From assembly GCF_001955655.1 (NCBI RefSeq), contig NZ_MSPW01000001.1, positions 558,001-622,000 of the forward strand: 64,000 nt of DNA. Direction: 5' to 3'. Positions 1-64,000 of this stretch are shown here, piece after piece (the stretch's first letter is position 1; the number at the start of each line of letters is the position of its first letter). The DNA is from Viridibacillus arenosi (GTDB taxonomy: Bacteria > Bacillota > Bacilli > Bacillales_A > Planococcaceae). Under the pieces are notes generated by a model, which was not told the DNA's origin, ran no database searches, and saw only the letters and a list, made by a program, of their open reading frames with translations. Made by a program: the position numbers and the translations under genes.

Positions 1-399
1 CACAATTTGTTCATTAGCTAGTGTTTCAGCTTGGTCCTTCACTTCTTCATATTTTTCTTCTTTCACGAGTCGATTAGCTACTTCTACTAAGTCACGTACC
101 ATCGATTCCACATCACGACCTACATAACCCACTTCAGTAAATTTTGTCGCTTCTATTTTTATGAAAGGCGCTTTTGCTAAACGTGCGATACGTCTAGCAA
201 TCTCCGTTTTACCAACTCCAGTTGGTCCAATCATTAAGATGTTTTTAGGGATGACTTCATTTTTCATCTCTTCATCTAAAAGTTGACGACGATGACGATT
301 ACGAAGCGCAACAGCTACCGCGCGTTTAGCATCACGTTGTCCAACGATATAACGATCTAAATACTCGGTCATTTGTCTAGGCGTTTGTTGTTGTGTCAT
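1..399 (-). CDS. hslU: HslU (ClpY) ATPase subunit of HslVU protease, N-terminal part
   Basis: Partial gene: the first 133 codons are present and the rest runs off the left edge. HslU is the AAA+ unfoldase that feeds substrates to the HslV peptidase in the cytoplasm. The N-terminal segment [19 protein letters not shown] is typical of the family, and a Walker A motif GPTGVGKTE lies near residues 58-66. [18 protein letters not shown] after it matches the HslU pore/I-domain entry region. The ATG begins two bases after the hslV stop, so the two are translationally coupled. In B. subtilis the next gene would be codY, outside this window. Confidence 0.97.
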
Positions 400-401
400 A
401 G

Positions 402-944
402 TTACAGTGCCTCCACGATAATATTATGGTTCGTAAATACACAAATATCTGCCGCAATTTCAAGCGATGCTTTTGCAATTTCTTCTGCCGATAATGTTTC
501 ACCAGAGTATTGCTTCAACGCTCGACCAGCTGATAAAGCATAGTTACCTCCCGAGCCAATTGCTAAGATGCCGTCATCAGGTTCAATGACTTCACCAGAA
601 CCAGAAACAAGTAGTAGTGTTTCACTATTCATCACAAGTAACATTGCTTCTAATTTTTGCAACATTTTATCTCCGCGCCACTGCTTAGCTACTTCGACTG
701 AAGCACGTTGAAGGTTGCCATCAAACTCCATAAGTTTCCCTTCAAACATTTCAAACAATGTAAACGCGTCAGCAACAGAACCAGCAAACCCCGCTAATAC
801 TTTACCGTTATAAAGACGACGCACTTTCTTAGCTGTGTGTTTCATCACGACTGCATTACCAAGTGTCACCTGTCCGTCACCTGCCATCGCGCTCTGCCCT
901 TTATGTTGTACTGCAAAAATTGTGGTTGCATGCATTTCAACCAT
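402..944 (-). CDS. hslV: HslV (ClpQ/CodW) ATP-dependent protease, proteolytic subunit
   Basis: 180-residue threonine/serine-type peptidase that forms the proteolytic core of HslVU. The proteasome-beta signature [12 protein letters not shown] and [10 protein letters not shown] is at the N-terminus, followed by [14 protein letters not shown] and a [14 protein letters not shown] segment. The start at 944 is chosen because a GGGAGGAGGG ribosome binding site sits just upstream. A second in-frame ATG at codon 4 is possible but its spacing is poor. The predicted chain begins MVEMHATT, so the usual nucleophile candidate is Thr7 after processing. It lies between xerC (20-base gap) and hslU (2-base gap). 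Confidence 0.96.
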
Positions 945-964
945 AATAACCCTCCTCCCAATTG

Positions 965-1864
965 TTACGCTCTTGGATGAGCATTCATATATGTGTTTCT
1001 TAGATGTTCTTTTGTCACATGCGTATAAACTTGCGTAGAAGATAAATTTGCGTGTCCGAGTAATTCTTGCACGGTACGTAAATCTGCTCCATTGTTTAAT
1101 AAATGCGTGGCAAAGGTGTGTCTTAACATATGAGGATAAATATTAGAATGTAATTCTGCATTTTTCATCATATCATTTAATATATAACGAATACCTCTTG
1201 CGGTAAGGGCTCCACCTCGCATATTGACAAATAGTTGAGGGTTTTGAAGGCCTTTCATAAGTTTAGGACGTGAATTTGCTAGGTATTGTTGCAATGCCTC
1301 CGAAGCAAAATGTCCAAATGGTACATAACGTTCTTTTCTCCCTTTTCCCATCACACGTAAAATGCATATCGAAAAATCAACATCTTTCATTTCAATAGAT
1401 GTCAATTCACTAACCCGAATACCTGTAGCATACAACAATTCAAGAATGGCTGTATCTCGCAACGACTTCGGATCTTCCCCTTCGTTTGCCTGAAACAATC
1501 TGGCAAGCTCTTCTTCATAAAAAAAGCGCGGTAATCTATCTTCTTTTTTCGGATGATAAAGGGCTTGAAAGCCGGCATCATCCAATCCATATTCTTTATT
1601 CAAAAAACGAAAAAAAGAACGGATTGAGGAAATCTTCCTTGAGATAGTTGTTCTCGCTTTTTTTTCTTCGTACAATTTTGTTACGTAAAGTCGTGCGTGA
1701 ATATATTCAACATCAGCTAAATCTACTACGCCTTCTACTTTTAAGAAAGATAAAAATTCATGTAAATCAGATTGATATTCTCGCACTGTTAATGGTGAAA
1801 AATTTTTTTCTAATTGAATGTAAATAACAAATTGCTCAAGTGCTTGTTCAGATCGTATGTTCAT
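965..1864 (-). CDS. xerC: Tyrosine recombinase XerC (CodV)
   Basis: 299-residue site-specific recombinase that resolves chromosome dimers at dif with a partner XerD. An N-terminal SAM-like core-binding domain covers about residues 5-90 and the catalytic domain about 110-295. The catalytic set is visible: Arg150 in ATGIRVSEL, Lys174 in [10 protein letters not shown], His245/Arg248 in [11 protein letters not shown], His271 in [13 protein letters not shown] and Tyr280. The ATG follows a GAGGTG ribosome binding site. It heads the xerC-hslV-hslU unit, as codV does in B. subtilis. Confidence 0.95.
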
Positions 1865-2166
1865 TTGAACACCTCGTTAATAAAAGTTCCAAATTTAACC
1901 ATCTAACTCTAAGCATTTTTATAAAGCAAAAACGAGTACTAATCTAGAGCTAATGTTAATCCTAGTTGTTTAAGGCACATATGAGTATAACACACTCATG
2001 TGAATTGTTCGACACTTCAGTTCATAAGTCAAAATAAAGTTTTTAAAGAAAAGTTTATTCATGTCTTTTAGATAACTTTGTTACACTTAAATGTATTATT
2101 CTAACTATCGAATTACCACTATTTGTATCTTATTTTCAATTATGAGAAATTATCTTCATTTATAAA
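1865..2166. other. AT-rich intergenic region upstream of xerC
   Basis: About 300 bases without a credible ORF on either strand. It must carry the xerC promoter, because a terminator closes trmFO just to the right. An imperfect inverted repeat (CACAT..GAGT with ACTCATGTG) spans about 1976-2002. On the minus strand a TATACT -10-like hexamer lies inside this repeat, but no good -35 is found 17 bases upstream. I see no riboswitch motif here. Confidence 0.5.
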
Positions 2167-2204
2167 CAAAAAAGCCTCTAAAATTGTAACAATTTTAAAG
2201 GCTT
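2167..2204 (-). terminator. Intrinsic terminator of trmFO
   Basis: Inverted repeat: AAGCCT-c-TAAAATTGT at 2172-2187 and ACAATTTTA-a-AGGCTT at 2189-2204. On the minus strand it is followed by a run of T (2166-2173). It starts 8 bases beyond the trmFO stop. Confidence 0.9.
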
Positions 2205-2211
2205 AAAACAA

Positions 2212-3525
2212 TTAGATATTTGTTGTATTTTTAAAATTTTGAATAGCAGCCAATGCGCGCTCTGCGTGTTTTTCTCCGCGTTCTTGCTTCGATTTAATTT
2301 TTTCACCCAGTTTAGGGAATAAACCAAAGTTCACATTCATTGGTTGGAAGTGCTTTGAATCCGCTTCTGTTATATAACGCGCCATACTTCCTAAAGCCGT
2401 TTCTGCTGGGAAGATTAACAAGTCTTTCTCCATTGCAAGATGTGCAGCATTAATACCTGCAATTAGACCACTACCTGCTGACTCAACATAACCCTCTACA
2501 CCTGTCATTTGGCCGGCAAAGAAAATGTTTGGACGACTTTTTAGTTGATAAGTTGGTGCTAATGCTTTAGGAGAATTGATAAAAGTATTTCGATGCATAA
2601 CACCATAACGAACGATTTCCACATTTTCCAAACCAGGAATCATACTAAATACTTCTTTTTGTGCTCCCCATTTTAAATGTGTTTGGAAACCTACTAAGTT
2701 ATAAAGCGTACCTGCAGCGTCATCTTGGCGTAGTTGTACAACTGCATGGGGACGTTTACCTGTTCTAGGATCTTCTAAGCCTACTGGTTTCATAGGACCA
2801 AATAGCATAGTTTTCGGACCGCGTGCAGCCATTACTTCAATCGGCATACAACCTTCAAAGTACTTTTCTTTTTCAAACTCTTTTAATGGTGCAACTTCAG
2901 CGTTAATTAAGGCTTCTTGGAAACGGTTGAATTCCTCTTCAGTCATTGGGCAATTTAAGTATGCTGCTTCACCTTTATCATAACGAGATTTTAAATATAC
3001 TTTATCCATATCAATGCTGTCTTTTTCTATTATCGGCGCAGCTGCATCATAGAAATAAAGATATTCTTCTCCTGTTAAAGCTTGAATTTGTTCTGCTAAT
3101 GCTTTTGAAGTTAATGGACCTGTAGCAATAACTGTTATACCCTCTTCAGGAATTTCAGTTACTTCTTCATTAATTACTTCAATAAGTGGATGATTTTTGA
3201 CTTTTTCTGTTACATAGCCAGCAAATTCGTGGCGATCTACCGCTAGCGCTCCACCGGCAGGAACTGAACTACGATCTGCTGCTTCTATAATAACCGAATC
3301 TAACATACGCATTTCTTCTTTAATAACGCCAACAGCATTTGTTAAGTTATTGGCACGTAGTGAGTTACTACATACTAATTCTGCAAATTTATCTGTGTGG
3401 TGAGCAGGCGTTTGTTTTACTGGACGCATTTCATATAAACGAACTTGAATGCCTCTTTTCGCAATTTGCCAAGCTGCTTCACTACCTGCTAGTCCTGCAC
3501 CGATTACATTTACGATTGTTGTCAT
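2212..3525 (-). CDS. trmFO: TrmFO, folate/FAD-dependent tRNA (uracil-54-C5)-methyltransferase
   Basis: 437-residue flavoprotein that makes 5-methyluridine at position 54 of tRNA using methylenetetrahydrofolate. The FAD-binding dinucleotide motif [10 protein letters not shown] is at residues 9-18. The two functional cysteines of the family are present, Cys52 in ELVCSNS and Cys226 in [11 protein letters not shown]. Further family blocks include [14 protein letters not shown] and the C-terminal [19 protein letters not shown]. Length equals the B. subtilis protein (formerly Gid). It follows topA by 28 bases and ends in its own terminator. Confidence 0.97.
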
Positions 3526-3553
3526 GCTAATATATACCTCTTTCTTTTACTCA

Positions 3554-5629
3554 TCATTGTGATGCTGTTTCTTTATAGTCACATTTCGTACACTGAATTT
3601 GCACGCCTTTTTTCAGTTTCTTCTCAACTAATAATTCACTACATTTTGGACATGGTCTGTTAATTGGTTTATCCCATGATACAAACTCACAGTCAGGATA
3701 ACGATTACAACCATAGAAAATGCGTTTTGTTTTACTCTTACGTTCTACTATTTCGCCCTCTTTACATGTTGGGCATGTTACGCCGATTGCTTTAACAATT
3801 GCTTTAGTATTACGACAATCAGGGAAGTTGCTACATGCCATGAATTTACCATAGCGACCAAGTTTGAATACCATTGGTGAACCACAATGTTCGCAATCTT
3901 CACCAGCAGGTTCATCTTTAATTTCAACTTTTTCCATTGCCACTTCAGCGTGTTGTACATGTTTTTCAAAATCTTGATAGAACTCATCGATGATACTCAC
4001 CCATTTTGTATTACCTTCTTCAATACTATCTAAATCGTGCTCCATTTTTGCAGTGAACTCGATATTAATAATATCTGGGAAAAATTCTAAAACTAATGAG
4101 TGAACAATTTCACCTAATTCTGTAGGTACAAAACGTTTATTATCTAATGTGACATACCCACGCTTCTGAATTGTATCTAATGTTGGAGCGTAAGTTGACG
4201 GTCGACCTATCCCTATTTCTTCCATCGTTTTAACAAGTCGCGCCTCTGAGAAGCGAGGTGGCGGCTGTGTGAAATGTTGTTTTGGTTCAATATTCAAGGA
4301 TTTTACAATGTCGCCTTTTTCCATTGGTGGCAATAGCTTATCCTTTTCTTCTTTTTGGTCATCTGACCCTTCAATATAAAGCTTCATGAAACCTGGGAAT
4401 TTCACTTGAGAACCTGTAGCTCTAAAGAATACATCACCATTTTGTAAGTCTGCTGTTACTGTATCTAATACAGCTGATGCCATTTGGCTCGCTATAAAGC
4501 GTTCCCAGATTAGACGATAAAGACGAAGTTGGTCTCTAGATAAAACAGCTTTTAACTGATCAGGAGTACGCAACGTGCTTGTTGGACGAATTGCTTCATG
4601 TGCATCTTGCGCCTTTTCAGATTTTTTTGCTTGTTGATCAAGGGGCGTTGTATATTCGTTACCGTATGTTGATTGCACGTATTCAAATGCTTCTTTTTTC
4701 GCCGTTTCAGATATACGTGTCGAATCGGTACGCATATACGTAATTAAACCAACCGTGCCTTCTTTTCCAACATCTATACCTTCGTATAATTGCTGTGCAA
4801 GCATCATTGTTTTTTTCGCCCGGAAGTTTAATTTACGAGCGGCTTCTTGTTGTAGGGATGATGTTGTAAAAGATGGAGCCGCATTACGCTTACGCTCACG
4901 TTTAACTACTTTTGCAACTTCAAAATCTTCGCCCTTCATTAGCTTCAAGACATCTTTTACTTGTGCTTCATTAGACAATTTGATTTTCTCTTTACTATTT
5001 CCATAATAAATAGCATCAAATTGCTTGTTACCTTTTTCAAAGTTACCTTCGATTGTCCAATATTCTTCAGGCTGGAAGTTTTTAATTTCGTTTTCACGGT
5101 CGATAATCATACGTAGTGCAACTGATTGCACTCGACCAGCAGATAAACCTTTTTTGACTTTCTTCCATAGAAGAGGACTAATGTTATACCCTACAAGACG
5201 GTCTAGAATACGACGTGCTTGTTGAGCATCAACTAAATCCATATCAATAGGACGTGGATGCTTAAATGACTCTTTAATAGCATCTTTCGTGATTTCGTTA
5301 AATAATACACGACAGTCCGATTTTATATCAATGTTAAGAGCTGTTGCTAAATGCCAAGCAATTGCTTCTCCTTCACGATCTGGATCGGCCGCGAGATAGA
5401 TTTTCTTGGCTTTTTTAGCTGCGGATTTTAAATCTTGTAAAACAGGACCTTTACCACGAATGGTAATGTATCTTGGTTCAAAATTATTTTCCGTATCAAT
5501 TCCCATTGTACTTCTAGGTAAATCACGTACGTGACCAATTGATGCTTTTACTTTATATTTTTTCCCTAAATATCGCTCGATTGTTTTTGCTTTTGCGGGC
5601 GATTCTACTATTACTAAATAATCCGACAT
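3554..5629 (-). CDS. topA: DNA topoisomerase I
   Basis: 691-residue type IA topoisomerase that relaxes negative supercoils. The Toprim domain begins [18 protein letters not shown] and carries [14 protein letters not shown] near residues 81-94. The active-site tyrosine is Tyr298 in [14 protein letters not shown]. Three C-terminal zinc-ribbon modules of the four-cysteine type follow (CEHC..C..C, CPTC..C..C, CPKC..CTKC), the usual Bacillus arrangement. A good promoter and a GGGGGA ribosome binding site precede it. In B. subtilis topA also lies between dprA and trmFO. Confidence 0.97.
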
Positions 5630-5728
5630 GTGAGTTCCCCCTTATAGAGGTGATGTTTCATTTTCTTTAGTTTCACTTGTTAAAATTGAATAAGTGCATG
5701 AAAATATTGTTAAAAACCTTACCATTCA

Positions 5729-5757
5729 ACTATAACTTTTTTTCTTAGCGTTTACAA
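5729..5757 (-). promoter_or_regulatory. SigA-type promoter of topA
   Basis: Minus-strand TTGTAA (5752-5757), a 17-base spacer, and TATAGT (5729-5734). The predicted start near 5722 leaves a leader of about 90 bases before the topA ATG at 5629. Pattern match only. Confidence 0.6.
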
Positions 5758-5817
5758 AAGAATACCTGTTGCAAAATGTATAACAGAAAAGAAATTTTTG
5801 CAAGTTATATTTCATCG

Positions 5818-6708
5818 TCAAATAAAATATCTTTCTAATTCTTCTATTATTTGATAACCATTCCAGACTGGTGTAGCACCTTCTGCGAGCAATTTATGAG
5901 GTCCTAATGAAAGTTTTGATGTGATATCTCCAGGTACAATGAAAATTTCTTTCCCGTGCTCTAGGGCGTGGTCCATTGTACTGGAAGTACCGCTTTTTTC
6001 AGCGGCTTCAGTGACTAGTATTGCCTTTGATATACCGCTAATAATACGATTCCGCATTGGAAAATACCATCGTTTCGGCTCGATATATGGCGGATATTCT
6101 GTCATTAATAAATGATCTTTGCTAATTATTTCGGCTAATTTCTTATTTTCTTTCGGATATAGGTGAAATAATCCATGTCCAAGAATTGCGATTGTTTTAC
6201 CTCCGTTTGCAATTGCACTTTCATGCGCCATTCGATCAGCTCCCTTTGCTAGGCCGCTGATGATGATATAATCATTTTCTACCAATGCCGGCATAATATA
6301 CTGTAATGCATTTTCTGTATAGGCTGTCGCCTTTCTAGAACCAACTATAGCAATCTTACGTTTGTTTACTAGTAAATCTACTTTACCTTTTACATATAGA
6401 CATACAGGAGGATCATATAATTCGAATAACTCTTTAGGGAATAAGGGATGAAAGAACGGAATAGGGGTAATCAACTTTTGTTCATAAGCTTGGAGTAAGG
6501 GGGTTTCCATTGCTTCTATATAAGCAACTCTTAATCTAGTAGCTTTTTCATAGGAGAGATTTAATAATTGCGCAATTTTTTGTGTGGACATTTGTTCAAA
6601 TTTTACAAGTTCTACATCCTCTTTAAACAAAGGCGCTAACCTGTTTAGAGGCACGGGAAATACATAATGCAATGCTAAGAGTCTCTGCGTCAATTGTACT
6701 TCATTCAT
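5818..6708 (-). CDS. dprA: DNA-processing protein DprA (Smf)
   Basis: 296-residue protein that loads RecA on incoming single-stranded DNA during natural transformation. A small N-terminal helical domain (about 1-70) is followed by the Rossmann-like DprA fold. Diagnostic segments are KIAIVGSRKAT, IISGLAKGADRMAHESA, ILGHGLFHLYP, RWYFPMRNRIISG and EAAEKSGTSSTMDHALE. The ATG follows GGAGGGC. It sits between sucD and topA as in B. subtilis. The presence of dprA alone does not prove competence. Confidence 0.95.
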   Translation of the reverse strand: MNEVQLTQRLLALHYVFPVPLNRLAPLFKEDVELVKFEQMSTQKIAQLLNLSYEKATRLRVAYIEAMETPLLQAYEQKLITPIPFFHPLFPKELFELYDPPVCLYVKGKVDLLVNKRKIAIVGSRKATAYTENALQYIMPALVENDYIIISGLAKGADRMAHESAIANGGKTIAILGHGLFHLYPKENKKLAEIISKDHLLMTEYPPYIEPKRWYFPMRNRIISGISKAILVTEAAEKSGTSSTMDHALEHGKEIFIVPGDITSKLSLGPHKLLAEGATPVWNGYQIIEELERYFI

Positions 6709-6735
6709 CTTTGCCCTCCATTCATATAACTACTT

Positions 6736-6775
6736 AAAAGGTGTAGCAATGTCTAATATGACTTTGCTACACCTT
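6736..6775 (-). terminator. Intrinsic terminator of sucCD
   Basis: Perfect 12-base inverted repeat AAGGTGTAGCAA (6738-6749) and TTGCTACACCTT (6764-6775), followed on the minus strand by TTTTAA. It is located 5 bases past the sucD stop. Confidence 0.85.
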
Positions 6776-6780
6776 CTATA

Positions 6781-7683
6781 TTAATGGGTTTTACATTTTT
6801 CGTATAAACCTTGTTCTTTAATAACTTTAATAAATGTTTCACCAATAACAGATGGCGTTTCTGCTACTTGGATTCCAGCTGCATTCATTGCTTTAATTTT
6901 ATCTGCAGCTGTTCCTTTACCACCAGAAATAATGGCACCAGCATGGCCCATACGTTTCCCAGGAGGAGCAGTTTGTCCACCAATAAAGCCTACAACAGGT
7001 TTTGTCATATTTGCTTTAATCCACTCAGCTGCTTCTTCTTCTGCTGTACCGCCAATCTCGCCAATCATTACGACACCATAAGTTTCAGGATCCTCATTAA
7101 ATTCTTTTAAAACATCAATGAAGTTTGTACCATTAACTGGGTCTCCCCCAATCCCAACAGCAGTCGTTTGACCAATACCCTCTTGAGAAAGTTGATGAAC
7201 AGCTTCATAAGTTAATGTACCAGAGCGTGAAACAACTCCTACATGGCCTTTTTTATGGATATAACCTGGCATAATACCAATTTTACATTCATCTGCAGTA
7301 ATAACACCTGGACAGTTCGGACCAATTAGACGTGTTTTCTTACCTTCCATATAACGTTTCACTTTAACCATATCTAATACCGGGATATGCTCAGTAATAC
7401 AAATAACTAAATCTAAATCAGCATCTACAGCTTCTAATATCGCGTCTGCCGCAAACGGTGCTGGTACGTAGATGACAGAAACATTACAACCTGTTGCTTC
7501 AACAGCGTCAACCACCGTGTTAAAAACCGGTACGCCTTCTACAGTTGTACCACCTTTACCAGGTGTAACTCCTGCTACAACTTTTGTACCATATTCTAGC
7601 ATTTGCTTTGTATGGAATAGAGCCGTTGACCCTGTAATCCCTTGTACAAGCACTTTAGTTTCTTTATTAATATAAACGCTCAT
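6781..7683 (-). CDS. sucD: Succinyl-CoA synthetase (ADP-forming), alpha subunit
   Basis: 300-residue TCA-cycle subunit that binds CoA and carries the phosphohistidine. The N-terminal CoA-binding Rossmann domain has [20 protein letters not shown] and [19 protein letters not shown]. The phospho-His lies in [18 protein letters not shown], about residue 245. IGPNCPGVI and [15 protein letters not shown] are also standard. The gene follows sucC by 18 bases, so the two subunits are co-expressed. Confidence 0.97.
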
Positions 7684-7701
7684 TTCAAGTCCCCGCCCTT
7701 C

Positions 7702-8862
7702 TTAGCCTACAAGTTCTACAATTTTTCTTGCACCATCAGCCATTGAATCTGCTGTAACGATATTAATACCCGATTCATTTAACAACGCTTTACCAAGTTC
7801 AACATTCGTACCTTCCAAGCGAACAACTAATGGTACATTTAAGCCAACCTCTTTGGCCGCTGTAATAACACCTTCTGCGATAATATCACATTTCATGATA
7901 CCCCCGAAAATGTTAACGAATATACCTTTTACACTTGCATCAGAAAGAATGATTTTGAAGGCTTCTGTTACTTTTTCAGCAGTTGCACCGCCCCCAACGT
8001 CCAGGAAGTTTGCGGGTGATCCGCCATAATAACTAATGGTGTCCATTGTAGCCATAGCAAGTCCAGCACCATTGACCATACAACCAATGCTACCGTCTAA
8101 TGAAATATAGCTTAAATCATATTTTGAAGCTTCAATTTCCTTTGGATCTTCTTCTTCGAAATCTCGTAATTCAACAACATCTTTATGACGATATAAAGCG
8201 TTTCCATCGAAGTTGAATTTTGCATCTAACGCCACTACGTTACCATCACCAGTCACAACAAGTGGGTTGATTTCTAAAATAGAAGCATCTTTTTCAGTAA
8301 ATGCTTTATAAATTCCAAGCATAAGTGATGCAGCTTTATTTATTAATTTGTCTGGAATATTCATATTAAACGCAAGACGACGTGCTTGGAAACCTGTTAG
8401 TCCGATAGCTGGATCAACTACTTCTTTGAAAATTTTCTCAGGGGTTGCTTCAGCAACCTCTTCAATGTCCATCCCGCCTTCTTCAGACCCCATCAAAGTA
8501 ATTCTAGAAGTTGCACGATCTACTACAAATCCCAAATAGTACTCTTTTTTAATATCAGAGCCTTCTTCTATGTAGAGGCGCTTGACTTCTTTACCTTCTG
8601 GACCAGTTTGGTGAGTGACCAGGATTTTCCCTAATAATTCTTTCGAATACGAACGTACCTCGTCCAAATTTTTGGCAATTTTAACGCCACCTGCTTTACC
8701 ACGTCCACCTGCATGGATTTGAGCCTTAACAACGACTACACTTGTACTTAATTCTTTCGCTACTTTTACAGCTTCCTCTGGTGAAAATGCTACTCGGCCA
8801 TTTGGAACTGATACCCCGTACTGTCTTAGAATTTCTTTCCCTTGGTACTCATGGATATTCAT
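7702..8862 (-). CDS. sucC: Succinyl-CoA synthetase (ADP-forming), beta subunit
   Basis: 386-residue partner of SucD. The N-terminal ATP-grasp domain begins [17 protein letters not shown], with the Gly-rich [16 protein letters not shown] loop. The C-terminal ligase domain carries [28 protein letters not shown] and [10 protein letters not shown]. The ATG follows GGGAGGAAG. It heads the sucC-sucD unit and has its own promoter, so it is independent of the upstream ylqGH pair. Confidence 0.97.
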
Positions 8863-8910
8863 CTAACTTCCTCCCATCAAAATCCCATAGAGTTTAACTA
8901 TTACATAACC

Positions 8911-8939
8911 ATTGTATATAATCTGATTCACTATGTCTA
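8911..8939 (-). promoter_or_regulatory. SigA-type promoter of sucCD
   Basis: Minus-strand TAGACA (8934-8939), 17-base spacer, TACAAT (8911-8916), each hexamer five of six to consensus. It lies about 50 bases upstream of the sucC ATG. I saw no clear catabolite-repression (cre) box next to it. Confidence 0.65.
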
Positions 8940-9042
8940 CATTCTTGTTATTTCGACTTTCACCTTTAGTTATCCGCAAATTCGCTCGAAATATACATAT
9001 ATCAATGTTTTGACCGCGACTTATATCGACTTTTTTCGACCA

Positions 9043-9333
9043 TTATTTTGAATTTTCATAATTTTTATCTAAACGATAAATAAACGCAAATACTTCAGCA
9101 ACTGCTTGGTATAGTTCCTCTGGAATCGACTCATTTAAGTCCAGTTGCCCTAATAATTGGACGAGGGATGGGTCTTCTTGAATTGGGATATTATTATCTT
9201 TTGCTTGTTCTAAAATATTTTCCGCTATTTTCCCTTTACCTTTCGCAATCACTTTAGGAGCTTCAAACCCACCTGGGTTAAAGGAAAGGGCAACAGCTTC
9301 TTTCCGTTCAAGTTGTTGTTTTTCTACTGTCAT
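9043..9333 (-). CDS. ylqH: YlqH, FlhB C-terminal-domain-like protein
   Basis: 96-residue protein resembling only the cytoplasmic C-terminal domain of the flagellar export gate FlhB. The segment ALSFNPGGFEAPKVIAKGKG aligns with the region around the FlhB self-cleavage site. The catalytic NPTH of FlhB reads NPGG here, so autocleavage should not occur. IAENILEQAKDNNIPIQEDPSL matches the following FlhB helix. No membrane segments are present. It overlaps ylqG by 4 bases (ATGA). The function of the stand-alone domain is not established. Confidence 0.85.
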   Translation of the reverse strand: MTVEKQQLERKEAVALSFNPGGFEAPKVIAKGKGKIAENILEQAKDNNIPIQEDPSLVQLLGQLDLNESIPEELYQAVAEVFAFIYRLDKNYENSK

Positions 9334-11462
9334 ATGCGGAAATCGACTCCCCCGTTGACATCCTTTGAAGTTTTTGCATTTAATGTCGTTTTCACTGGTT
9401 GATTTTCTGCGAATTTTTTCATAAAGACCCCTGATAATTGATAATCATGTGATGATAATCCTTTTTTTAATGCTGTTTTAAGCGGCTCTGCTAATTCTTT
9501 CAACTGATCATTCTCATTGTAAACAGTTACTGTGACGACGCGACTCTGTACCTGCATATCAACTACTGTTTCTTGAAGTGAATTCAATTGCAAATAAAAT
9601 AAAATTCTCGCATAGTCTGCGTCAATTTTACCATTGTCCTTCATACGACCATTCCACTGCAATGTGGCATCTGTTTTTCGTCCAAAAAACTCTAATGGAA
9701 TTTGCATAATCAGTTGATGTTGAGGTCCGTTTTCTCCTGATAAGTATTGCATACCATTCATACGAGCAACGATTTGCTCGGCCACTGCTTTTGTAGCATT
9801 TGAAGCAGTAGGCTCTTGTAACAATGATAATAACTGTGGTTTCAATTGCCCTGCAAGTTGCTGCATATCTGCTGTTTTATCTAATAATTTTGCTTCATAG
9901 CTTAATCCTAGGTGATGCAAAGTTTGTTTCATAGCAGACTCTAAAGCTTTACTATCAATTGCATTATGAACACTCTGCTCAGCTTGCGATACAAGTTGCT
10001 GAATGAAGGGTTCCCCAGACTTACTTGTGATTTGTGTCAACACTCTAAATGTCATATCATCAGTCGTTGAATTAGACACATTCATTAATGTTATTAAATG
10101 TTGTTTAGCTGTTATATTTTGTTCATCAGTTTTGAAAGGTTGTTGTTCTGCTATTCGGCTAAATGCTTGCATTAGCTGACCTTGTAATTCCTTGACCAAA
10201 ACTTGAATTGATTGAGGGGTATTGTTTGCCAGTGAAAATTTCCCAAGGGTATTAATAAGAATTTCTTTCTGTGAAGCTGATAATAAACTTTGTGATTCAA
10301 TGGATACCTTTAGCTGGGTGATGAAGTCTGGCATATCTTTTTGACTAACAGACTGAATACTTTGCAGTAATTGCGTCGTAGAAGGTGCTGTAATGCTCAT
10401 TTGTCTCATTTTCCCTAACTGTCCCTGCAGTTCCTTCACAAGCGTTGACAACGCTTGTTGTGATGATTGAGCAGCATTGAATTTCATCAAGTTCTGCTGT
10501 AGCTCTGCTCTTTGAGAATCTGTAAAATCGGCATTATTTGTAATTGCCATTTGTAATTGGGAGATAAGTTGCGTAGCTTCCTTTGGTGTTGCCGTTTGAA
10601 TTTGTTGTAATAAATGTCCAATTGAGTTGGAATGTGATACAGATGGTCCTTGCAATGCAGTTGTCGACCAATTAAAAATATTAGCGTTTTTTGGTAAGAT
10701 ACCTACCTCTTTGAGCATTTGAATTAGAATATTCTTATCAGTAGACGATGTATTTGCGTCTGTTAAAGATTGAATAATTTTCGCTAAAATTGCACCACCT
10801 GTTTCTGTTTCAAACGGTTTAGCTAGCAATTGTAATTGTTGTAATAGTTGGTCGCGTATAGCTGGTGATAAGGATGTATCCTGTTGCAATAGTTGTCGTA
10901 AAGCATCAATTGTTTGTGTAAAACCTTGTTTCATCCCACCTTGAATGAGTGCTTGGAACGTGTCTTGTTGCATAGGCATTTTCAAGTCAATTATTTTTTG
11001 CAATGCATGTAAGGCATCCTTCATCGTAACACCAGCAGGTAATTGTTTTACCAACTGTTCTGCTTGCGTTAACTGTTCTTTAGACATCGGCACGTTTTCC
11101 TTTAAGAAATAGGCTGCAATTTGTTGCATTTCCGATGTCTTCGGAAGATGCATAGAATCTAATAATTGATTAATTTGTTGTGTTATTGTTCCTGTTTGAT
11201 TAATAGGACCCGATACGACTTTAAGTTGTAAGTCTGGCTCTATGCCTGTTACTTGAAAATAGTGTGCATTACCAGCTTGCATTGGCACTTCTAACTTTGC
11301 CATAAAACGATGGCCACCTAGCTGCACCTCTGCTTGGTTGTCAGGAAAAAGCTGTTTAATCGTACCGTGAAATACTTGGCCTTGTTTTAAAGCCACTGGT
11401 TGTTGTGTGTTTAAACTTTGATTTTGTTGCATTTGTATGGACGAAAACGAAGTATAAGCCAA
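9330..11462 (-). CDS. ylqG: YlqG, FliK-like hook-length control domain protein
   Basis: 710-residue, strongly Gln-rich protein. The C-terminal 120 residues (from about MQIPLEFFGRKTDATLQW) look like the flagellar hook-length control (FliK C-terminal) domain. The long N-terminal part is a low-complexity helical region with repeated LLQQ, QLL and LVKELQGQL elements; LVKELQGQL occurs twice, near residues 340 and 425. FliK rulers are also long and low in complexity, but this locus has no other flagellar gene except the FlhB-like ylqH. It starts 6 bases after rnhB. Assignment rests on the C-terminal domain and on synteny with B. subtilis ylqG. Confidence 0.8.
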   Translation of the reverse strand: MAYTSFSSIQMQQNQSLNTQQPVALKQGQVFHGTIKQLFPDNQAEVQLGGHRFMAKLEVPMQAGNAHYFQVTGIEPDLQLKVVSGPINQTGTITQQINQLLDSMHLPKTSEMQQIAAYFLKENVPMSKEQLTQAEQLVKQLPAGVTMKDALHALQKIIDLKMPMQQDTFQALIQGGMKQGFTQTIDALRQLLQQDTSLSPAIRDQLLQQLQLLAKPFETETGGAILAKIIQSLTDANTSSTDKNILIQMLKEVGILPKNANIFNWSTTALQGPSVSHSNSIGHLLQQIQTATPKEATQLISQLQMAITNNADFTDSQRAELQQNLMKFNAAQSSQQALSTLVKELQGQLGKMRQMSITAPSTTQLLQSIQSVSQKDMPDFITQLKVSIESQSLLSASQKEILINTLGKFSLANNTPQSIQVLVKELQGQLMQAFSRIAEQQPFKTDEQNITAKQHLITLMNVSNSTTDDMTFRVLTQITSKSGEPFIQQLVSQAEQSVHNAIDSKALESAMKQTLHHLGLSYEAKLLDKTADMQQLAGQLKPQLLSLLQEPTASNATKAVAEQIVARMNGMQYLSGENGPQHQLIMQIPLEFFGRKTDATLQWNGRMKDNGKIDADYARILFYLQLNSLQETVVDMQVQSRVVTVTVYNENDQLKELAEPLKTALKKGLSSHDYQLSGVFMKKFAENQPVKTTLNAKTSKDVNGGVDFRI

Positions 11463-11468
11463 TACTCT

Positions 11469-12242
11469 TCACCCTTTCTTAAGAATCATTGATTTAATTG
11501 GTTCAAATGTTGTTCTATGAATGTCTGTAGGTCCAAATTCACGTAAAGCCTCTAAATGTTGTTTTGTACCGTAACCTGCGTGTTGTGCAAAACCGTATTG
11601 AGGGTATTTTTCATCCATTTCTTCCATATAGTGATCCCGCGCTGTTTTCGCCAATATTGAAGCTGCTGCAATTGCTAAGCTTTTGGCATCACCTTTAATG
11701 ATGGAATCTTGTGGAATATCGATTGGTAAAGTCATTGCATCCGCTAAAACAAAATCAGGTTTCACTTGTAGTGTTTCTATTGAAGCCTTCATTGACTGCT
11801 TTGTCGCTTCGTAAATATTGAGATTGTCAATTACTTCTTCAGGCTGAAAATGAATAGATGTTGCGATAGCACATTCCATAATTTTAGAGAAAAATGCTTC
11901 TCTTGTTTCTTTTGATAATTGTTTGGAGTCATTTAACCCAACAAGCTCCGGACAATCCTTAGGTAAAATAACTGCTGCTGTAACAACAGGACCTGCTAAC
12001 GGGCCTCTCCCTGCTTCATCTGTACCTGCAATACTTGCAGTAGGGTGTGGCCGATAAGCATTGTCGAATTCCAGTTTCGCCTGATACTCGGCTAATAGTT
12101 TGTCTAGCTTCGTTTTTTTTCTAAGCCATTGTTGCCATGCTTTTTGTACGCCCAAGCGTTCATCTGCTTCTATCTCCACCATCCAAGATTGGTATTGTTG
12201 CTCATTATTTAATGCTTCTTTAATGTCTTTTATCGTTTTCAA
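11469..12242 (-). CDS. rnhB: Ribonuclease HII
   Basis: 257-residue endonuclease that cuts RNA in RNA-DNA hybrids and starts removal of misincorporated ribonucleotides. The catalytic DEAGRGPLAGP motif gives Asp75 and Glu76. Further blocks are GLNDSKQLSKETRE, DFVLADAMTLP and ASILAKTARDHYMEEM. An N-terminal extension of about 70 residues before the catalytic core is usual for Bacillus RNase HII. A terminator separates it from rbgA. A TATAAA -10-like hexamer lies upstream but with a poor -35. Confidence 0.96.
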   Translation of the reverse strand: MKTIKDIKEALNNEQQYQSWMVEIEADERLGVQKAWQQWLRKKTKLDKLLAEYQAKLEFDNAYRPHPTASIAGTDEAGRGPLAGPVVTAAVILPKDCPELVGLNDSKQLSKETREAFFSKIMECAIATSIHFQPEEVIDNLNIYEATKQSMKASIETLQVKPDFVLADAMTLPIDIPQDSIIKGDAKSLAIAAASILAKTARDHYMEEMDEKYPQYGFAQHAGYGTKQHLEALREFGPTDIHRTTFEPIKSMILKKG

Positions 12243-12300
12243 AACTAGAACTCCCTTTTGTATCTATTTATACTATCGGCACTATTTCTAAAAAATCTAG

Positions 12301-12335
12301 AAAAAAACCTTTTTCACCAAAAGGTAAAAAAGGTT
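12301..12335 (-). terminator. Intrinsic terminator of lepB-rbgA
   Basis: Stem AACCTTTTT (12306-12314) with AAAAAGGTT (12327-12335), followed on the minus strand by seven T. It begins 5 bases beyond the rbgA stop. Confidence 0.85.
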
Positions 12336-12340
12336 AGTTT

Positions 12341-13210
12341 TTATTCTTCGATTATGTCTTCTACAAAGTCGAATGTCAGCTTACCTAATTGCTGGTTACG
12401 AATATCTCGTACAATTAGTTCAGCAACTTGGTCATAGTCAATTTCACCGCCAGTTGCGTATACTCTACGCAATTGACCGATATGATTATAAGTCTCTACA
12501 AGATCTTCACTGACTTCTGAAAATTTATATCGCTCTTCCATTCGACCTTTATAATGCTTACTCAAAAAGTTTAATCCATATATAGCTAAGTCATCCATAT
12601 TTGTAATGGTATCTTTGATAGCACCTGTTAAGGCAAGTTTATACCCTACTTCTTGGTCTTCAAATTTCGGCCATAGAATTCCCGGTGTATCTAATAGTTC
12701 AAGCTCTTTACCAAATTTAATCCACTGTTGTGATTTTGTTACACCAGGTGTATTTCCTGTTTTAGCAATATTCTTTTTAGCAAGTCGATTAATCAATGTC
12801 GACTTGCCTACGTTTGGTATACCTACAATCATTGCACGAATTGCGCGAGGTTTCATACCTTTTGAGCGCATACGATCCCATTTCTCTGCTAGTAATTCTT
12901 GTGCGGCTTTAGTTACTTTATTAAGTCCCTTACCATCTAATGAATTAATAGCCACAGCCCTGTGCCCTTTTGATTCAAAATAATCTATCCATTTACGTGT
13001 TTGAACTTCATCAGCCATATCCGCTTTGTTCAAAATAAGTAAACGTGTTTTTTGATGAATTACTTCATCTAACATTGGATTTCTTGAAGATAATGGCAAG
13101 CGTGCATCAATCAATTCAAAAATAATATCAACCAATTTCAGTTGTTCGGTTACTTGTCGACGAGCCTTCGCCATATGTCCCGGAAACCATTGAATGGTCA
13201 TGTGTTTCAC
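12341..13210 (-). CDS. rbgA: Ribosome biogenesis GTPase RbgA (YlqF)
   Basis: 289-residue circularly permuted GTPase needed for late 50S subunit assembly. Motif order is permuted: G4 (LILNKADM) comes first, then G5-like AINSLDGKG, then G1 [15 protein letters not shown]2 [12 protein letters not shown] and G3 [10 protein letters not shown]. The N-terminus [14 protein letters not shown], in which an N-terminal His of the family acts in catalysis, is present. It follows lepB by 9 bases and is the B. subtilis neighbour of rnhB. Confidence 0.97.
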
Positions 13211-13219
13211 TCCTATTCG

Positions 13220-13792
13220 TTATTTCACGGTACCAATTTGATCAAAAGGCCAAAAAACAATACTTGTTTTACCGATAATTTCATCTACTGATACAATCCC
13301 AATGTGACGACTATCTTTACTATAACGACGATTATCTCCCATTACAAAAACATAACCATCCGGAATTTTATCCAGTTGTTCCATATCCGGGATATCCACA
13401 AGTGTAAAATCTTCAGTTAATGTACCTTCATCCGTAATTTCATCTTTATATTGTTGTAAATAAGGCTCAGCAATTGCTTTGCCATTGATATAAAGCTGAT
13501 CATTTTTATATTCTACCTGATCTCCTGGTAAACCAATAATACGTTTAATATAATCTTTCTTTTCCGGTGCATGGAATACAACTATATCAAAACGGTGCAA
13601 GTCACCAATTTTATAGCCAATCTTATTTACAATCATGCGGTCGCCATTTTCAAGGGTTGGCATCATAGACTCGCCATCTACTACAATCGGCGTAAATAAA
13701 AAATAACGAATAATTGCAGCTAATGCAAAAGCAATGACTAATGCCTTTGTCCATTCCCATAACTCATTTTTCTCTTTTTTTGTTTTTTCCAT
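13220..13792 (-). CDS. lepB: Type I signal peptidase
   Basis: 190-residue membrane protease that removes signal peptides outside the membrane. One N-terminal transmembrane segment covers about residues 15-35 (ALVIAFALAAIIRYFLF). Catalytic Ser42 is in GESMMPTL and the general-base Lys83 is in IKRIIGLPGD. The C-terminal GDNRRYSKDSRHIG box is present. The start at 13792 is preferred over one 39 bases upstream because GTCAAGGGGGAC lies at the right distance before this ATG. Gene position between rplS and rbgA is common in Bacillales but not seen in B. subtilis 168. Confidence 0.95.
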   Translation of the reverse strand: MEKTKKEKNELWEWTKALVIAFALAAIIRYFLFTPIVVDGESMMPTLENGDRMIVNKIGYKIGDLHRFDIVVFHAPEKKDYIKRIIGLPGDQVEYKNDQLYINGKAIAEPYLQQYKDEITDEGTLTEDFTLVDIPDMEQLDKIPDGYVFVMGDNRRYSKDSRHIGIVSVDEIIGKTSIVFWPFDQIGTVK

Positions 13793-13822
13793 TTCGATGT
13801 CCCCCTTGACTATTCTGTTCTT

Positions 13823-13851
13823 ATTGTACAAGGATTTATCATTTCAAGCAA
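13823..13851 (-). promoter_or_regulatory. Candidate promoter of lepB-rbgA
   Basis: Minus-strand TTGCTT (13846-13851), 17-base spacer, TACAAT (13823-13828). The -35 touches the T-run of the rplS terminator, so termination and initiation are adjacent. Confidence 0.5.
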
Positions 13852-13882
13852 AAAGAAAGAGAGCTTGTAAAACAAGCTCTCT
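13851..13882 (-). terminator. Intrinsic terminator of rplS
   Basis: Stem AGAGAGCTTGT (13858-13868) with ACAAGCTCTCT (13872-13882) and a 3-base loop, then TTCTTTTT on the minus strand. It lies 18 bases after the rplS stop. Confidence 0.85.
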
Positions 13883-13900
13883 CTTCGGCAAAAAAATGTA

Positions 13901-14245
13901 TTATCGAATTTCTTTAATACGAGCCGCTTTACCACGTAAGTTACGTAGGTAGTATAATTTAGCGCGACGTACTTTACCGCGACGTACTACTTGTAAGTTA
14001 GCGATTTTTGGAGTGTTAACTGGGAACGTACGCTCAACACCTACGCCGTAAGAAATTTTACGAACTGTGAAAGTTTCGCTAATACCGCCACCACGACGTT
14101 TAATAACTACTCCTTCGTATACTTGGATACGTTCGCGAGTTCCTTCGACTACTTTAACGTCGATTTTTACAGTATCTCCAGCGCGGAACGCAGGAATGTC
14201 TGTGCGAAGTTGTTCTTTAGTGATTTCTGTAATGATGTTTGACAT
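13901..14245 (-). CDS. rplS: 50S ribosomal protein L19
   Basis: 114 residues, the family's usual length. L19 sits at the 30S-50S interface. Signature segments are [22 protein letters not shown], split here as [11 protein letters not shown] and [17 protein letters not shown], then [15 protein letters not shown] and [19 protein letters not shown]. The ATG follows AGGAGAG. It is separated from trmD by 125 bases that hold a candidate promoter and leader, so it may be transcribed both on its own and with the rpsP-trmD unit. Confidence 0.98.
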
Positions 14246-14338
14246 TATTTTCTCTCCTTAGACAGATGTTCTTGTAACTCCTCTTGATGATACAGCGGAA
14301 CACCGTAATTCGGCATTTCTCATAGAAATGCATTTTTA
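14246..14338 (-). promoter_or_regulatory. Candidate rplS (L19) 5' leader
   Basis: Transcribed stretch ahead of rplS. It contains a perfect hairpin GCATTTC..GAAATGC (14313-14331), then an unstructured-looking segment before the ribosome binding site. An L19 autoregulatory leader is described in this position in Bacillus. I recognise the location and a hairpin, not the detailed consensus. Confidence 0.4.
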
Positions 14339-14367
14339 ATATTATCACATGATATGATAATATGCAA
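14339..14367 (-). promoter_or_regulatory. Candidate promoter of rplS
   Basis: Minus-strand TTGCAT (14362-14367), 17-base spacer, TAATAT (14339-14344). The spacer and hexamers also form an AT-rich inverted repeat, but with no T-run after it, so a promoter is the better reading. Confidence 0.4.
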
Positions 14368-14370
14368 TAA

Positions 14371-15105
14371 TTATTTACCCGATTTTAATATATCCAAGTA
14401 GTTTTGTTGCTTTGGATTTAACTCCATTTTTTCAAGCAGATCCGGACGTCTCTCAAACGTTCTTTTTATAGATTGTTGCTCACGCCATTCGTCAATTTTT
14501 GCATGATTACCAGAAAGTAAAACATCTGGCACTCTCATACCACGGAATTCAGCAGGACGAGTGTAATGTGGGTGTTCTAGTAAACCAGTTGAAAAAGAAT
14601 CTAATACAGGTGAATCATTATTGCCTAAAACCCCAGGCAACAGGCGAACGACACTATCAATCACCGTCATTGCCCCCAACTCACCACCCGTTAAGACATA
14701 ATCCCCAATAGAAATTTCATCCGTTACAAGATGCTGACGAATACGCTCATCATAACCTTCATAATGACCACAAAGGAAGATTAAGTCTTCCTCTTGCGCT
14801 AATTCCTCTGCTTTAGCCTGTGTATAGCGTTCTCCTTGTGGACACATCAAAATGATACGCGGCTTTTTTCCTTCGCTTACAAGCGCTTCTACGGCGTTAA
14901 AAAGGGGTTCTGGCTTTAATACCATACCAGCTCCTCCACCGTACGGATAATCATCCACTTGGTTGTGTTTATTAATTGAAAATTCACGAAAATCTGTTAC
15001 ACCTAACGTAACAGCTCCTTTTTCTTGAGCCTTTTTTAAAATAGAAGAACCAAATACGCCTTCAAACATATTCGGGAATAGCGATAGTACGTGGATATTC
15101 ATCAT
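14371..15105 (-). CDS. trmD: tRNA (guanine-37-N1)-methyltransferase TrmD
   Basis: 244-residue SPOUT-class enzyme that makes m1G37 next to the anticodon and prevents frameshifting. The N-terminal [20 protein letters not shown] and the AdoMet-binding trefoil-knot region [18 protein letters not shown] are clear, with the flanking [22 protein letters not shown] is another family block. The start ATG overlaps the rimM stop (ATGA); a second ATG follows immediately, so the first residue is uncertain by one. Confidence 0.97.
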
Positions 15106-15617
15106 GATAATAAACCATCCATCACATGAATAATGATCTTCTTCTCGTCAACGTCGATTTCTTTAATGACGTCGTCTATTACTGGAATATATTGATCTTT
15201 ACCATTAACACCTTTTAGAGTCCAGACATCATTAGCACCGGTTTCGAAAATTTCTTTCACTTGTCCAATTTCTGTACCCTCTTCATCAAAAACAGTACAG
15301 CCAATGATTTCATGGTAATAGTATTCATCATCAGCTAATTCACTTAGTTGCTTTTCTGATACTTTTAAAATACCGTCACGGAAGTCTTCTACATCATTAA
15401 TATTTGGATATCCTTCAAACGTTAGTAGAATGAAGTTTTTATGAGCACGGGCTGATGCGATTGTTAGTCGCAATGGTTTTTTAGAATCTTTCTTAAACAG
15501 TGCAATTTGTTCTCCCACTACATAGCGTTCTTCAGGGAAGTCCGTTTGTGAGATGACACGCACCTCACCTCTTATACCATGTGTATTAACGATTTTACCT
15601 ACGTTATACCATTCCAT
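15102..15617 (-). CDS. rimM: 16S rRNA processing protein RimM
   Basis: 171-residue 30S maturation factor that binds ribosomal protein S19. The N-terminal RimM domain begins [18 protein letters not shown], and the C-terminal PRC-barrel starts near [38 protein letters not shown] and [20 protein letters not shown] finish the barrel. It overlaps trmD by 4 bases. A terminator hairpin separates it from khpA; the B. subtilis neighbour ylqD is not found in the gap. Confidence 0.96.
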
Positions 15618-15689
15618 CTAAATCACCTCTTAATAAATATGTGAACATCCTCAATACATTATTAGAGGACTAATTGATTTTAATCGTAA

Positions 15690-15723
15690 CAAAAAAGGAA
15701 GGAACTAAGGCTCCCTCCTTTTT
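15690..15723 (-). terminator. Terminator after khpA, inside the rpsP-trmD cluster
   Basis: Stem AAAAAGGA-a-GGA (15692-15703) with TCC-c-TCCTTTTT (15712-15723), then TTTTTTG on the minus strand. It begins 2 bases beyond the khpA stop. Probably a partial terminator, because I found no strong promoter for rimM. Confidence 0.75.
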
Positions 15724-15725
15724 GA

Positions 15726-15959
15726 CTAATCTAGAATATCGACATACGTCTTCTTCTTATGATGACTGCCCGCTGCTGAATAAACAATTGTACGCATCGC
15801 TTTTGCAACACGGCCCTGTTTACCAATTACTTTGCCCATATCACTAGGGTGAACAGATAGTTTATATACAATCCGATTCGGACTCTCCTCGGTTATAATA
15901 CGAACTTCTTCTGGATAATCGACTAAAGGTTTAACGATTGTTTCAATCAGCTGCTTCAT
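15726..15959 (-). CDS. khpA: KhpA (YlqC), KH-domain RNA-binding protein
   Basis: 77-residue single KH domain. The GxxG RNA-binding loop is GKQGRV in VIGKQGRVAKAMRTIV. The N-terminal MKQLIETIVKPLVDYPEEVR is typical of the YlqC/KhpA family. In Firmicutes KhpA pairs with KhpB/Jag and acts on RNA in cell growth; the partner gene is not in this window. It follows rpsP by 14 bases, the standard arrangement. Confidence 0.93.
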   Translation of the reverse strand: MKQLIETIVKPLVDYPEEVRIITEESPNRIVYKLSVHPSDMGKVIGKQGRVAKAMRTIVYSAAGSHHKKKTYVDILD

Positions 15960-15973
15960 GCTGTCACCTCCGA

Positions 15974-16246
15974 TTATTTACTGATTTTTGAGTTATGGAA
16001 TTTTTCCATAATGCCTTGTGATGAGAACAAGTTGCGTACTGTATCAGATGGTTTTGCACCATTTGCTAACCATGCTAATGCTTTTTCTTCATCAATCTTA
16101 ACTTCTTCTGGAGTAGTTAAAGGATTGAATGTACCAATTGTTTCAATTGAGCGGCCGTCGCGTGGTGCGCGAGCGTCTGCTACTACAATACGATAGAAAG
16201 GAGCTTTTTTTGCCCCGATACGTTTTAAGCGAATTTTTACTGCCAT
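15974..16246 (-). CDS. rpsP: 30S ribosomal protein S16
   Basis: 90 residues, standard length, beginning [20 protein letters not shown] and continuing [17 protein letters not shown]. The start at 16246 is chosen over one four codons earlier because GGAGGTG lies at the proper distance upstream and the family begins MAVKIRL. It heads the rpsP-khpA-rimM-trmD-rplS cluster from a well-matched promoter. Confidence 0.98.
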
Positions 16247-16284
16247 TTTTAATTGCACCTCCGAATAGTTTCACACAAGATAGT

Positions 16285-16313
16285 ATAATAGCAAGCTTTG
16301 GATTGTTTGTAAA
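16285..16313 (-). promoter_or_regulatory. SigA-type promoter of the rpsP cluster
   Basis: Minus-strand TTTACA (16308-16313), 17-base spacer, TATTAT (16285-16290), both five of six to consensus. The predicted start is about 30 bases before the rpsP ATG. Confidence 0.7.
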
Positions 16314-16351
16314 GTGTTTTTTCTTAACACACTAAATTTTAGATTAAAAAG

Positions 16352-17707
16352 TTATTTAAACAGTGAATCCAAACCAGGAAGTTTCATTTTTTTCTTCCCT
16401 TTTTGCGTCATACCCGTCATTTGCTTCATCATTTTCTTCATATCTTCAAATTGTTTTAAAAGTCGGTTTATTTCTTGAACAGAGCAACCTGAACCTTTTG
16501 CAATTCGTTTTTTACGACTTGAGTTGATAATCTCAGGGTTCGTTTTTTCAGCTGGCGTCATCGAGAGAATAATCGCCTCTATATGCCCAATTTGTTTATC
16601 ATCGATTTTCGCATTTTCTAAGCCTTTAATTTTATTGGCACCTGGAAGCATTTTTAAAATTTCATCCAAAGGTCCCATTTTTTTTACTTGGCTCATTTGA
16701 TCTAAGAAATCATCGAAAGTAAAGCTCTGTGTTCTGAACTTTTCTTCCATTTCTCTTGCTTTTTCTTCGTCAACGTTTGCTTGAGCTTTCTCGATTAAGG
16801 ACATCATGTCGCCCATACCAAGAATACGTGAAGCCATACGTTCTGGATGGAATGGCTCTAAAGCATCCATTTTCTCACCCATACCGACAAATTTAATTGG
16901 TTTTTCTGTAACAGAGCGGATTGATAAAGCCGCACCACCACGTGTATCCCCATCTAACTTCGTTAGAACTACACCCGTAATACCTACTGCTTCATTGAAG
17001 CTATTAGCTACATTTACAGCATCTTGACCTGTCATAGAATCGACAACTAAGAAGACTTCATCTGGTTCTCTTAATGCACGAATATCTTTCAATTCTTGCA
17101 TTAAGTTTTCATCAATATGAAGACGACCTGCAGTATCGATTAATACAACATCATGATGCTCTTCCTTTGCATGTTCTAGCGCTTGGCGAACAATATCCAC
17201 AGGAGATACTTCCGTACCAAGAGCAAATACCGGCAAAGATAGCTGATCACCTAATGTTTGCAATTGCTTAATGGCTGCTGGACGGTAGACATCCGCCGCC
17301 ACAAGCAATGGTTTACGATTGTACTTTTTGCGTAAAACATTAGCAAGTTTACCAGTAGTTGTTGTTTTACCGGCACCTTGTAAACCTACCATTAAAATAA
17401 CAGTTGGTGGTTTTTGAGAGAATTTAATAGGGCTTTGTTCGCCACCCATTAATTCTGTCAGTTCGTCTTTTACGATTTTAATAACTTGTTGACCGGGTGT
17501 TAGACTTTTCATGACGTCTTGACCGATTGCTCGTTCACTAACGCGCTTAATAAAAGATTTTACAACTTTTAAGTTTACGTCCGCTTCAATTAAGGCAAAA
17601 CGGACTTCACGCATCATTTCTTTAACGTCTTGTTCCGTCACTTTCCCTTTGCCTTTAATCTTCGAAATCGTGCCTTGGAGTCGCTCCGCTAATCCTTCAA
17701 ATGCCAT
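16352..17707 (-). CDS. ffh: Signal recognition particle protein Ffh
   Basis: 451-residue SRP GTPase that binds 4.5S/scRNA and signal sequences. N domain about 1-85; G domain with GLQGAGKTTTTGKLA, DTAGRLHIDENLM and TKLDGDTRGGAALS. The C-terminal M domain (from about 300) contains the RNA-binding SSRKKRIAKGSGCSVQEIN and the methionine-rich tail KKMMKQMTGMTQKGKKKMK. It follows ylxM by 12 bases. No strong terminator is seen before the rpsP promoter, so read-through into rpsP is possible. Confidence 0.98.
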   Translation of the reverse strand: MAFEGLAERLQGTISKIKGKGKVTEQDVKEMMREVRFALIEADVNLKVVKSFIKRVSERAIGQDVMKSLTPGQQVIKIVKDELTELMGGEQSPIKFSQKPPTVILMVGLQGAGKTTTTGKLANVLRKKYNRKPLLVAADVYRPAAIKQLQTLGDQLSLPVFALGTEVSPVDIVRQALEHAKEEHHDVVLIDTAGRLHIDENLMQELKDIRALREPDEVFLVVDSMTGQDAVNVANSFNEAVGITGVVLTKLDGDTRGGAALSIRSVTEKPIKFVGMGEKMDALEPFHPERMASRILGMGDMMSLIEKAQANVDEEKAREMEEKFRTQSFTFDDFLDQMSQVKKMGPLDEILKMLPGANKIKGLENAKIDDKQIGHIEAIILSMTPAEKTNPEIINSSRKKRIAKGSGCSVQEINRLLKQFEDMKKMMKQMTGMTQKGKKKMKLPGLDSLFK

Positions 17708-17719
17708 GCATGCCGCCTC

Positions 17720-18055
17720 CTAATCCCATTGCTTTAACTGCTCAATAAGTTCTAGCCACACAGTTTGCGAGGCACTATTGTCAGTAGTTTTTTTCGATAG
17801 CTCTGCAATTATTTGTTGTCTGTTTTGAAATTTCTCGAATAATCGAAGTTTGTCTTCATATTCTTCAAGCATCGCTTCTGTTCTACGAATATTATCGTAA
17901 ACTGCTTGACGCGATACTTCATAAGCTTCAGCAATTTCACCAAGAGAATGGTCATCTAAATAATAAAGTTGCATATAGCTACGTTGTTTATCAGTCAACA
18001 ATGCTTGATAAAAGTCGAAGAGAAAGTTCATGCGTGTCGTTTTTTCAAGAAGCAT
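17720..18055 (-). CDS. ylxM: YlxM, helix-turn-helix SRP-associated regulator (UPF0122)
   Basis: 111-residue protein of the YlxM/p13 family. It begins [21 protein letters not shown] sigma-70 region-4-like helix-turn-helix follows, with [20 protein letters not shown] and [19 protein letters not shown]. Streptococcal YlxM modulates SRP GTPase activity; this role is not tested in Bacillus. The start at 18055 is preferred over one 27 bases upstream because of GGGGAGAG and agreement with the B. subtilis N-terminus. It is co-transcribed with ffh. Confidence 0.93.
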
Positions 18056-18091
18056 AAGAAATCTCTCCCCTGTTTTACACATTCTTTTAGT

Positions 18092-18120
18092 ATCATAAGG
18101 AATAATCCGATTTCTGTCAA
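18092..18120 (-). promoter_or_regulatory. SigA promoter of ylxM-ffh
   Basis: Minus-strand TTGACA (18115-18120, perfect), 17-base spacer, TATGAT (18092-18097). One of the strongest promoter matches in the window. It follows the ftsY terminator. Confidence 0.8.
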
Positions 18121-18179
18121 GTAAATATACTTGTCTAAATACATTTTAGTCCTCATATAAACCCAAATCTACAAAGCTG

Positions 18180-18208
18180 AAAAATGCATAGCCAAAAAGC
18201 TATGCATC
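18180..18208 (-). terminator. Intrinsic terminator of rnc-smc-ftsY
   Basis: Stem ATGCATAGC (18185-18193) with GCTATGCAT (18200-18208) and a short loop, then TTTTTC on the minus strand. It lies 14 bases past the ftsY stop. Confidence 0.88.
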
Positions 18209-18222
18209 CTTCTTCTATCTAT

Positions 18223-19497
18223 TTATTGCTCGTTTAATTCCTCTTCTTTTGCTAGCTGTTGATCAAGTGCATCAGCAAATAAGCCATACACATAGCGTTC
18301 TGTATCAAATGGTTGTAAATCATCCATTTTCTCACCCAAGCCAACAAACTTTACTGGAATATGCAATTTGTTACGAATAGCAAGTACAATACCACCTTTT
18401 GCAGTACCGTCTAGTTTTGTTAATACAATACCTGTCACGTTTGTTGCTTCTTTAAATGTCTGTGCCTGCACTAGTGCATTTTGTCCAGTAGTTGCATCTA
18501 AAGCTAATAAAACTTCATGCGGAGCATTCGGTATTTCCCGGGAAATTACACGGTGTACCTTTTCTAATTCATTCATTAAGTTAACTTTATTTTGCAGACG
18601 TCCCGCTGTATCACAAATAAGTACATCTGCTCCACGATTTTTGGCTGCACGAATGGCATCATACATTACTGCAGCAGGATCAGATCCTTCTGCTTGCTTA
18701 ATAACTTCCACACCAACACGGTCTCCCCAAACTTGAAGTTGATCAATCGCACCTGCACGGAATGTATCACCTGCTGCAAGTATTACTGATTTCCCTTCTT
18801 GTTTTAGACGATGCGCCAATTTCCCAATTGTTGTTGTTTTACCAACACCGTTCACACCAACAAAAAGAATAACTGTTAACTCATCATCTTGTATATTTAA
18901 CTCAATTGACTCTTCATCACTTGATTCGTAAATTTCAACAAGCTTTTCTGAAATAATTGATTGGATACCGCTCGTATCTTTAATATTTTGACGTTGAACT
19001 TCAAAGCGTAATTTATCCATTAGCTCCATTACAGTCTCAAAACCAACGTCCGCTTGTAGTAATAAGTCTTCAAGTTCTTCAAAGAAATCTTCATCTACTG
19101 TACGGTAACGAGCTACTAAATCATTCACTTTTGATGTAAATGAATCACGTGTTTTCTCTAAGCCCGCTTTGAATTTTTCTGTAATCGAAAATGCTGAGAA
19201 GCCCCATTTTGATTTTTTCTCTTCTTGGGGTTCTTCCACTTTTACAACTTCTGTTGTTGATTCTTCAACGACGATTACTTCATTAGTTTGTGATTCTCCT
19301 TCTTGAGGAGCTTGATCAGATGCAATAGATTCTTGCTCAATTTCCGGAGTAACTACAGTTGGGACAGCTACTTCTCGGTCTGGAGGGGCTACCACATCGT
19401 CAAATGGTTTTTCAACGCTTGTCTCTACCGATTGTACATCAAGTTCTTCAGGCTTCGCGCCCATTAGTTTTTCTTTCATACGCTTTAAAAAGCTCAT
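18223..19497 (-). CDS. ftsY: Signal recognition particle receptor FtsY
   Basis: 424-residue SRP receptor GTPase at the membrane. An acidic N-terminal A region of about 100 residues (rich in Glu, Val and Thr) precedes the NG domain, which begins near SKWGFSAFSITEKFKAGLEK. G motifs: GVNGVGKTTTIGKLAHRL, CDTAGRLQNKVNLM, LTKLDGTAKGGIVL and GLGEKMDDLQPFD. It starts 2 bases after smc. The B. subtilis FtsY is shorter, mainly in the acidic region. Confidence 0.97.
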   Translation of the reverse strand: MSFLKRMKEKLMGAKPEELDVQSVETSVEKPFDDVVAPPDREVAVPTVVTPEIEQESIASDQAPQEGESQTNEVIVVEESTTEVVKVEEPQEEKKSKWGFSAFSITEKFKAGLEKTRDSFTSKVNDLVARYRTVDEDFFEELEDLLLQADVGFETVMELMDKLRFEVQRQNIKDTSGIQSIISEKLVEIYESSDEESIELNIQDDELTVILFVGVNGVGKTTTIGKLAHRLKQEGKSVILAAGDTFRAGAIDQLQVWGDRVGVEVIKQAEGSDPAAVMYDAIRAAKNRGADVLICDTAGRLQNKVNLMNELEKVHRVISREIPNAPHEVLLALDATTGQNALVQAQTFKEATNVTGIVLTKLDGTAKGGIVLAIRNKLHIPVKFVGLGEKMDDLQPFDTERYVYGLFADALDQQLAKEEELNEQ

Positions 19498-19499
19498 TG

Positions 19500-22400
19500 T
19501 TATTCGCTCCTTTGTCCTACAAGAACCGGTTCTTCTTGTTCTAATTTCACAGATACTAGTTTCGATACACCTGATTCTTGCATCGTAATACCGTACAATA
19601 CATCCGCACCTTCCATCGTACCTTTGCGATGCGTGATAACGATGAATTGTGTTTCTTGGCTAAACTTTTTCAAATACTGACTATAGCGAGTAACATTCGA
19701 TTCATCAAGTGCAGCTTCTACTTCATCTAGTATACAGAACGGTACAGGACGCGTTTTTAAAATAGAAAACAGTAGTGCAATTGCCGTTAAAGCACGTTCT
19801 CCACCCGATAGTAAGCTTAAACTTTGCAACTTTTTCCCTGGTGGTTGAGCGACAATTTCAATTCCTGTTTCGAGTATATCGTCAGGCTTAACTAGCTGTA
19901 AATCTGCATGACCGCCACCAAATAATTCACGGAAAACAACTTGGAAGTGTTCACGGATTTTCAAGAATGTTTCGTTAAAGCGTGTTGACATTTCTTCATC
20001 CATTTCACGAATCGCTTCATGCAATGTTTCTTTCGCTTCCATGAGATCTGATCTTTGATCTGTTAAAAAAGTATGTCGTTCTGAAACGGTTTCGAATTCT
20101 TCTATTGCATTTAAGTTTACGGGACCTAGTTCTATAATAGATTGCTTTAATAATTTTACTTTTCTTCTTGATATCTCAACATCTATATCTTCATTTACTT
20201 CCCGTCTGGCTTCGTCTAAAGAAAGCTCATAATCTTCAGCAAGTTGGTCTAATAAAGCTTGCTTAGAAAACTCCAGTTGAGAAAGTTTTACATCATAATT
20301 ACGCAAGCCATCTAATAAGCCTTTATGCACTCGTTGTAATTCCTTCAGTTCCACTTCACAGCTATCCAAAGTAACTTGTAGCTGAGTTCTTTCTTCCTTA
20401 CTTGTAGCAATGGTCGATATTAAATCAGTTTTTTTCAACTGCCAAGTAGTAATATTTGCTGTTATTTCTTCATCAGACGGTCCATTTTGACTTTCGTCAT
20501 TCGTCAACCATTTGATTTCTTGACTAATATTATTGACTTCCAACTTCGCCTTGTCATATTGAACGGTTACTTCCTCAGAAGCTTGTTTTAGTTGCGTTAC
20601 TTGTTCTTGTAGTACGGCAAGCTCTGAGCGCTTTTCTGCATACTGTTCTTTCAATGCATCTTGAGCTGTTTCACTTTGTACTTTAAGAATATTTAATTGT
20701 TCTATTGTCGTATTTATCTCAGCAAGCTCTTCCGTTAATTCTTTCAAACGCTTTTTAGCAGAAATTTGACTTTCTTGTAAATTTGAAGAGCGATCGGTAG
20801 CATCTTCTTTTTCAGTAGCTACTAAAGTAACACGTAATGCAAGTCGTTTTGTCGTTGCTTCTAATTCACGGTAATGTCCACTCAGTTCAAATTCTTCATC
20901 ACGTAACACTTCACCTTGCTTACGTAAGTCCTCTAGAAGAACCGTTTTAACAGATACAAAGTTTTTTTGCTCTGCAACAACTTTTTCAGCTTGTTCTATT
21001 TTTGTTTGCATTTGCACAAGCTGACCAGTTAAGTCTTCCAGTTCTGCTTTACGAGTAAATAACGATGTTTGTTGTTTTGTAGAACCACCTGTAAGTGAAC
21101 CGCCGGCATTTACTATGTCACCATCTAACGTTACTACGCGATAACGATAATTGCATGATTTGGCTATTTGTGTTGCACTCTGTAAATCTTTTGCAACTAA
21201 TACATTACCCAATAAATTTTCTGCAATCGTTTTGAATGTTGGGTCAAATGTTGCTAGCTCATCTGCAGTATTAATAAACGACGGATGAGTTGCAGCCGCT
21301 CCAAGTGCATCACGTGATATTTTTCGAGATTTCATAACATTTTTCGGTAAAAACGTTGCACGACCTGCTCGTTTTTCTTTTAGCCATGCAATAGCTTTTT
21401 GAGCATCCTGTTGAGTTTCAGTCACAATATGTTGAGAAGCTGCGCCTAATGCTGTTTCAAGTGCTTTTGTATATTCTCCACTAACTTGAATTAACTCTGC
21501 AACAGCGCCGTGAATACCAGAGAGTTTTTTATTTTCTCTAGCCACTAAAATTTCTTTTACACCATGGAAAAAGCCTGAGAAGTCCGCTTCAAGTTCCGCT
21601 AAAGTTTCTTTCCGAGACTTTAACTGTTGTAAATGTTGATAGCCTTTAAAAAGCATATCTTGTTTGCTTTCAAATTGTTTTGTCGCACTCGCTAGCTCCA
21701 ATTGACAAGCTGAATAAGCAGCCAATTTTTCTTCTAGCTGTTGCTTCACATCGTTTAATTTACTTTCAACAACCTGCTGTTCTTTCGTCAACTGAGTTAA
21801 TTCCTCTGCCATTTCTGACGATTGGTTAGTGATTTTGAACGAAGCTTGTTCTTGTTGTTCTAGCTGTTGTGTTATATTTTTGTATTCATTTTTAACTGTT
21901 GCTTCTTCATTGAGGCGATCAATATATGTGTTTTTCCAGTTTTCGATATCTTTTTCAATGTCCGTTGATGAACGATTTAAGTTATCTTCTAGCTGTTTCA
22001 CACTTTTTTTCAATGATTGAAACGTTTTTTGTCTTATTGTTAATTGTTCTTGTTTGTCTACTTGTTGTACGTGCCACTCTCGCTCAGCGATTTGAGCTTT
22101 TTCAAGTGATTGCTGTAATTTTTCTAGTTGCGCACTGGCATTATGACGTTTTTCAGCCATTAATACTTTACGACCTTCCCATCGCTCTACTTCTGAACTT
22201 GCTTCCACAAGCTGATGTTGCGATAGGTCTAGTAAATTATCTAGTTTAGTAATTTGTTTTCGAATAGAAGCCACTTGTGACTCTTTATTCTCCATATTGT
22301 GTATATGTTCTTGCTCAGTCACCGTAAATTGCTTTTTATCACGCATAATTGTTTCAAGTGTTTGTTGCAACACACGTAAATCATGAACGATAACCGCTAT

Positions 22401-23078
22401 ATCAATGTCCTTTAATTCTTTGGACATCTTTAAATAATCCGCAGCAGCTGACGCTTGTATTTTCAAAGGCTCGATACGATTGTCTAATTCGTGCAATATA
22501 TCAAGGACTCGATGCAAATTATCCTCTGTTTCAAATAATTTATGCTCGGCTTTTTTCTTACGTTGCTTATATTTCAATACACCGGCAGCCTCTTCGAAAA
22601 TAGAGCGTCTATCATCCGGACGACTGTTTAAAATTTCATCTACTCGACCTTGTGAAATAATCGAGAAAGCTTCTTTTCCTAGACCAGAGTCTAAGAACAA
22701 ATCCGTTATATCTTTTAATCTACATTGTTGTTTATTTAATAGATATTCGCTATCGCCCGAGCGGTATACTCGACGAGTGACACTTACTTCGTTATACGGG
22801 ATTGGTAATCGTTCATCCTCGTTGTCTAATATCAATGATACTTCTGCAAAGTTAAGCGGTTTGCGCGAGTCACTTCCAGCAAAAATGACATCTTCCATTT
22901 TTGCACCACGAAGAGACTTTGCGGATTGTTCTCCGAGTACCCATCGAATTGCATCCGTTACGTTACTTTTTCCACTGCCATTTGGTCCAACGACAGCAGT
23001 AACTCCCGGTACAAAGTCAATTCCAATACGATCGGCGAAAGATTTAAAACCAATCACTTCAAGCCGTTTAAGAAACAA
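19500..23078 (-). CDS. smc: Chromosome segregation ATPase SMC
   Basis: 1192-residue SMC protein that loads with ScpA/ScpB and condenses newly replicated DNA. The N-terminal head carries Walker A GPNGSGKSN (31-39) and the adjacent GEQSAKSLRGAKMEDVIF. Two long coiled coils flank a hinge at about 500-680 (GVKEILVARENKKLSGIHGA through VTLDGDIVNAGGSLTGGS). The C-terminal head has the ABC signature LSLLSGGERALTAIALLF and Walker B FCILDEVEAALDESNV. It follows rnc by 2 bases. Confidence 0.98.
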   Translation of the reverse strand: MFLKRLEVIGFKSFADRIGIDFVPGVTAVVGPNGSGKSNVTDAIRWVLGEQSAKSLRGAKMEDVIFAGSDSRKPLNFAEVSLILDNEDERLPIPYNEVSVTRRVYRSGDSEYLLNKQQCRLKDITDLFLDSGLGKEAFSIISQGRVDEILNSRPDDRRSIFEEAAGVLKYKQRKKKAEHKLFETEDNLHRVLDILHELDNRIEPLKIQASAAADYLKMSKELKDIDIAVIVHDLRVLQQTLETIMRDKKQFTVTEQEHIHNMENKESQVASIRKQITKLDNLLDLSQHQLVEASSEVERWEGRKVLMAEKRHNASAQLEKLQQSLEKAQIAEREWHVQQVDKQEQLTIRQKTFQSLKKSVKQLEDNLNRSSTDIEKDIENWKNTYIDRLNEEATVKNEYKNITQQLEQQEQASFKITNQSSEMAEELTQLTKEQQVVESKLNDVKQQLEEKLAAYSACQLELASATKQFESKQDMLFKGYQHLQQLKSRKETLAELEADFSGFFHGVKEILVARENKKLSGIHGAVAELIQVSGEYTKALETALGAASQHIVTETQQDAQKAIAWLKEKRAGRATFLPKNVMKSRKISRDALGAAATHPSFINTADELATFDPTFKTIAENLLGNVLVAKDLQSATQIAKSCNYRYRVVTLDGDIVNAGGSLTGGSTKQQTSLFTRKAELEDLTGQLVQMQTKIEQAEKVVAEQKNFVSVKTVLLEDLRKQGEVLRDEEFELSGHYRELEATTKRLALRVTLVATEKEDATDRSSNLQESQISAKKRLKELTEELAEINTTIEQLNILKVQSETAQDALKEQYAEKRSELAVLQEQVTQLKQASEEVTVQYDKAKLEVNNISQEIKWLTNDESQNGPSDEEITANITTWQLKKTDLISTIATSKEERTQLQVTLDSCEVELKELQRVHKGLLDGLRNYDVKLSQLEFSKQALLDQLAEDYELSLDEARREVNEDIDVEISRRKVKLLKQSIIELGPVNLNAIEEFETVSERHTFLTDQRSDLMEAKETLHEAIREMDEEMSTRFNETFLKIREHFQVVFRELFGGGHADLQLVKPDDILETGIEIVAQPPGKKLQSLSLLSGGERALTAIALLFSILKTRPVPFCILDEVEAALDESNVTRYSQYLKKFSQETQFIVITHRKGTMEGADVLYGITMQESGVSKLVSVKLEQEEPVLVGQRSE

Positions 23079-23080
23079 AA

Positions 23081-23845
23081 TTATACCTCCTGATTGTCAG
23101 CTGACTGTTTTTGCAATTCAATCATTGCACTTTGAGCAGCTCTTTGTTCAGCTTCTTTCTTCGATTTTCCGTGACCAACACCTAATTCGCGCTCATTCAA
23201 TAAAACATGTGACACGAATGTACGATTATGTGCTGGTCCGTTTTCATTAATAATCTCATATTGAAGCGCACCAGAATTGGCTTGTTGCACCATTTCTTGT
23301 AGCTGACTTTTAAAATCCATCACATGCGAAAAAGCACCGATTTCTACTTTTGGATAAACGACACGTTCTAAAAATCCAACGACTGTTTCTAATCCTTGGT
23401 CTAAATATAGTGCACCAACAAATGCTTCAAAACAATCTGCAAGAAGAGCTGGGCGTTCTCGACCACCTGTTAATTCTTCACCTTTTCCTAGTAAAACGTA
23501 TTTCCCAAAGTTTAATTCATTTGCAAAAATGACTAATGACGGTTCGCATACTATTGCTGCACGCAATTTTGTAAGCTCACCTTCACTCATTTTAGGGAAT
23601 TTAAGGAAAAGAAATTTAGAGACAGATAGTTCTAACACTGCATCTCCTAAAAATTCTAGGCGTTCGTTATCTTCAAATAGTTTACGACGATGCTCATTCA
23701 CATATGATGAATGCGTAAATGCATTGTAAAGTAAACTTGCATTATCAAAATGCAATCCTAAATTATTTAATAATTCCTCAAATTGGAGGCGTGCTTTCTC
23801 GGAAATTGCACCATTTTTTTGTGAGAGTCCCTTTTTTTTCATCAT
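23081..23845 (-). CDS. rnc: Ribonuclease III
   Basis: 254-residue double-strand-specific RNase that matures rRNA and the SRP RNA. The RNase III signature [20 protein letters not shown] contains the acidic catalytic residues, and [18 protein letters not shown] provides the second acidic set. The dsRNA-binding domain covers the last 75 residues ([12 protein letters not shown] to [14 protein letters not shown]). Several ATG codons crowd the 5' end. The one at 23845 lies 9 bases after AAGAAGG and is preferred; one at 23851 is also possible. Starts further upstream lack a ribosome binding site. Confidence 0.94.
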
Positions 23846-23885
23846 CGTCATCAACCTTCTTATCTTCCTTTTGATACTCCTGTTT

Positions 23886-23914
23886 AGTTTACCTTTTTCT
23901 CTTACAATGTGCAA
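23886..23914 (-). promoter_or_regulatory. Candidate promoter of rnc-smc-ftsY
   Basis: Minus-strand TTGCAC (23909-23914), 17-base spacer, TAAACT (23886-23891). The -35 lies in the T-rich tail of the acpP terminator. Confidence 0.5.
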
Positions 23915-23957
23915 AAACAAAAAGAGACACTTCCTTCAAAATTATGAAAGAAGTGCC
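23913..23957 (-). terminator. Intrinsic terminator of the fapR-acpP operon
   Basis: Stem GACACTTC-c-TTCA (23926-23938) with TGAA-a-GAAGTGCC (23945-23957), allowing one wobble pair and one mismatch. On the minus strand TCTCTTTTTGTTTTT follows. It begins about 15 bases past acpP. Confidence 0.75.
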
Positions 23958-23972
23958 CCTAGCAATGTATAA

Positions 23973-24209
23973 TTAGCCAATTTTGCTTTCGATGAATGAT
24001 ACCGCGTTTCCAACAGTTGCAATTTTCTCTGCATCCTCGTCGTCAATTTGCATATCGAATTCTTCTTCAAGTTCCATTACTAGTTCTACTACATCTAGTG
24101 AATCCGCACCTAAATCATCACGGAAAGAAGCTTCTAATTTCACTTCGCTCTCGTCGACACCTAAACGGTCAACAACAACTTTAGTTACACGTTCTATAAC
24201 AGTTGCCAA
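23973..24209 (-). CDS. acpP: Acyl carrier protein
   Basis: 78-residue carrier of growing acyl chains. The 4'-phosphopantetheine site is Ser37 in [20 protein letters not shown]. Start choice: a GTG at 24218 would overlap the GGGGAGGTG ribosome binding site, whereas the TTG at 24209 lies 8 bases after GGAGG. The TTG also gives [10 protein letters not shown], which fits the family N-terminus and length. The initiation codon is therefore inferred to be TTG. It is last in the fapR-plsX-fabD-fabG-acpP operon, 58 bases after fabG. Confidence 0.96.
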
Positions 24210-24267
24210 ATCTGTCACCTCCCCTCAATGATTATACATAAAAAGCCCGTTTGTTCATAGGCATAAA

Positions 24268-25014
24268 TTACATGACCATTCCACCATCTACATGGATTGT
24301 TTGTCCTGTAATATAACTTGCATCATCTGACGCTAAAAATAGTACGACTTTTGCAACGTCTTTTGGATCTCCTAGCTTCGCTAATGGAATTTGTCCAAGC
24401 ATTTGATCTTTTACTTCAGCAGGCAGTTCATCTGTCATTTCTGTCGCAATAAAACCAGGTGCTACAGCATTAACATAAATATTACGCGCTGCTAATTCTT
24501 TTGCAGTTGTTTTCGTTAAACCAATAACACCTGCTTTTGCCGCAACATAGTTTGCTTGACCTGCATTACCAGAAACACCAACAATCGATGCAACATTAAT
24601 AATACGACCAGCACGTTGTTTCATCATTTGGCGTGAGACAGCCTTCGTACATAGGAATACACCTTTTAGGTTAGTATTCATTACGTCATCCCAGTCCTGT
24701 TCTTTCATACGCATTAATAGATTATCACGTGTTATCCCAGCATTATTTACAAGAATATCAAGACTACCAAATGTATCTGTTGCAGCCTTCATTAAAGCTG
24801 TTACTTCGTCAGCATCAGCTACATTTGCTTGGACTGCGATTGCTTCGCCGCCATTCCCAGTAATTTCTGCTACTACTTCTTCAGCTTTAGATTGGCTACC
24901 GCTATAATTGACAACAACCCGCGCACCTTGTTCTGCTAATTCTAATGCAATGGCACGGCCGATACCTCTTGAAGCACCAGTTACAACAGCTGTTTTACCC
25001 TCTAGCTTCTTCAT
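24268..25014 (-). CDS. fabG: 3-oxoacyl-[ACP] reductase FabG
   Basis: 248-residue short-chain dehydrogenase that performs the first reduction of fatty acid elongation with NADPH. The cofactor motif is [12 protein letters not shown], the NNAG motif is [11 protein letters not shown], and the catalytic set is Ser143, Tyr156 and Lys160 (YVAAK). The start codon lies within the end of fabD (20-base overlap) with GAAGGAGTGG upstream, so the two are translationally coupled. Confidence 0.97.
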
Positions 25015-25957
25015 GAGACCACTCCTTCGACGCTTCTACAACTTGTTCAAACGTTGCTTCATCATATACACAATACGTTTTCACTTGACGATCTACTTTT
25101 TTTACAAGTCCGCTTAATACTTTTCCAGGACCACATTCGATAAATACGTCCACACCCAGGTCGATCATTTTTCGAACAGAATCTTCCCATAATACAGGTG
25201 AGTACAATTGTTCTACTAATAGTTGCTGGATTTCATTTTGTTCTGTTACTGGTTTAGCCGTAACATTTGAGATTACTGGAATTTTAGCATCTTGCATTGC
25301 TTTTTGCTTTAAATTCTCTTGTAACTTGCCAGCAGCTGGACGCATTAATTCAGAATGGAATGGCCCGCTCACTACTAAAGGAAGTGCACGTTTTGCTCCT
25401 GCTTCCTTCGCCTTAACACTCGCCTTGTCTACTCCAGTCTTTGTACCAGAAATCACAATTTGACCTGGGCAATTTAAGTTAGCAAGCTGTACAACTTCTC
25501 CTGATGCTGAAACTTCGTCCGTCACAGCTTTCAACGCATCTCGGTCCAAGCCTAAAATAGCAGCCATAGCGCCTTCACCTGCAGGTACTGCTTCGTTCAT
25601 AAACATTCCTCGACTATGTACGGCTTGTACGCCATCTTGAAATGACATTACCCCTGAAGCCACTAACGCTGTATATTCACCTAAGCTATGTCCCGCAGTG
25701 TAATCTGGTGTAATACCTACTTTTGTCAGTTTATCAGCAATCATTGCACTTGTCGTTAACAATGCAGGTTGCGCGTTGTAAGTCAATGTCAAATCTTCAG
25801 CTGGACCTTCAAGCATTAACTTTGATAATGAATAACCTAATAATTCATCTGCCTTATTATAGTAGGCTTTGCACTCTTGGTGCTCAGCCACAAATTCGGC
25901 TCCCATACCAACTGATTGTGAGCCCTGTCCTGGAAAGATAAAAGCGATTTTCGTCAT
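24995..25957 (-). CDS. fabD: Malonyl-CoA:ACP transacylase FabD
   Basis: 320-residue enzyme that moves malonyl groups from CoA to ACP. The N-terminal [14 protein letters not shown] and the nucleophile elbow [14 protein letters not shown] (Ser91) identify it. The catalytic His lies in [31 protein letters not shown] is the C-terminal family block. It follows plsX by 2 bases and overlaps fabG by 20. Confidence 0.97.
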
Positions 25958-25959
25958 GA

Positions 25960-26946
25960 TTAGTTCTCCTTTGAAATTGTAGAATCAATCGTTGCACATA
26001 CGTTGTGTTTAACCATAATATTTGCTTGGCGAATAGCACTAGCAAAAGCATTTGCATTTGATGAGCCATGCGCTTTTACTACCGGTGCTTTTAAACCGAA
26101 TAAAGCGGCTCCACCATACTCTGTGTAGTCCATTTTAGTTTTAATTTCTTTTAAATTACTCTTCATCATTAACGCTGCAACTTTTGTTTTCCCTGAAGCC
26201 ATAAATGCTCCTTTTAACATAGAAAAGATGCTATCAGCTGTACCTTCGATTGTTTTTAACACCATATTACCTGTAAACCCATCAGTCACGACAACATCTG
26301 CAGCACTATTTAATAATTCACGTGCTTCAACATTACCGATAAAGTTAATTGGTGCTTCTTGCAATAAACCAAAAGCAGCTTTAGTAAGCTCATTTCCTTT
26401 TTTATCTTCTGTCCCGATATTCAATAATCCGACTGTTGGATTTTGAATATCTCGTACTTGTTGTGCATAAATGCTAGCCATAATTGCAAATTGAGCCAAG
26501 TTTTCTGGTTTTGCATCGGCATTTGATCCAAGATCTAACATATCAAAACCTTTACCATCTAAAGTTGGTAAGGTAGTTGATAATGCAGGACGATCAATAC
26601 CTTTAATACGACCTACTACAAATAATCCAGCGGCCATTAATGCACCTGTATTCCCTGCTGATACGCAAGCGTCTGCTTCACCATTCTTAACTGCCTCTGC
26701 CATTTTCACCATTGATGCATCTTTCTTACGACGTACTGCACGAACTGGTTCGTCGTCACCTTCAATTACTTCTTCACAATTAATCACAGTTAAGCGCTCA
26801 TGATCTTTTAAATAAGGCTGCATTGCCTGTTTTTGACCAAATAATTGGATTTCGATGTCTGCAGAAGCTTCTAACGCTTTATATACGCCTTCGATAATGG
26901 CTTGTGGTGCATTGTCTCCACCCATGCCGTCTATTGCTATTTTCAT
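25960..26946 (-). CDS. plsX: Phosphate acyltransferase PlsX
   Basis: 328-residue peripheral enzyme that turns acyl-ACP into acyl-phosphate, the donor for PlsY in phospholipid synthesis. The N-terminus [20 protein letters not shown] is diagnostic, with [20 protein letters not shown] and [17 protein letters not shown]. The ATG directly abuts the fapR stop. Synteny with fapR and fabD links it to FapR control. Confidence 0.97.
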
Positions 26947-27534
26947 TTATTTTTCACCTTTTCCTTTCGTACGGTACATTTCGAATTTACCAGCGAAAAC
27001 AACTTCATTTTCAACAGTAGAGGTTAACTCGATAAATGTTCGACTTTTGCTGTCATCCTTGCCTGTGACAAGTGCTTTTGAAATTACTCTGTCACCTGCT
27101 CGTACTGGTTTAACAAAGTGGATTTCTGAATGCACAGTTAGGGCTAAGTCATCATCAATCACTGCTACAGCGAGTGAATTTGCTTGAGCAAATAGATGAT
27201 GTCCCCTCGCAATGCCATTACGCTGGAAGACATGCTCTTCTTTCACGTCAAAAATGGAAAGGGCTCTTTCGTCTAATTCAATATCTATAATGTCACCAAT
27301 CACTTCATCAATTGGTAAAGATTTTACATCATTTTCAAAATTATGAGCAGCCACACCTTTAATTCGTTCACGTAATTCTGGTATCGATAACTCCATTCGA
27401 TCTAATCGAATCGTTTGTACGCTCACATTAAATTGACTGGCTAGCTGTTCATCGGTGACGAATGGATTATCGATTATTGTTTGCTGCAATAATTTTTGTC
27501 GTTCTTTTTTAGAGTACTTCATTTTTTTCGCCAC
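26947..27534 (-). CDS. fapR: FapR, malonyl-CoA-responsive lipid synthesis repressor
   Basis: 195-residue repressor. A DeoR-like helix-turn-helix covers about residues 5-60 ([20 protein letters not shown]), a linker helix follows, then a hot-dog effector domain that binds malonyl-CoA ([20 protein letters not shown] and [18 protein letters not shown]). It is first in the operon with plsX, fabD, fabG and acpP. A palindrome matching the FapR operator overlaps its own promoter, so autoregulation as in B. subtilis is expected. Confidence 0.96.
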
Positions 27535-27544
27535 CTTTCAAAAA

Positions 27545-27561
27545 TTAGCACTTGGTACTAA
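27545..27561. promoter_or_regulatory. FapR operator
   Basis: The sequence TTAGCACTTGGTACTAA is a 17-base palindrome with two departures in one half, close to the FapR operator form TTAGTACC-GGTACTAA. It covers the predicted transcription start of fapR and lies just upstream of the ribosome binding site. Known biology: malonyl-CoA releases FapR from such sites. Confidence 0.85.
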
Positions 27562-27565
27562 TATC

Positions 27566-27594
27566 AGTATATAAATTAAAAAAAGAGAATGCAA
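27566..27594 (-). promoter_or_regulatory. SigA promoter of fapR operon
   Basis: Minus-strand TTGCAT (27589-27594), 17-base spacer, TATACT (27566-27571). The predicted start near 27559 is inside the FapR operator. The -35 and spacer are the 3' arm and T-run of the recG terminator. Confidence 0.75.
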
Positions 27595-27625
27595 GAGTTG
27601 TTTTAAACTCTTTTTCGCATTCTCT
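27578..27625 (-). terminator. Intrinsic terminator of recG, overlapping the fapR promoter
   Basis: Stem AGAGAATGC-AAGAGTT (27584-27599) with AACTCTT-tttc-GCATTCTCT (27606-27625), then seven T on the minus strand (27578-27584). A 4-base bulge interrupts one arm. Confidence 0.8.
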
Positions 27626-27650
27626 CCCTTTTCAACAAAAATAATTCATA

Positions 27651-29699
27651 TCAATCGATACGATCACCATTTAATACACCAGACTCCGCTAGCATATTAC
27701 GTAGCTGCTCACAGTCATCTGCTTGCCAAAATTCTTCAGTTGATAGGAGCTTCTCTGCATCTTGTCTCGCCACTTCTAATGCTCTGTAATCATGGACGAG
27801 ATCAGCCATTTTAAATTCAGGCAAACCACTTTGTTTTTTACCAAAGAAATCACCTGGACCACGTAATTCTAAATCTTTTTCCGCTAAACGAAAACCGTCA
27901 TTGGTTTCCGTCATTGAAATCATTCGCTCTTTGCCATCTTCTGATTTTGGATCTGCCAATAATACGCAATAGGATTGATGTTCGCCACGACCCACACGAC
28001 CTCGCAATTGATGGAGCTGAGCCAAACCAAAACGCTCTGCATCATAGACGATCATAAATGTTGCATTTGGTACATTCACTCCAACTTCTACAACCGTTGT
28101 TGAAACAAGCACATGCAACTGCCCTTCACTAAACTCACGCATCACCGCATCTTTTTCTTCTGCAGGTAATCGACCATGCATGAGCCCGACTTTATATTTC
28201 TCACCGAATAATGTAGTCAGTTGTGTGTAAACATCTACTGCATTCTGCACATCTAGTTTATCTGATTCTTCTATTAAGGGACAAATAACATATGCTTGTC
28301 GGCCCATTGCCAGTTCCTTTGTCATTTGGGATAACACTTGATTAAATTGTTCCTTTTTAGCCCAATTTGTCTGAATTTCTTTTCGTCCAGCAGGTAATTC
28401 GTCAATAATTGACACATCCATTTCTCCGAAAGCGGTAATCGACAAAGTTCGAGGGATTGGTGTCGCTGTCATGAATAGTACATCTGGATTTTCCCCTTTA
28501 TCACGTAAAATACGACGTTGTTCTACACCAAATCGATGTTGTTCATCTGTAATCACTAGACCAAGTTTATAAAATTCCACATCCGGCTGAATTAATGCAT
28601 GTGTTCCAATTAAAATATCTATCTCACCGTTTTTTAATTGTTCCAGAAGTATACGACGAGCCTTTGTTTTGGTTGAACCCGATAGAAGAGCCACTTCTAC
28701 TCCTAGTGGCCTTAACCATTCATCAAGTGACTCTCCGTGCTGCTCAGCTAAAATCTCAGTTGGAGCCATTAGAGCACCTTGAAAACCCGCTGTCACAGCA
28801 GCGTATAATGCAATGGCCGCTACAACAGTTTTCCCAGAACCAACATCCCCTTGTAACAGGCGATTCATACGATGAGGCTCTAGTAAATCTCGACATATTT
28901 CATTGACAACACGTTTTTGCGCATTCGTTAATTCATATGGCAAAGTTAGAAAAAACTTTTTTAGTTTCTCTAAATCATAGTGAATAGATAAACCCTGCTC
29001 TTGTTCTTTACGAATTTTACGTAAGGCTTGTATTCGTAATTGAAATCGCAACAACTCTTCGTAAACAAAACGCCTTCTTGCTTGCTTGGCATGATTCGCA
29101 TCTATCGGAAAATGAACACCTTCTAGCGCATCTGCGACAGGTAACAATTTATAGGCCGTTCTTAAATGACTAGGCAAAGATTCTACAATTGCTGATTTCG
29201 ATTCATCTAGTACTTGACGCATATAATTACGGAATTTTTTTTGATGCATACCGCTTTTCAAGCTATAAACTGGCTCAAAGTCAGCATGATCTACTTTCGG
29301 GCCAAATGTAATTTGGGTGCCATTAATAACTTGACGACCGCGATCCCACTTCCCCGTTACAGTCGCTATAGAACTAGGTATCATTTTATTCTTTAAGTAT
29401 AATTGGTTGAAGAAAACGACTTTTATTAAATGGCGTCCTACAAGCATTTGCACTTGTAGACGCGATTTATTTTTCCCTAAAAACAGGGCAACTGGTTCAC
29501 TTTCAATACGCCCTTCAACCGTAACACGTTCATTATGTGGCGTTTCTGCTAAATCCTTTAATCTAAAATCTTCATGTCGATAAGGAAAGGTCCAAAGTAA
29601 GTCATTGAAAGTTTCAATGCCCATGCTATGAAGTGCTTCTCCCATCCCTTTTCCGACACCTTTTAAATTCGTGACAGGCTGGAGCAAAAGATCATTCAC
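27651..29699 (-). CDS. recG: ATP-dependent DNA helicase RecG
   Basis: 682-residue branch-migration helicase for stalled forks and Holliday junctions. The N-terminal wedge/OB region (about 60-160) precedes two RecA-like domains. Motif I is LQGDVGSGKTVVAAIAL, the DExH-type box is LVITDEQHRFGVEQR, motif III is LFMTATPIPRTLSI and motif VI is LHQLRGRVGRGEHQS. The C-terminal LELRGPGDFFGKKQSGLPEF is RecG-specific. The start overlaps the end of sdaAA by 8 bases. Confidence 0.97.
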   Translation of the reverse strand: MNDLLLQPVTNLKGVGKGMGEALHSMGIETFNDLLWTFPYRHEDFRLKDLAETPHNERVTVEGRIESEPVALFLGKNKSRLQVQMLVGRHLIKVVFFNQLYLKNKMIPSSIATVTGKWDRGRQVINGTQITFGPKVDHADFEPVYSLKSGMHQKKFRNYMRQVLDESKSAIVESLPSHLRTAYKLLPVADALEGVHFPIDANHAKQARRRFVYEELLRFQLRIQALRKIRKEQEQGLSIHYDLEKLKKFFLTLPYELTNAQKRVVNEICRDLLEPHRMNRLLQGDVGSGKTVVAAIALYAAVTAGFQGALMAPTEILAEQHGESLDEWLRPLGVEVALLSGSTKTKARRILLEQLKNGEIDILIGTHALIQPDVEFYKLGLVITDEQHRFGVEQRRILRDKGENPDVLFMTATPIPRTLSITAFGEMDVSIIDELPAGRKEIQTNWAKKEQFNQVLSQMTKELAMGRQAYVICPLIEESDKLDVQNAVDVYTQLTTLFGEKYKVGLMHGRLPAEEKDAVMREFSEGQLHVLVSTTVVEVGVNVPNATFMIVYDAERFGLAQLHQLRGRVGRGEHQSYCVLLADPKSEDGKERMISMTETNDGFRLAEKDLELRGPGDFFGKKQSGLPEFKMADLVHDYRALEVARQDAEKLLSTEEFWQADDCEQLRNMLAESGVLNGDRID

Positions 29700-30588
29700 T
29701 TTGCAGCACTGCCCCTCCGAAGATTTTAGCCTCCAATGCTCTACCTGTCGGTGTAGCTGCTAGGCCACCTTGTCCAGTTTCTCTTAGTGCAGAAGGCATT
29801 GTACGTCCAATACGATACATAGCATCAATGACTTCATCTGTGGGAATTCTACTCGTCACACCTGCTAAAGCCATATCAGCAGCAACAATTGCATTCGCTG
29901 CTCCCATAGCGTTACGTTTTACACATGGCACTTCTACTAATCCAGCTACAGGATCACAAACGAGTCCAAGCATGTTTTTCAATGAAATCGAAAAAGCGTG
30001 CGCACTTTGTTGAGGGGTACCTCCTGCCATTTCAACAATTGCAGCAGCAGCCATTGCTGCAGCAGAACCTACTTCAGCTTGACATCCACCTGCTGCACCT
30101 GAGATGGATGCATTATTTGCTACAACAAAACCGAATGCCCCTGAAGTGAATAAATAACGAATCATTTGTTCCTTCGTTGGATTTAATTTATTTTTCACCG
30201 CAAAAAGTGTACCCGGTACAACACCCGCCGAACCTGCTGTTGGCGTTGCACAGATGGTACCCATCGCTGCATTCACTTCGTTCGTTGCAACAGCTTTACT
30301 TACTGCGTCTAATAAAAGGTCTCCTGCTAAAGATTTTCCTGTCGCAATGTAATTCTGAAGTAAGACTGCATCTCCTCCAGTTAAGCCAGTTACAGAATGC
30401 ACACCTTTTAAACCGCGTTCAACAGCTTCTTCCATAACAGTTAAATTGCGAGTCATTTGAGTCATAATTTCTTCACGTGTACGTTCAGTAATTAACATCT
30501 CTTGCTCTATCATAATTTCTGAAATTTGTTTATTTTCACTTTCAGCTAATGCCACTAATTCTCTAACATTATGAAATAATACTTCCAT
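29692..30588 (-). CDS. sdaAA: L-serine dehydratase, alpha chain
   Basis: 298-residue catalytic subunit of the iron-sulfur L-serine dehydratase, which deaminates serine to pyruvate. It carries the family blocks HSVTGLTGGDAVLLQNY, CATPTAGSAGVVPGTL, GGCQAEVGSAAAMAAAA and LVCDPVAGLVEVPCVKRN, the last two with conserved cysteines that hold the 4Fe-4S cluster. It follows sdaAB by 11 bases. Confidence 0.96.
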   Translation of the reverse strand: MEVLFHNVRELVALAESENKQISEIMIEQEMLITERTREEIMTQMTRNLTVMEEAVERGLKGVHSVTGLTGGDAVLLQNYIATGKSLAGDLLLDAVSKAVATNEVNAAMGTICATPTAGSAGVVPGTLFAVKNKLNPTKEQMIRYLFTSGAFGFVVANNASISGAAGGCQAEVGSAAAMAAAAIVEMAGGTPQQSAHAFSISLKNMLGLVCDPVAGLVEVPCVKRNAMGAANAIVAADMALAGVTSRIPTDEVIDAMYRIGRTMPSALRETGQGGLAATPTGRALEAKIFGGAVLQSE

Positions 30589-30599
30589 TTTTCTACCTC

Positions 30600-31262
30600 C
30601 TAGTTTTTAATGCGTGTTACTTTAGTAATATTCGGTAGAGTTGACATTTCATCTAAAATGGATTTGTCGATATTTTGGTCAACTTCAATAACCATTAATG
30701 CCATATTGCCACGTTCTTTTCGTGAAACTTCCATATGACCAATATTAATATTATAACCTGCTAAACAGTTTGCAACCGCCGCTATACAGCCTGCTCGGTC
30801 ATCATGCACAACTAGAATTGCCGGCATCCCCCCAGATAACCGAAGCGGGAAACCATTTAATTCTATAATTTCAATACTTCCTCCGCCTATCGAAATACCT
30901 ACCATCGACATTTCTGTTTCATCGTCTCCAATTACTAGACGCGCTGTATTTGGATGTTCTGTATGCGCTGTTTCTGGAATAAATTCAAATGTTAAGTTAG
31001 CTTTTTCTGCATCGGCAAAAGCCGTTTTTATGCGTTCATCAAACGTATCGTAGTCTAGGAGACCTCCGATAATTGCAACATCTGTCCCATGCCCTTTATA
31101 AGTTTCTGCAAAAGAGCCATATAGATGTATTTTCGCCCATTTTGGTTGGCCCCCAAACAAGTCACGTGCGACGCGACCAATTCGTGCTGCACCGGCTGTA
31201 TGTGATGAGGATGGCCCAATCATAACCGGGCCGATAATATCGAATACCGATGTGTATTTCAT
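30600..31262 (-). CDS. sdaAB: L-serine dehydratase, beta chain
   Basis: 220-residue regulatory subunit. The N-terminus MKYTSVFDIIGPVMIGPSSS and HTAGAARIGRVARDLFGG are diagnostic. A C-terminal ACT domain covers about the last 75 residues (LVVHDDRAGCIAAVANCL). The start at 31262 follows AAGGGGG; an upstream in-frame extension has no ribosome binding site. It has its own promoter after the fakA terminator and heads sdaAB-sdaAA-recG. Confidence 0.96.
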   Translation of the reverse strand: MKYTSVFDIIGPVMIGPSSSHTAGAARIGRVARDLFGGQPKWAKIHLYGSFAETYKGHGTDVAIIGGLLDYDTFDERIKTAFADAEKANLTFEFIPETAHTEHPNTARLVIGDDETEMSMVGISIGGGSIEIIELNGFPLRLSGGMPAILVVHDDRAGCIAAVANCLAGYNINIGHMEVSRKERGNMALMVIEVDQNIDKSILDEMSTLPNITKVTRIKN

Positions 31263-31305
31263 AAAAAAACTGCCCCCTTGCTTAATCGTTGTTAGTCGTA
31301 ACACC

Positions 31306-31335
31306 ATTCTACATGATAATTTAAGACTATACCAA
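31306..31335 (-). promoter_or_regulatory. Candidate promoter of sdaAB-sdaAA-recG
   Basis: Minus-strand TTGGTA (31330-31335), 18-base spacer, TAGAAT (31306-31311). Located between the fakA terminator and the sdaAB ribosome binding site. Confidence 0.5.
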
Positions 31336-31351
31336 GTATTTGATACAGCGC

Positions 31352-31386
31352 AAAAAAGTAGCACACTCTAATAGCGCGCTACTTTT
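31352..31386 (-). terminator. Intrinsic terminator of yloU-fakA
   Basis: Stem AAAAGTAGC (31354-31362) with GCTACTTTT (31378-31386), T-run on the minus strand at 31352-31357. It lies about 55 bases after the fakA stop. Confidence 0.8.
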
Positions 31387-31440
31387 GAATAACTGTTTAA
31401 TTTAAATACCACAATTTCCGAAAAAACTTTACGGTACTCT

Positions 31441-33102
31441 TTATTCAACAGAAAGAATAAATGGATACAATGGTTGTTTACCGTTATGAACTTCCACTTC
31501 AACATCTGGATAGTTTTCTTCGATAAAGCTTGTAAATGTATTAACTTCTGATTCATCTGCATCTTGTCCATAAAGAACTGTTACGATTTCCGAATCCTCA
31601 TCAATCATTGATTGAATTAAAGTTTCTGAAGCTGCTGCTAGTGAAGTTGTTGCTTCCACAATTTTACCTTCAGAAATAGCCATAAAGTCGCCTTTATGAA
31701 TTTCAACGCCATCAATAGAAGTATCACGAACAGCAAATGTCACTTGTCCAGTTTTCACATGAGCAAATGCCGATGTCATATTTGCTTTATTCTCTTCAAC
31801 TGAAGCATCAGGATTAAATGCAAGAACTGCTGCCATTCCTTGAGGCACTGATTTTGTTGGTACGACCGCAGCTTCAATGTCTAATACTTCAGCTGCTTGC
31901 TCTGCTGCCATTACGATGTTTTTATTATTCGGTAAAATTAGTACGCGTTCTGCCCCTACTGATTTAATAGCGTTAACGATATCCTCAGTTGAAGGATTCA
32001 TTGTTTGTCCACCCTCGATAACATAAGAAGCGCCAACACTTTCAAGAAGCTCAGCAACACCCGATCCCATTGCCACTGTAACAATTGCATATGGATGTTT
32101 TTTCTGTACTTTTTTAGCTGACTCATTAGTATGACCTTCGCCAACGATGTCTGTATGTTGCTGACGCATATTGTCGACTTTCACTTTAATCAAGCTACCA
32201 AATTGGTGTCCGTAAGCAATTACTTCACCTGGTTGTTCAGAGTGAATGTGAATTTTCACCACTTCATCATCTGAAATGACAAGTAAAGAATCTCCATAAT
32301 GACTTAAATCTTCACGGAATTTTGCTTCATCAAAAGGTTTACCACCTAATTTCTCGTCTTCGAAACGAACCATAAACTCAGTACAGTAACCGTACACAAT
32401 TTCTGATGTATCCATGAAGTCTTGTACTTTATGATGTTCAGCATTTACTAAATCATCCATTGAAGATGCTACAGTTTTTTCTGGAAGTGCTTCACCTTTA
32501 AGTGATGCTACAAAACCTTCATAAACAAACACTAAACCTTGTCCACCACTATCTACTACTCCAACTTCTTTCAGTACAGGTAGTAATTCAGGTGTGTTAG
32601 CTAGTGATGCTTTCGCTGCTTTGACTAACTCTTCCATCACAACGATAATATCTTGTTCTGTTTTAGCTACTTCCACAGCATGAGCTGCAGCTTCTCTTGC
32701 AACCGTTAAAATAGTACCTTCTACAGGTTTCATAACTGCTTTATATGCAGTATCCACGCCGTATTGGAATGCTTGCGCGAATTGGATGGCATCGACTGTA
32801 GCTTCTTTTTCGATTGCTTTACCAAAGCCTCGGAATAGTTGCGATAGGATAACACCTGAGTTACCACGCGCTCCCATTAATAATCCTTTTGATAAGGCTT
32901 GGGCTGTTTTACCGATATGTTCCACAGCATTTGCTTCAGTTTCCTTTGCACCTGATGTCATCGATAAATTCATATTTGTACCTGTATCGCCATCTGGCAC
33001 AGGGAATACGTTTAAAGAATCCACATAATCTGCATTTTGGAATAGGTGATGTGATCCCATTTGCACCATTTCGGCAAATTTAATCCCGTCTAATGACTTC
33101 AT
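31441..33102 (-). CDS. fakA: FakA (YloV), fatty acid kinase ATP-binding subunit
   Basis: 553-residue protein that, with a fatty-acid-binding FakB partner, phosphorylates exogenous fatty acids for entry to PlsX/PlsY lipid synthesis. The N-terminal Dak2 ATP-binding domain (about 1-200) has NVFPVPDGDTGTNMNLSMTS and LLMGARGNSGVILSQLFRG. A middle domain and a DegV-like C-terminal half (from about 330) with ILPNNKNIVMAAEQAAEVLD follow. No FakB/DegV gene is in this window. It follows yloU by 18 bases. Confidence 0.94.
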   Translation of the reverse strand: MKSLDGIKFAEMVQMGSHHLFQNADYVDSLNVFPVPDGDTGTNMNLSMTSGAKETEANAVEHIGKTAQALSKGLLMGARGNSGVILSQLFRGFGKAIEKEATVDAIQFAQAFQYGVDTAYKAVMKPVEGTILTVAREAAAHAVEVAKTEQDIIVVMEELVKAAKASLANTPELLPVLKEVGVVDSGGQGLVFVYEGFVASLKGEALPEKTVASSMDDLVNAEHHKVQDFMDTSEIVYGYCTEFMVRFEDEKLGGKPFDEAKFREDLSHYGDSLLVISDDEVVKIHIHSEQPGEVIAYGHQFGSLIKVKVDNMRQQHTDIVGEGHTNESAKKVQKKHPYAIVTVAMGSGVAELLESVGASYVIEGGQTMNPSTEDIVNAIKSVGAERVLILPNNKNIVMAAEQAAEVLDIEAAVVPTKSVPQGMAAVLAFNPDASVEENKANMTSAFAHVKTGQVTFAVRDTSIDGVEIHKGDFMAISEGKIVEATTSLAAASETLIQSMIDEDSEIVTVLYGQDADESEVNTFTSFIEENYPDVEVEVHNGKQPLYPFILSVE

Positions 33103-33120
33103 TTGAATGAGTTCCTCCTC

Positions 33121-33483
33121 TTACACGTTCGCTACGCGAACACCTTGCACATAGATATTGACTGATTTCACTGCCATTCCGAGTGTTTTATCTAGTGTAT
33201 ATTTTACTTTTGATTGGACTTGGTATGCTACTTCAGAGATTTTAGTGCCGTAGCTAACAATTACATACATATCAATATGTAAATCTTCGCCCTGTTGGCG
33301 TACAAGAACACCTTTTGCAAAATTCTCTTTGCGTAAAATGTCTGTTAGTCCATCACGAATTTGGTGTTTACTTGCCATACCTACAATGCCGTAACATTCA
33401 AGAGCGGCTCCACCGGCCATTTGTGCGACAACATCATTAGAGATATCAATGTTTCCGAATTCGTTTTTTAATTCAACTGACAT
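33121..33483 (-). CDS. yloU: YloU, Asp23/Gls24 family envelope stress protein
   Basis: 120-residue Asp23/Gls24-type protein. The core includes ISNDVVAQMAGGAALECYGI, DLHIDMYVIVSYGTKISEVA and VKSVNIYVQGVRV. Members sit at the membrane or envelope; the biochemical role is unknown. The start at 33483 follows AGGAGGC, while an upstream ATG lacks one. It is co-transcribed with fakA and divergent from rpmB, the conserved Bacillus arrangement. Confidence 0.92.
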   Translation of the reverse strand: MSVELKNEFGNIDISNDVVAQMAGGAALECYGIVGMASKHQIRDGLTDILRKENFAKGVLVRQQGEDLHIDMYVIVSYGTKISEVAYQVQSKVKYTLDKTLGMAVKSVNIYVQGVRVANV

Positions 33484-33548
33484 AAAAATGCCTCCTGACT
33501 CCATTTTGACTAACTCTTATTGTACTATACAAAATTCGATTATAAAAG

Positions 33549-33594
33549 AAAACCTATACATTCGTCTAGTATAGACTGTAAAGGTTTTTTTCTT
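33549..33594 (+). promoter_or_regulatory. Terminator-like hairpin upstream of rpmB
   Basis: Long interrupted stem: AAAACCT-a-TACA-ttc-GTCTA (33549-33568) with TAGAC-TGTA-a-AGGTTTT (33572-33588), followed in the plus direction by TTTTTTTCTT. It lies between divergent genes, about 120 bases before rpmB and 65 before yloU. No upstream plus-strand gene needs terminating, so it could be an rpmB leader attenuator or a barrier to antisense transcription. I could not find a convincing promoter before it. Confidence 0.55.
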
Positions 33595-33713
33595 GAAAGT
33601 CTATCGAAATCAGTTGCATTGCATAAAAGTGTATGTTAAATTATTAAAGTATGTGAAATACCGAACTGAAATTATAATCTTTCAGCTTCTTTTTGTGAGG
33701 AGGGAATATAAAA

Positions 33714-33902
33714 ATGCCAAAAAAATGCGTAATTACTGGACGTAGAACTCGTTCCGGCAACGCTCGTTCCCACGCAATGAACGCTAACAAGCGTACATGG
33801 GGTGCAAACCTACAAAAGGTCCGTATTCTAGTTGACGGTAAACCGAAACGTGTATGGGTTTCTGCACGAGCTTTGAAATCAGGAAAAGTTGAGCGCGTAT
33901 AA
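33714..33902 (+). CDS. rpmB: 50S ribosomal protein L28
   Basis: 62 residues, standard length: [20 protein letters not shown] at the N-terminus and [15 protein letters not shown] at the end. Only one cysteine is present, so this is the zinc-free form. A strong GAGGAGGGAA ribosome binding site precedes it. It is one of only two plus-strand genes in the window, flanked by yloU (divergent) and spoVM/thiN (convergent). Confidence 0.98.
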
Positions 33903-33914
33903 TGCACTCATAAT

Positions 33915-33954
33915 AAATGCCAGGTTGACTTATCGTCACCCTGGCATTTTTTCT
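33915..33954 (+). terminator. Intrinsic terminator of rpmB, shared with the convergent spoVM end
   Basis: Stem AAATGCCAGG-t-TGAC (33915-33929) with GTCA-c-CCTGGCATTT (33935-33949), then TTTTTTCTTTTTT in the plus direction. On the minus strand it is followed by TTTATTATG, so it can act in both directions. The spoVM stop codon lies inside the stem. Confidence 0.9.
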
Positions 33955-34088
33955 TTTTTCTTTCTCTGTTTAGATTTAGCTGTAGCAGTTGTTGATGCTG
34001 ATGCTGATGTTTCTTTTTGAAATGCTTGTAAACAAACCCTCGCAAATCCACTGACGAATTTTGGCAATTGGAACGTGTATACCTTCAA
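33936..34088 (-). CDS. spoVM: SpoVM, spore coat assembly anchor peptide
   Basis: Short gene missed by length and ATG-based ORF calling. The 50-residue product begins MKVYTFQLPKFVSGFARVCL, which aligns with the 26-residue B. subtilis SpoVM, including Pro9 and the amphipathic helix that recognises the curved forespore membrane and recruits SpoIVA. Initiation is at TTG, 7 bases after AGGAG (34096-34100). The product continues with a Ser/Ala/Thr stretch (TSASASTTATA) and a Lys/Arg-rich end (KSKQRKKKEK) not present in B. subtilis. It sits between thiN and rpmB exactly as in B. subtilis. The stop is within the rpmB terminator stem. Confidence 0.88.
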   Translation of the reverse strand: MKVYTFQLPKFVSGFARVCLQAFQKETSASASTTATAKSKQRKKKEKMPG

Positions 34089-34102
34089 CTCTCCACTCCT
34101 CG

Positions 34103-34759
34103 CTAGTCATCTATACTTCTTATCATTAAGCATATGCCTGCTGTGAATGAAATAGACGCGATTCCGTCAGATATTTCATTACTTGTAAAACGAGAGGTTC
34201 CTACTTCAATTACTTCATTGGTGGTTTCATATAAAACACCGCGCAACGTCATATTCTCTACAGGGCCTTTGAATGCAAAAAAGGACATATATTTATAATG
34301 ATCATCCTGTACCATTGTATGTTCACCAGGGAGTAAAAATTGTAGTTCATTTGAACGATTTACTATTTTTATATGTAATTGTGGATACGCTAATTGTAAG
34401 CGATATACTGTATGCAAATTTGCCTCGTAATGATCTAAACGACCACCTGTTACTCCAGTAATATATACTGTAGTTGGCTCTAATGATAGCGCTTTAATAA
34501 TTGCGAGTTCAGTATCTGTCTCATTCTTTTCAGGTGAGTAACGTTCAATATGAGGTACTCGCTCGGAAATTTCTTGCCATTCTTCATTTGTTATCGAATC
34601 AAAGTCACCGACAGCCATATCTGGAACAATTCCTCTATTTAATAAATACATCGTCCCATGGTCTGTTCCAATGAAAAAAGCATCAGAAAACGAAAGCAAG
34701 AAATCGTTGGACACGATCTCTTGCTCAGGGCCTCCAGCACAAATCACAATAGTTTTCAT
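34103..34759 (-). CDS. thiN: Thiamine pyrophosphokinase ThiN
   Basis: 218-residue enzyme that converts thiamine to thiamine diphosphate. The N-terminal catalytic part has ICAGGPEQEIVSNDF, FFIGTDHGTMYLLNRG, MAVGDFDSITNEEW and EKNETDTELAI. GVTGGRLDHYEANLHTVY follows. The C-terminal beta domain carries the vitamin-binding GTSRFTSNEISDGIASISF. The start at 34759 overlaps the rpe stop (ATGA); longer in-frame starts would overlap rpe deeply. Confidence 0.95.
   Translation of the reverse strand: MKTIVICAGGPEQEIVSNDFLLSFSDAFFIGTDHGTMYLLNRGIVPDMAVGDFDSITNEEWQEISERVPHIERYSPEKNETDTELAIIKALSLEPTTVYITGVTGGRLDHYEANLHTVYRLQLAYPQLHIKIVNRSNELQFLLPGEHTMVQDDHYKYMSFFAFKGPVENMTLRGVLYETTNEVIEVGTSRFTSNEISDGIASISFTAGICLMIRSIDD
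34129..34157 (-). promoter_or_regulatory. Candidate sigma-E promoter of spoVM
   Basis: Minus-strand GTCTATT (34151-34157), 14-base spacer, CATATGCT (34129-34136), inside the 3' end of thiN and about 40 bases before the spoVM TTG. It partly matches the sigma-E form (KMATATT and CATACAnT), at five of seven and five of eight positions. B. subtilis spoVM is a mother-cell gene, which supports looking for this class. Confidence 0.35.
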
Positions 34760-35421
34760 TGGATTGCTTTTTCTCCAGCTAATTGAATTTCTTGTAACGC
34801 TTTTGAACGATCTTCTTTGCCGTAAATCGCTGATCCTGCTACGAATATTGTTGCACCAGCTTTTGCGCAAGGAATGATTGTTTCTGCATTAATCCCGCCA
34901 TCAATTTCAATTTCCACATTCAAGCCTTTTTCTTTAATAATTGTTGAAAGTTGTTCAACTTTAGGCACTACCGAATGGATGAATTTTTGTCCACCAAAGC
35001 CCGGATTTACTGTCATGAATAGCACCATATCAATATCTTCTAAAACATGTTGAATTGTTTCGATTGGTGTATGAGGATTTAATACGACACCTGGTTTCAC
35101 ACCATGTGAACGAATTAATTGGATTGTACGATGTAAATGACGGCATGCTTCTACATGTACTGTAATATAATCTGCACCGGCTTTTGCAAAGTCTTCGATA
35201 TATTGATCTGGATTTTCAATCATTAAATGTACATCAAGTGGTAGATCTGTTACCGGACGTAGAGCCTCCACTACGATTGGGCCCATTGTAATATTTGGTA
35301 CAAAATGTCCGTCCATTACATCGATATGAATTAATTTTGCTCCTGCTGCTTCAACTTGTTTTACTTCATCAGCTAATTTTGAAAAATTAGCAGCTAAAAT
35401 AGATGGTGCGATTTTAATCAT
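34756..35421 (-). CDS. rpe: Ribulose-phosphate 3-epimerase
   Basis: 221-residue TIM-barrel enzyme of the pentose phosphate pathway. It shows APSILAANFSKLADEVKQVE, LIHIDVMDGHFVPNITMGP, LPLDVHLMIENPDQYI, VLFMTVNPGFGGQKFI and EIDGGINAETIIPCAKAGA, with the metal-binding His and Asp residues in the DVMDGHFVPN and DVHLM segments. It is embedded in the prkC-rsgA-rpe-thiN string and starts 2 bases after rsgA. Confidence 0.97.
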   Translation of the reverse strand: MIKIAPSILAANFSKLADEVKQVEAAGAKLIHIDVMDGHFVPNITMGPIVVEALRPVTDLPLDVHLMIENPDQYIEDFAKAGADYITVHVEACRHLHRTIQLIRSHGVKPGVVLNPHTPIETIQHVLEDIDMVLFMTVNPGFGGQKFIHSVVPKVEQLSTIIKEKGLNVEIEIDGGINAETIIPCAKAGATIFVAGSAIYGKEDRSKALQEIQLAGEKAIQ

Positions 35422-35423
35422 CG

Positions 35424-36305
35424 TTAGTACCTCGGCTTTCTATCAATTATTTCTTGCAAAAACTGCAGGTAATGATCATAGCGATACTGCTTAATTTCCT
35501 TGTTCTCTATTGCAGCTTTCACAGCACATTTTGGTTCTTTTAAATGTAAACATCCACGAAATTTACAATCCTCCGATAAACGCTGTAATTCCGGGAAACA
35601 AGATGTTAATTCTTCTTTTTCAAGTGTATCGAAATCAAAAGAGCTAAATCCAGGCGTATCAGCAATTAACCCTCCAGCAAGAGGGATTAATTCAACATGT
35701 CTTGTCGTATGCTTTCCTCGTCCTAGCGCTTCTGATATAACCCCGGTTTTTAATTCTAATGATGGCATAATTGTATTCAATAAAGTAGATTTCCCAACAC
35801 CAGATTGTCCTGCCAATACAGTTGTTTTACCATCTAAAACCTGTTCAATTTTCACCAGTATTTCCGGATCACTTTTATAGGTTTGAATCACTTCATAACC
35901 TATTTCTTGATAATCTTTAACATACTGTTGGATGCCTTCATTTTCTTCTGAAGTTAATAAATCTGTTTTTGTTAAGCAAATAATTGGGTGGATATGGAAA
36001 GATTCTAACGCTACTAAAAATTTATCCAATAAAATTGTATTAAAAGCTGGTTCTTTTGCTGAGAAGACAAGGATTGCTTGGTCAATATTCGCCACTGGCG
36101 GGCGTACAAGTTCGTTATGACGCTCATGAACGGCTGTGATTGTACCATCATTATTTCCTTCAACCACAAAGTCCACAAAGTCACCAACAAGTGGTGAAAT
36201 CCCTCTATTTCGGAATACGCCACGACCGCGGCATTGAATTAGTTCACCGTCTGAGTGAACATAATAAAATCCGCTTAACGCTTTTCGGATCTGACCTTTC
36301 TCCAT
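35424..36305 (-). CDS. rsgA: Small ribosomal subunit biogenesis GTPase RsgA
   Basis: 293-residue circularly permuted GTPase of 30S maturation. An N-terminal OB fold (about 1-70) precedes the GTPase domain with permuted motifs: G4 CLTKTDLL, then G1 LAGQSGVGKSTLLN, G2/HTTR in RGKHTTRHVELI and G3 DTPGFSSFDF. The C-terminal zinc region has CFPELQRLSEDCKFRGCLHL and the following PKCAV. It is linked to prkC, which phosphorylates this GTPase (CpgA/YloQ) in B. subtilis. Confidence 0.96.
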   Translation of the reverse strand: MEKGQIRKALSGFYYVHSDGELIQCRGRGVFRNRGISPLVGDFVDFVVEGNNDGTITAVHERHNELVRPPVANIDQAILVFSAKEPAFNTILLDKFLVALESFHIHPIICLTKTDLLTSEENEGIQQYVKDYQEIGYEVIQTYKSDPEILVKIEQVLDGKTTVLAGQSGVGKSTLLNTIMPSLELKTGVISEALGRGKHTTRHVELIPLAGGLIADTPGFSSFDFDTLEKEELTSCFPELQRLSEDCKFRGCLHLKEPKCAVKAAIENKEIKQYRYDHYLQFLQEIIDRKPRY

Positions 36306-36316
36306 TCAATTCCTCC

Positions 36317-38299
36317 TTATTGTAATTTTTCCATTTTTTCTAGTTGTTCGAAAGTTATTGTCTCATCAATAATTATTTTATCATCTCGGACAATACGATA
36401 AATTGCTTTTTGCCCTTCTTCAACTGCTAAAGGAAGTCGTATTTTTTTTGATTCATAAATTTTAAACTGTTGATCAACATCTGCAATTGAGCGCTTACGA
36501 TCTTGGACGTAAATACGGATTTCTTGCTCCTCGTCCTCTTCTTCAGGGTCGTATGGAATATCAATTATAGCCTCGTAAAATTTTACTGATTTTTGTAGCG
36601 GTCCTTTTGAAATAACCACATTAATTGTAGATCCGATACTTGCCATAGTCCCCGCTTGAGGAGTTTGAGAAATAACTTGTCCTTTTGGAACAGTTTCTGA
36701 GTTTTCCTCTTTTGCAATGTGGACGTTAAAACCCGATGATTTTGCATAACTTTTAAGCGCATCCTCATCATATCTTAGTAAACTTCCAACTTGCGCCTGC
36801 TCTAGACCCTCACTTACAGTAAAAACAATAATAGTGTCTGCAGGTACGACCTCATCACTTGCATCAGGCGTCTGATCTAAAATAGTACCAGGTTCTTGAT
36901 CAGAGTGTTTAGTTTTAGTTTCGATGTCTTTAAACTTATACTTTGATAGTAATTTTTTTACTTGTTCTATGTCTCGACCTCTATAATCGATCAATGTTAC
37001 TTTTTTCTGCCCTGAACTTACCATGATATCAATTTCCGAACCTTTTTTAAGCTCTTTTCCAGCAGCCGGATTCGTCGATATAACATCTCCCTCTTTAATA
37101 TCTTCAGAAGCTTGTTCAGTTTGTCTACCTATCTCAAAGCCCTTCTCTTCTAGTAAATCAATTACCTTCGCTAACTCTTGTCCAGCAACATCTGGAACTT
37201 CCACTTTCTTTTCTTTGAATAGATTAGGGTATAGTACCAGGACTAAGATAAACAATAAAAGGAAAGTTATAATACCACTAACGAGTAGCAATAATTTTCT
37301 TTTCTTCGATTTCTTTTTACCGCCCTTTTTTTCCTTATGTTTATTATCTTCTACCACTGGTATTTCCTTTGTTTTTTCAATGTCCACATTTCGAATCATT
37401 TGTGCCTTAGTAATGGCTGGCATTGCTTTTGTCTCATCGTGGTCAACAGGAGGCATAAATTTCGATTCTTGACTTCGATTTTCTTCAAGAACTGTCGATA
37501 AATCTTCCTGAAGTTCTTCAACAGTAAAATATCGGTGTGCTGGATCTTTAGCAGTTGCCTTAAACACAACATTTTCTAAGCTTTGTGGAATAGAGGGCAC
37601 AATTGCGCGTACTGATGGCGTTTCAGATTGTAAATGTTTCAGTGCGATTGACACTGCTGATTCACCCATAAACGGTAGCTTGCCTGTTAACAATTCGTAG
37701 AGTACAATTCCCAATGCATAAATATCCGATTTCTTTGTTGCTGTTCCTCCACGTGCTTGCTCAGGTGACAAATAGTGGACTGTTCCTAAAACTGAATTCG
37801 TTTGTGTAAAGGATGTTGCTGTTAATGCAATCGCAATACCAAAATCCGTAATTTTCACATTACCATCTTGATCCATTAAAATATTTTGTGGCTTAATATC
37901 GCGATGAACAATTTGATTTTGGTGAGCATGTGCAATAGCTGAGGTTAGTTGCTCCATTATCATGACACATTTCACTGGTGATAAAGGCGCAAATTCCTGT
38001 ATGTATTGCTTTAATGTTTTGCCTTCAACGTATTCCATTACTAAATAATGCATATCACCATCTTCACCAACATCATAAATACTCACAATATTAGGGTGTG
38101 TAAGGCTTGTGGCAGATAGCGCTTCCCTTTGGAAACGTCGGTGAAGTTCCTCTTCATCGGAAAAGCTATATCTTAGTACTTTAATTGCTACATCTCTATC
38201 TAGAATCATATCGTGTGCAAGATAAACATTGGACATACCGCCGCCGCCAATCCATTCAAGAACTTTATAACGGCCACTTAATCTTTTTCCAACAAGCAT
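36317..38299 (-). CDS. prkC: Membrane Ser/Thr protein kinase PrkC with PASTA repeats
   Basis: 660-residue Hanks-type kinase that senses peptidoglycan fragments. The kinase domain covers 10-270: glycine loop GGGGMSNVY, ATP lysine Lys40, catalytic HRDIKPQN (Asp134) and DFG at 152-154. A basic juxtamembrane stretch (KKKSKKRK) leads to one transmembrane helix at about 336-356. Three PASTA repeats follow outside the membrane, starting near VEVPDVAGQELAKVIDLL, VTLIDYRGRDIEQVKKLL and AQVGSLLRYDEDALKSY, with an 80-residue C-terminal tail. It starts 2 bases after prpC, its cognate phosphatase. Confidence 0.97.
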   Translation of the reverse strand: MLVGKRLSGRYKVLEWIGGGGMSNVYLAHDMILDRDVAIKVLRYSFSDEEELHRRFQREALSATSLTHPNIVSIYDVGEDGDMHYLVMEYVEGKTLKQYIQEFAPLSPVKCVMIMEQLTSAIAHAHQNQIVHRDIKPQNILMDQDGNVKITDFGIAIALTATSFTQTNSVLGTVHYLSPEQARGGTATKKSDIYALGIVLYELLTGKLPFMGESAVSIALKHLQSETPSVRAIVPSIPQSLENVVFKATAKDPAHRYFTVEELQEDLSTVLEENRSQESKFMPPVDHDETKAMPAITKAQMIRNVDIEKTKEIPVVEDNKHKEKKGGKKKSKKRKLLLLVSGIITFLLLFILVLVLYPNLFKEKKVEVPDVAGQELAKVIDLLEEKGFEIGRQTEQASEDIKEGDVISTNPAAGKELKKGSEIDIMVSSGQKKVTLIDYRGRDIEQVKKLLSKYKFKDIETKTKHSDQEPGTILDQTPDASDEVVPADTIIVFTVSEGLEQAQVGSLLRYDEDALKSYAKSSGFNVHIAKEENSETVPKGQVISQTPQAGTMASIGSTINVVISKGPLQKSVKFYEAIIDIPYDPEEEDEEQEIRIYVQDRKRSIADVDQQFKIYESKKIRLPLAVEEGQKAIYRIVRDDKIIIDETITFEQLEKMEKLQ

Positions 38300-38301
38300 T
38301 C

Positions 38302-39051
38302 TTACACCTCCTTCATATTATCTGCAAATAAAATAAGCGAGATATTATCTTCACCGCCATGTTCATTTGCCAGTTGTATCAGTTGTTCACCTTTTTCCTG
38401 AATAGGTAGTGGCAGATGAATAATCGCTTGCATTTCTTGTTTAGTTAATTTGTTACTTAGGCCATCAGAACAAACTAAAAAATATGAATCAGCAACGAAT
38501 TGCACCGTATAAAAATCTGGTGCAATCGTCGCTTCTGTTCCTAAAGATTTAATGATGTAGTTTTTCTTAGGATGACTTTCGGCTTCTTCTTCACTAATTT
38601 CTCCATTATCGACGAGTACATTCACATAAGAGTGATCTCTTGTAATAAGTTGCAAATTAGTTTTCGTGCTGAAATACACACGACTATCTCCGATATGACA
38701 AATAATACATTCGTCAGCATCAATCAGAACGGCTATTAAAGTTGTTCCCATGCCGTGACAATTTTCGTGTGATAAAGAATATTGATAAATCGATTCATTG
38801 AGTTCTTGAACAGATGCTAATAGCCATTCTTTTTTCAATTCAGTTGATTGAAATGACTCCGCATCTGCTTGCAAAAATAACTGTTCAAATCCAGAAACCG
38901 CCATAGCACTAGCTATATCTCCAGCATTGTGTCCACCCATACCATCAGCGACAATGGCAAGTTTATATGCATCTTCACGTTCAATGAATATAGCCCGGTC
39001 CTCATTTACCGTTCTTTTCCTTCCAATATCACTCGCTACTATATATTCCAC
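38302..39051 (-). CDS. prpC: PP2C-type protein phosphatase PrpC (Stp)
   Basis: 249-residue metal-dependent phosphatase that reverses PrkC action. PP2C motifs: SDIGRKRTVNEDRAIF, LAIVADGMGGHNAGDIAS, MGTTLIAVLIDADEC, HIGDSRVYF, ITRDHSYVNVLVDNGEIS, LVCSDGLSNKLT and GGEDNISLI, with the metal-binding aspartates intact. It lies between rlmN (14-base gap) and prkC in the conserved order. Confidence 0.97.
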   Translation of the reverse strand: MEYIVASDIGRKRTVNEDRAIFIEREDAYKLAIVADGMGGHNAGDIASAMAVSGFEQLFLQADAESFQSTELKKEWLLASVQELNESIYQYSLSHENCHGMGTTLIAVLIDADECIICHIGDSRVYFSTKTNLQLITRDHSYVNVLVDNGEISEEEAESHPKKNYIIKSLGTEATIAPDFYTVQFVADSYFLVCSDGLSNKLTKQEMQAIIHLPLPIQEKGEQLIQLANEHGGEDNISLILFADNMKEV

Positions 39052-39065
39052 AGCCAGTCACCCCA

Positions 39066-40166
39066 TTAATTCGTCGTTTCTTGCTTTCTCTCCTTCGCAC
39101 GTAATTGACCACATGCAGCATCAATATCTGAACCGTGCTCGCGTCGAATCGTTACATTAATACCATTATTTTTTAATGTTTTTTCAAAAGAGAAAATATC
39201 ATTTTTTGGTGTTCGTACATAGTCACGTTCTGGAACATAGTTTACTGGAATCAAGTTCACGTGACATTTAATACCTTTGATTAATTTCGCTAATTCTTCA
39301 GCATGTTCTACTTGGTCATTGACTCCTCCAAATAGGCCATATTCAAAACTAACTCGACGACCTGTTTTCTCAGTGTAATAACGAATTGCTTCAATTAGGT
39401 CTGGCAATTTATATGCTTTTGCGATTGGCATCAAACGTAGACGTAATTCTTGATTTGGTGCGTGTAATGACAAGGCAAAGTTGATTTGTAATTGTTCATC
39501 TGCAAATTTATAAATTGAAGGAATAATACCACTAGTTGAGACTGTGATATGGCGTGCACCAATGTTTAATCCTTTTTCATGATTGATGACTTTTAAGAAG
39601 CTCATCATGGCATCATAGTTATCAAACGGTTCACCGATTCCCATGATCACGACATGACTTACTCGTTCACCAACTTCATCTAAAGCTTTTTGAACGTTGA
39701 CAACTTGCTCAACAATTTCACCAGCTAATAAATGACGTTTTAGTCCTCCTAAAGTAGATGCACAGAATGAACATCCGATACGACAGCCCACTTGTGTCGT
39801 TACACAAACAGAGTTCCCATATTCATGACGCATTAACACAGTTTCAATTGAATAGCCGTCTTGTAATTGGAACAAGAACTTGATGGTACCATCTTTAGAT
39901 TCTTGTTTGATTAATGTGCTTAATGTACTAAGTTCAAAGTCAGCAGCTAATTTATCACGTAATTCTTTCGATAAATTAGACATTTCATCGAATGTTGTTA
40001 CACGTTTTATATATAACCAGTCAAAAATTTGGCCTGCACGGAATGGTTTTTCACCGTTGTCTTTTAACCAAGTTTGCATTTCTTCTGGTAATAATGAATA
40101 AATCGATTGGCGTAATTGTGGTTTTTCTTTTTTCACTCTTACTGGTTTTTGTATTTCTTGATCCAT
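39066..40166 (-). CDS. rlmN: RlmN, dual-specificity rRNA/tRNA m2A methyltransferase
   Basis: 366-residue radical-SAM enzyme that methylates A2503 of 23S rRNA and A37 of tRNAs. The 4Fe-4S motif C-x3-C-x2-C is in [31 protein letters not shown] and [18 protein letters not shown] follow, and a second catalytic Cys is in [13 protein letters not shown]. The start overlaps the rsmB stop by one base (TAATG). Confidence 0.97.
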
Positions 40167-41533
40167 TAGTTTGTAAATTCTCCTTTTTTTCTAAAAGCAG
40201 CAACGAAAAAGCCATCACTGCTAAAGTCTTGTGGAAAGACTTGCATCATTCCGTTTGTTTGAAGCTCTTTGAGTACGTCTGGTACATTTGGTACAGGTTC
40301 AAGTTCCATATCCGGATGTTTTTCTAAAAATGCAGAAACAGTTCCATCGTTCTCAATTTTATCAACTGTGCAAGTACTGTAAACCATTTTGCCTTCATTT
40401 TTTAATAATTCATAAGCTGAATCCAGTAATTGTAATTGTATTGGTTGTAGTGATGAGAAATCTTCTTCTTTTTTTGTATATTTAATATCCGGTTTACGTC
40501 TAATAACTCCTAAGCCACTACACGGTGCATCGACTAAAATACGATCGAATGATTGCTTTTCAAATTGCTCAGTTGCTTTTCGACCATCTAATACTTGTGC
40601 GTCAATAATAGTTAGGCCTAGACGTTCTGCATTGCTCTTAATAAGCTTAAGTTTATGAGCATGTAAATCAGTTGCGATTAACTCGCCTTCGTTTTTCATT
40701 TTTTCAGCAATGTGTGTCGTTTTACCACCCGGTGCAGCACACATGTCTAAAACTCTCATTCCTGGCTCTACTTGCAAAGCGTAAGCCGGAATCATAGAGC
40801 TTTCATCTTGAATGGTAATCAAACCATTTTTATAAGATTCTGTACGCGCAGCTTGACCCGTTAATAAATGCAAGCATTCCGGTAACACTTTACTACGCAC
40901 AACTTCAAATTTCTCACCCCACAAGCTTTCAAGCGCTTGATCTGTAGTTACCTTTGCTGTATTTACTCGAATTGTTTGTTGTGGAGGTAGATTATTTTCA
41001 AACAGCATATCAGATGTTTTTTGAATGCCATAAGCTTCTACATAACGGCGTACTAACCAGCTCGGATGACTCGTTTCAATAGAAAGTCGTTCAATCGGAT
41101 CTTTAATATCCGTCGTATCTCTAATTCCGTCACGTAAGACCGAACGTAAAATGCCGTTTACTGTTTTAGAGACACCTTGATGGCGTGCTCGGTGTTTAGC
41201 AATCTCAACGGCTTCATTTACTGCTGCATGGTCAGGAATTTTAGATAGGTATGCAATTTGATATAATGACAAGCGTAGTAACCATCTCACCCAATCATCC
41301 AATTTCCCGCGAACAAAAGGCTCTAAATAATAATCTAAAGTCATTTTGTATTGAAGTGTACCGTAAGTAATTTCCGTTAAAAGAGCACGGTCTTTCGGCT
41401 TTATATTATATTTTTCAATTGTTTGATGAAGAAGTAAATTACTGTATGCTTGCTGTTTATCTACTGCAAGAAGAATAGTTAATGCTGCGTCGCGAACATT
41501 ACCATCCCAAATTTTATCTTTCTTTTTTGTCAT
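40166..41533 (-). CDS. rsmB: RsmB (Sun), 16S rRNA m5C967 methyltransferase
   Basis: 455-residue enzyme. An N-terminal NusB-like RNA-binding domain (about 8-145) is followed by an AdoMet-dependent methyltransferase domain with [37 protein letters not shown] (the PC motif) and [14 protein letters not shown] (the TC catalytic cysteine). It overlaps fmt by 4 bases and rlmN by 1. Confidence 0.96.
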
Positions 41534-42471
41534 TCAAAACGGTCCCCAATCTGTAATTTTGACCCGGTACCTCTTAAGTAATCCATCGCAGTCATACGCT
41601 TTTTGCCAGCTGGCTGTAAATCTAAAATATTTATTGCTTCTCCGTTACCTGTAGCCACTGTAAAATATTCTTTATCAATAGCAATAACAGTACCAGGATC
41701 TTCACTATGTTTTTTATCCGACTTTTGCGCCCACCAAATTTTAATATTATCGCCATTCAATTTCGTATAAGCTACCGGCCATGGATGTAAACCTCTTACT
41801 TGGTTATAAATTTCTGTGTTATTTTGCTGCCAATTGACTAGCTCCTGATCACGTGAAATATTATGAGCAAAAGTCACTTTTGCTTCGTCTTGCGGGATGC
41901 GATTATTAGTACCTTCGATAATAGAAGGTAACGTTTCTTTTAGTAGGTCGCGACCGATAATACTTAATTTATCAAATAATAGACCTGTATGATCTTGCTC
42001 TTCAATTGTGAGTTCTGCTTGTGAAATAATATCACCTGCATCAAGTTTAACTTCCATATACATTATCGTAACACCTGTCTTTTCTTGCCCATCGATTAAG
42101 CATTGATGAATAGGTGCTCCACCTCGATAAGCTGGTAGTAATGAAGCATGAACGTTCACACAACCAAGTCTCGGTGTATCTAATAGTTCCTTCGGTAAAA
42201 TTTGACCAAAAGCTGCTGTCACAATTAAATCGGGATTTAAAGCTATGATTTCTTGCAACTCTTCAGACCCACGAAGTTTCTCTGGTTGAATTACCGGTAA
42301 CCCTAAACGAACAGCCTCTTCTTTGACAGGTGGTGGTGTTAAAACACGTTTACGACCAACAGGACGATCCGGTTGTGTTACGACGGCTTTAATATCGTAT
42401 CCTTCTTCATGTAGCATACGCAAAACCGGCACCGAAAAGGCAGGTGTCCCCATAAAGACAATGGAAATCAT
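41530..42471 (-). CDS. fmt: Methionyl-tRNA formyltransferase
   Basis: 313-residue enzyme that formylates initiator Met-tRNA. The catalytic region reads NVHASLLPAYRGGAPIHQCL, followed by TGVTIMYMEVKLDAGDIIS, with the conserved Asn-His-Asp set. The C-terminal tRNA-binding domain begins around HPWPVAYTKLNGDNIKIW. It overlaps def by 4 bases, pairing formylation with deformylation. Confidence 0.97.
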   Translation of the reverse strand: MISIVFMGTPAFSVPVLRMLHEEGYDIKAVVTQPDRPVGRKRVLTPPPVKEEAVRLGLPVIQPEKLRGSEELQEIIALNPDLIVTAAFGQILPKELLDTPRLGCVNVHASLLPAYRGGAPIHQCLIDGQEKTGVTIMYMEVKLDAGDIISQAELTIEEQDHTGLLFDKLSIIGRDLLKETLPSIIEGTNNRIPQDEAKVTFAHNISRDQELVNWQQNNTEIYNQVRGLHPWPVAYTKLNGDNIKIWWAQKSDKKHSEDPGTVIAIDKEYFTVATGNGEAINILDLQPAGKKRMTAMDYLRGTGSKLQIGDRFE

Positions 42472-42968
42472 TCCTGTTCCTCCTCTGCTTCGGCCATTTC
42501 TTCTAATTCTTCAAGCGTATAAACACGCATAATTTTCTTATCAAATAACACACCAAACAAATGGTCAATTTCATGTTGAATCACACGTGCATCAAAACCG
42601 GCTGCCTCAACTTCATACCATTCTCCATTACGGTCTTGCGCTTTAATATGGACATAATCAGGACGTTCTACATCTCCATAAAGTTCAGGAAAACTCAAAC
42701 ATCCTTCAATCTCTATAGCTGAACCGTCTGTGGCTAAGATCGTTGGATTAATGATTTCCAGAATGGCTCTTTCCTCGCCCATTTCTACAACTGCCGCTTG
42801 AATGCTTTTATTTACTTGAGGTGCTGCTATCCCTACACCATCATGCTCAAGCATTGTATCATACATATCATCAAGTAACTTTGCTAGCTCTGCATCAAAT
42901 TTAGTAACAGGTGCTGCTTTAGTTTCTAACACTTTTGCTGGATTTTTTACAATATCTAATAATGCCAT
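42468..42968 (-). CDS. def: Peptide deformylase
   Basis: 166-residue metalloenzyme that removes N-formyl groups from new proteins. All three motifs are present: GVGIAAPQVN, EGCLSFPELYG and QHEIDHLFGVLF; Cys of motif 2 and the two His of motif 3 bind the metal. Length and EGCLS fit a type 1 deformylase. It follows priA by 26 bases and overlaps fmt. Confidence 0.97.
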   Translation of the reverse strand: MALLDIVKNPAKVLETKAAPVTKFDAELAKLLDDMYDTMLEHDGVGIAAPQVNKSIQAAVVEMGEERAILEIINPTILATDGSAIEIEGCLSFPELYGDVERPDYVHIKAQDRNGEWYEVEAAGFDARVIQHEIDHLFGVLFDKKIMRVYTLEELEEMAEAEEEQE

Positions 42969-42994
42969 AATGCCCTCTTTTCTTGCGATTATAT

Positions 42995-45403
42995 CTAAAT
43001 GGATGAAGGGTCTAAATCAACTGTTAATTGAATACCTTTTTTCACCCAGTCTGTTCGATACATGCGAATTAATTGTTGTAAAGTAGCCGTTAAATTAGGC
43101 TCTTTTTTATATTTTATCAAACATTGATAGCGATATCTATTTTGCACACGACTAATTGACGCTGCTGTCGGACCGATAATACCAACATTTTGTGATAGTT
43201 GCATACGTAACCAATCCACTGCCTTACCTGCATATTCTGCTGCCATCAGTACATCTTCATGCGTAACTTGAATAAGTACGACAAAATAATACGGTGGATA
43301 GGCGAAACGCTGTCTCATTTGCATTTCCTGCATATAAAACGGCTCATAATCTTGTTCTTTTGAAAGTTCGATTGCATAGTGCTCCGGTGTATAAGTTTGG
43401 ATAAATACTTCACCAGGTTTATCGTGACGTCCGGCACGTCCACTTACTTGGGTAAGTAATTGAAATGTTCGCTCCGCAGCTCTAAAGTCCGGTAAATTTA
43501 ATGACGTATCAGCGCTCAGAACACCAACCAACGTAATGTTAGGGAAATCAAGCCCTTTCGCAATCATCTGTGTTCCTAGTAAAATATCTGCTTCTCCGCG
43601 ACCAAAGGCATCTAAGATACGTTCATGAGAACCTTTTTGTCTCGTTGTATCAACATCCATACGAAGTACTCTTGCTTCAGGAAAGAACTTATATATTTCA
43701 CTTTCAACCTTTTGCGTCCCTGTACCGAAAAATCTAATATGTTCACTTTGACATTCAGGGCACTCATGCGGGACTTGTTCTTCATAGCCACAATAGTGGC
43801 ATTTCAGTTTTTCTTGAGAGCGGTGATAGGTCATAGAAATATCACAGTTTTTACATTGCACAACCGTACCACAATCTCTGCATAACACAAATGAAGAAAA
43901 GCCTCTACGATTAAGGAATAATACCATTTGCTCTTTTTTTTCAAGTCGAATACGAATTGCTTCTGCTAACTCCTCAGAGAACATCGAACGATTCCCGTTT
44001 TTCAATTGTTCACGCATATCGATAATTTCAACTGTTGGCAGGGATTGCTGCATTGCACGTTTTTTTAATGTCAATAATGTATATACGTGTTTCTTTGCTC
44101 TAGCAAAAGATTCCAAAGAGGGAGTTGCACTACCTAATATGACAGGACATTGATGAAATTCACTACGCCAAATAGCTACTTCCCGTGCATGATAACGCGG
44201 TGAGTCCTCTTGCTTATAAGTCGACTCATGCTCTTCATCCAATATGAATAACCCTACATTTGTGAAAGGAGCAAAGACAGCTGATCGAGCGCCTACTACA
44301 ACCTTTACTTCCCCTCTTTGAATCTTTCGCCATTCATCATATTTTTCGCCTTTCGATAAACCACTATGAAGAACAGCAACTAGTTCTCCAAAACGTGAAC
44401 GAAAACGCTCCGACATTTGAGGTGTTAAAGAAATTTCAGGGACGAGTACTATTGCTTCTTTTCCTTTTTCAAGAGTACTTTGAATAGCCTGTAAATACAC
44501 TTCCGTTTTCCCACTCCCTGTAATGCCATGCAGTAAAAACGTTGTCGGTAGTTTATTTTTCATCGCTGTTAATATTTGCTGTAATGCTACTTCTTGTTCA
44601 TCAGTCAGTGCAAGCGGCTTCGTCTTCACTGCATTTTTAGTAAATGGGTCTCGGTATACTTCTTCTTGAATATACTTGGCAGCCCCTTTTTCAATTAGCG
44701 CATTAAGAACAGCAGTTGTAATATTTAAGGTTTGACAAAGTTCTTCTGGTGTAAAAACTTCACCTTTATGATCCACCATCCATTCAGCGACCATAACTTG
44801 TTTTTTCGCTCTTTTTGGAATATCAGCAGCAATTTGCTGTAACTTCACTTCATCATCCAAAATTTCCAACTTTCGGACAGCCTTTACTTGACCTTGTTGT
44901 TTGACGACTGTTTTTATTTGAACTGTTCCTTGTTCAATACTGTATTTCAATGATTTTAGAAATCCAGCAACTTCTACTTTTTTATATGGAATTGATGATT
45001 TATTGCCAAAAAGATTTTGCAATTCAGCTGGCAGGTCAGCTAGTGGGCCTGAGAGATGAATGGTTTTTTCGTATTTCGCCCGTAAAGCAGAGGGTAGCAT
45101 CACTTGTAATGCATCAATTTCAAAGCATAAAGTATGCCTTGTCATCCACTGGGCAAGCTGTAGCATTTCACCTGTTAAGACAGGTTCAATATCGAGTAAC
45201 TGTGATAGTGGTTTTAGTTTACCTTGTGGAACATCCGTTTCTTCCTTTAAAGCAGTGATGAAACCAAGCACATTACGAGGGCCGAATGGTACTTTCACAC
45301 GACATCCGGCTTCTACAAGTGCTTGCCATTCTTCTGGAACAGCGTAGTCAAACGGTCGATCCACTGGATAAGCCGCTACGTCTACGATGACTTGCGCAAT
45401 CAC
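42995..45403 (-). CDS. priA: Primosomal replication helicase PriA
   Basis: 802-residue 3'-to-5' helicase that restarts replication forks. An N-terminal DNA-binding domain (about 1-110, starting IAQVIVDVAAYPVDRPFDYA) is followed by helicase motif I GITGSGKTEVYLQ and motif II LFILDEEHESTYKQ. A zinc-binding insertion has eight cysteines (CRDCGTVVQCKNC through CPEC). Motif VI is LTQVSGRAGRHDKPGEV. The start codon is GTG, overlapping the coaBC stop (GTGA). Confidence 0.97.
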   Translation of the reverse strand: MIAQVIVDVAAYPVDRPFDYAVPEEWQALVEAGCRVKVPFGPRNVLGFITALKEETDVPQGKLKPLSQLLDIEPVLTGEMLQLAQWMTRHTLCFEIDALQVMLPSALRAKYEKTIHLSGPLADLPAELQNLFGNKSSIPYKKVEVAGFLKSLKYSIEQGTVQIKTVVKQQGQVKAVRKLEILDDEVKLQQIAADIPKRAKKQVMVAEWMVDHKGEVFTPEELCQTLNITTAVLNALIEKGAAKYIQEEVYRDPFTKNAVKTKPLALTDEQEVALQQILTAMKNKLPTTFLLHGITGSGKTEVYLQAIQSTLEKGKEAIVLVPEISLTPQMSERFRSRFGELVAVLHSGLSKGEKYDEWRKIQRGEVKVVVGARSAVFAPFTNVGLFILDEEHESTYKQEDSPRYHAREVAIWRSEFHQCPVILGSATPSLESFARAKKHVYTLLTLKKRAMQQSLPTVEIIDMREQLKNGNRSMFSEELAEAIRIRLEKKEQMVLFLNRRGFSSFVLCRDCGTVVQCKNCDISMTYHRSQEKLKCHYCGYEEQVPHECPECQSEHIRFFGTGTQKVESEIYKFFPEARVLRMDVDTTRQKGSHERILDAFGRGEADILLGTQMIAKGLDFPNITLVGVLSADTSLNLPDFRAAERTFQLLTQVSGRAGRHDKPGEVFIQTYTPEHYAIELSKEQDYEPFYMQEMQMRQRFAYPPYYFVVLIQVTHEDVLMAAEYAGKAVDWLRMQLSQNVGIIGPTAASISRVQNRYRYQCLIKYKKEPNLTATLQQLIRMYRTDWVKKGIQLTVDLDPSSI

Positions 45404-46605
45404 GTTAAACTTTCTTCCCTTGCTAAAATGGTTTTGAATAACTCAAGTGCCAATTCTTTTTTAGGAAGATGAACGAATGTTTTTTCGAAATCATTAAGCC
45501 CAACGAGTGTAACCGTATTTGTATCAGTGCCGAAGCCTGCTCCATCTTGCGTTACATCATTAGCAACAATATAATTTGCATTTTTCTTTTCTAACTTACC
45601 TTTTGCATACTTTAATACATCATTGGTTTCTGCTGCAAAACCAATTAGTAATTGATCTTTTTTTCGTTCCCCTAATGTCAGTAAAATATCGGTGGTGCGT
45701 TCTAATTCAATAATCGCATCACCTGGTTGCTTTTTCATTTTTTGCAAATGCGCCGTTTTTGGACGATAATCCGCTACCGCAGCTGTTTTTACAACAATAT
45801 TGGCGTCATCATATTCAGCTAACATAGCTTGAAGCATGTCCTCAGCACTTTCCACATGAACAACCCGTACACCCGCTGGAGGCTCAATTGCAACCGAACC
45901 TGATACAAGTACAGTTTCTGCACCTAATTTATGTGCTGCAGCAGCCATAGCATAGCCCATTTTCCCAGTTGAGAAATTGGTTAAATAACGTACGGGATCA
46001 ATTCTTTCACGCGTTGGTCCTGCAGAAATAACAACTTTCTTACCTTTTAAAAGTCCGTTTTTTGGTTCGAAAAACTGGGCAGCTAATGCTGTAATCTTCT
46101 CTGGTTCTTCTAAACGACCTTTACCTACATATCCGCAAGCTAAAAAGCCCTCTGATGGTTCAATAAATTCATAGCCATCCTCAGCTAATTGGGCAATATT
46201 TCGTCTAACTGCAAGATTATCATACATATGAACATTCATTGCAGGTGCAATCCACACTTTTGCAGTTGTTGCTAATAATGTAGTTGTTACCATATCATCT
46301 GCAATGCCGTTTGCAAGTTTACCAATTACATTTGCAGTTGCCGGAGCTAAGATGATTAAATCCGCCCAATCTGCTAAATCGATATGTGCAATAACACTTG
46401 AATCTTTTTCATCAAAAGTGTCTGTATAAACATCATTTTTAGACATTACTTGAAAGCTTAAAGGTGTTACAAAACGTGTTGCAGATTCAGTCATCATTAC
46501 TTTCACATGTGCACCAGCTTGAGATAATTTACTCACCAATGCTACTGCTTTGTAGACGGCGATTCCGCCTGAAACACAAAGTAAAATGTTTTTATTTGCA
46601 AGCAT
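45400..46605 (-). CDS. coaBC: CoaBC, phosphopantothenoylcysteine synthetase/decarboxylase
   Basis: 401-residue bifunctional enzyme for two steps of coenzyme A synthesis. The N-terminal flavoprotein decarboxylase (about 1-185) carries CVSGGIAVYKAVALV, APAMNVHMYDN and ACGYVGKGRLEEPEKI. The C-terminal synthetase has ISAGPTRERIDPVRYLTN, FSTGKMGYAMA and KKNANYIVANDV. The start at 46605 follows AAAGGAAG; a longer in-frame form starting 33 bases upstream lacks one. It is coupled to priA by a 4-base overlap. Confidence 0.96.
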   Translation of the reverse strand: MLANKNILLCVSGGIAVYKAVALVSKLSQAGAHVKVMMTESATRFVTPLSFQVMSKNDVYTDTFDEKDSSVIAHIDLADWADLIILAPATANVIGKLANGIADDMVTTTLLATTAKVWIAPAMNVHMYDNLAVRRNIAQLAEDGYEFIEPSEGFLACGYVGKGRLEEPEKITALAAQFFEPKNGLLKGKKVVISAGPTRERIDPVRYLTNFSTGKMGYAMAAAAHKLGAETVLVSGSVAIEPPAGVRVVHVESAEDMLQAMLAEYDDANIVVKTAAVADYRPKTAHLQKMKKQPGDAIIELERTTDILLTLGERKKDQLLIGFAAETNDVLKYAKGKLEKKNANYIVANDVTQDGAGFGTDTNTVTLVGLNDFEKTFVHLPKKELALELFKTILAREESLT

Positions 46606-46630
46606 TTTTTTCTTCCTTTCAAAACGACAA

Positions 46631-46662
46631 GCTCCCAAAGAAATGTTAATTTCCTCGGGAGC
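46631..46662 (-). terminator. Hairpin between rpoZ and coaBC
   Basis: Stem GCTCCC-aaa-GAAAT (46631-46644) with ATTTC-ctc-GGGAGC (46649-46662). On the minus strand it is followed only by TTGTCGTTTT, a poor T-run, so this may be a weak terminator or an RNA processing/stability element. Confidence 0.45.
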
Positions 46663-46679
46663 CTCACGTTGTCATGTCA

Positions 46680-46904
46680 TTAAACTTCGTCTTCGTAAAT
46701 AGCTGATTCGTCTTGGGCTACTTGACTTAAAACGCCAGCAGAAACTTCTTCAAGTGCTTTCCCTACATTCTTATGTGATTTATAAGATGAAAGCCTATAG
46801 TCACTACCTTCTTGCATTGCACGTGCTCTTTTTGAAGCAAGGCTAACTAATGAATATTTTGAATCGATTTTTTGTTTTAATACGTCAACAGATGGGTATA
46901 ACAT
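46680..46904 (-). CDS. rpoZ: RNA polymerase omega subunit
   Basis: 74-residue small subunit that assists assembly of the beta' subunit. It begins MLYPSVDVLKQKIDSKYSLV and contains ASKRARAMQEGSDYRLSSYK, the conserved omega core that clasps the beta' C-terminus. It follows gmk by 4 bases as in other Firmicutes. Confidence 0.95.
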   Translation of the reverse strand: MLYPSVDVLKQKIDSKYSLVSLASKRARAMQEGSDYRLSSYKSHKNVGKALEEVSAGVLSQVAQDESAIYEDEV

Positions 46905-46908
46905 CTAA

Positions 46909-47577
<669 letters not shown>

Positions 47578-48453
47578 TTATTCAATATTTTGAACTTGTT
47601 CTCGCATTTTCTCAAGAATAGTTTTTGCTTGGACAACAGCAGCTGAAGCTTCAACAGATTGGTTTTTAGAGCCAATTGTATTAATTTCACGATGAATCTC
47701 TTGTAATAAGAAATCGAGTTTTCGTCCGATAGAAACGTTTTCTTGAAGCGTTTCATCAAGTTGGACAAAATGACTTGATAAACGGTCTAATTCCTCAGCA
47801 ATATCTGCTTTTTCAGCAAAAATTGCAACCTCCGCTAATAATCGTTCTTCTAACGCGCTAATGTCTGCAAGCTCTGCAATTCTTGTAACGAGCTTATCGC
47901 GATACTTTTGTACGGCTTGATCGGCCACTTTACGAATTAACTCTATTTGCTCTGCTAAATCCGTTTTGAAACCTACTACCGCCTCTTGCAATTCCTGACC
48001 TTCTCTTTCGCGCATTTGGATCAGTGCACTTGCAGCTTGTTGTACAGCTTGATCTACAGCTGTTAAAATTTCTTCTTTTGATGTCTCTTGCACTTTGACA
48101 GTTAATGCTTGCTCTAAACTCAAAAGTTCTGTCATCGACCACTTCTCGTCGAGCAATATCTGTTTTTGCAATTCTTCTCTTGCTTCTTTATAAGCATTGA
48201 CTAGAGGCCAATTCACTTGTACAACTTGCTGTTGCTGTGACAATTCTTTCACATGTACGGAAACATCTAACTTACCTCTTGAAACTAATGAGGAAAGCAT
48301 TTTTTTTGTATGAACTTCTGCTTCCATCCACTCTTTCGGAAAACGTGTCGTAACTTCTAAAAAACGATGATTTACCGATCGAATTTCTACAGTAAGCCGA
48401 AATTGTTCCGTTGTTGTGACACCCCTGCCAAATCCAGTCATACTACGCACCAA
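47578..48453 (-). CDS. yloC: YloC, YicC-family endoribonuclease
   Basis: 291-residue protein of the YicC/YloC family; E. coli YicC has endoribonuclease activity. It begins MVRSMTGFGRG, then RLTVEIRSVNHRFLEVTTRF. The C-terminal DUF1732 region ends with LDFLLQEIHREINTIGSKNQ. The start codon is probably TTG at 48453, giving the family's MxRSMTGFG. A GTG one codon later is also possible; both lie downstream of AAGGA. It heads the long yloC-to-thiN string from an extended -10 promoter. Confidence 0.93.
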   Translation of the reverse strand: MVRSMTGFGRGVTTTEQFRLTVEIRSVNHRFLEVTTRFPKEWMEAEVHTKKMLSSLVSRGKLDVSVHVKELSQQQQVVQVNWPLVNAYKEAREELQKQILLDEKWSMTELLSLEQALTVKVQETSKEEILTAVDQAVQQAASALIQMREREGQELQEAVVGFKTDLAEQIELIRKVADQAVQKYRDKLVTRIAELADISALEERLLAEVAIFAEKADIAEELDRLSSHFVQLDETLQENVSIGRKLDFLLQEIHREINTIGSKNQSVEASAAVVQAKTILEKMREQVQNIE

Positions 48454-48488
48454 GGTCAGTCACATCCTTCTTTGCATACTGATTTTTA

Positions 48489-48497
48489 ATTATAACA
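48489..48497 (-). promoter_or_regulatory. Extended -10 promoter of yloC
   Basis: Minus-strand TGTTATAAT, a perfect TATAAT with an extended TGn element. The -35 region is weak. It lies 36 bases upstream of the yloC start. Confidence 0.6.
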
Positions 48498-48595
48498 TAT
48501 GAATACAAGTTTTGCCTTGCAGATTTGCTAGAAGTTCACTTAATAGAATAAAAAAATGATTAATATCGATACTCATTAGTCACGAAGAACTGCAT

Positions 48596-48624
48596 TTTAC
48601 AAATCCTACACTTACCTATATAAA
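48596..48624 (+). promoter_or_regulatory. SigA promoter of rqcH
   Basis: TTTACA (48596-48601), 17-base spacer, TATAAA (48619-48624), both five of six. The predicted start lies about 45 bases before the rqcH ATG. Confidence 0.65.
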
Positions 48625-48673
48625 CGAAAAAAATGTTAAGATAGAACAAAACGTTTTGAAAGAGGAATCACTT

Positions 48674-50362
48674 ATGGCTTATGATGGTTTATTTACAATC
48701 GCAATGGCGAAAGAGCTACAACAGTTAGTAACAGGCCGAATCGCGAAAGTGCATCAACCGAACACCCAAGAAATTATTTTACATATACGTGCCAATGGTG
48801 GAAATCACAAATTATTATTTTCAATCCACCCTTCCTATGCACGTGTTCATATCACAGAACAAACAATTGAAAACCCGCCAGAACCACCTATGTTTTGCTC
48901 GTTGCTTCGTAAACATATTGAAGGTGGATTTATTGAATCAATACAACAACAAGGTGCTGACCGCGTCCTCATCTTGAAAATTGCTAGTAAAAATGAAATT
49001 GGTGACCCAATCACGAGGGAATTGCACGCGGAAATCATGGGGCGTCATAGCAATTTAATTTTAGTCGACAAAGAAACAGACAAAATCGTAGATAGCTTAA
49101 AGCATCTACCACCTGCTATGAATAGTTACCGTACTGTTTTGCCTGGCCAACCTTTTATCGCACCACCAGAACAAGATAAGGAAGACCCTAAAACAGTAAG
49201 TAGGGAATCAATACAACTATTCTTTGCTGAAGAAAAAAACACTCAAGAAATAGTACAGAATTTTACAGGCTTTTCTCCCTTACATGCTACTGAATTGTTA
49301 TACAGAAGTGAAGCTACAGGGCAACCAATTGCTGACCTCTTCTCTTTATTTATTGAAGAATTTAAAATTGGAGGGAATTCACCAACCTACGCTGAAGTAA
49401 AAGGGAAAACATATTTTTCACCAGTGAAATTAACACATCTAGAAGGTGAGCATACAAGCTACTCAAACCTTAGCAGTCTACTGGATCGCGTATTCTTTGC
49501 AAGAGCTGAGAGAGACCGCGTTAAACAACAAGCTGGTGATTTAGAACGCTGGTTACAAAATGAAATTAGCAAACTTAAATTAAAGTTAAAAAAACTCCAA
49601 AAGGATTTGGATCGAGCAAACAATTTAGACCAATTCCAATTATTCGGTGAGTTATTAATGGCCAACTTGTACGCATTTGAAAAAGGGCAAAAGGAAGTTA
49701 CTGTTGTTAATTATTATAGTGGGGACAGTGAAGAAATCACGATCCCTATTAGCGAACGGAAAACACCTGTTGAAAATGCACAGAGCTACTATACTAAGTA
49801 CAACAAGGCGAAAAACGCACTTATCATGGTGCAAGAGCAACTCAATAAAACGCAAGGAGATTTAGCCTACTTTGAAATGCTATCGCAACAAGTACAACAA
49901 GCTGCTCCAGCTGATATAGAAGAAATTCGTGAAGAGTTAGCTGAACAAGGCTACTTGAAATTACGTGCTTCAAAACGACGTAAAAAACCAACTAAACCAA
50001 CTCCAGAAAAATTCAAATCTTCCACTGGTATTGACATTTCAGTTGGCAAAAACAATAAACAAAATGATTATTTAACATTTAAAATCGCACGTAAATCTGA
50101 AATTTGGTTGCATACAAAGGATATCCCAGGATCACATGTCGTTATTCACTCTTCTGAACCAGATGAACAAACTTTACTAGAAGCGGCAACTTTATCAGCC
50201 TATTTCAGTAAAGCACGTGAATCGTCGTCCGTACCTGTCGATTACACAGAGGTACGTCAAGTAAAAAAACCAAATGGTTCTAAACCTGGTTTTGTTATTT
50301 ACTTCGAGCAAAAGACATTGTATGTAACACCCGATGAAGAATTAATCATGAAATTAAAATAA
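48674..50362 (+). CDS. rqcH: RqcH (YloA), ribosome quality-control NEMF-family protein
   Basis: 562-residue homolog of NEMF/Rqc2. It binds stalled 50S-peptidyl-tRNA and recruits Ala-tRNA to add alanine tails for degradation. Formerly annotated as fibronectin-binding protein. The N-terminal NFACT domain begins MAYDGLFTIAMAKELQQLV; the tRNA-interacting Asp-Arg pair is Asp96-Arg97 in QGADRVLILK. A central coiled coil (about 290-430) and a C-terminal NFACT-R domain (SEIWLHTKDIPGSHVVIHS) follow. The start at 48674 follows AGAGGAA. It is divergent from yloC and is a single-gene unit. Confidence 0.96.
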   Translation: MAYDGLFTIAMAKELQQLVTGRIAKVHQPNTQEIILHIRANGGNHKLLFSIHPSYARVHITEQTIENPPEPPMFCSLLRKHIEGGFIESIQQQGADRVLILKIASKNEIGDPITRELHAEIMGRHSNLILVDKETDKIVDSLKHLPPAMNSYRTVLPGQPFIAPPEQDKEDPKTVSRESIQLFFAEEKNTQEIVQNFTGFSPLHATELLYRSEATGQPIADLFSLFIEEFKIGGNSPTYAEVKGKTYFSPVKLTHLEGEHTSYSNLSSLLDRVFFARAERDRVKQQAGDLERWLQNEISKLKLKLKKLQKDLDRANNLDQFQLFGELLMANLYAFEKGQKEVTVVNYYSGDSEEITIPISERKTPVENAQSYYTKYNKAKNALIMVQEQLNKTQGDLAYFEMLSQQVQQAAPADIEEIREELAEQGYLKLRASKRRKKPTKPTPEKFKSSTGIDISVGKNNKQNDYLTFKIARKSEIWLHTKDIPGSHVVIHSSEPDEQTLLEAATLSAYFSKARESSSVPVDYTEVRQVKKPNGSKPGFVIYFEQKTLYVTPDEELIMKLK

Positions 50363-50380
50363 TAAGATTTAAGAACACTT

Positions 50381-50417
50381 AAAAGGAGTCGCACATTTTT
50401 CAAACGCGACTCCTTTT
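50381..50417 (+). terminator. Intrinsic terminator of rqcH
   Basis: Perfect 12-base stem AAAAGGAGTCGC (50381-50392) and GCGACTCCTTTT (50406-50417). The stem itself ends in four T; the A/T-ends make it plausibly bidirectional, serving the convergent VOC gene too. Confidence 0.85.
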
Positions 50418-50689
50418 ACTATTTACTGCACTGCCTTAATCACTTCTCCATTGTACCAAATCCTATTTTCACATTATCTAATTTAGCTTTTTCAATCGTT
50501 GTTTTTACTTATATTTGGATCATTATAAATAACTTTCTATATAAAGGTAGGACTTTGCTACAAGCATTTGGGCATGCGATAAATTTTCTACTAAGTCTAA
50601 TCATACTTCAATAATTTTAGTAGTGATGTTAAAAAATACAACAACTAAATTTCATTTTGTTACCTTTTATAACGATTCGATTTTTTGTT
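50418..50689. other. Gene-free region between convergent rqcH and VOC gene
   Basis: About 270 AT-rich bases. No ORF with a start and ribosome binding site is visible on either strand, and no clear hairpin beyond the rqcH terminator. Short open stretches exist but are not protein-like enough to call gene remnants. Confidence 0.5.
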
Positions 50690-51619
50690 TTATGCAATTT
50701 CAAAAACCATACGATTTCCACTTGGATCTTCTACAACAAACTCATCCCCTAAATCTTGAATTTGTATTTGTTGTTTAATATAATTTTTTGCTGTCTCATA
50801 ACTTTCTGTTGTTGGTAATTTAAAACGTACTTCTTTCAATCCTGATTCATTTTCAGCTGCCTTTTGAAGTCCTTCACCCGACCATACATTTCCCGCAAGA
50901 TGGTGATGATAGCCCCCTACTGAAATAAAAAATGCTGTATCAATAATCATCTGTTTTTCAAAACCTAATTTATTTATATAGAAATCTACGGATTCCTCTA
51001 TATTTGCTATTCGCAAATGAACATGACCAATTATTGTTTCAGCTGGTAATTTCCCATCTGTTTCAAAATCAGCTAATGGAGCTAACTCTTTGAAATTAAG
51101 AGGATTACTTCCACCAGGATACTTATCCCAATCTTCACGATGACGATCCGCATATATTTCTATACCATTTCCTTCAATATCATATATATAAAACGCCTCA
51201 CTATAACCGTGATCACTCGCACTATCTAACCTAGCAATTGGAATATAGCGTTCAAAGTGCGGGAAACGTGAAGATTGCTCTATCGGACTATCTATCGTTT
51301 CCTTATTACGTAGAATTTCGAAAAATTTCGTTGCAAACGCTTCTCTACTTGGTAATAAAAAAGCTGTATGGAATAAACCCGTACTTTTAGCGGGTTGTAA
51401 TTTTTCCGCGGTTTTTTCTAATTCAAAAATAACGTTGTTACTGCCTTTACCACCAAATTTAGCATGTTGTGTACTTTTTTCTAAAACGACAAGACCAACT
51501 ACATTTTCGTAAAATGCAATTTGACGTTCCAAATCTTTTACTTTTAAAATGACACTTCCAACTTGTGTTGCAGCATCCAATACAAATTTACCTTGTTTCC
51601 CATCAATTCTTTGTACCAT
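50690..51619 (-). CDS. VOC-family ring-cleaving dioxygenase-like protein (CatE type)
   Basis: 309-residue protein with two tandem vicinal-oxygen-chelate modules, like CatE-type catechol 2,3-dioxygenases. The first half has QVGSVILKVKDLERQIAFYE and GYSEAFYIYDIEGNGIEIYA. The second half carries the probable metal ligands: His in TIIGHVHLRIAN, His in VGGYHHHLAGNVW and Glu in the final MVFEIA. Substrate is unknown. It starts after AGAGAGAGG and directly follows a SAM-type riboswitch leader and terminator, so expression should rise when S-adenosylmethionine is low. It is a single-gene unit between pyrE and rqcH. Confidence 0.85.
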   Translation of the reverse strand: MVQRIDGKQGKFVLDAATQVGSVILKVKDLERQIAFYENVVGLVVLEKSTQHAKFGGKGSNNVIFELEKTAEKLQPAKSTGLFHTAFLLPSREAFATKFFEILRNKETIDSPIEQSSRFPHFERYIPIARLDSASDHGYSEAFYIYDIEGNGIEIYADRHREDWDKYPGGSNPLNFKELAPLADFETDGKLPAETIIGHVHLRIANIEESVDFYINKLGFEKQMIIDTAFFISVGGYHHHLAGNVWSGEGLQKAAENESGLKEVRFKLPTTESYETAKNYIKQQIQIQDLGDEFVVEDPSGNRMVFEIA

Positions 51620-51673
51620 CTTTATAACCTCTCTCTTTGTTATTTACCAATTATGGAATAAACGACTTCTATT

Positions 51674-51710
51674 AAAAAACTCTCTTTCTACATCTTCTAG
51701 AAAGAGAGTT
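51674..51710 (-). terminator. Riboswitch-controlled terminator before the VOC gene
   Basis: Perfect 13-base stem AACTCTCTTTCTA (51678-51690) and TAGAAAGAGAGTT (51698-51710), then six T on the minus strand. The far arm (51706-51712) can instead pair with 51724-51730 (GAGTTGA/TCAACTC) as an antiterminator. Confidence 0.88.
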
Positions 51711-51723
51711 GAGGGGGGCTAAT

Positions 51724-51842
51724 TCAACTCTTATCTCTCATAATTGCACGCAATCATGTTGAAGTTAGCTCCTTCCTAAAAATTAGGTGTTGCTGAAACT
51801 TCAGTGGGCCATTTCCTTCAGTTTCTCAAGTAAAGAAATCCA
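51724..51842 (-). promoter_or_regulatory. SAM-I (S-box) riboswitch-like leader
   Basis: Minus-strand landmarks in S-box order: a P1 5' strand near CTTTAC-TTGAGA, a P2 helix GAAAC/GTTTC enclosing a kink-turn-like TGAAGGA, TGGCCC (51806-51811), and GCAAC (51789-51793). A P3 arm CCTAA/TTAGG follows, then GGAGCTAACTTC (51761-51772, consensus GGTGCTAAwTCC). A P4 arm CAT-TTGC/GCAA-ATG spans 51739-51758, and GAGAGATAAGAG (51728-51739) gives the P1 3' strand. P1 pairing is imperfect (about four of six core pairs). Antiterminator and terminator follow in the standard layout. Confidence 0.78.
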
Positions 51843-51876
51843 CTTAATATCCCTAGTTAACTTATTGGTTTAATTG

Positions 51877-51905
51877 ATTTTAAAACAATTTCCATAATTA
51901 AGCAA
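51877..51905 (-). promoter_or_regulatory. Candidate promoter of the S-box/VOC unit
   Basis: Minus-strand TTGCTT (51900-51905), 17-base spacer, TAAAAT (51877-51882). The predicted start near 51870 leaves about 25 bases before the riboswitch P1. Confidence 0.5.
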
Positions 51906-51966
51906 CATATATACAATTATTTTCTTCATTTAAAATGATTCTTTATAAAGTAGCATTTTGCACAAT

Positions 51967-52008
51967 AAAAAAACTAGCAAGAGATAATTTCTTTTCTCTT
52001 GCTAGTTT
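51967..52008 (-). terminator. Intrinsic terminator of the pyr operon
   Basis: Perfect 14-base stem AAACTAGCAAGAGA (51971-51984) and TCTCTTGCTAGTTT (51995-52008), T-run on the minus strand at 51967-51973. It lies 22 bases after the pyrE stop. Confidence 0.92.
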
Positions 52009-52030
52009 AAAAGCACCTATATTTGTATTA

Positions 52031-52663
52031 TTATTTTAAGTTCCCGGCTTTTAAATCAGCATGCCATTGTAGTAAACCTGGAATGTCTGATTCATTAATA
52101 GCACCTGATTCTTTTGCTGCTTCAACTAATGCTTCAAAGTTTGATAGGCAATAGTAAGGAACACCCACTTCCGCAAAAGCCTGTTCAGCACGTGGTAATT
52201 TATATGAATATACTGAAACGACACCAAGTACTTCAGCGCCTTCACGACGAAGTGCTTCTACTGCTGTAATGCTAGAACCACCTGTCGAAATAATATCTTC
52301 TACTACAACTACTTTTTGACCTTCAGAAAGCTTTCCTTCTGTTTGGTTACCACGACCATGGTCTTTTGGTTTTGAACGTACATATACCATAGGTAAGTCT
52401 AAAATGTCGCTTACCCATGCTGCATGTGGTATTCCCGCTGTTGCTGTACCAGCTACTACATCTGTTTCCGGGAAATTTTCTTTAATAAGCGCTGCAAGGC
52501 CGTTTGCGATTGTTGTACGTACTTTTGGAAAAGAAATTGTTAAACGTGTATCACAGTAGATTGGTGATTTAATACCTGATGCCCAAGTAAATGGATCATT
52601 CGGACTTAGCTCTACTGCTCCTACTTCTAACATACCTTGTGCTACTTCTTTTTGAATTGTCAT
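52031..52663 (-). CDS. pyrE: Orotate phosphoribosyltransferase
   Basis: 210-residue enzyme that joins orotate and PRPP to form OMP. The PRPP-binding motif is [15 protein letters not shown], with [16 protein letters not shown] and [16 protein letters not shown] containing the flexible catalytic loop. The start at 52663 overlaps the pyrF stop by one base (TAATG) after GGAGGAC; an upstream ATG six codons earlier is inside pyrF without a better signal. It is the last gene of the operon. Confidence 0.97.
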
Positions 52664-53373
52664 TATTGTTGTCCTCCCCATAATTGCTGTACAGCATGGT
52701 ACGCTTCAACTGGATTTTCTGCTTGTGTAATAGCACGACCTACAACGATTTGCGTCGAGCCTTCTTCGCGTGCAAAATCAGGTGTAGCAACGCGTTTTTG
52801 ATCATGTGCAACACCACCAACCATACGTATACCTGGTGTTACTTTTAGGAAGCTTTCTCCACATACTTCGCTGATTGCTTTTGCTTCAAGTACAGAGCAG
52901 ACAACACCATCTAAACCAGCTGATTGTGCAAGTTTGGCATAATGCATTACTGATTGATCTAAAGATAAATTGATTTGTTGCTCGTTTTGCATTTCCTCTT
53001 CAGTCGTCGAGGTTAACTGAGTTACTGCAATTAAAACTGGTCGCTTATTACCTTCCTCAGTTCCCTCTTTTAATCCTTCAAGAGCAGCCGCCATCATATT
53101 TGAACCGCCTGCAGCATGGACATTGACTAGGTCCACACCAAGTTTTGCTAAGCCCTTCATCGCTGATTTCACCGTATTTGGAATATCATGCAGTTTTAAA
53201 TCTAAAAAAATGTCGTGACCTTGTGCTTTAATTTTGCGTATAATGTCTGGCCCTGCTTGTAAATAAAGCTCAAGACCCACCTTCACAAATAGTGGCTCAT
53301 TGAACTGAGAAAGAAATGTCATTACTTTCTGTTCATCTGGAAAATCTAACGCGATAATAGGCTTATTATTCAT
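52663..53373 (-). CDS. pyrF: Orotidine 5'-phosphate decarboxylase
   Basis: 236-residue TIM-barrel enzyme that makes UMP from OMP. It begins [16 protein letters not shown], with the catalytic Asp-x-Lys-x-x-Asp motif in [13 protein letters not shown] and phosphate binding in [16 protein letters not shown]. It sits directly after pyrD with no gap and overlaps pyrE by one base. Confidence 0.97.
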
Positions 53374-55054
<1,681 letters not shown>

Positions 55055-55058
<4 letters not shown>

Positions 55059-58000
55059 CCTCGCACCTCCTGCTTAGGCATTTCTTCAGCTGTAAAGGTC
55101 ATAGATTCGATTACTCGAAGCATCGCCTCTGCAGTATCAAGAGATGTTAAGCATGGAACCCCATTTTCTACTGATTCACGGCGGATACGGAAACCGTCAC
55201 GTGCAGGTTGTTTTCCTTTTGTTAGTGTATTGACGATTAATTGAGCACCGCCATTTTGGATAACGTCTAGTAAAGTAGGACCATTTGATCCGATTTTATC
55301 AACAACACTCGCTTTTATACCTGCTTCTTCAATTGCTTTTGCAGTACCTGGTGTTGCTAAAATACTATAGCCGATATTCGTAAAGCGTCTAGCTAAAGCA
55401 ATTGCTTCGTCTTTATCTTTGTCCGCTACTGTCATTAAGACTGAACCGTGATCCTTAATATCCATTCCAGCTGCTACTAGACCTTTATATAGCGCTTTTT
55501 CTAGTGTACTATCTTTCCCCATTACTTCACCTGTTGATTTCATTTCAGGTCCTAATGTAATGTCAACCCGACGCAATTTAGCAAAGCTGAATACTGGTAC
55601 TTTCACGTAAACACCTTTTTGAATCGGTGCCAAACCAGTTTGGTAACCTTGTTCCACAATTGATTGACCCAGTATCGCTTTTGTTGCAATATTCGCCATC
55701 GGTAAGTTCGTAATTTTACTTAAGAACGGTACTGTGCGTGATGCACGTGGGTTTACTTCGATAACATATACTTCGTCATCAGAAATTACATACTGGATGT
55801 TCATTAAACCTTTGATTTCCAAACCTTTGGCTAAACGAGTTGTATAGTCTGTTAATGTATCAATATGTTTTTGAGACAGTTGTTGAGGTGGATATACTGC
55901 AATCGAGTCACCTGAGTGAACACCTGCACGTTCGATATGCTCCATAATACCTGGGATCAAGACGTTTTCGCCGTCACAAATCGCATCTACTTCAATTTCT
56001 GTACCAGTTAAGTATCTATCAACTAATACTGGGTGCTCTGGGCTAGCTTCAACCGCATGCTCCATGTAATACTGTAGTTCTTCTTCGTTATAAACGATTT
56101 CCATTGCGCGTCCACCTAGTACATATGATGGTCTCACTAAAACTGGGAATCCGATTCTCTTAGCAATAACAATCGCTTCTTCTGCAGAAGTAGCCGTTTT
56201 CCCCATCGGTTGTGGGATACCGATTTCGTGTAGTGCTTCCTCGAAACGGTCGCGTGATTCAGCACGGTCAATTGCATCTAGTGATGTTCCTAAAATTTTC
56301 ACGCCTCTTGCTTCCAATTTATCTGCTAGGTTAATAGCTGTTTGGCCACCAAATTGTACGACAACACCTTTTGGTTGTTCAAGATCAATGATGTGCATAA
56401 CATCTTCGATTGTTAATGGCTCGAAGTAAAGCTTATCAGAGATTGAGAAGTCAGTTGAAACTGTTTCTGGGTTTGAGTTAATAATGATTGCCTCGTACCC
56501 TGCTTCTTTAATCGCCCAAACAGAGTGTACTGTTGCGTAGTCAAATTCTACCCCTTGTCCGATACGAATTGGACCTGATCCAAGCACGATTACAGATTCA
56601 CGATCTGACTTGATTGATTCATTTTCATCTTCGTATGTACCGTAGAAGTATGGTGTTTCTGATTCAAATTCAGCAGCACATGTATCTACCATTTTGTAAA
56701 CTGGTACGATGCCATTTTCTTTACGGAAGTCATAAATCGCTGACTCTGTTGTATTCCAAAGTTTCGCAACGGTTTCATCTGCAAAACCAATACGTTTCGC
56801 TTGGCGCAATACGGCTTTGTCATGCGGATTATCTTTTAATACAGTTTCATAATCAACAATGTTTTTAAATTTATTTAAGAAGAATAGATCGATTTGGCTC
56901 CATTCATGGATTGTTTCGATAGTCACACCTCGACGCAACGCTTCTCCCAGGAAGAATAGACGCTCATCTCCTGCTTTACGGATACGTTTTTCAATCCATT
57001 GATCTGACAGCTCTTCAGGATTTTTCATTTCAATATGTTTATGGCCAGTTTCAAGTGAACGAACTGCTTTTAGCATAGCTTCCTCGAAATTACGGCCGAT
57101 TGCCATTACTTCACCAGTTGCTTTCATTTGAGTACCTAAGTTACGTTTTGCATTTTCGAATTTATCGAAAGGCCAGCGTGGAATTTTCGCCACAACATAG
57201 TCTAGTGCTGGTTCGAAGCAAGCATAAGTTTTGCCCGTAACAGGGTTCATCATTTCATCTAATGTTAAACCGACTGCGATTTTCGCTGCAAGCTTCGCAA
57301 TTGGGTAACCAGTTGCTTTTGAAGCAAGTGCTGATGAACGTGATACACGTGGATTCACTTCAATAATGTAGTAGTTGAAGCTGTGTGGATCAAGGGCAAG
57401 TTGAACGTTACAACCACCTTCGATTTTAAGTGCACGAATGATTTTAAGCGATACATTACGTAGCATGTGATACTCACGGTCTGATAAAGTTTGAGATGGT
57501 GCAACTACAATTGAATCTCCTGTATGAATCCCAACTGGATCCACATTTTCCATGTTACAAACTACGATTGCATTGTCTATAGAGTCACGCATTACTTCAT
57601 ATTCTATTTCTTTGAAACCTGCGATTGATTTTTCTAGTAAACATTGTGTTACCGGGCTATATTTTAGACCAGATGTCACGATTTCGTTTAAATCTTGATC
57701 GTTATAACAAATACCACCGCCAGTTCCGCCAAGCGTGAATGCAGGACGAACGATAACTGGATAACCAATTTTTCCAACAAAAGCATGTGCTTCTTCTAAG
57801 TTGTGAATAATGTCTGATTCTGGTACAGGAACCCCTAATTCATACATTAAGTTACGGAACAAATCTCGGTCCTCTGCTTTATTGATGGCATCAAGTTTTG
57901 TACCAAGGATTTCAATGTTTAGTTCATCTAAAATACCTGATTCATGTAATTCAATAGCCATGTTTAAACCCGTTTGACCACCTAAAGTTGGTAGGACTGC

Positions 58001-58252
58001 ATCTGGGCGTTCTTTACGGATTATACGTGATACAAACTCCAATGTAATTGGTTCGATGTACACTTTATCTGCAATTTGAGTATCCGTCATAATTGTTGCT
58101 GGGTTTGAGTTAATTAAAATGACGCGGTAGCCCTCTTCTTTTAATGATAGACATGCTTGTGTTCCGGCATAGTCGAATTCTGCAGCTTGTCCGATTACGA
58201 TTGGGCCTGAGCCGATTACTAAAATGGTTTTGATATCTTGACGTTTAGGCAT
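55055..58252 (-). CDS. carB: Carbamoyl-phosphate synthase, large subunit
   Basis: 1065-residue synthetase with two homologous ATP-grasp halves. The first begins [20 protein letters not shown] and the second [20 protein letters not shown] near residue 560. [13 protein letters not shown] and [18 protein letters not shown] are the ATP loops. The C-terminal methylglyoxal-synthase-like allosteric domain (about 930-1065) is present. Its linkage with pyr genes and PyrR sites marks it as the pyrimidine-specific synthase (pyrAB). It overlaps carA by 8 bases. Confidence 0.98.
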
Positions 58253-59345
58253 GGTGTTGCTCCTTTCTAGTATCTACATTCATTAACTCGATAAATTCAT
58301 CAAATAAGTGGTTTGAATCTTCTGGTCCTGGTGATGCTTCTGGGTGATATTGTACTGTGAATACTGGGTATTTTTTATGTTTTAAACCTTCGATTGTTCC
58401 GTCATTTAATGCAAGGTGAGTAACTTCTAAACTAGTTCCTTCTAGTGAAGCTGGGTCGATTGCATAGCCATGGTTTTGAGAAGTTAGTTCAGTACGTCCA
58501 GTTTTTAGTTCTTTTACTGGATGATTAGCACCACGGTGCCCAAATTTAAGTTTGAATGAATCTGCGCCACAAGCTAGTGCGAAAAGTTGATGTCCTAAGC
58601 AAATACCGAACATTGGCACTTTTCCGATTAGATTTTTAATTGTTTCAATTGCTACTGGCACATCTTTTGGATCTCCAGGTCCATTTGATAACATTATACC
58701 GTCTGGATATAAAGCTAAAATTTCTTCTGCTGGCATATTGTATGGTACTACAACGACGTCACAGTCACGTTTGTTTAACTCGCGCAAAATACCATGCTTC
58801 ATACCGAAGTCCATTAATACAACTTTTTTACCTCGACCCGGGCTTGGATATGGTGTTTTGGTAGAAACTTGCTCTACTTGGTTTGTTGGGAATGTAGTTG
58901 ATTTTAATTTTGCTACAACCTCTTCAACAACTACTTCTTCTCCTGCTGCTGTTAAAGTAGCTTTAATCGAACCCATTTCGCGAATCAAACGAGTTAACTT
59001 TCTTGTATCAATCCCTTCAATACCAGGGATTTTTTTCATTTTGAAGAATTCATCTAATGTTGTGTCACAACGGAAATTTGATGGTGTTTGTGCTAATTCG
59101 CGTACAACGAATCCTTTTATTGCAGGGTCAATTGTTTCAAAATCGTCACGATTAATACCATAGTTACCGATTAATGGATATGTCATTGTCACAATTTGTC
59201 CTGCAAATGATGGGTCAGACAATGTTTCTTGATAGCCTGTCATTCCTGTTGTAAATACAACTTCTCCGTCTGATGCTAAGTCACTACCGAAGGCTTGTCC
59301 TTCAAATACGATACCATTTTCTAAAATTAACTTTCTGTTTGTCAT
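58245..59345 (-). CDS. carA: Carbamoyl-phosphate synthase, small (glutaminase) subunit
   Basis: 366-residue class I glutamine amidotransferase that supplies ammonia to CarB. The nucleophile elbow [14 protein letters not shown] contains the catalytic Cys, and the His-Glu pair is in [14 protein letters not shown]. The N-terminal half holds [19 protein letters not shown]. The start at 59345 overlaps the pyrC stop (ATGA) after GGGAGGAAG; a start five codons earlier is rejected. Confidence 0.97.
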
Positions 59346-60619
59346 TGTGCTTCCTCCCATACGATGTTACCTTCAAAGATTGTCATAACTGGCCAGCCTT
59401 TTGCTGTCCATCCATTGAATGGTGTGTTTCTACCTTTTGATACGAAACCTTCAGCATCAATTGTTTGTTCTTTATTTAGATCAAGTAAGATCAAATCTGC
59501 CGATACCCCAACTTCGATTTTGCCATATGGTAAGTTGAATAACTCAGCTGGTTTTGCAGCCATCCAATCGATTAATTGTTTTAATGTCCATTTACCTGTT
59601 TCAACAAATTTTGTATACAGTAGTGGGAACGCTGTTTCAAAACCGACAATGCCGAATGGTGCACCTACCATACCACAGCATTTTTCTTCAACTGTGTGTG
59701 GTGCGTGGTCTGTTGCGATACAGTCAATGGTGCCATCAAGTAATGCTTCATGTAATGCTTGTAAGTCATCATTCGCACGTAAAGGTGGATTCATTTTCCA
59801 GTTTGCATCATCTGATGGAATGTCCATTTCTTCTAATAGAAGGTGGTGCGGACAAACCTCTGCAGTAACTTTAATGCCGGCTGCTTTTGCATCACGTACT
59901 ACGCGTACCGATTCTTTTGTTGATACGTGACATACATGGTAATGTGCACCTGCTGCTTCAGCTAGTAAAACGTCACGGGCGATTTGCACTGATTCACAAA
60001 CAGATGGTATCCCCGGTAAACCTAGCTCATGATTGCGAGTGCCTTCGTGCATCACGCCATCGTAAATCAATGAATTATCTTCGCAGTGCGCAACGACCGT
60101 CATGCCAATTTTCGCTGCATCTTTCATTTGCTCAAACATAGTTGCTGCTTCTTGTACACCAACACCATCATCAGAGAATGCAACTGCACCATGTGCTTTT
60201 AAATCTGTTAAGTTTGTGCGTTTGTCGCCAGATTGTGCGACTGTTAAAGACCCATAAGGTAAAACGCGAATGACTGCACTATCTTCAATCAAACTATTTA
60301 TGTAGTCAAGATTTTCAATTGAATCTGGTACTGGCTTAGTGTTAGGCATTGCACAAATTGTTGTGAAGCCACCTTTAGCTGCAGAAGCTGTACCAGTTGC
60401 AATCGTTTCTTTATGTTCGAAACCTGGCTCACGAAGATGAGTATGTACATCTACAAATCCTGGGGCTACTACAAGACCTTTACCGTCGATTACTTCAGTA
60501 GCCTCAGCCGAGATTGAAGCACCGATTTCTTTAATGTTTCCACCATCTATCAGGATGTCTGTTGATTGAAACTTGCCTTGTTCATTTAACATTTGAACAT
60601 TTTTCAGTAATTTTGTCAT
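59342..60619 (-). CDS. pyrC: Dihydroorotase
   Basis: 425-residue class I dihydroorotase. The zinc site begins [20 protein letters not shown], with further ligands in [19 protein letters not shown] and [13 protein letters not shown], where the Asp is catalytic. [15 protein letters not shown] is a standard block. One base separates it from pyrB and it overlaps carA by 4. Confidence 0.97.
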
Positions 60620-60620
60620 A

Positions 60621-61499
60621 TTAGCCTCGCCCCTTTAAAATATGTTCTAATATTGCCATGCGGATGAATAGTCCGTTTCGCATTTGAGAGAAGATTCTTG
60701 AACGCTCACATTCTACTAATGATGAATCAATTTCTACACCACGGTTAATCGGTGCCGGATGCATGATAATTGCTTTATCTTTCATCATTTTTTCACGTTC
60801 CTCAGTTAAGCCATATCTTTCTCTGTAAGATTCAACTGTGAATCCATCATATGCTGCTTCACGTTCATGTTGTACACGAAGTAGCATAATGACATCACTC
60901 TTTTCGATTAGTTGATCCCAATCTTGATGCGCCTCATACTCACCTTGCCACTCTGGTGGACAAACAAAGTTGACGTTTGCTCCTAAAGTAGTAAGTGCTG
61001 TTGCATCTGATTTTGCAACACGACTATGAGAAACATCACCTGCAATTGTAACATTGACCCCTTCAAATTTCCCGAACTCTTTGAATATTGTGTATAAATC
61101 TAGTAAAGATTGAGAAGGATGCTGCCCGGCACCATCACCTGCATTGATAATTGATACGTCCAAACCTTCTAAAAGCTCTTCGTAGTATGCATCTTGTTTA
61201 TGACGAATAACGACTGCATCGATACCACTTTGTTGAATCGTTTTTACTGTGTCGTACAATGTTTCACCCTTTAGCACGCTTGAGAATCCTGCATCGAATG
61301 GAATCACTGTAGCACCTATTTTTCTTTCAGCTGATTCAAATGATGTTTTTGTTCTTGTACTTGGCTCAAAAAATAGGTTTGCGATAAAGTATTCTTTCTC
61401 TAGTTGTGGTTTCGCACCTGATTCAAATTCCGCAGCGCGTTTTAATATCAGCATAATTTCTTCTTTTGATACTTCATCCATTGACAGTAAGTTTTTCAT
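60621..61499 (-). CDS. pyrB: Aspartate carbamoyltransferase, catalytic chain
   Basis: 292-residue enzyme that makes carbamoyl-aspartate. The carbamoyl-phosphate motif is [18 protein letters not shown]; aspartate binding is in [17 protein letters not shown]. No regulatory PyrI chain is encoded nearby, as usual in Bacillus. Two adjacent ATG codons exist; the second (61499) is six bases from GGAGG and is preferred over 61502. A PyrR attenuator precedes it. Confidence 0.97.
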
Positions 61500-61520
61500 C
61501 ATGAGCCTCCTAGTTTATAA

Positions 61521-61644
61521 ATAAAGCCTCCCTAGATTAGTAGGGAGGCTGAGGAAGGATATGACAGGATAAGCATAGCGCTTTTGCACTTGCTTTCGAA
61601 TCTATATAACCCTTCTTTGCCTCTCTGGGCAATCTGTTAAAAGG
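61521..61644 (-). promoter_or_regulatory. PyrR-dependent attenuator between pyrP and pyrB
   Basis: Anti-antiterminator with PyrR binding loop at 61611-61644; the core (61617-61632, minus strand) reads TTGCCCAGAGAGGCAA, with the conserved CCAGAGAGG and a flipped closing pair. The downstream terminator has stem AGCCTCCCTA (61525-61534) with TAGGGAGGCT (61541-61550), then TTTATTT. UMP-bound PyrR should stabilise the loop and favour termination. Confidence 0.9.
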
Positions 61645-61659
61645 TACAGTATTTATATG

Positions 61660-62955
61660 TTATTCATCCAAATCAGCGACGTCTTTATCGCGACCTGGTA
61701 GTACTAAGTTTAAAATGACACCGACGATGGCTGCTAAGGCCATACCTTCAATTGCAAATGTGTCAGAAACTTGCGGTATTTTCAACGTTGCGCCACCGAT
61801 TCCAAAGATCAGGATAACTGATGCAATGACTAGATTACGTTTATCATCGAAGTCAACTTTATTTTCAACTAGCATTCGTAGACCACTAGATGCGATGATT
61901 CCGAATAATAGAATAGACACACCGCCCAACACTGAAGTTGGAATTGTTTCGATAACTGCCATCGCTTTTGAAAAGAATGCCATCACTATCGCTAAAATTG
62001 CTGCGCCACCGATAACATATACACTATATACTCTTGTTAATACTAGGACACCGATATTTTCACCGTAAGTTGTTTTCGGTGGTCCACCGATGAAAGCGCT
62101 CATTAGTGTTCCTAAACCATCACCTAATAGTGAACGATGTAAACCTGGCTCTTTAATGTAGTTTCGATTCACAACTTTACCCAATACTAATTGGTGGCCA
62201 ATATGTTCTGAAATTGTGACAATCACGATTGGTACCATCGCTAGAAGCAATGTGCTTGTCACCTTGAATTCATAATCTATTCCTGGTATTAAAAAGTCAG
62301 GAAGTGCGAACCATTTCGCTTGTCCAATTGCAGTATAGTCAACAATACCGATTGCTGCTGAGTATATATATCCTACAACTAAACCAATTAAAATTGGCAT
62401 TGTGCTAATGATATTTTTGAAGAAGATTGTACAAATAATGGCTGCAGCTAACGTAACTAGTGCTGCAGAGAAGTCTGGGAAACTATATATCTTCCCACCA
62501 TTACCATCTGAAATATTCATCGCCATATCAACTGCGACTGTTGCAAGTCCAAGACCGATAACCATAATAACCGGCGCTACAACGATTGGCGGTAGTAATT
62601 TCATAATCCATTTATAACCCGTTTTCCAAATGAGTAGTGAGACTAAGCCGTAAGTTAAACCGACGAACATTGATCCAATCATCGCACTTCCAACACCACC
62701 CGAGTGAGAAACAAAGATAATTGGTGTGATAAAAGCGAATGAAGATCCTAAGTAAGCTGGGACTTGAAATCTTGTTACTAATAAGAATATCAGTGTTGCG
62801 ATACCGCTTGTTAAAAGAGCCATCGCTGGGCTCAAGCCAGTAAGTTTAGGTACTAATATTGTTGAGCCGAACATCGCAAACATATGTTGAGCACTAAGGG
62901 TAATAAGTTGGAGTGCTTTTGGTTTTTCATCTATATCTAATACTGTGTTTGCCAT
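61660..62955 (-). CDS. pyrP: Uracil permease PyrP (UraA family)
   Basis: 431-residue NCS2-family membrane transporter, about 14 transmembrane segments. Family features: LSAQHMFAMFGSTILVPKLT near the N-terminus, ISEHIGHQLVLGKV, and GDGLGTLMSAFIGGPPKTTYGENIG (residues about 275-300), which contains the QH/NxG-type substrate motif region. It imports uracil for salvage. It follows pyrR by only 30 bases, leaving no room for an attenuator between them. Confidence 0.96.
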   Translation of the reverse strand: MANTVLDIDEKPKALQLITLSAQHMFAMFGSTILVPKLTGLSPAMALLTSGIATLIFLLVTRFQVPAYLGSSFAFITPIIFVSHSGGVGSAMIGSMFVGLTYGLVSLLIWKTGYKWIMKLLPPIVVAPVIMVIGLGLATVAVDMAMNISDGNGGKIYSFPDFSAALVTLAAAIICTIFFKNIISTMPILIGLVVGYIYSAAIGIVDYTAIGQAKWFALPDFLIPGIDYEFKVTSTLLLAMVPIVIVTISEHIGHQLVLGKVVNRNYIKEPGLHRSLLGDGLGTLMSAFIGGPPKTTYGENIGVLVLTRVYSVYVIGGAAILAIVMAFFSKAMAVIETIPTSVLGGVSILLFGIIASSGLRMLVENKVDFDDKRNLVIASVILIFGIGGATLKIPQVSDTFAIEGMALAAIVGVILNLVLPGRDKDVADLDE

Positions 62956-62985
62956 ATCCTTTTATCCTCACATTCTTTACCTTGC

Positions 62986-63683
<698 letters not shown>

Positions 63684-63709
63684 TGAATATTTTGTTTTTC
63701 ACTACGACA

Positions 63710-63739
63710 AGTATATTACGCTAGGACTTAAAATGTCAA
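63710..63739 (-). promoter_or_regulatory. SigA promoter of the pyr operon
   Basis: Minus-strand TTGACA (63734-63739, perfect), 18-base spacer, TATACT (63710-63715). The -35 overlaps the stop of the preceding pseudouridine synthase gene. The predicted start is about 180 bases before the pyrR ATG. Confidence 0.8.
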
Positions 63740-64000
63740 TAGTTACTTTTCAATTCTTTTAATAACTCTTCATAATCAGCTGGTAATGGCGCCTCAAATT
63801 CTAAATATTCACCAGTTGAAGGATGAATAAAGCCTAATACACCGGCGTGTAGAACTTGTCCACCAAAGTCGAGTGTTTTTCTCGGCCCGTATTTTGGATC
63901 ACCGGCTAATGGATAACCAATATAGTTCATATGGACACGGATTTGATGTGTACGTCCTGTTTCTAGTCTACATTGTACAAGAGTGTAATCCACTCCTAAA
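63736..64000 (-). CDS. RluD-family pseudouridine synthase (YlyB), C-terminal part
   Basis: Partial gene entering from the right edge; the last 87 codons are visible. YTLVQCRLETGRTHQIRVHM is the conserved RluA/RluD block near the catalytic core, followed by GYPLAGDPKYG and LHAGVLGFIHPSTGEYLEFE. The true start lies outside. In B. subtilis ylyB precedes pyrR, as here. RNA target (23S rRNA) is inferred from the family. Confidence 0.93.
   Translation of the reverse strand, partial: LGVDYTLVQCRLETGRTHQIRVHMNYIGYPLAGDPKYGPRKTLDFGGQVLHAGVLGFIHPSTGEYLEFEAPLPADYEELLKELKSNY

Follow-up and report, generated by a model that had tools for sequence, protein, structure and literature searches.

A SAM-I riboswitch leader upstream of a VOC-protein gene in Viridibacillus arenosi is probably a decayed relic

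Results

The VOC locus of Viridibacillus arenosi

The window analyzed here is a 64,000-nucleotide stretch of the V. arenosi genome (contig NZ_MSPW01000001.1, positions 558,001 to 622,000). On its minus strand, pyrE (52681-52031) is followed by an S-box (SAM-I) leader and then by a gene encoding a two-domain, CatE-like VOC protein of 309 residues (51619-50690). An earlier note made from this sequence had described the VOC gene as the only gene downstream of the leader, and indeed it is the sole coding region between the leader and an rqcH-like gene that is convergent with it. Ranked by identity of the VOC protein, the nearest genomes are those of Viridibacillus arvi (95%) and V. soli (90%); in the comparisons with these sister species V. 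arenosi is represented by one genome, so strain polymorphism or a local sequence error is formally possible. Elsewhere in the window, at positions 63551-63687, an ordinary PyrR binding site (RF00515, 64 bits) shares its strand with the pyrimidine operon.

The VOC protein (gene at 50690..51619, minus strand) matches the Glyoxalase family (PF00903) in two stretches. No NCBIfam equivalog reaches its cut-off against the protein, a PDB search with the single sequence gave no match, and a PDB profile search returned only weak matches, to glyoxalase I and homoprotocatechuate dioxygenase. The metal triad, previously described as apparently intact, is only partly borne out: among 14 relatives, residues H84, E154, H199, H201, H238 and H239 do not vary, but conservation of the C-terminal glutamate (E307 region) is limited to a few genera.

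The leader descends from a SAM-I riboswitch and retains its expression platform

The leader contains a degraded SAM-I aptamer (RF00162; 51728..51837, minus strand), which cmscan matches over the full length of the model at 51.6 bits, above the gathering score of 44.4 (E 5.9e-09 for the window). This is the outcome of the Rfam check that the earlier note had proposed, as was a search for the same leader-gene pair in relatives, and orthologous S-box leaders do precede the VOC gene in V. arvi and V. soli, where they score 86.6 and 86.5 bits, respectively, as compared to 51.6 bits in V. arenosi. A chance match was considered and rejected based on the E-value and the conservation of the leader in the sister species. 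The SAM-I identification is therefore right by descent, given the RF00162 match and sister leaders of 86-87 bits, although the extent first assigned to the element (51724-51842) is a few bases too long. The S-box landmarks that had been listed belong to a real element, but two of them are damaged versions when compared with both sisters. Specifically, both sisters have GGTGCTAACTCC where the V. arenosi leader has GGAGCTAACTTC, and the 5’ strand of P1 reads CTTTAC in V. arenosi and CTTATC in V. arvi and V. soli.

The remainder of the leader is well preserved. A candidate sigma-A promoter, recognized by eye (TTGCTT-17-TAAAAT; 51877..51905, minus strand), has hexamers and spacing that are identical in V. 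arenosi, V. arvi and V. soli; its -35 element is weak, with 3/6 consensus positions, and a consensus scanner did not list it. Based on sequence and folding, the 5’ half of the antiterminator (GAGTTGA; 51724..51730, minus strand) overlaps the 3’ strand of P1, and its 3’ half (TCAACTC; 51706..51712, minus strand) overlaps the 5’ arm of an intact intrinsic terminator (51674..51710, minus strand), which consists of a 13-bp stem (51710-51678, -17.0 kcal/mol) and a U run. Both the antiterminator halves and the 13-base terminator lie where they had originally been placed, the pairing of the halves is supported by the folding model, and the antiterminator and terminator are mutually exclusive, as expected of an RF00162 expression platform. 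About 0.2 such matches would be expected by the terminator scan in shuffled sequence. The terminator is conserved in all three species, the V. arenosi stem being the strongest, and the downstream half of the leader has acquired one change on the V. arenosi branch in 107 columns. In folding calculations on V. arenosi transcripts that end in the terminator loop, the antiterminator forms with a probability near 1; in the full-length leader the terminator state is favored by ~3.7 kcal/mol, similar to V. arvi.

The V. arenosi aptamer has accumulated uncompensated lesions

The V. arenosi and V. arvi aptamers differ at 8 of 110 positions. Because V. arvi is identical to V. soli at all eight sites, all eight changes are assigned to the V. 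arenosi branch; the V. arvi branch has none across the same 110 nucleotides. Following T. tengcongensis SAM-I numbering, and all on the minus strand, A6U and U7A (51831..51832) break two P1 pairs and eliminate U7, G21A (51817) breaks the G21-C31 pair of P2b, a U to A change at position 25 (51812) breaks the outer pseudoknot pair, and C48A (51788) breaks the C48-G55 pair of P3. In the P3 loop, an A to U substitution (51781) is probably neutral, and C65U in J3/4 (51762) converts a pseudoknot G-C pair to G-U. In the SAM-I structure, U57 pairs with A45 in the step that reads the adenine of SAM, and U57A (51770) removes this pair.

Four of the altered positions, A6, U7, G21 and U57, are among the nucleotides that are more than 95% conserved in SAM-I riboswitches, in which U7 contacts the SAM sulfur (PMC3764141). 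These SAM-contact and P1-junction nucleotides are all substituted in V. arenosi, and G11, C44, A45, A46, G58, A87 and U88 are unchanged; the V. arvi and V. soli leaders retain A6, U7, G21 and U57, as well as G11, C44, A45 and G58. The broken pairs thus comprise two in P1, one in P2b, 48-55 and 45-57 in P3 and one in the pseudoknot, with P4 and P2a intact, and no compensatory partner change in the V. arenosi aptamer restores any of them. Folding calculations yield P1 pair probabilities of at most 0.2 for the V. arenosi aptamer, whereas in the sisters all but the terminal pair have values near 1.

Judged by the letter case of the Rfam consensus, one of the conservation measures used, 6/8 V. arenosi changes fall at conserved positions, as compared to 1/9 between V. 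arvi and V. soli. At fourfold-degenerate sites of the VOC gene, pyrE and pyrF, a comparison based on few substitutions, the V. arenosi and V. arvi branches show 4.3% and 5.9% change, respectively. The rate of 7.3% on the V. arenosi aptamer branch is consistent with neutrality (P 0.33), and the complete lack of change in the V. arvi aptamer has a probability of 1.7e-4 under neutrality. Nine other S-box aptamers differ between V. arenosi and V. arvi at 9/961 nucleotides in total vs 8/110 here (Fisher p 1e-4), and the scores of the genome's other S-boxes are nearly equal in the two species. Purifying selection still acts on the VOC gene itself (dN/dS of 0.135 vs V. arvi). On this sequence evidence, the V. 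arenosi lineage has probably lost constraint on the VOC-leader aptamer, and the V. arvi aptamer is conserved.

Could the V. arenosi leader nonetheless be a working SAM riboswitch whose affinity has weakened, such that it is tuned to high SAM only? Its score is still above the Rfam gathering score, its promoter, antiterminator and terminator are intact, and the seven nucleotides from G11 to U88 named above are retained. However, P1, P2b, P3, the pocket and the pseudoknot have all been struck without compensation, including U57 and U7, and P1 is predicted not to form, which makes this explanation unlikely. Because four of the lesions lie at highly conserved nucleotides, none is compensated and the changes have accrued at a neutral rate, the V. 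arenosi aptamer is probably decayed, most likely a SAM-blind relic.

Substitution of pocket nucleotides on a retained expression platform might also signal respecification of the aptamer to a different ligand. The spermidine riboswitch provides a precedent: this SAM-I variant, which is known from Viridibacillus, has an altered J1/2 and P3 internal loop and intact helices (PMC10853860). Like this class, the V. arenosi leader is a diverged SAM-I scaffold, found in the same genus, with a score near gathering. The published variant retains the four-stem architecture and has polyamine genes downstream, whereas the V. arenosi lesions lie in P1, P2b, P3 and the pseudoknot, its J1/2 does not differ from that of V. 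arvi and V. soli, and a VOC gene follows it. Moreover, the spermidine type is already present elsewhere in the genome (L014/L094) with A6, U7 and U57 retained, the rate of change is neutral-like, and the variant occurs in no second species. A change of ligand is therefore very unlikely, above all because the breaks in P1, P2b, P3 and the pseudoknot are uncompensated.

The L014/L094 element (V. arenosi C33:42535-42657) is a sub-threshold SAM match of 43.8 bits that precedes a second metK, an ornithine/lysine-type decarboxylase gene, speD and speE; it fits the published spermidine riboswitch class (PMC10853860), and corresponding matches occur in all three Viridibacillus genomes (43.8, 43.8 and 41.7 bits).

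The V. arenosi genome contains 14 S-box-like elements, as does each sister genome. Where the downstream genes could be read, they are mostly sulfur genes, including those for MetN-type transporters, metK, trans-sulfuration enzymes and a homocysteine-methyltransferase-like protein (names assigned by sequence recognition). A second weakened S-box, in V. soli (C27, L091:1661-1760), scores 53.9 bits, whereas the leaders orthologous to it score 84.3 and 80.5. Its kink-turn/P2 is damaged and its P3 altered, and it heads an intact operon containing an acyl-CoA-dehydrogenase-like gene and an amino-acid ABC transporter.

Remnants of an ABC transporter adjoin the VOC gene

In V. soli, a permease gene starts 36 nucleotides after the VOC stop codon; genes for an ATPase and a lipoprotein-type binding protein come next, all on the same strand as the VOC gene. 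This spacing suggests that the four genes form an operon headed by the S-box leader. The best NCBIfam matches of the permease, ATPase and binding protein are to cystine ABC models, as for transporters of the TcyJLN, YxeLMNO-like and YtmJKLMN-like types, but none of the three proteins reaches the curated equivalog cut-off. The probable substrate of the transporter is a sulfur amino acid. Several of the nearest relatives in the family are encoded together with a GNAT acetyltransferase, in operons resembling yxeLMNO, and no S-box was found within the 1.5-kb flanks of the transporter's closest relatives.

Fossils of this transporter, 55-90 bp in length, persist on the minus strand of V. arenosi between the VOC gene and rqcH (E 1e-14 to 1e-21). 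They correspond to the start of the permease gene (50602..50655; nucleotides 1-55 of the V. soli gene, 82%), a further permease segment (50526..50612; nucleotides 492-579, 81%) and part of the substrate-binding protein gene (50455..50528; nucleotides 579-651 of the V. soli gene, 89%). The permease block spanning nucleotides 492-579 is also present in V. arvi with identical deletion ends, and neither the V. arenosi nor the V. arvi genome has an intact copy of the transporter. The shared fossils and deletion ends indicate that the transporter was lost in the common ancestor of V. arenosi and V. arvi, and it is only the fossils that exclude a separate gain of the transporter in V. soli alone.

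The fossils also bear on the suggestion that the riboswitch was captured. In favor of a leader that was captured by the VOC gene and never regulated the transporter, which V. soli would have gained separately, the gene order in Kurthia and Rummeliibacillus is pyrE-VOC-rqcH with neither an S-box nor a transporter. Permease and binding-protein pieces nevertheless lie between the VOC gene and rqcH in V. arenosi, and the permease piece in V. arvi has the same breakpoints, which renders such a history extremely unlikely. Capture without an operon was thus rejected for the genus Viridibacillus, and the earlier note's ‘captured riboswitch’ gives way to a leader that heads a VOC and amino-acid ABC operon in V. 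soli.

No S-box-VOC pair was found outside the genus. The VOC orthologs that Kurthia, Rummeliibacillus and two other genera have at E-values of 1e-40 or lower lack an S-box upstream, and in 399 genomes spanning the class none came up at E 1e-50 apart from V. arenosi's own. The Kurthia and Rummeliibacillus orthologs, with no upstream S-box, thus lend no support to a general sulfur role for the VOC protein. In a further genus of the family, the VOC ortholog immediately precedes a strong S-box (105 bits), behind which lies a metA-like homoserine succinyltransferase gene (L033:2549-2657, L040:488-596); this is a second arrangement that places VOC near an S-box, and it may be coincidence. The Rummeliibacillus VOC locus is flanked by several Bacillaceae-1 RNA elements (RF01690; L027, L035).

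Discussion

We consider it probable that an ancestral VOC-transporter operon lost its transporter genes by deletion, and that the aptamer subsequently decayed in V. arenosi with loss of the SAM response. In the Viridibacillus ancestor, a transcriptional SAM-I OFF switch would have controlled the VOC, permease, ATPase and binding protein genes: when SAM is scarce the antiterminator would form and RNA polymerase would enter the operon, and when SAM is abundant the SAM-bound P1 would free the terminator. The ancestor of V. arvi and V. arenosi then deleted the transporter genes, leaving the fossils. V. arvi has retained the conserved aptamer over the VOC gene alone, with SAM-dependent termination expected there and in V. 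soli. In V. arenosi, constraint on the aptamer would have been lost, together with P1 and the pocket nucleotides for SAM; the promoter, antiterminator, terminator and VOC gene remain, and expression of the VOC gene is predicted to be SAM-independent. The default state of this leader would probably be read-through rather than silence, as the antiterminator wins in the modeled partial transcript, and the strong terminator makes a constitutive OFF state a lesser possibility. The perfect antiterminator and terminator, with the strongest stem of the three species, sit oddly with full abandonment of the leader.

The V. arenosi leader adds a new, degraded member to a known class of riboswitches. It resembles other RF00162 members in its full-length covariance match, the order of P1 through P4 and a platform overlapping the 3’ strand of P1, but differs from them in lacking A6, U7, G21 and U57, in its weakened P3 and pseudoknot, and in heading a VOC gene. 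Literature searches found no report of a SAM riboswitch before a VOC or glyoxalase gene, and nothing on point concerning decaying riboswitches.

The other reading in the earlier note, a sulfur-related substrate for the VOC enzyme that had gone unrecognized, does not follow from V. arenosi, where the aptamer is very probably without SAM sensing and thus offers no basis for inferring such a substrate; the transporter operon offers a simpler origin for the sulfur link. In V. arvi, the aptamer remains intact over the VOC gene alone although the transporter is gone; SAM control of the VOC gene thus seems to be of use there, and a sulfur-related role of the protein is possible. More tentatively, the VOC protein might act on a sulfur compound once imported by the lost transporter, which would be why V. 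arvi retained SAM control, though we hold this to be less likely than not to be the case. If true, the protein would be a previously unrecognized sulfur-metabolism enzyme of the VOC type.

The three species thus appear to capture the stepwise loss of a regulatory RNA, from the V. soli operon, through V. arvi, which lacks the transporter and retains the switch, to V. arenosi, in which the switch has decayed. They caution that a match above the Rfam gathering score may be a dead aptamer, and that an odd riboswitch-gene pair may be all that remains of an ordinary operon. In V. arvi, the leader provides a lead to a SAM-regulated VOC enzyme.
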